From a virus, in IMG/VR virus record IMGVR_UViG_3300048694_000356, positions 1-20,090 of that record: a DNA stretch of 20,090 nt; one strand, given 5' to 3'. A model generated the notes under the pieces. The model searched no databases and was not told the DNA's origin. It was given only the letters and a program-made list of their open reading frames with translations. A program made the position numbers and the translations under genes. How positions within the stretch are numbered: position 1 is the stretch's first letter; each line of letters starts with the position of its first letter. Below are positions 1 to 20,090 of the stretch, piece by piece.

Positions 1-2
1 AA

Positions 3-119
3 ATCTGGGACATAACCTCCACCTGCAAGTTTGCTAAACGACATCTTACTAAGCGTAAGCAGTTTTATAAAGAAGCAAACTATCCTTTTACAATAGAGAA
101 AACAGATTGGCAAAACTAA
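3..119 (+). CDS. C-terminal end of a truncated unknown gene
   Basis: An open frame enters from the left edge and stops with TAA at 117-119, giving the last 38 residues of a protein. The tail is basic and aromatic (many K, R, Y, F, W) and I recognise no motif in it. The frame is the only one open through this stretch on the plus strand, and its stop overlaps the TTG start of the next gene by 13 bases, the tight packing seen throughout the following operon. Function unknown. Confidence 0.6.
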   Translation: MWDITSTCKFAKRHLTKRKQFYKEANYPFTIEKTDWQN

Positions 120-904
120 TAGTATGCGGTTGCTCTTATTCGGCACCTAGTCGGTCATTACCGGGTACTGCGTATGGAGAAGTGTTAGCTAAGAAGTTAG
201 GATGGGACGTAGAGATATTGGCACGTCAAGGTTGTTCCAATGGCGGCATCCGTGTACAAATAGATGAAGTATTGCGTCAACGTCCTGCGTTTGCTATTAT
301 TGCTCCTACGTTTCATGACCGTATGGAAATACCTGCTAGTGCGGCACCATACGATTGGACACAAAACACAGAGCGTGGGTGGAATCCTAGCTTACAACAA
401 CACTTACAAAAAGAAATGCTCAACGGATATGATAAGTCTGTAGGCATTGATAATGTAAACTATGGTAATAATCCATATCGTATGATATGCGAAACCATTT
501 TTAGTTTAGCAGAGAACTATGATCATCCTTACCGTTCTAGTAAGATAGATAAAAATACACAAGCCGCAGTTAAGGGTTACATTAACCATATGTACGACTC
601 AAACTGGAAGCGTCAACAAGACGAATGGATTATCCGGGACGGTATTATGCAGTTGTTCTATAGTGGCATTCCATTCTTAGTTGTTGCAAATAACCTATGG
701 GATAGTGGAACTGTGCGTACAGCTATACCTAGTGTAGTTGATGACAAATACCTGACCCTTGACTACAAGGAAACACCTGCTTATGCTACCAACGAGTGGC
801 CGTTTGAAGGTAAAGATGACCCAGGATACCACGGTAGTCCTAAGAGCCAAGAGTACTTAGCAGAAGTATATTACAAAAAAGTATGCGAGCAGTTGCACTT
901 GTAG
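107..904 (+). CDS. SGNH/GDSL-like hydrolase (GCS variant)
   Basis: The 265-residue product begins with a hydrophobic strand running into G8-C9-S10, the position of block I (GDS/GxS) in SGNH hydrolases, so Ser10 would be the nucleophile. G42 to N45 and T68 to D71 fit the later glycine/asparagine blocks, and D238 and H242 near the C-terminus could supply the rest of a triad, although the spacing is DxxxH instead of the usual DxxH. Family members remove acyl groups from sugars, lipids or peptidoglycan; the substrate here is unknown. There is no signal peptide or membrane segment. TTG at 107 is the first possible start after the in-frame stop at 68-70. The gene overlaps the deacetylase gene by 22 bases. 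It is distantly paralogous in layout to the gene at 2657-3289. The fold is inferred from motifs only. Confidence 0.6.
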   Translation: MAKLIVCGCSYSAPSRSLPGTAYGEVLAKKLGWDVEILARQGCSNGGIRVQIDEVLRQRPAFAIIAPTFHDRMEIPASAAPYDWTQNTERGWNPSLQQHLQKEMLNGYDKSVGIDNVNYGNNPYRMICETIFSLAENYDHPYRSSKIDKNTQAAVKGYINHMYDSNWKRQQDEWIIRDGIMQLFYSGIPFLVVANNLWDSGTVRTAIPSVVDDKYLTLDYKETPAYATNEWPFEGKDDPGYHGSPKSQEYLAEVYYKKVCEQLHL

Positions 905-1440
905 CACACCCAGACGATTGTGTTATCTTTGGATGGCCCTTTATAGAGGCACATCCGGAGTTTGAATGGCATATTAACTATCTAACATATTCTTTTATGG
1001 ATGCCCGTGCTAGGGAATTAAACGCATACTGGAATAAGCGTGGCATACTAACAACTTTTTTAGGAATGAAAGACGATTGGGAGTATGTAAAGAATGGAGA
1101 GTTGGGGTTTGATCCCGACATAGCTCGACAGGATATCATTAATTCATCGAGCAAATACGATTTAATACTAACACACTATGAAGATGGCGAATACGGGCAT
1201 CCTCATCATAAGTTTGTAAACACTATTGCCAATCAAATTGGTAAACCAAAGGTTTACTTTGCTAGTACATTTAACTATAATGTAGAATATGTAGTAAAAG
1301 AAGGAGTAGCAGTAGAAGAACTTCCATTACATAGAAGTGTAATTGAAGAATTTACTGATCGAAATATCGGGAGATATATCGTGACGCCGGAAGCGGAGAC
1401 TTTAATCAATAATAACAATGAGAATATTAACCTTAGATAA
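883..1440 (+). CDS. PIG-L/LmbE-type N-acetylglucosaminyl deacetylase
   Basis: The 185-residue product opens with strand VALVAH and the motif A-H9-P10-D11-D12, the family's first zinc-binding signature, and has a second cluster G-H106-P-H108-H109, matching the HxxH-type signature. H9, D12 and H109 would bind zinc, with D11 as general base. Family members hydrolyse the N-acetyl group of GlcNAc-containing glycans or small GlcNAc conjugates. At 185 residues it is shorter than typical bacterial members (about 220-250). It lies in a tight operon with a GCS-type hydrolase on either side (directly upstream, and at 2657), so a joint role in modifying glycans is possible. The ATG lies inside the upstream gene with no clear ribosome site, suggesting translational coupling. 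The substrate is unknown. Confidence 0.8.
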   Translation: MRAVALVAHPDDCVIFGWPFIEAHPEFEWHINYLTYSFMDARARELNAYWNKRGILTTFLGMKDDWEYVKNGELGFDPDIARQDIINSSSKYDLILTHYEDGEYGHPHHKFVNTIANQIGKPKVYFASTFNYNVEYVVKEGVAVEELPLHRSVIEEFTDRNIGRYIVTPEAETLINNNNENINLR

Positions 1441-1918
1441 CACAGCTTATCCAATGGACCAAATCCCTGATGAAATAGATGAAGTTAGATTTTGTGTACT
1501 AGATAATAGCGACCCTAAAGAACCAGATTACTTTTATATCCCACTAATTTTCTTAGAATCATTTAACAGCCCAGCATTAGTTCTACGTATTGGCGAAAGC
1601 ACTATACGTATGCCAGTGGATTGGCAATTATTAATCGGCGAACCCGACTTTGGAGACTTAGAAGTTGTTCCACTAACAAGTATTAATGATCGTGGCTTTA
1701 ATGTTTTTACATTTAATCCACTAAGTAGCTTCCGTCCCGAGTTTAAACCTGTAGAAATTGTAGACATTTATCAAGACGTTAAGTGGTATTTCCCTAAACT
1801 CAAGCCAGGCCAGTTGTTAGCAGTACCACTAACAGAAGGCGACAATCCTATGTGTGCTTATTTTATTAAGGATATCTCTCGACAAAGCGAAGTAGTTAAC
1901 TACGGCAAAGTTTGGTAA
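1418..1918 (+). CDS. Unknown phage protein, 166 aa
   Basis: I do not recognise a characterised family. The product is acidic, with many proline-flanked hydrophobic strands, and looks like an all-beta cytoplasmic protein. A central segment around residues 70-110 is rich in G, D and P, and a C-terminal stretch contains DVKWYFPKLKPGQLLAVP (about residues 120-137). There is no signal peptide, membrane segment or catalytic motif that I can name. Its ATG overlaps the deacetylase gene by 23 bases and its TAA overlaps the next ATG by one base, so it is translated as part of the operon. Position between the deacetylase and the putative clamp-loader subunit does not settle whether it serves replication or glycan modification. 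Confidence 0.75.
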   Translation: MRILTLDNTAYPMDQIPDEIDEVRFCVLDNSDPKEPDYFYIPLIFLESFNSPALVLRIGESTIRMPVDWQLLIGEPDFGDLEVVPLTSINDRGFNVFTFNPLSSFRPEFKPVEIVDIYQDVKWYFPKLKPGQLLAVPLTEGDNPMCAYFIKDISRQSEVVNYGKVW

Positions 1919-2193
1919 TGGGACAGTTAAAGCCGGGTGCCACATACATCTACGAAAAAGCAGATGGTATAACGTATGCTAGAGAAGTTGGCGCACACCC
2001 AGGTGATCGTTTCCCTATTGGGTGGGATTACGATCGACTAGAAAAAGACAAAAGAACTGAACGTATTCGGATGTGGGATAGTATATACGAGTTAGCTAAA
2101 ACTACACCTGCTTTACAAGACGCAATAGATCGTGTTATAGTAACATATGAATTAACTAAAGGCGAAGATCCGCCGGGATGGCATCCAGTATGA
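1918..2193 (+). CDS. Small unknown protein, 91 aa
   Basis: The start is placed at ATG 1918, which overlaps the preceding TAA by one base (TAATG). A TTG two codons upstream is also in frame but less likely. The 91-residue product starts MGQLKPGATYIYEKADG, has a basic, tyrosine-containing N-terminal half and an alpha-helical second half (about residues 50-80), and ends PGWHPV. I cannot assign a function. There are no cysteine clusters, membrane segments or enzyme signatures. Genes on both sides overlap it, so it is a member of the replication/glycan operon and probably translationally coupled. Confidence 0.75.
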   Translation: MGQLKPGATYIYEKADGITYAREVGAHPGDRFPIGWDYDRLEKDKRTERIRMWDSIYELAKTTPALQDAIDRVIVTYELTKGEDPPGWHPV

Positions 2194-2660
2194 GTGACCC
2201 ACTAGATATTAAAAACGAAATGGCGCAGTTTGATCGTAAGAATCGTAATTTTTACGATAGTCTTGACGACGAACAAAAGAAGAAGTTTAGTCCATTTTTA
2301 ATGATTCGTTGGGGTAGTAGTGTGGGGGGTAGCTTTGACTTACAGGCTTACTACTTAATGAGTTGCAATGAAAATCTAAACAAGAACTTCTTTGATATAA
2401 ACACTACACAACATAAAAAACTACAGTGGTTATTAGCCACTACGGTTAGTCCGGGCATGGGAAATCAATATCATCAATGGTTATCTCTTAAGAAAAAGGG
2501 TACTACTGATAATAAGAGTATTAAGTTTTTGCGTGAACTACACCCCGATATGAAGGATGAAGATCTTAAATTAATGGCCGAACTGAATAGTAAAGACGAT
2601 CTTAAAGAACATGCCCGCCTATTAGGCTGGGATGATAAAACTATTAAGAAAGAGCTATGA
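2190..2660 (+). CDS. Probable clamp-loader small subunit (T4 gp62-like)
   Basis: With ATG 2190 (ATGA overlap with the preceding stop) the product has 156 residues; an in-frame ATG at 2178 is possible. The layout resembles T4 gp62 (187 residues), the monomeric partner of the gp44 ATPase that loads the gp45 sliding clamp: an acidic helical N-terminus, a block FSPFLMIRW aligned with the gp62 'KFMVEN' region, a YYLMSCNE helix, then HKKLQWLLATT with a later W in the position of the gp62 HFNYL...KW region, and a C-terminal helical segment. It has no Walker motifs, as expected for this subunit. No gp44 or gp45 gene lies in the window, so context support is limited to the neighbouring DnaE-like and primase/helicase genes. 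Similarity is judged by eye and is moderate. Confidence 0.55.
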   Translation: MSDPLDIKNEMAQFDRKNRNFYDSLDDEQKKKFSPFLMIRWGSSVGGSFDLQAYYLMSCNENLNKNFFDINTTQHKKLQWLLATTVSPGMGNQYHQWLSLKKKGTTDNKSIKFLRELHPDMKDEDLKLMAELNSKDDLKEHARLLGWDDKTIKKEL

Positions 2661-3289
2661 ACATACTGTTAAATGGCTGTAGCTTTATGGATAGCTATTA
2701 TTACAGTCAACACTTTAATCGATTACTTGGTGCTAATACTGTAAACATAGCCAAGCCCGGTAGTTCCAATCGTCGTATTATCCGCACTACACTAGATTAT
2801 ATAGAGCAAAACCCAGTTGACTTAGTTGTGCTGGGTTTAACTTTTTATGATCGTCAAGAAAGTCCACTAATCAAACGAGCAGATCCGTGGGTTAGTTATA
2901 ATAGCCAGGGTATGCAAGCTCAATTTGCATCAGCAGATGATTTTGATTCTACAGTAGAGCATAAACTAGTTGACGATTATGTTAAATCTAGATATAAGTT
3001 TGATATCAATGAACATTACATAGAGCAACTGTATTTAGATTTAAAGTTATTTGGTGCATACCTGCGTGAACAGGATATTAAGTTCTTAATATTCAATACT
3101 TGCGATACACACTTGCACGAAAATTTAGGTCCGGGCTTTGTGCCATTTACATTTGTAGGCAATACTTATTTAGAGAAAATGGGTAGCCAGTGTATGGAAC
3201 AGGATCGAGACTTGCCCCACAATGCTAGACATCATTATGGTGAAGATGTTATAATATTAGTTAAGCGTTTACTTGAGTTTATTGAATAA
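2657..3289 (+). CDS. SGNH-like hydrolase (GCS variant), second copy
   Basis: The 210-residue product starts with a hydrophobic strand ending G7-C8-S9, the block I nucleophile position; G35-S-S-N38 and G60-L-T62 to D65 fit the middle blocks, and D185-L-P-H188 is a clean DxxH block V, which would complete a Ser9/Asp185/His188 triad. This is a better match to the family than the protein at 107-904, with which it shares the GCS start, the G-S-N block and the T-F-x-D-R block. It has no secretion signal, so it acts in the cytoplasm or after lysis. The start ATG overlaps the preceding stop (ATGA) and its stop overlaps the next start (TAATG). The substrate is unknown; esterase or deacylase activity on a glycan is the simplest guess. 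Confidence 0.65.
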   Translation: MNILLNGCSFMDSYYYSQHFNRLLGANTVNIAKPGSSNRRIIRTTLDYIEQNPVDLVVLGLTFYDRQESPLIKRADPWVSYNSQGMQAQFASADDFDSTVEHKLVDDYVKSRYKFDINEHYIEQLYLDLKLFGAYLREQDIKFLIFNTCDTHLHENLGPGFVPFTFVGNTYLEKMGSQCMEQDRDLPHNARHHYGEDVIILVKRLLEFIE

Positions 3290-3969
3290 TGTATAAATGT
3301 CGTTATTGCGAAAAAGAATTCAGCAAGGAATCAACCTTGGCTGTGCATCTTTGCGAGCAAAAACGTCGTTGGCAACAAGAAAAAGAAGTAGGTGTGCAGT
3401 TAGGACTTAAAGCATACTTACGATTCTACGAAATCACACAAGGTTCGGCTAAGTTAAAGTCGTATGAGGACTTTGTTAAGAGTCCTTATTACAATGCATT
3501 TGTTAAGTGGGGTAGACAAATGGTAGCCATACGTGGTATTAACCCACCTGCCTTCTTAGAATGGCTGTTAAAAAATAATAAAAAGATTGACCACTGGCTT
3601 AAAGACGAATTTTATGTAACATACTTACATGAATACTTACGTAGAGAAGCAACACAAGACGCTCTAGAGCGAGCATTAAAGGAAATGCAAGATTATGCAG
3701 ACGATCATCCAGAACTCAAAAATGGTTTTAGCGATTACTTTCGCTACGGCAATAGTAACCGCATTTGCCATCACATTAGTACCGGTCGTGTTAGCCCTTG
3801 GATTCTATACAACTGCACTAGTGGGGTTGATTTTCTTAGCAGTTTGCACGAGGAACAAATAGAAATAGTACTACCGTGGATAGACCCCGACCATTGGCAA
3901 CGTCGATTTAAAGATTACCTAGCAGATACAGAGTGGGTTAAGGATATACTACAGAAAGCAGGACTATGA
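3289..3969 (+). CDS. Zinc-finger protein of unknown function, 226 aa
   Basis: The N-terminus carries C4-x2-C7-x12-H20-x-C22, a compact C2HC version of the C2H2 finger, followed by a basic stretch (KRR at about 25-27). The remaining 190 residues are predicted helical and include a tryptophan-rich middle and a conserved-looking GRVSPWILYN segment (about residues 166-175). A finger followed by basic residues suggests nucleic-acid or protein binding; an operon position between a putative clamp-loader subunit and a DnaE-like protein would fit a replication or transcription accessory role, but this is inference. No catalytic motif is visible. TAATG overlap at the start and ATGA overlap at the end indicate coupled translation. 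Confidence 0.75.
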   Translation: MYKCRYCEKEFSKESTLAVHLCEQKRRWQQEKEVGVQLGLKAYLRFYEITQGSAKLKSYEDFVKSPYYNAFVKWGRQMVAIRGINPPAFLEWLLKNNKKIDHWLKDEFYVTYLHEYLRREATQDALERALKEMQDYADDHPELKNGFSDYFRYGNSNRICHHISTGRVSPWILYNCTSGVDFLSSLHEEQIEIVLPWIDPDHWQRRFKDYLADTEWVKDILQKAGL

Positions 3970-4178
3970 AGATCATTAGAATACCACACAACACTAACGA
4001 ACGAGGTGTAGAGATGTGGGCAGTTAAAACTCTACGCATCAAACGCGAACTTAAAGAACACGGATTAGAAGAACGCAGGGATTATGATTGTAACTTTGTA
4101 TCTAAGGGATATATTGAAATGCGTTTCTACAATCCACAAGACCCTGCTGTTAGTTTATTTTGTTTAAAGTACTCATGA
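3966..4178 (+). CDS. Small unknown protein, 70 aa
   Basis: This is a 70-residue product with alternating basic and hydrophobic residues, a short helix around residues 17-35 rich in K, R and E, and a beta-like C-terminal half. It has no recognisable family. It overlaps both neighbours by the ATGA arrangement (start at 3966, next start at 4175), which supports it as a real gene rather than a chance frame. It could be an accessory factor of the zinc-finger or DnaE-like neighbours, but nothing in the sequence shows this. Confidence 0.65.
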   Translation: MKIIRIPHNTNERGVEMWAVKTLRIKRELKEHGLEERRDYDCNFVSKGYIEMRFYNPQDPAVSLFCLKYS

Positions 4179-4768
4179 AATTTAAATCAGACATTGATAT
4201 CGACTTTGGTGATCGCACACAAGCATTAAAGTTGCTTAAAGTTACACCTGCGAGTATATTACGTGATGGGAAGTTAATACAGCATAATACGGGAGTGTAT
4301 CCAACTGCAATCCCTGTAGATCCATTTACTGGAATGTCTAGTATTGAATATGAATCTGCAGAAGATCGTGGCTATGCTAAGTTAGACTTTTTGAACGTAT
4401 CATTATATACGCAGATAAAGAACGAAGCGCATTTACAAGAGTTAATTAAGCATGAACCCTTGTGGGATTTATTGTTAGAGCGTAGTGTATGCGAACAATT
4501 AATACACATTAATAATCACTATGATACATTAATGAAAATGCCTGAGCCTGTAAACTCTATTCCTAGAATGGCTATGTTCTTGAGTGTTATTCGTCCTGCA
4601 AAAAGACATTTAATTGGTAAAACTTGGAAGGAAGTTGCTGAAACTGTTTGGGATAAACCTACTGATGATAGTTACTACTTTAAGAAAAGCCACGCTATTG
4701 CTTACGCAAATTTGGTGGCTGTTAATTTGAATTTATTTTGTGAAAAAATTAGCTGGGAGTTTAGCTAA
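4175..4768 (+). CDS. Miniature DnaE-like (family C polymerase) palm/fingers protein
   Basis: Starting at ATG 4175 (ATGA overlap) the product has 197 residues. It carries, in order, the landmarks of the bacterial replicative polymerase DnaE: SDIDIDF (D6, D8, D10) like PDxDxDF with catalytic D401 and D403 of E. coli alpha; H37-x2-G-V41 like the HAxGV motif; GYAKLDFLNV (66-75) like LVKFDFLGL, with D71 at the position of catalytic D555; IRP within SVIRPAKRHLIG (137-148) like the RPG motif; and FKKSHAIAYANL (169-180) like FNKSHxAAY. DnaE itself exceeds 1100 residues, so the PHP, thumb, tail and most of the fingers are missing. It may be a minimal nucleotidyl-transfer enzyme, a terminal transferase, or a relic with another role. 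The motif order is seen directly; homology and activity are inferred. Confidence 0.65.
   Translation: MKFKSDIDIDFGDRTQALKLLKVTPASILRDGKLIQHNTGVYPTAIPVDPFTGMSSIEYESAEDRGYAKLDFLNVSLYTQIKNEAHLQELIKHEPLWDLLLERSVCEQLIHINNHYDTLMKMPEPVNSIPRMAMFLSVIRPAKRHLIGKTWKEVAETVWDKPTDDSYYFKKSHAIAYANLVAVNLNLFCEKISWEFS
4761..4768. other. Palindrome with interlocked convergent stop codons
   Basis: TTAGCTAA reads the same on both strands and holds the TAA stop of the plus-strand DnaE-like gene (4766-4768) and the TAA stop of the minus-strand gene (4761-4763). The two coding regions overlap by these eight bases and there is no room for a separate terminator. Confidence 0.8.
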
Positions 4769-5135
4769 CTTTACGAACTAGAGTTATACTCTTGCGCTTA
4801 CTACGCTTACTAGCCATTTCTTTAAGGCTAACATAAGGCCCCATTTTAATTTCCACGTCTTTACTATTCATAGTACGTAGACAAGTTTTAAACAATACCC
4901 AATCTTGTTTTAGAAAAACATTAATAGGCATTAGTCTATTACTTTCCCACCACCATGTTTCCCCGAGGCTTAGGAATATACGCTTAAGATCATCGTCTTT
5001 TAGCGTTCCGAAGTCGTACAAAGTAGTAATAACTTCATCAAAATTCTGTATGATGCCAATATAGTCGTTACCGCCATAGGTAATATAGCTTATGAACGGG
5101 TATTGTGCGAGTAGTTGCTTGTAGTGATCTTCCAC
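4761..5135 (-). CDS. Unknown phage protein on the minus strand, 124 aa
   Basis: This is the only convincing minus-strand gene. It reads from GTG 5135 to TAA 4763-4761; no ATG lies upstream in frame. The 124-residue product has an aromatic, beta-like N-terminal half (HYKQLLAQYPFISYITYGG), a WWWES cluster near residue 60-65, and a very basic C-terminus (KRSKRKSITLVRKV) that could bind nucleic acid. I recognise no family. Its stop codon interlocks with that of the DnaE-like gene in the palindrome TTAGCTAA (4761-4768), and its start faces a late promoter that fires the other way. I see no promoter for it in the 35 bases upstream. Confidence 0.7.
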   Translation of the reverse strand: MEDHYKQLLAQYPFISYITYGGNDYIGIIQNFDEVITTLYDFGTLKDDDLKRIFLSLGETWWWESNRLMPINVFLKQDWVLFKTCLRTMNSKDVEIKMGPYVSLKEMASKRSKRKSITLVRKVS

Positions 5136-5142
5136 GTTATCC

Positions 5143-5150
5143 GATAAATA
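5143..5150 (+). promoter_or_regulatory. T4-type late promoter box (GATAAATA)
   Basis: GATAAATA matches the T4 late promoter core TATAAATA at seven of eight positions. With the T4 spacing (five bases from the box to +1) transcription would begin near 5156, giving a 15-base leader to the ATG at 5171. It sits in the short divergent gap between a minus-strand gene and the structural block. Confidence 0.65.
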
Positions 5151-5170
5151 TGTTAAAGACGAGCAAAAAA

Positions 5171-5680
5171 ATGATTACTGTCAAAGCATATTTATATCCG
5201 AATACTGTCGAGGTTCAGTTTTTTGATCCTGCAATATTTACTACAAGGAATCGCCAAGTGTATAGCCGCCCAATTAAAGTATATCAGGGTATCGATAACC
5301 CTATCCAAATTATCATCCGCAATCAAGATCAAAAGTCAATTAATTTAACTGGGTCCGCTGTACAGGTAGATATACAAGATCCAACAAATCAACTCAGTGT
5401 AGCTAGCTATGCAGTTAATTTTACTGGCCCAGGTGCAGATATTACCAAAGGGTTAGGCACAGTAATTTTAGATCAAGCAACAGTTGATCAACTTGAGCAA
5501 CGCTTTTATAAACTTACTGTTCGTCAAATTAATACAAGTACAAATAAAGCAAACCCTGTGTATATTGATGACAACTATGGAGTACCTTTAGATTTAGAAG
5601 TATTACCTGCTTATTATGCAGATATGGCTCCTGCCCCAACTGTAGGAACAGAAATTGTTGTTGACGGGGGTACATTGTAA
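5171..5680 (+). CDS. Small structural/tail-associated protein, 169 aa
   Basis: The start is placed at ATG 5171, because an in-frame ATG at 5150 and a GTG at 5105 lie upstream of the +1 predicted from the late promoter box at 5143-5150. The 169-residue product is beta-rich: MITVKAYLYPNTVEVQ, then PIKVYQGIDNPIQIIIRN and QDQKSINLTG, the layout of an immunoglobulin-like or baseplate-upper-protein-type N-terminal domain (K-G-x-D-x-P...N-x-D...I-x-L-T-G). It ends VVDGGTL and its TAA overlaps the next start (TAATG), coupling it to the giant fibre gene. A baseplate or fibre-anchoring role is likely from position; I do not recognise the exact family. Confidence 0.65.
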   Translation: MITVKAYLYPNTVEVQFFDPAIFTTRNRQVYSRPIKVYQGIDNPIQIIIRNQDQKSINLTGSAVQVDIQDPTNQLSVASYAVNFTGPGADITKGLGTVILDQATVDQLEQRFYKLTVRQINTSTNKANPVYIDDNYGVPLDLEVLPAYYADMAPAPTVGTEIVVDGGTL

Positions 5681-8600
5681 TGTCGGGAAATATTCGCCTA
5701 ACACAAATATTATTAAAACGCGGCAATACAGCCGCTGCCAGTTCTTATATTGGTCCAATTGGCGAAATAGTAATTGACACAGATTTACAAACGCTACGTA
5801 TACAAGACGGATTAACTCCTGGCGGACATATTGCTAGCGCAGATTTAACTGGCATTAACAGTAATATTGCCAGCTTACAGTCAAGTATTAGTGCTATTAC
5901 AGGAATTGATACAGAATTTGTTGCTAACATAAATGCACTATTATCAAACGCCGCTACACAACAAACACAAATTAATACACTCACTGGTGATTTTATTTTT
6001 GAAGGCAATATTCTTAGAGACCCGAATGCTTTTTCTCTTAGTAACCAAATTGATAACGGCAGTTCTACTGCACGATTAAGTATTCCTGCATACGGCGATG
6101 CAAGTAATCCTATTACATTATACAACAATTATGGCAATGTTGATGTTTTAGTTGGTACCGACAGCACAATAACAGGTGCCTGGCAATTTAATAATAATGG
6201 GCAATTAAATGTACCTCAATTTTCAGGATTAAACATTAACTGGTATAGTGACACAGCAGGTGCTGGTGATAGCCATTTAGATCAATTACAACTTTACAAT
6301 ACGCACCTCGATGGTCTGCGTATTAAAAATACTGTAGACGGTGTTGACCACGAATGGAAGTTTGGTAAAGATAAAAATGTTTACTTACCATCCGATGGCG
6401 GTATTGTATTCTCTGGCGGAACACAAACTATGCCGTACCTTGGACCAACTGGCGACATGGTATCCGTTATGTCAACTCCGCCAATGGCGGCTACTGGTGC
6501 ATTATGGTATAGTACCGAAGATGGTAGATTATATATATCCAACGGAGATTTCTGGGTTGATGCTAGTCCACAAGTTGTTCCTACTAATATGGTTGGGTAT
6601 GATGTTAATGGTAATATAACACTACCAAGTAACTTAGACTTTACATCAAGTCCGGCTATACAAACTACCGGTATCGTGTTTGGAGACGGAACGTTCCAGA
6701 CTACAGCATATACTGGCGGCGGAAGTGTTGGTACGCCAACACAGGTTATTGGTACAGCAGGTACTTATAATAATCCACATATTGTACAAGTAAATCCAAC
6801 CGACAATAACTGGAACTTTGGTTTCTACTCAGACAATGCAAGTCAATTCTTTACACAGACTACATTTTATGGTGATGGTACTGCTAATAGAGGATTTAGA
6901 GTTCTTGATTTACAAAACGGCAACACACCATTAACTGTTGACAGTAGAAATATTGTTACACTTGGCTCTGGGGCACAGCTAGCATTTGCTGATGGTGGCA
7001 TGATAGATTCTGTTGGCAGTGGTGTACTTGGAATCCAATACTTACAAAGCACAGGTATCCAAGTTGCACAAATTAATGGACTTGGCACTAGTTCATTGAC
7101 GCTACAAGCAAATAATAATAACTTTGTATTTGGGTCAGATGGCACGTTGGCGCTAGCCGGACCAGTACTTGGCGTAGCAAGACCACAGTTTCCACCGGCA
7201 CCACCAGGTTCAATCTTAGATTACAGAGTCTTAGTACAACCTAATAGTGGCGATTCAAGTCGACAGTTTGTATTTTGGTTATCACCTGGCACCACACAGG
7301 GTGGGTTCGAATTACCCCCATCGGGCGACACCGGGGTTATGGGTATCAACCTTTCACATACGAACGGTAATACCGGTGAACTATTTACAGACGAATCTGG
7401 AACGAATTTATACGCACTAGGCGGAAATATAAATTTATATACTAATAATGGTACTAATAGTTATACATTAACTTTAAACAGCACAGACGGTTCCTTAATA
7501 TTCCCCGATCACACTATCCAAACTACAGCCTTTACAGGTCCGCAAGATTTAAGCGGTTATGCAACTACATCGGCCGTTGATACAGCAATTAGTACAGCAA
7601 TTAATAATCTAATAGATTCTGCACCGGGTACACTAGATACATTACAAGAAATCGCAGCCAACTTAGCCGCAGAGGCAGGCGCAATTGGTAGTATCACAAG
7701 CAGTATTGCATCAACTAATGCAAACGTAACTGCGGCAAATTTAACGATTGCTGGATTACTAACAAATCATATCACAGGTGTTAGTGGATTTACATTATTT
7801 GATGGTATAGGAAGCACTATAGTAGCAACAGGCGCTGTAGACAACTCTTATGCTCTTGCTGGTGTTTATTATTTACAAATTATCAAAACAAAATTGCCAA
7901 GCAATTTTAATACCCAGTTATCTGCCGGTACGTGGACGGTGCAATGTAACACCGATACATCAACTGTTACTAGCGTAGAGAGTGTTGATTATTACGGAAC
8001 ACCTGCGTGGAAGATACACACAAGTAGTAGCGTTAGCGGTGCAGGCTATATTCCAACATTTGTACAACATACTTCAAATGGTTCTATTACCTTCCCAGAC
8101 AGTACAGTTCAAACTACAGCATATACTGGATTTGGTAATGCTAACGTAGCGGCTTACCTAGCACAATCATCGAGTAGTCCAATTACAACAACAGGTAATA
8201 TTGGTGGCGGAAACGTTATTGTTATTAACAATATTACGGCTAGCACATTCACATATCCAAATGGAGCTCCGTATGCTGGCACATATAGTAATGCTAACGT
8301 AATAAGCTATCTATCAACAAATACAGCCACAGTAGCTAACTTGGTTATAACAGGATCTGCTCCAAGTTCATTAATTGGGACAGCAGGCGACGTTGCTGGT
8401 ATGATTCGTGTAGACAGTAACTACATTTACTATTGCACAACTACATTTACTCCGAGCACATATACCGTGGGCTGGGGCGGCGCAACAAGCGGTACAATTT
8501 TCTTAACTAAGGGATCGTATCCTCAACCACAAACAGGATGGACAGTTAGTGGTATTTCGGGATACGGCGGAACACTTACCATCACTGGAGTAAGCGATGG

Positions 8601-10230
8601 TGGCAGTAGTTGGCAATGTACTGCTACGCCAACTCTCGGATCAGCTAGTGGCGGAACTGTTACATTAACAAATCCTAATCCCCCAACAATTTGGACTAAA
8701 ACTCCGATAGCGGCAACTACTTACGCTAACGCTAACGTAGCCGCTTACCTAGTATCTAATCCTCAAGCAGGAACATATAGTAATAGTAATGTAGCAAGTT
8801 ATTTGGTTGCTAATCCGCAAGCTGGTACATACAGTAATACCAACGTAACAGCATTATTATCTGGTAACGTTTCCTCTGGTAACTTAGCAATTGGTCATTT
8901 ACAATTACACGGTCTGGATTATAGTATTGGCACAGACAACGGCGCCGCTGTAACCTTTAACAATCGAGTTAACATCAATGGCTCGAGTGTTAACATAGGT
9001 TTATATGTTTCTAGCAACGTTAGTGTTGGACAAAATAGTAATGCATCATCATTCTATGGCGGCGGATTTTACTGGTCAGGTAATGGCGTATCAATACTAA
9101 GTGGCATTGGTGGAACATATAGTAATGCTAACGTAGCTTCTTATTTGCCTGTATATTCAGGTAACATTGGGGCTGGTAATGTCATTACAACCGGTACAAC
9201 TATTAACACAGGTGTAACATCTACTGGCAACATTGTAACAACTGCTAACTTTGTTGGTAGCGGCCAATACTTAACTAATTTAAGTTACACAGCAACAGGT
9301 AACATTGTAGGTACAAGTCCAAACGTTACATTGATTGCTGGATCATATAGTACTATATTTGACAATACCGGCAATGTTACATTAGCTAACGTAGCCAACG
9401 CATATATTAACGGCAGTAGTATCAATGGTAATATTATATTAAATCCAGCCGGTACCGGCGATGTGTACATAACCCCTAATACACAACTGTATATTCAAGA
9501 CCCAACGGCATCAACTAGTATTACAACCGGCGCTGTGGTTGTTGCTGGCGGCGTTGGTATTGGTGGCAACCTAAACGTTGGTAATGTCAATCTTGTACAA
9601 AAACATAGCATTCTGTCTGGTATTCAAAGTGCCCCAACCGCAGGCGCAATCACCGCAAATGCTATGGTATCGTTTGGTGGCGCTGGTGGTAACCAACTAG
9701 CAATGGGACAATATCCAATTGGATCAACATACGGTGGTACTAACGTTCAGTACAGTCAATGGTTACAAAGTGGGTACGTTGGTAACGCCACATACTATCC
9801 AATTGTATTAAATCCGTTAGGCGGTGGAGTAGTTGTTACAGGTGGTGGCATGATTAGCAAGGCCTTTACAGCCAATCTAGCATTGAACACCAACTTAACA
9901 TTAGACAACGTTAACCTTCAAATTCAAAGTCAGAACTCTGGTATTTGGTTATTTGCTGGCACGGTATCGGGAACTTCGACTTATAGTTATAACCTACTTT
10001 GGCAATTTAATACCGGTTCTGGTTCTTCTCCACTATCCTCAATGGGATCAATGAGTGCTACAACAACTGTCGCTTCTATAGGAAGTACATCATTCTCGGC
10101 TCTGACTGCAAATGATTTAGTTACTTGTAACTTAGTAGATATGACAAACAGCAAGATGTATAGAATCACCATGCAACTGACTTCGGGCTCTAGTCCATAT
10201 GGTACTTTCGTAACAATCGAGAGAGTGTGA
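5680..10230 (+). CDS. Giant tail-fibre/adhesin-like protein, 1516 aa
   Basis: Residues about 5-50 (LLKRG, GEIVIDTD, LRIQDG) match the N-terminal anchoring domain found in Mtd-type and many other phage fibres. The rest is low-complexity beta material rich in G, N, S, T. Recurrent modules include F-x-x-G-T-Q-T-type turns ending in QTTAYTG at about residues 334, 608 and 805; a fibre-shaft signature DSAPGTLDTLQEIAANL (646-662); several G-T-Y-S-N-x-N-V-x-x-Y-L repeats (about 819, 867, 1013-1060, 1145); and TTGAVVVAGGVGIGGNLNVGN (1282-1302), common in fibre shafts. The C-terminal 120 residues look like a compact beta head ending MYRITMQL and TIERV. No enzymatic domain or autocleaving chaperone is evident. 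It probably forms a trimeric receptor-binding fibre. The next gene starts at its stop (TGATG). Confidence 0.85.
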   Translation: MSGNIRLTQILLKRGNTAAASSYIGPIGEIVIDTDLQTLRIQDGLTPGGHIASADLTGINSNIASLQSSISAITGIDTEFVANINALLSNAATQQTQINTLTGDFIFEGNILRDPNAFSLSNQIDNGSSTARLSIPAYGDASNPITLYNNYGNVDVLVGTDSTITGAWQFNNNGQLNVPQFSGLNINWYSDTAGAGDSHLDQLQLYNTHLDGLRIKNTVDGVDHEWKFGKDKNVYLPSDGGIVFSGGTQTMPYLGPTGDMVSVMSTPPMAATGALWYSTEDGRLYISNGDFWVDASPQVVPTNMVGYDVNGNITLPSNLDFTSSPAIQTTGIVFGDGTFQTTAYTGGGSVGTPTQVIGTAGTYNNPHIVQVNPTDNNWNFGFYSDNASQFFTQTTFYGDGTANRGFRVLDLQNGNTPLTVDSRNIVTLGSGAQLAFADGGMIDSVGSGVLGIQYLQSTGIQVAQINGLGTSSLTLQANNNNFVFGSDGTLALAGPVLGVARPQFPPAPPGSILDYRVLVQPNSGDSSRQFVFWLSPGTTQGGFELPPSGDTGVMGINLSHTNGNTGELFTDESGTNLYALGGNINLYTNNGTNSYTLTLNSTDGSLIFPDHTIQTTAFTGPQDLSGYATTSAVDTAISTAINNLIDSAPGTLDTLQEIAANLAAEAGAIGSITSSIASTNANVTAANLTIAGLLTNHITGVSGFTLFDGIGSTIVATGAVDNSYALAGVYYLQIIKTKLPSNFNTQLSAGTWTVQCNTDTSTVTSVESVDYYGTPAWKIHTSSSVSGAGYIPTFVQHTSNGSITFPDSTVQTTAYTGFGNANVAAYLAQSSSSPITTTGNIGGGNVIVINNITASTFTYPNGAPYAGTYSNANVISYLSTNTATVANLVITGSAPSSLIGTAGDVAGMIRVDSNYIYYCTTTFTPSTYTVGWGGATSGTIFLTKGSYPQPQTGWTVSGISGYGGTLTITGVSDGGSSWQCTATPTLGSASGGTVTLTNPNPPTIWTKTPIAATTYANANVAAYLVSNPQAGTYSNSNVASYLVANPQAGTYSNTNVTALLSGNVSSGNLAIGHLQLHGLDYSIGTDNGAAVTFNNRVNINGSSVNIGLYVSSNVSVGQNSNASSFYGGGFYWSGNGVSILSGIGGTYSNANVASYLPVYSGNIGAGNVITTGTTINTGVTSTGNIVTTANFVGSGQYLTNLSYTATGNIVGTSPNVTLIAGSYSTIFDNTGNVTLANVANAYINGSSINGNIILNPAGTGDVYITPNTQLYIQDPTASTSITTGAVVVAGGVGIGGNLNVGNVNLVQKHSILSGIQSAPTAGAITANAMVSFGGAGGNQLAMGQYPIGSTYGGTNVQYSQWLQSGYVGNATYYPIVLNPLGGGVVVTGGGMISKAFTANLALNTNLTLDNVNLQIQSQNSGIWLFAGTVSGTSTYSYNLLWQFNTGSGSSPLSSMGSMSATTTVASIGSTSFSALTANDLVTCNLVDMTNSKMYRITMQLTSGSSPYGTFVTIERV
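8716..8856 (+). repeat. Tandem TYSN(S/T)NVxxYL repeats in the giant fibre gene
   Basis: Three consecutive copies of a unit of about 16-18 codons (T-Y-x-N-x-N-V-x-x-Y-L followed by V-x-N-P-Q-A-G in the first two). Related single copies occur at 8134-8160, 8275-8313 and 9112-9150. The nucleotide sequences are similar but not identical, so the unit is old or kept by selection on protein. Confidence 0.75.
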
Positions 10231-10946
10231 TGATTATTCAAGGTGCAACTCTTAAAAACGTTGGGTTTGTTACTGATGCTAGTTTAGTTAAAGATAGTTC
10301 AACATTATTATTACTCGATGCGGGAAATACAGCAAGTTATCCCGGCACAGGCACAACTTGGTATGATCTAAGTAGCAATAGCAATAACACAACTACCTAC
10401 GGCGGCACAGCACCTACATATAGTTCTAGCAACGGCGGATACTTCACCTTTAGTGGTAGTAATTATTTTCAAACAGCAAGCTCAAAATATAATGTTACCT
10501 ACACTGGCAAAACAGTTTTTATTGCGGCCAATGCTTCAAGTGGGTGGACTAGTGCATATCGTGCCTTATTTGGCGCAGGTGGTGCAACACAAAATAGAAA
10601 CTTTAATACATATTTGTATAATACCGGCTCAGCTTATCAGATACATTTTAGTAGTAACACTTATGGTGGGTTAAGTAATAATATTAGTTTTTCTGCAAAT
10701 ACATGGTTTACTGTAGCTGTAACACAAAACTCTAGCGGATTAATTAGTTATTATTTAAACGGGTCTTTAGTAAACACCCAAAGTTCAACATTTAGTCAAT
10801 ATGTAACAGATACCTACGAATGGATAGGAGCCAGTGATAACTATTGGTCGGGCCCGATTTCCGTAGTTGGTGTATATAGTAGGGTACTATCTGCAACAGA
10901 AGTACTAAACAATCATAATGCTGTTCGTGGTAGATACGGCATTTAA
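10230..10946 (+). CDS. LamG/concanavalin A-like lectin-domain protein
   Basis: The start is ATG 10230, overlapping the preceding TGA by one base, with GAGAG just upstream; a GTG one codon earlier is in frame. The 238-residue product fits a LamG-type jelly roll: LLLLDAGNTASYPGTGTTWYD and the following N/S/T-rich turn, YFTFSGSNYFQT, then WFTVAVTQNSSG-x-ISYYLNGSLV and a closing strand EWIGASDN...GPISVVGVYSRVLSATEV. The 'D-x-G-x-x-x-S-Y-P-G-x-G-x-x-W-x-D-L-S' opening and 'Y-x-N-G' and 'Y-x-R-x-L-S-x-x-E' closing motifs are typical of such domains in phage virion proteins. It most likely binds a surface glycan as part of the fibre or baseplate. It has no catalytic glycosidase residues that I can identify. 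Confidence 0.8.
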   Translation: MIIQGATLKNVGFVTDASLVKDSSTLLLLDAGNTASYPGTGTTWYDLSSNSNNTTTYGGTAPTYSSSNGGYFTFSGSNYFQTASSKYNVTYTGKTVFIAANASSGWTSAYRALFGAGGATQNRNFNTYLYNTGSAYQIHFSSNTYGGLSNNISFSANTWFTVAVTQNSSGLISYYLNGSLVNTQSSTFSQYVTDTYEWIGASDNYWSGPISVVGVYSRVLSATEVLNNHNAVRGRYGI

Positions 10947-10947
10947 C

Positions 10948-10955
10948 GATAAATA
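10948..10955 (+). promoter_or_regulatory. T4-type late promoter box (GATAAATA)
   Basis: The box is identical to those at 5143 and 19368. It lies just after the stop of the lectin-like gene. The predicted +1 is near 10961, giving a 12-base leader made almost entirely of the ribosome site TAAGGA (10961-10966) and a short spacer to ATG 10973. Confidence 0.7.
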
Positions 10956-10972
10956 TGGTATAAGGAACTAAA

Positions 10973-11164
10973 ATGATATATTTTCCACCTAGTCCTACTG
11001 TAGGACAAGAATACATAGGAGTAAACGGTGCTACTTATACGTGGACAGGTAACCGATGGAGTAGCGTAGTTTCTATAGAAACAGGTACAGCAGTAGCATA
11101 TAGTGATGGCGGAGATGCTAGCACAACACAATTTAACAATGAATTTGATGGCGGAACCGCTTAA
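10973..11164 (+). CDS. Small virion connector-like protein, 63 aa
   Basis: The 63-residue product starts MIYFPPSPTVGQEYIGVNG and continues YTWTGNRWSS. The pattern F-P-x-S-P-T-V-G-Q-x-Y-x-x-x-G-x-x-Y-x-W-T-G-x-x-W recurs as a short module in phage fibre and baseplate proteins. Here it stands nearly alone, followed by an acidic, glycine-rich tail ending FDGGTA, similar to the DGGTL end of the protein at 5171-5680. A ribosome site (AAGGA at 10962-10966) is seven bases upstream, and a late promoter box precedes it. Probably a small structural or fibre-connector piece; this is inferred from motif and position. Confidence 0.7.
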   Translation: MIYFPPSPTVGQEYIGVNGATYTWTGNRWSSVVSIETGTAVAYSDGGDASTTQFNNEFDGGTA

Positions 11165-11174
11165 GGAATAAACA

Positions 11175-12401
11175 ATGACAACACAAATTAAACTTAGACG
11201 AGATTTATCTATTGCTTGGACTGATGCTAATCCAATATTAGCCCTAGGCGAACCTGGTTTAGAAACCGATACAGTAAAACTTAAATACGGCGACGGCACG
11301 ACCCACTGGAATGACCTACCTTATGCTAACGGATTACCGGAAGGTATGATCTCAGGCAGTTGGGACGATGAGCCGACATTATTCAATGATAATGCCAATG
11401 GCTACCACAGAATACAAACGCAAGCTGGTTCTTATTTCTACGACGACAACCAATATTCCAGAAACACATTGAGTTGGCACGATATGGGCGACTATAGTAA
11501 CTATTCCCACGTTATGGCCGATCCATATGGTGTAAGTATTCGCAATGCTGACTGGACTGGCAATCGCACAAATTCTCTATACTATTGGTTATTTGGATTT
11601 GATGGTATAACCCGATTCCCTAATGGTTTATTATTTGATTGGTGGGATGATGGCAATATTAGTAATGATTATGTAGGCCTATACCAATCAGATCCTACCG
11701 GCGAAAAAGGTGGTGGTGATAATAACAACTACCGTGTGCAATTACAATCGATGACTGATTGGGTTGAAGGTAGTGACTACGGTCGATCTACACTAAGCTG
11801 GCACGATTATAATTACTCAGTATATAGCCACGTTCACTGCGACCCATATGGTGTAAGTATTCGTAATGCCGCTTGGGAACCAGGTGGTTATACTAACTAT
11901 TGGGCATTTAACAACAATGGCACTACTAATTTCCCCGGCGACATAAACTTACAAAATGATACTACTATTTCAAATCCATCTAGTGGTGTACTTGAAGTAA
12001 ATGGTAGTGTAGTAGATACATTGGTTACAAGTGCATTTAACCAAACTAGTCCAAGTATTACTCGTGAAGAACTTACGGTTGCTGTTAACAGTTCGGGAAG
12101 ACTTAATTTAGTAAATAACACAGGATCGCCATATCAAGTTCAGTATGCTGGAACATTTATAGACGCTTCGTCTGGAACGACCACCGGTATTGCTAGTAAC
12201 CAGGCTAATGTTCTTAGTGCTAGTGGCGGTTCGTATCAGCCAGGAGCACAATTTATTAATATCGGCGATACACTAAACTTAACCGTACACATTCCCGATT
12301 TAAGTAAGATTTTCAGAATAACGGTAGTTGGCGGGTATAACAGTGGTGTCCCAACCGGCGCCACAGGATATGCTAATATTATTATCGAACGATTAATGTA
12401 A
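11175..12401 (+). CDS. Second tail-fibre-like protein with Mtd-type N-terminus, 408 aa
   Basis: Residues 1-50 (IKLRRDLSIAWTDANPILALGEPG, split by the turn ETDTVKLKYGDGTTHW) match the Mtd-type N-terminal anchoring domain, with the diagnostic GE-x-x-x-ETD and GDGTTxW segments. Two tandem repeats of about 71-75 residues follow, each with LSWHD, YSHV, DPYGVSIRNA and a closing F-P-(N/G)-(G/D). The C-terminal domain of about 130 residues is beta-rich and ends KIFRITVV...NIIIERL, similar to the end of the giant fibre protein. AAGGA (11163-11167) lies seven bases before the ATG. It is a likely receptor-binding or decoration fibre. I found no C-type lectin variable region or reverse transcriptase nearby, so no evidence of diversity generation. 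Confidence 0.8.
   Translation: MTTQIKLRRDLSIAWTDANPILALGEPGLETDTVKLKYGDGTTHWNDLPYANGLPEGMISGSWDDEPTLFNDNANGYHRIQTQAGSYFYDDNQYSRNTLSWHDMGDYSNYSHVMADPYGVSIRNADWTGNRTNSLYYWLFGFDGITRFPNGLLFDWWDDGNISNDYVGLYQSDPTGEKGGGDNNNYRVQLQSMTDWVEGSDYGRSTLSWHDYNYSVYSHVHCDPYGVSIRNAAWEPGGYTNYWAFNNNGTTNFPGDINLQNDTTISNPSSGVLEVNGSVVDTLVTSAFNQTSPSITREELTVAVNSSGRLNLVNNTGSPYQVQYAGTFIDASSGTTTGIASNQANVLSASGGSYQPGAQFINIGDTLNLTVHIPDLSKIFRITVVGGYNSGVPTGATGYANIIIERLM
11403..11627 (+). repeat. Internal repeat, copy 1 of 2
   Basis: Codons 77-151 of the second fibre gene, 75 residues from YRIQTQ to FPNG. Shared marks with copy 2 are TLSWHD, YSHV, DPYGVSIRNA and W near the end. The stretch encoding DPYGVSIRNA is nearly identical at the DNA level between copies. 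Confidence 0.8.
11730..11942 (+). repeat. Internal repeat, copy 2 of 2
   Basis: Codons 186-256 of the second fibre gene, 71 residues from YRVQLQ to FPGD. It is separated from copy 1 by about 34 residues rich in G, D and N. Differences from copy 1 cluster between the conserved blocks, consistent with surface loops. Confidence 0.8.
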
Positions 12402-12419
12402 TTAAAAGGATAAACCAAA

Positions 12420-12599
12420 ATGACAACATACAACGTATCAATCGCATCTAAAAAAGCTAATGTAACTATTGCTGGCACCCAAGTAACTGGTGATACTACA
12501 CAAGTAGCTCAAAAAGCGGCCAATTTACAAGCTGCCGAACTAAGCCACCAAGACCACCAAGCGGCGTGGGATTGGAAAGCAACCATCACAGCCGCTTAA
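12420..12599 (+). CDS. Small unknown protein, 59 aa
   Basis: ATG 12420 to TAA 12597-12599 gives 59 residues. The ribosome site AAAAGGA (12404-12410) is nine bases upstream and immediately follows the fibre gene's stop. The product starts MTTYNVSIASKKANVTIAG (a beta hairpin-like stretch), then T/Q-rich sequence, and ends in an Ala/His/Trp-rich helix (QAAELSHQDHQAAWDW). I recognise no family. Its position as the last gene of the structural block suggests a small virion or fibre-assembly protein. Confidence 0.65.
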   Translation: MTTYNVSIASKKANVTIAGTQVTGDTTQVAQKAANLQAAELSHQDHQAAWDWKATITAA

Positions 12600-12609
12600 C
12601 CAAATCAAT

Positions 12610-12638
12610 TTGACTTTTAGCATCGTACAGTATATAAT
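12610..12638 (+). promoter_or_regulatory. Near-consensus sigma70-type promoter for primase-helicase
   Basis: The -35 hexamer TTGACT (12610-12615) and the -10 hexamer TATAAT (12633-12638) are separated by 17 bases, the optimal spacing. It is the best host-type promoter I see in the window and lies between the late block and the replication genes. Initiation about seven bases after the -10 would fall at about 12645, the A of the primase ATG, so this promoter may produce a leaderless message. Confidence 0.75.
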
Positions 12639-12649
12639 TGTACGATGCT
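12619..12649. promoter_or_regulatory. 11-bp perfect inverted repeat around -10 and start codon
   Basis: AGCATCGTACA (12619-12629) and TGTACGATGCT (12639-12649) are perfect reverse complements separated by nine bases (12630-12638) that contain the -10 hexamer. The right arm contains the primase ATG (12645-12647). No T-run follows, so it is not an intrinsic terminator. It could be an operator for a repressor covering the -10. In read-through transcripts from upstream it would be an RNA hairpin that hides the start codon. Confidence 0.7.
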
Positions 12650-13682
12650 GAATTCTATCCGCGACGCAGTAACCCAAATATTACCGCATAAACGTAAAAC
12701 TAATGCTACCTCTGGTTGGATTAGTTTTAATGCACCTTGTTGCGTACACAACGGAGAAAGTGCAGATACTCGCGGTCGTGGTGGACTAGTAATGAACCCA
12801 GATGGTGGTGTTAGCTATCATTGCTTTAATTGCAATTTCAAAGCTAGCTATGTTCCCGGTCGCCACTTAACATATAAATTCCGTAAATTATTATCTTGGC
12901 TAGGTGCCGACGATGGTACTGTTAAACGATTAGTAATTGATGCTATTCGTATTAAAGATTTAGTAGCACCCGAGCAAATCGTTGAAGCAACAGAACAAGA
13001 AGAAATAAAATTTAAAGCAAGACCATTGCCCGAAGAAGCGCAGTCGTTTTATGCACTACACAGCTTTTACGAATTAAACAATAATGTTGATGTACCAGAT
13101 GATTGGCACAAAGCTGTAATATATACGGGCGCCGCTAGACAAATTGATTGTTCTAAGTATGATTTTTACTGGACACCGGAAAAGCAATACAATTTACACA
13201 AACGAGTTATTGTTCCATTTACTTGGAAAAATCAAATCATTGGCTACTCTGCTCGTGCATGGGACGACACCGTAAAGCCTAAGTACCATTCAAGTTACGA
13301 ACCTAACTATGTATTCAATGTCGATCGTCAACACAAAGATTCAAAGTTTGTTATTGTAGTCGAAGGACCGTTTGATGCTATGGCTATAGACGGCATAGCT
13401 GTATTAAGTAACGAGTGCTCTGAAATACAAGCAGACATTATTGATAGCTTGGGTAGAGAAGTTATTGTTGTACCAGATGCTGATAAGGCCGGCGCCAAAC
13501 TAATTGACCAAGCAATAGAATATGGATGGAGTGTTAGTTTTCCTGTATGGCAAAATTCTTGTAAAGACGTTGCAGACGCAGTAGCAAAATATGGTAAGTT
13601 ATTTGTATTAAAAAGCATATTAGAAGCGCGGCAATCGAATAAATTAAAAATTGAATTACGTAAAAAGAAACTATATAATTAA
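12645..13682 (+). CDS. DNA primase (T4 gp61-like)
   Basis: The 345-residue product matches the size of T4 gp61 (342). The N-terminal zinc-ribbon is C32/C33-x-H35 with C60-x2-C63, used to recognise the template start site. A TOPRIM catalytic fold follows: VIVVEGPFDAMAI with E240, and VVPDADKAG with D278 and D280, the metal-binding Glu and DxD. It makes RNA primers for lagging-strand synthesis and works with the hexameric helicase encoded directly downstream (two bases between stop and start). There is no Shine-Dalgarno at the ATG, and the start lies in the inverted repeat downstream of the sigma70 promoter. There is no alternative Met until about residue 50, inside the zinc domain, so the start is fixed. 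Confidence 0.9.
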   Translation: MLNSIRDAVTQILPHKRKTNATSGWISFNAPCCVHNGESADTRGRGGLVMNPDGGVSYHCFNCNFKASYVPGRHLTYKFRKLLSWLGADDGTVKRLVIDAIRIKDLVAPEQIVEATEQEEIKFKARPLPEEAQSFYALHSFYELNNNVDVPDDWHKAVIYTGAARQIDCSKYDFYWTPEKQYNLHKRVIVPFTWKNQIIGYSARAWDDTVKPKYHSSYEPNYVFNVDRQHKDSKFVIVVEGPFDAMAIDGIAVLSNECSEIQADIIDSLGREVIVVPDADKAGAKLIDQAIEYGWSVSFPVWQNSCKDVADAVAKYGKLFVLKSILEARQSNKLKIELRKKKLYN

Positions 13683-13684
13683 CT

Positions 13685-15121
13685 ATGGCAACAGAATATA
13701 CACCAGAGCTACAAAAACTATTTTTGGAAATGATGTTAAATGACGCACAGAACTTTGTGCGTGTACAGAACATTTATAACCCAGAAAACTTTGATCGCAG
13801 TTTGCGCCCCACAGCAGAATTTATTGCCAAGCACTCTGCAGAGTTTAAAACACTTCCTACATACGAACAGATTAAAGCACTAACTGGTGTAGAGCTTAAA
13901 CCTATTCCTGAAACTGTTGACGGACACAGTGAATGGTTTATGCAGGAATTTGAAGGATTCAGTCGTAAGGAAGAACTTAGTCGTGCTATTCTTAAAGCCG
14001 CAGATTTATTAGAAGAAGGCGATTACGATCCTGTTGAGAAGTTGATCAAAGACGCAGTACAAATTAGTTTAACAAAAGACTTAGGTACAGATTACTTTGC
14101 GGATCCTAAAGTACGTATCGACAAATACTATAACTCGGGCGGGCAAGTAAGCACAGGTTGGCCAACTATGGACAAGGTATTGTACGGTGGATTTAGCCGC
14201 GGTGAACTAAACATATTTGCTGGTGGATCGGGCTCAGGTAAGTCTTTAGTTATGATGAACATTGCACTAAGTTGGTTGCAACAAGGACTTAGTGGCGTGT
14301 ATATTTCCTTAGAACTTTCAGAAGAACTAGTAGCATTGCGTACCGATGCAATGTTAACAGGAACAGGTACAAAAGAAATACGCAAGGACATTGAAACTAC
14401 AGAACTTAAAGTTAAGATGGTAGGTAAGAAGTCCGGCAAGTATCGCATTAAAGCATTGCCAGCACAAAGCAACGTAAACGATATTCGTAGCTTTATTAAA
14501 GAATATCAAATACAAACTAATAATAAGGTTGACTTTGTTATGGTTGACTACTTAGACTTAGTAATGCCAGTTTCAGTTAAAGTAAATCCCAATGATCAGT
14601 TTATTAAAGACAAATATGTAGCAGAAGAATTGCGTAACTTATCGCAAGAGCTAGGTGTATTATTAGTAACAGCTTCGCAGTTAAATCGCTCAGCAGTTGA
14701 AGAAATTGAGTTTGACCATAGTCATATTGCAGGTGGTATTTCTAAGATTAATACAGCAGATAACGTATTTGGTATCTTTACATCACGTGCTATGAAAGAA
14801 CGTGGACGTTATCAAATTCAGTGTATGAAATCACGTAGTTCTACTGGTGTGGGACAAAAGATTGACTTAGAATATAACATTGAAACTATGCGTATTACCG
14901 ACCCAGGCGAAGAAGGACAAGAAAGCAATAGTCCGTTTAAACCTGGTGGCAGTATCTTAAGTCAAATTAAAACAACTACTACATTAAACCCTACAACGGG
15001 CTTGCCACAGGTAAAAGAAGGGTTTGATGTCGAAAAAGATGCAGGTCCCCCACCTGGATCTAGTGCAGAAAGCACTAAATTAAAGCAAATGCTTGCTGGT
15101 CTTAAAGCCAAGTCTGAATAG
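13685..15121 (+). CDS. Replicative DNA helicase (T4 gp41/DnaB-like)
   Basis: The 478-residue product (T4 gp41 has 475) has a helical N-terminal domain, then the RecA-like motor of the DnaB family beginning at STGWPTMDKVLYGGFSRGEL. Walker A is GGSGSGKS (residues 180-187, K186); a catalytic Glu lies in LELSEE; Walker B is FVMVDYLDLV; and the H4-type QLNRSAVEE and a late MKSRSS segment follow. The hexamer unwinds DNA ahead of the fork in the 5'-3' direction on the lagging strand and recruits primase. The C-terminal tail of about 70 residues is Pro/Gly/Thr-rich, as in phage relatives. It forms an operon with the primase gene and probably shares its sigma70 promoter. The ribosome site is weak, consistent with coupling. 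Confidence 0.93.
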   Translation: MATEYTPELQKLFLEMMLNDAQNFVRVQNIYNPENFDRSLRPTAEFIAKHSAEFKTLPTYEQIKALTGVELKPIPETVDGHSEWFMQEFEGFSRKEELSRAILKAADLLEEGDYDPVEKLIKDAVQISLTKDLGTDYFADPKVRIDKYYNSGGQVSTGWPTMDKVLYGGFSRGELNIFAGGSGSGKSLVMMNIALSWLQQGLSGVYISLELSEELVALRTDAMLTGTGTKEIRKDIETTELKVKMVGKKSGKYRIKALPAQSNVNDIRSFIKEYQIQTNNKVDFVMVDYLDLVMPVSVKVNPNDQFIKDKYVAEELRNLSQELGVLLVTASQLNRSAVEEIEFDHSHIAGGISKINTADNVFGIFTSRAMKERGRYQIQCMKSRSSTGVGQKIDLEYNIETMRITDPGEEGQESNSPFKPGGSILSQIKTTTTLNPTTGLPQVKEGFDVEKDAGPPPGSSAESTKLKQMLAGLKAKSE

Positions 15122-15127
15122 TCCTGT

Positions 15128-15135
15128 AATAAATA
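15128..15135 (+). promoter_or_regulatory. T4-type late promoter box (AATAAATA)
   Basis: AATAAATA matches TATAAATA at seven of eight positions and follows the helicase stop by six bases. The predicted +1 is near 15141, leaving a 16-base leader with TGGAG (15146-15150) before the TTG start at 15157. It would place the following five overlapping genes under late control. Confidence 0.6.
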
Positions 15136-15156
15136 CTACATAAACTGGAGCATACC

Positions 15157-15405
15157 TTGCAAAAGAAGGCCCGTAGCATATTAGACGAACTAGACACGTT
15201 GCTAGTACACAAAGATCGTGAGAATCTTGTGGAAAGCCGTGCCACCCACGTTATTCAGGGTGCTATCAATCTAATCAACTATATTCGCGAAAACTACGAT
15301 GCCGAACAAGCAGGAGAGCTGGAGCGTCGATTAATCAATTCTATCCGCACCCAAGAGCCAGAGAAATTCAAGCGTGGTGTACGGAGATTAAAAAGTGAAG
15401 ATTAA
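15157..15405 (+). CDS. Small helical protein of unknown function, 82 aa
   Basis: It starts with TTG at 15157, supported by TGGAG six bases upstream and the late promoter box at 15128. The 82-residue product is almost entirely helical with charged heptad-like patterns (ILDELDTLLVHKDRENL, then a second helix with INLINYIRENYDAEQAGELE) and ends in a basic-acidic tail. I recognise no family. A late-expressed small helical protein leading a cluster of putative head-packaged proteins could be a scaffold or core component, but that is only inference. It overlaps the next gene by 11 bases. Confidence 0.7.
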   Translation: MQKKARSILDELDTLLVHKDRENLVESRATHVIQGAINLINYIRENYDAEQAGELERRLINSIRTQEPEKFKRGVRRLKSED

Positions 15406-15952
15406 TGAAGTTATTACAGAATCGCAACTCAATGAGCTTGGTCTTAAAGATCTAAAAAGCGGTATTAAAAAAGCCGGTAACTATGCGGCTAACAAAATTG
15501 GCCAAGGTGCTGGTTATGCCGCTGGCGGCGTTGGTAACTATGCTAAAGGTTGGGGCAAAGTTGGTAATAGACTTGCCAAACAACTAGTAGGTAAAGATCC
15601 AAAATCAAGCTGGTTCCAAGGCGATGAAATACCTCAAGGTTCTGTTCCTGTTTATAACGACGACTTAAAACCAAGCCACAATGGAGAAGTTTTTCTTGTT
15701 CGTTATAATGGACAAGAGTATTTTAAAAGCTATACCGGTCGTTGGTATGAGAAACATGGCTTTAATCCAAACGATTTTAGTGCAACACACCCATTGGATA
15801 GTTACAAAGAATATGAAGTATTAGATCAGCAAGTAGCTAATCAAAATTTTCAAAGAATTAATGTAGCACAAGATGCCGACGGCTCTAATAATTTTACCGC
15901 AGTAACTAATCCTTCAAGAGTTCGAGTATCAAAAAAACGTGGACAGAAATAA
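15395..15952 (+). CDS. Putative internal head protein with capsid-targeting-like leader
   Basis: It starts with GTG 15395, with GGAG (15383-15386) upstream. The 185-residue product begins MKINEVITE followed by S, which resembles the T4 internal-protein leader (about ten residues ending I/L-x-E before A, G or S) removed by the gp21 prohead protease. Residues about 22-62 are a basic, Gly/Ala/Tyr-rich stretch with G-x-G-x-x-A-G-type repeats, the central part holds RYNGQEYFKSYTGRWYEKHG, and the C-terminus is basic (RVRVSKKRGQK). I recognise no enzymatic motif. A DNA-associated internal protein is plausible. Its TAA overlaps the next ATG by one base. Confidence 0.65.
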   Translation: MKINEVITESQLNELGLKDLKSGIKKAGNYAANKIGQGAGYAAGGVGNYAKGWGKVGNRLAKQLVGKDPKSSWFQGDEIPQGSVPVYNDDLKPSHNGEVFLVRYNGQEYFKSYTGRWYEKHGFNPNDFSATHPLDSYKEYEVLDQQVANQNFQRINVAQDADGSNNFTAVTNPSRVRVSKKRGQK

Positions 15953-16719
15953 TGTATCTATATGAAGGTGGTAATGTATTTGACAACACAGCAGACGTAC
16001 CCAAGGAGTATGTGGGTCCTGTAGTTGACACGGTTAAACGTGAACTACCAAGTGCATTGCAAAAACAATTAATCCCTAACATTGGATCTGCAGGGTTTAA
16101 AGTAGCTAGCGGCGACATTGATGTATTCTTAGATGAACGTGCATTATTAAAAAACTTTGGTGTCGAAGATGTTAAACAAGCTAAAACGGCATTAGCACAA
16201 TACTTTAGTGCTAAGGGTTATGCAACAAAACTAAGTGGACGTAACGTCCACGTTGATGTTCCGTATCAAGCACAAGATGGTAAGACATATTATGCACAAG
16301 TTGATATAATGGTTATTGCCAACGCTAAAGGTGTAGCAGATTGGCATCAACATGGCCCACGTGGTAGTTATGATGATCCTGGCTTTAAAGCCAATCATCT
16401 TTATATTTTATTAAACTCTATTGGCAAGGCACTTGGAGTTAAAGTAGATGCATTCGGTGGTACAGTTATGCGTCGTGATGATAACACAGTTGTTGCTGAC
16501 AATAGAGAAGATGCCGCTAAGTTATTATTAAATCCCGGTGCACACGCCGCAGACTTAAACTCTGTTGCTACAGTAATGAAAGCACTAGAAGGCGACCCAG
16601 ACAAAGAAGCAAAGCTAGCACAAGCACGTCAAGATCAAAGTAAAGGTTTACTAACACTTCCAGAGGATATTGCCCCAGGGACAGCCGCATGGTTCCGTAA
16701 GATGGGACACAATCTATGA
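15952..16719 (+). CDS. Polymerase-beta-type nucleotidyltransferase, probably virion-packaged
   Basis: The 255-residue product contains the hallmark of the superfamily: G45-S46, then G54-D55-I-D57-VFL, then a third acidic strand YAQVDIMVI with D118, which together would bind two Mg ions and transfer a nucleotide to RNA, protein or a small molecule. A stretch GPRGSYDDPGFKANHLYILLN (in two parts around residues 135-156) and a helical C-terminal part follow. It begins MYLYE then GG, a very short version of the (L/I)xE-G leader seen in its neighbours. The substrate is not evident: tRNA end addition, protein AMPylation or nucleotide cyclisation are all possible. TAATG and ATGA overlaps tie it to both neighbours. 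Confidence 0.7.
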   Translation: MYLYEGGNVFDNTADVPKEYVGPVVDTVKRELPSALQKQLIPNIGSAGFKVASGDIDVFLDERALLKNFGVEDVKQAKTALAQYFSAKGYATKLSGRNVHVDVPYQAQDGKTYYAQVDIMVIANAKGVADWHQHGPRGSYDDPGFKANHLYILLNSIGKALGVKVDAFGGTVMRRDDNTVVADNREDAAKLLLNPGAHAADLNSVATVMKALEGDPDKEAKLAQARQDQSKGLLTLPEDIAPGTAAWFRKMGHNL

Positions 16720-17735
16720 AAATAAGAGATATTATCCTTGAGGGCGGGTGGGACTCTACTGCTACACATGGCACAGTAATACATCCAAGCGTTGTTAAAG
16801 CTGGACTTGCACAAATGCAAAAGTTTATTGCGGGCTTTAATAAGTTCCTTAAAGGTAAAGGCATTCCAGCTGTGCGTATTGGAACTCCAACTGGTAGTAG
16901 TGCTTATCATGATGTTGATCCAGAGGATGCAATATACGGAGATATCGACTTACAGATTATTGTTCCAGTAATGCCTGACTTAGCTGACGCTACAACAGCA
17001 ACCATACAAGGCTGGTGGTATAAGTTAGAAGATGAATTCGTTCGTGCAAATCCTAACATAGTACATGCCGAATCAAGTCCCGGTCATCCTATTCTGAATG
17101 TGGGCAAAGACCAATGGGTACAAGTAGACATGATGATACATCCAGAGCCATTGGCTAAATGGGGTGCGGCTCGTGTTGTTCCTGAGCGTGGTGTTAAAGG
17201 TTTGTTACACGGTAATATGTTTAGTGTGTTTGGCGAGTTGTTAATGATGAGTATTCAACATGCTGGTGCACAACTTAAAGTTAAAGACAATGCACGTGCT
17301 CCTTACTCTACCACAAGAAAATACGATCAGTTAGTAACAGTAACAACTAATCCGGAAACATTTGTATTAGATGTGTTTAACTATGAAGCAAAAGAGTTAG
17401 GAATTAAAAAGCCTAAGATTGCTCCACTACTAAAACAATATCCTGGTAAGAATTTAGAAGATGTTAAGATACAAAATTTAGTTAATGCTGTTAAAGGGTT
17501 TGCAGAAAGTTGCGAACTAAACGGTATGTTTGGACAAGGTGCACTAGCACAGTATACAAGTGCTCAAGACTTTATCGGAAAGTTCTGGCAAGTGTACGAA
17601 GGCAAGGCAATGAAGGATATCAATGCCTCTAAGCGTGATAAAGCAGTAGGTAATCCCGAAGCAGAAGCACGTGCCGAAGAAGATAAACAAAAAATTATGA
17701 AGGGCCTTGAATACGTAAGAGGCATGTTTCAATGA
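16716..17735 (+). CDS. Second nucleotidyltransferase-like protein with capsid-targeting-like leader
   Basis: The 339-residue product starts MKIRDIILE followed by G, fitting the I-x-E-G form of a prohead-protease-cleaved leader. It then shows G60-S61-S62, G75-D76-I-D78-LQIIV and WVQVDMMIHP with D138, the same catalytic triad layout as the gene upstream, with a longer loop between GS and DxD. A helical domain of about 150 residues follows (FGELLMMSIQHAG region and beyond), which could bind substrate, as in poly(A) polymerase and CCA-adding enzymes, and the C-terminus is charged and helical. The two neighbours may be ancient paralogues. The start overlaps the previous stop as ATGA. The target is unknown. 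Confidence 0.7.
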   Translation: MKIRDIILEGGWDSTATHGTVIHPSVVKAGLAQMQKFIAGFNKFLKGKGIPAVRIGTPTGSSAYHDVDPEDAIYGDIDLQIIVPVMPDLADATTATIQGWWYKLEDEFVRANPNIVHAESSPGHPILNVGKDQWVQVDMMIHPEPLAKWGAARVVPERGVKGLLHGNMFSVFGELLMMSIQHAGAQLKVKDNARAPYSTTRKYDQLVTVTTNPETFVLDVFNYEAKELGIKKPKIAPLLKQYPGKNLEDVKIQNLVNAVKGFAESCELNGMFGQGALAQYTSAQDFIGKFWQVYEGKAMKDINASKRDKAVGNPEAEARAEEDKQKIMKGLEYVRGMFQ

Positions 17736-18826
17736 GATTAGATTTTATTAATAACATTCTAGTAGAAGCTCGCACTGGTGCTCAACCTCATCCAGAGGAC
17801 AGCATCTTTGACGGCGCACAAGCCGCTGAGCAAGCTCTAAAAAGTTTACAATATGTTATTAAAAACCCAGGTAGCGTAACTATCAAGTGGGACGGATTTC
17901 CTGCACTTATATTTGGACGTCTACGTGATGGTCGCTTTACAGTACAAGACAAGTATATGTTTGATGCTAAGTTCTTTGCTGATAGTCCTGCTAAATGGCA
18001 AGAATATGATCAACAAAAGAAATCGGGCAAAACACGTCCAGATTTATATCCTAAGCTAGCTAATATTTGGCAGGGACTAGAACAAGCAGTGGGTAGCAGT
18101 GAAGGATTCTTCTGGGGCGACTTACTATGGTGGGACCAACTGCCCGATCAAGGTGGTGCGTATGCGTTTAAACCAAACGTAGTTGAATATCGTGTTAGTG
18201 CTAATACTCCACTAGGTAAGCAAATAGGTAAAAGTGTTGGTGGAGTGGTAGTACATCAATATTTTGCAGACGACGGAGCACCCCCACAGCAATGGAATGG
18301 CAAAGGACTAACTATGAATGGTCCTGTAACAATCTTAACTCCTAGTGCCAATATTAAATTTAGTTTAAATGACCCTGTTCAATTATCACGCGGGGCTGCC
18401 AAAGCAGTTACGCAGTACGGGCAATTAGCTGAAAGTTTTCTAGTAGAATTGCCAGGTGTAGCACGTCAAGCACTACAAAAATATTGCAATAAGAAAATTA
18501 CTGGACAAACCAATGAAGATTTGGGACCATGGCTACAGCACAATGTTAGTGCTAAACAATTTAACTTTTTAGTTGGGGTAGATGGTAACGAAGGTTATTT
18601 AGTACGTGAAGAAAAAGGCTTAAATGCGTTATTTGCTATTTGGAATAGTTTATATGCATTTAAAGTTAATCTAGCGGATCAGCTAGAACACCAAGTACAA
18701 GGTATCGAGCAAACAGTTAACGGAAAACCTGCTGGGGAGGGCTTTGTGTTTAATACCCCGCAAGGGCTTGTAAAGCTAGTAAATCGCGGTACATTTAGTG
18801 CGGCTTTATTTGCAAAAGAAGAATAA
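17732..18826 (+). CDS. Ligase/capping-type covalent nucleotidyltransferase-like protein with leader
   Basis: The 364-residue product begins MRLDFINNILVE followed by A, an L-x-E-A leader. It then shows TIKWDGFPALIFGR with K52-x-D54-G55, the motif I lysine that takes the AMP or GMP in DNA/RNA ligases and capping enzymes; E124-GFFWGD130, which fits motif III; G335-E336-GFVF, which fits motif IV; and GLVKLVN with K348, which fits motif V. The E336 to K348 distance is close to that in T4 RNA ligase 1, while the gap between motifs III and IV is long and must hold an insertion. It probably adenylylates itself and seals or modifies nucleic acid ends. Phage proteins of this kind are often left as unknown. 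The fold is inferred from motif order, not from a search. Confidence 0.6.
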   Translation: MRLDFINNILVEARTGAQPHPEDSIFDGAQAAEQALKSLQYVIKNPGSVTIKWDGFPALIFGRLRDGRFTVQDKYMFDAKFFADSPAKWQEYDQQKKSGKTRPDLYPKLANIWQGLEQAVGSSEGFFWGDLLWWDQLPDQGGAYAFKPNVVEYRVSANTPLGKQIGKSVGGVVVHQYFADDGAPPQQWNGKGLTMNGPVTILTPSANIKFSLNDPVQLSRGAAKAVTQYGQLAESFLVELPGVARQALQKYCNKKITGQTNEDLGPWLQHNVSAKQFNFLVGVDGNEGYLVREEKGLNALFAIWNSLYAFKVNLADQLEHQVQGIEQTVNGKPAGEGFVFNTPQGLVKLVNRGTFSAALFAKEE

Positions 18827-18848
18827 AACACCATTTTTTTGCAAAAAG

Positions 18849-18856
18849 GCTAAATA
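18849..18856 (+). promoter_or_regulatory. Variant late promoter box (GCTAAATA)
   Basis: GCTAAATA keeps the TAAATA half of the T4 late core but differs in the first two bases. The predicted +1 is the A at 18862, giving a 35-base leader before ATG 18897. Position and the strong gene downstream support it; the weaker match lowers confidence. Confidence 0.5.
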
Positions 18857-18862
18857 ATTACA

Positions 18863-18875
18863 TGCGCCGAGCGCA
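18863..18875 (+). promoter_or_regulatory. Short 5'-end hairpin in the leader
   Basis: TGCGC (18863-18867) pairs with GCGCA (18871-18875) over a three-base loop, one base from the predicted transcript start. Hairpins at the extreme 5' end commonly slow mRNA decay, which would suit an abundant product. Confidence 0.45.
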
Positions 18876-18883
18876 CATATATT

Positions 18884-18890
18884 AAGGAGA
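18884..18890 (+). promoter_or_regulatory. Strong ribosome binding site (AAGGAGA)
   Basis: AAGGAGA lies six bases before ATG 18897 and is the closest match to the Shine-Dalgarno consensus in the window, where most genes rely on overlap coupling or weak sites. Confidence 0.8.
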
Positions 18891-18896
18891 ATTACA

Positions 18897-19313
18897 ATGG
18901 CAATCCAAACACGTTATGCAGGTGATGCAAATGGCGTTAACAACGTTGACGCAAAGTATGATGGTACACTAGGTACAATCGTAGCAACAGGTTTAACAAA
19001 GAACCCAACAGCAATCGCTGTTACTTTAGGCGGTGCAGGTCCACAAGTTTTCTTAGCTGGTGACTCTGCTACTGGCGGTCCAGTAGAAGCAATTCTAAAA
19101 CAAATCGCTATCGATTCTACAATCGTTATGTATCAAGTTGATACAAAAGGTTTAAGCGTTTTAGTTGAAGCTACTGGTGGTACAACTTCAGCAATCGCTA
19201 CACGTATCGCTACATTAGCTAACGCTAGTGCAACTTTAGGTACAGGTAACGTTTGGGCTAACTTAGCTACAGTTACAAGCACAAGTGGTTTCAAACTATC
19301 ACCAAACGCTTAA
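18897..19313 (+). CDS. Probable abundant virion protein, 138 aa
   Basis: The 138-residue product is rich in A, T, G and V with alternating strand-like segments (LGTIVATGLTKNPTAIAVTL, IVMYQVDTKGLSVLVEATGG) and a helix from about residue 100. It has no cysteine and no signal peptide. It stands alone between its own late promoter, leader hairpin and strong ribosome site and an intrinsic terminator at 19336-19361. Codons look more uniform than in its neighbours (frequent ATC, GCT, GGT, GTT, AAC), as in highly expressed genes. A capsid decoration or other high-copy structural role is likely, but I do not recognise the family. Confidence 0.75.
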   Translation: MAIQTRYAGDANGVNNVDAKYDGTLGTIVATGLTKNPTAIAVTLGGAGPQVFLAGDSATGGPVEAILKQIAIDSTIVMYQVDTKGLSVLVEATGGTTSAIATRIATLANASATLGTGNVWANLATVTSTSGFKLSPNA

Positions 19314-19335
19314 TTAATTTTAAGTATAATAAAAG

Positions 19336-19361
19336 AACGCATCTTAATGATGCGTTTTTTT
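19336..19361 (+). terminator. Rho-independent terminator
   Basis: AACGCATC (19336-19343) and GATGCGTT (19349-19356) form a perfect 8-bp stem with a TTAAT loop, followed directly by a T-run. It ends transcription of the 138-residue protein gene and insulates it from the late promoter seven bases further on. Confidence 0.88.
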
Positions 19362-19367
19362 ATGGCC

Positions 19368-19375
19368 GATAAATA
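19368..19375 (+). promoter_or_regulatory. T4-type late promoter box (GATAAATA)
   Basis: The box is followed by exactly five bases and then ATG 19381. With T4 spacing the message would begin at the A of the start codon, so a leaderless mRNA is predicted. Confidence 0.68.
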
Positions 19376-19380
19376 TCTGT

Positions 19381-19809
19381 ATGTCCAACAATCTACAATT
19401 CTTCCAAGGTTATAGTTTAGTAGATATTACTCCTACTGGGATTATCCGCGGGACCAACAACGAGTATGAACGTAATCAACAGCGTAACTGGGAAACAGTA
19501 CTACAATGCATCGGTTTGCGTACACAACCACACAATATAAGTGAACCTGAAAGTACTCTAGCTGAGTTAAAGTGGTTACAGTTTGGCGACTTTTACTCAG
19601 GAGAACAACGTATATGGACTTGGACCTGGGCTATAGAAGGTCTTGGTGCATACGATTTAAATGAAAAACCGTTGGCTGGATTACTACAAGACTTTGAACA
19701 AGTTCCGGTAATTACAGGATTAGACGAAACAGCTCGTTTTATGTTACCTATCTTTTATCCGCATGGTACCATTAAAAACATCTATTTTACACAAATACCC
19801 ACAGCATAA
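19381..19809 (+). CDS. Unknown late protein, 142 aa
   Basis: ATG 19381 is the only possible start: no start codon lies in frame between it and the terminator upstream. The 142-residue product begins MSNNLQFFQGYSLVDITPTG, continues with an N/R/Q-rich turn and NWETVLQCIGLRTQP, then FYSGEQRIWTWTWAIEGLGAY, and ends FMLPIFYPHGTIKNIYFTQ. It looks like a mixed alpha/beta soluble protein with many aromatics and no membrane segment. I recognise no family. Late promoter control suggests a virion, assembly or lysis role. The stop is embedded in the next late promoter box. Confidence 0.75.
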   Translation: MSNNLQFFQGYSLVDITPTGIIRGTNNEYERNQQRNWETVLQCIGLRTQPHNISEPESTLAELKWLQFGDFYSGEQRIWTWTWAIEGLGAYDLNEKPLAGLLQDFEQVPVITGLDETARFMLPIFYPHGTIKNIYFTQIPTA

Positions 19810-19812
19810 ATA
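19805..19812 (+). promoter_or_regulatory. T4-type late promoter box (CATAAATA)
   Basis: CATAAATA overlaps the TAA stop of the preceding gene (19807-19809). The predicted +1 is near 19818. The following gene starts at 19900 or 19885, so the leader would be unusually long for this genome (about 67-82 bases). Confidence 0.58.
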
Positions 19813-19899
19813 TATTAGATGCTACGGCACCATTAAGGCTCATTATCAAGGCACACATAGGCTCAAGAAAAAGCGTCGCTACTATTGAAAGAAGCGGGT

Positions 19900-20090
19900 A
19901 TGTCCACCACCGATATTGAAAAGAAAAGCCTTGAGGCGCACGTAGAACTTTGCGCTGAAAGGTATAGTAACTTGGAAACAAAACTAGAGCACCTAGATAG
20001 TCGTATGGACAAACTAGAAGGCCACATTGTGGATATTAAAGACAGCCTGGGTAAAGTTGGATCAGAAGGTAATAAAACTCTTATTACAAT
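19900..20090 (+). CDS. N-terminal part of a coiled-coil protein (cut by window end)
   Basis: The frame is open from just after a stop at 19858-19860 to the window edge. From ATG 19900 the visible 63 residues begin MSTTDIEKKSLEAHVELCAE and continue with heptads of L, I and V (SNLETKLEHLDSRMDKLEGHIVDIKDSLG), a clear coiled coil. An upstream TTG at 19885 would add five residues, and the sequence before it also reads as plausible coding (QEKASLLLKEAG), so the true start is uncertain. Short coiled coils followed by a membrane segment are typical of holin-associated proteins of the XhlA type, but the C-terminus is outside the window. Confidence 0.6.
   Translation, partial: MSTTDIEKKSLEAHVELCAERYSNLETKLEHLDSRMDKLEGHIVDIKDSLGKVGSEGNKTLIT

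What the first reader, a model, noticed from the sequence alone, without database searches (positions are those of the whole stretch)
4175..4768. A 197-residue miniature of the bacterial replicative polymerase DnaE
The protein carries five DnaE landmarks in the right order: SDIDIDF (D6, D8), HxxGV, KLDFLNV (D71), an IRP-type motif in SVIRPAKRH, and FKKSHAIAY. D6, D8 and D71 occupy the positions of E. coli alpha catalytic residues D401, D403 and D555. A family C polymerase core squeezed into one sixth of the usual length, with all three metal ligands kept, inside a T4-like phage (a group that normally uses a family B polymerase) would be new to me. It may be a minimal transferase, a primer-handling enzyme, or a domesticated regulator.
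Basis: partly seen in the sequence, partly recalled or inferred. Interest (0 to 1): 0.85.

Follow-up and report, generated by a model that had tools for sequence, protein, structure and literature searches.

The report
Half of a split phage DNA polymerase
This phage gene makes the second half of a stripped-down bacterial-type DNA polymerase whose first half is made by a distant gene in relatives of the phage; such split enzymes in giant phages were first reported in 2021, but nobody seems to have tested what they do.

Summary
Window 4175-4768(+) is a real 197-aa gene derived from a family C (DnaE) polymerase, and D6, D8 and D71 match E. coli D401, D403 and D555. They are invariant in 70 diverse homologues. 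An AlphaFold model (pLDDT 92) matches only C-family polymerases well.

The interpretation needs correction. It is not a whole miniature core but the C-terminal half of a split one. A second, distant gene ("A", about 172 aa) supplies the N-terminal half of the palm with the GRGS motif. It occurs in 59 of 60 listed phage records that carry this gene, and in both near-genome-size close relatives. A matches E. coli residues 278-393 and this protein matches 397-784. PHP, thumb, OB, tail and clamp motif are missing. The phages also carry a T4-like family B polymerase.

Iyer et al. 2021 (PMC7824862) already described this split minimal Pol III, so it is a new member of a known kind. Added here: the exact cut, thumb loss, a kept steric-gate histidine, an Arg390-to-acid swap in A (86 of 86), and a possible single-chain relative.

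Most likely it works as a two-protein dNTP-adding polymerase for a local task such as gap filling. Activity is unproven.

The parts
4175..4768 (+). C-terminal half ('B') of a split minimal DnaE: second half of the palm plus shortened fingers, 197 aa
   Evidence: ORF; phrog_11778 'DNA polymerase' E 1e-64; AlphaFold pLDDT 92.4; residues 1-195 match C-family polymerases only, E. coli 397-784
4190..4204 (+). D6-I-D8-I-D10 motif: metal ligands, equal to E. coli D401, D403, plus D405
   Evidence: 70 of 70 homologues; alignment
4283..4294 (+). H37..G40, equal to E. coli H511..G514
   Evidence: 70 of 70; C-family invariant columns
4379..4387 (+). K69-L-D71, equal to E. coli K553 and third metal ligand D555
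   Evidence: 70 of 70; alignment
4592..4597 (+). R140-P141, equal to E. coli R639-P640 (fingers)
   Evidence: 70 of 70; alignment
4682..4705 (+). K170..H173..Y177 (KKSHAIAY): fingers helix; H173 equals the E. coli steric-gate residue H760
   Evidence: H173 and Y177 in 70 of 70; H760 modelled as the steric gate in PMC8485763
4761..5135 (-). convergent small gene (124 aa, phrog_11637), overlaps the end of B; a convergent small gene lies in the same place in most relatives examined; role unknown
3289..3969 (+). gene upstream of B (226 aa, phrog_11058), C2H2-like zinc-finger start below Pfam cut-off
12645..13682 (+). DNA primase of the same replication neighbourhood
   Evidence: phrog_47, E 2e-38
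13685..15121 (+). DnaB-like replicative helicase of the same neighbourhood
   Evidence: phrog_19, E 3e-68

Best explanation
The gene encodes the C-terminal half (B) of a family C (DnaE-type) polymerase core cut into two proteins. The other half (A, about 172 aa, with the GRGS nucleotide-binding motif) lies on a distant gene in relatives; this 20-kb window is too short to show it. Shown: B carries the three metal-binding aspartates and the K553, R639 and H760 equivalents; A carries the Gly-Ser loop; A ends at E. coli residue 393 and B begins at about 397; both are invariant at these sites and co-occur in essentially every near-complete genome searched. Inferred: A and B assemble in trans into one palm with minimal fingers, bind two Mg ions and a dNTP, and add deoxynucleotides to a DNA 3' end. 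The kept steric-gate histidine argues for dNTPs. Because thumb, PHP, OB and clamp motif are gone and the phages have a family B replicase, the enzyme is most likely a short-patch accessory polymerase (gap filling, repair, recombination- or primer-linked synthesis), not the main replicase.
For: Family: phrog_11778 E 1e-64. PF07733 matches 86 of 86 A sequences and PF17657 matches 7 of 70 B sequences, best 3e-5. Structure: B and A models both pLDDT 92.4. The top 9 Foldseek hits for B and top 8 for A, out of 350,542 chains, are all Pol III alpha or PolC. VIA Z for B is 6.1-9.8 against 3.7 for the next unrelated chain, with B 1-195 on E. coli 397-784. For A it is 6.4-10.6 against 3.1, with A 73-172 on E. 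coli 278-393. All 100 A ORFs read stop at a conserved D/E-F-[LIM] end followed by one or two residues. B ORFs begin just before SDIDIDF. Co-occurrence: 59 of 60 listed records, the exception a 109-kb partial record; 9 of 9 contigs of at least 329 kb with A have B; the two near-genome-size relatives have A, B and a family B polymerase. Invariant active site. Purifying selection. Neighbours are primase and DnaB helicase. The split arrangement was described independently by Iyer et al. 2021 (PMC7824862).
Against: No activity has been measured here, and none is reported in the papers read. A-B binding was not modelled, because a two-chain fold was not available. The Arg at E. coli 390, invariant in the C-family sequences compared, is Glu or Asp in 86 of 86 A proteins, and the fingers QE motif (687-688) is deleted. 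Either change could mean altered or lost nucleotide handling. Without a thumb, grip on primer-template DNA is unexplained. A was not seen in the window's own phage, since only 20 kb is held.
Confidence: 0.68

Rival explanations
1. A catalytically silent scaffold or regulator: the A/B pair kept the DnaE fold but lost polymerisation, and serves as a DNA- or dNTP-sensing factor in the phage replisome.
For: R390 equivalent swapped to acid in 86 of 86 A proteins and QE motif deleted; no thumb; a full family B polymerase is present.
Against: All three metal ligands, D405, K553, H511, R639, H760 and the GRGS motif are invariant across sequences down to about 30-35% identity; a silent scaffold would be expected to lose metal ligands.
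Confidence: 0.17
2. A non-templated or otherwise special nucleotidyltransferase (terminal transferase, end-tailing or protein- or RNA-modifying enzyme) built from the DnaE palm, with chemistry altered by the R390-to-acid change.
For: Catalytic residues kept while thumb and template-side fingers are cut back; conserved departure at R390.
Against: The steric-gate histidine is kept, pointing to dNTP selection as in templated DNA synthesis; fingers helix kept.
Confidence: 0.12
3. A decoy that binds host Pol III partners and blocks host replication.
For: Derived from a host-type replicase and encoded by a phage (inference only).
Against: The parts through which alpha binds partners (PHP for epsilon, clamp motif, OB and C-terminal domain for the clamp loader) are the parts that are missing; what remains is the catalytic site.
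Confidence: 0.03
4. Evolutionary rival on origin: the split minimal form is an ancient relic that preceded full-length DnaE (proposed by Iyer et al. 2021), rather than a reduced product of a full-length or PHP-less DnaE.
For: Minimal domain content and phage-only distribution (PMC7824862).
Against: A 484-kb phage (LR756508) with a family B polymerase carries a single-chain, PHP-less 574-aa DnaE that groups with the split family (88/84, long-branch caution), which would fit stepwise reduction; D405, typical of DnaE and Asn in PolC (PMC3919608), is kept.
Confidence: 0.3

Closest known systems
Split minimal DNA polymerase III alpha of group 2.2 jumbo phages (Iyer et al. 2021, PMC7824862); phrog_11778 for this half
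   Different: No difference in kind found. The window is an uncultured relative (34-50% identical to cultured-phage copies). This work adds the exact cut, thumb loss, residue map and R390-to-acid swap
Bacterial DnaE / Pol III alpha (E. coli)
   Same: Palm and part of the fingers, D401/D403/D405/D555, H511, K553, R639, H760, GRGS loop (the last in partner A)
   Different: Split in two; no PHP, thumb, OB, C-terminal domain or clamp motif; R390 is Glu or Asp; QE motif deleted
PHP-less single-chain DnaE of uncultured 484-kb phage LR756508 (574 aa)
   Same: No PHP domain, found in a genome with a family B polymerase, reduced core
   Different: One chain; keeps the R390 equivalent and more of the thumb and fingers
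Cyanobacterial split-intein DnaE (from general knowledge)
   Same: DnaE encoded as two distant genes
   Different: No intein pieces: A ORFs end at the DnaE core and B ORFs start at it, so no trans-splicing machinery is visible

Membership tests
Split minimal Pol III alpha of jumbo phages (Iyer et al. 2021) | C-terminal piece with the Mg ligands and template-binding part as a separate protein | tested here: met
Split minimal Pol III alpha of jumbo phages (Iyer et al. 2021) | N-terminal NTP-binding piece on a distant gene of the same phage | tested here: inconclusive
   Met in relatives; the window's own phage is held only as a 20-kb fragment
Split minimal Pol III alpha of jumbo phages (Iyer et al. 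2021) | Accompanied by a family B DNA polymerase | tested here: inconclusive
   Met in the four cultured phages searched and in two near-genome-size relatives; not in the 20-kb window itself
C-family DNA polymerase (DnaE) | Three catalytic aspartates D401, D403, D555 | tested here: met
   D6, D8, D71 in 70 of 70; mapping
C-family DNA polymerase (DnaE) | Palm/fingers fold of the C family | tested here: met
   Foldseek and VIA top hits all C-family
C-family DNA polymerase (DnaE) | PHP domain, thumb, OB domain and clamp-binding motif in one long chain | tested here: not met
   197 aa only; alignment gaps; no other finger-domain piece in six genomes
C-family DNA polymerase (DnaE) | Template-directed DNA synthesis | not testable with these tools
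   No assay; inferred only
Split-intein DnaE | Intein halves fused to the DnaE halves | tested here: not met
   A ORFs stop at the core end and B ORFs start at the core

The most novel reading that the evidence does not exclude
A and B assemble into an exceptionally small family C polymerase, thumb-less and with an acid in place of the invariant Arg390, so that it works by altered substrate handling (for example a distributive gap-filler or end-tailing enzyme). It arose inside giant phages by stepwise loss from a PHP-less single-chain form such as that of LR756508, rather than being a relic.
Probability: 0.25. Interest if true: 0.72.

Novelty: new member of a known kind. Interest (0 to 1): 0.45.

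Why it matters
Two small proteins would together define the minimal working core of the bacterial replicative polymerase family, free of PHP, thumb and clamp parts. They are a ready test of what those parts do and of why giant phages keep a second polymerase beside a T4-like one. The split was reported in 2021; no biochemical work on it was found in the papers read.

Tried and rejected
Single-sequence Pfam and PDB searches of B gave no polymerase, nor did a profile search of PDB sequences with B; structure and family-wide searches were needed to show the link. hhalign of B against a lone E. coli DnaE was weak (E 0.0024, probability 12). A third DnaE piece was sought with the finger-domain model: only B itself and one weak hit below the cut-off appeared. 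A fixed A+B+DnaQ module was considered: an RNase_T exonuclease passes the cut-off in only 3 of 6 genomes, so it was dropped. Relatives of the LR756508 enzyme in viral contigs: none found. Bacterial or archaeal origin: 13 MAG loci carry B, at least one on a 283-kb contig that also holds A, so they look like binned phage contigs. Split intein: rejected. In one search a wrong ORF was used for LR756508; corrected. Slip: the A query typed had a few wrong letters at its N-terminus, which does not affect the hits.

Full report
WHAT IS THERE. Window 4175-4768(+) encodes 197 aa. Its ATG overlaps the stop codon of the preceding gene (ATGA). Pfam and PDB searches with the single sequence find no polymerase, but PHROGs has the family as phrog_11778 'DNA polymerase' (E 1e-64). 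Homologues occur in 63 cultured-phage records, 34-50% identical among those listed, nearly all jumbo phages (RaK2/GAP32/121Q-like, PA5oct-like, Atu_ph07, Phosso, SCTP-2, XacN1), and in over 450 stretches of viral contigs.

CONSERVATION. In 70 diverse homologues D6, D8, D10, H37, G40, K69, D71, R140, P141, K143, H173 and Y177 are invariant. Aligned with ten C-family polymerases, all of these except K143 fall on E. coli D401, D403, D405, H511, G514, K553, D555, R639, P640, H760 and Y764. Timinskas et al. (PMC3919608) state that D401/D403/D555 are absolutely conserved in the C family and that D405 marks DnaE rather than PolC. H760 is modelled as the steric gate of E. coli Pol III (PMC8485763). 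dN/dS against the two closest copies is 0.03-0.05.

STRUCTURE. The AlphaFold model has mean pLDDT 92.4. The nine best Foldseek matches among 350,542 PDB chains are all Pol III alpha or PolC (E 0.002-0.4). VIA-align gives Z 6.1-9.8 for fifteen C-family entries and 3.7 for the next unrelated one, with model residues 1-195 on E. coli 397-784.

THE MISSING HALF. Cultured phages with this gene have a second short DnaE-like gene ('A') that matches PF07733. It carries the GRGS motif and ends at E. coli residue 393: its model (pLDDT 92.4) matches only C-family enzymes well, residues 73-172 on E. coli 278-393, Z 6.4-10.6 against 3.1. All 100 A ORFs read stop at the same place, a conserved D/E-F-[LIM] end followed by one or two residues. 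B ORFs start just before the SDIDIDF motif. A is found in 59 of the 60 listed phage records with B; the exception is a 109-kb partial record. Among viral contigs, all nine of at least 329 kb with A also have B. The two longest close relatives of the window (354 and 338 kb) have A, B and a family B polymerase. The genes lie about 15 kb to more than 180 kb apart (about 34 kb in GAP32, about 182 kb in Atu_ph07). A was not seen in the window's own phage, since only 20 kb is held.

WHAT IS LOST. Relative to DnaE the pair lacks PHP, essentially the whole thumb (about E. coli 438-508), the fingers QE motif, and the OB, C-terminal and clamp-binding parts. No further finger-domain piece was found in six genomes. 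One change is striking: the Arg at E. coli 390, invariant in the ten C-family sequences compared, is Glu (84) or Asp (2) in all 86 A proteins. From memory, the equivalent Arg in Thermus Pol III contacts the triphosphate; this was not tested.

MECHANISM. The most likely reading is that A and B meet to form one palm: A brings the Gly-Ser nucleotide-binding loop, B the metal-binding aspartates and a short fingers helix with the steric-gate histidine. The complex would add dNTPs to a DNA 3' end. Shown: residues, fold, adjacency of the cut, co-occurrence, purifying selection. Inferred: assembly, activity, dNTP preference, and an accessory rather than replicative role. The role is inferred from the family B polymerase, the missing processivity parts, and the place of B near primase and DnaB helicase.

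KNOWN OR NEW. Iyer et al. [quoted passage not shown] Earlier genome papers noted what appears to be the A half as a Pol III alpha subunit, truncated in CBB (PMC5259590, PMC6102473). The window is therefore a new member of a known kind. No biochemical study was found in the papers read.

ORIGIN. A 484-kb uncultured phage (LR756508) with a family B polymerase has a single-chain PHP-less DnaE of 574 aa. In a 31-row tree it joins the split family with 88/84 support, but both branches are long, so this is only a lead against the relic view.

Noticed in passing
L225:2950-4674 (LR756508.1): Single-chain, PHP-less 574-aa DnaE in a 484-kb phage that also has a family B polymerase; possible unsplit relative of the A/B pair.
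   Followed up: partly
L081:8001-8576 (Atu_ph07 gp074): The annotated CDS starts at 8082 and so omits the first two catalytic aspartates; the ORF starts at 8001. The A gene of Vibrio phage 2.275.O (L218) is likewise annotated short.
   Followed up: partly
window 15952-16719 and 16716-17735: Two adjacent genes with GDID motifs that resemble small nucleotidyltransferases; no Pfam match.
   Followed up: no
window 17732-18826: DUF6267 / phrog_455 protein of unknown function next to the two genes above.
   Followed up: no
window 107-904 and 2657-3289: Two proteins with similar N-termini (GCS motif), perhaps distant copies of one SGNH-like family; no Pfam match.
   Followed up: no
window 883-1440: PIG-L type de-N-acetylase gene (E 1e-7).
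   Followed up: no
window 4761-5135(-): Small convergent gene (phrog_11637) overlapping the end of the polymerase half; a small convergent gene lies there in most relatives examined, which suggests a linked role.
   Followed up: partly
L236-L248 (genome contigs): Bacterial and archaeal MAGs carry B, and four of five searched also carry A, some beside ordinary DnaE; these look like jumbo-phage contigs binned into MAGs.
   Followed up: partly
records OR805294, NC_042013, LR756508: The family B polymerase of these phages matches in two separate reading frames, so it may be split too.
   Followed up: no
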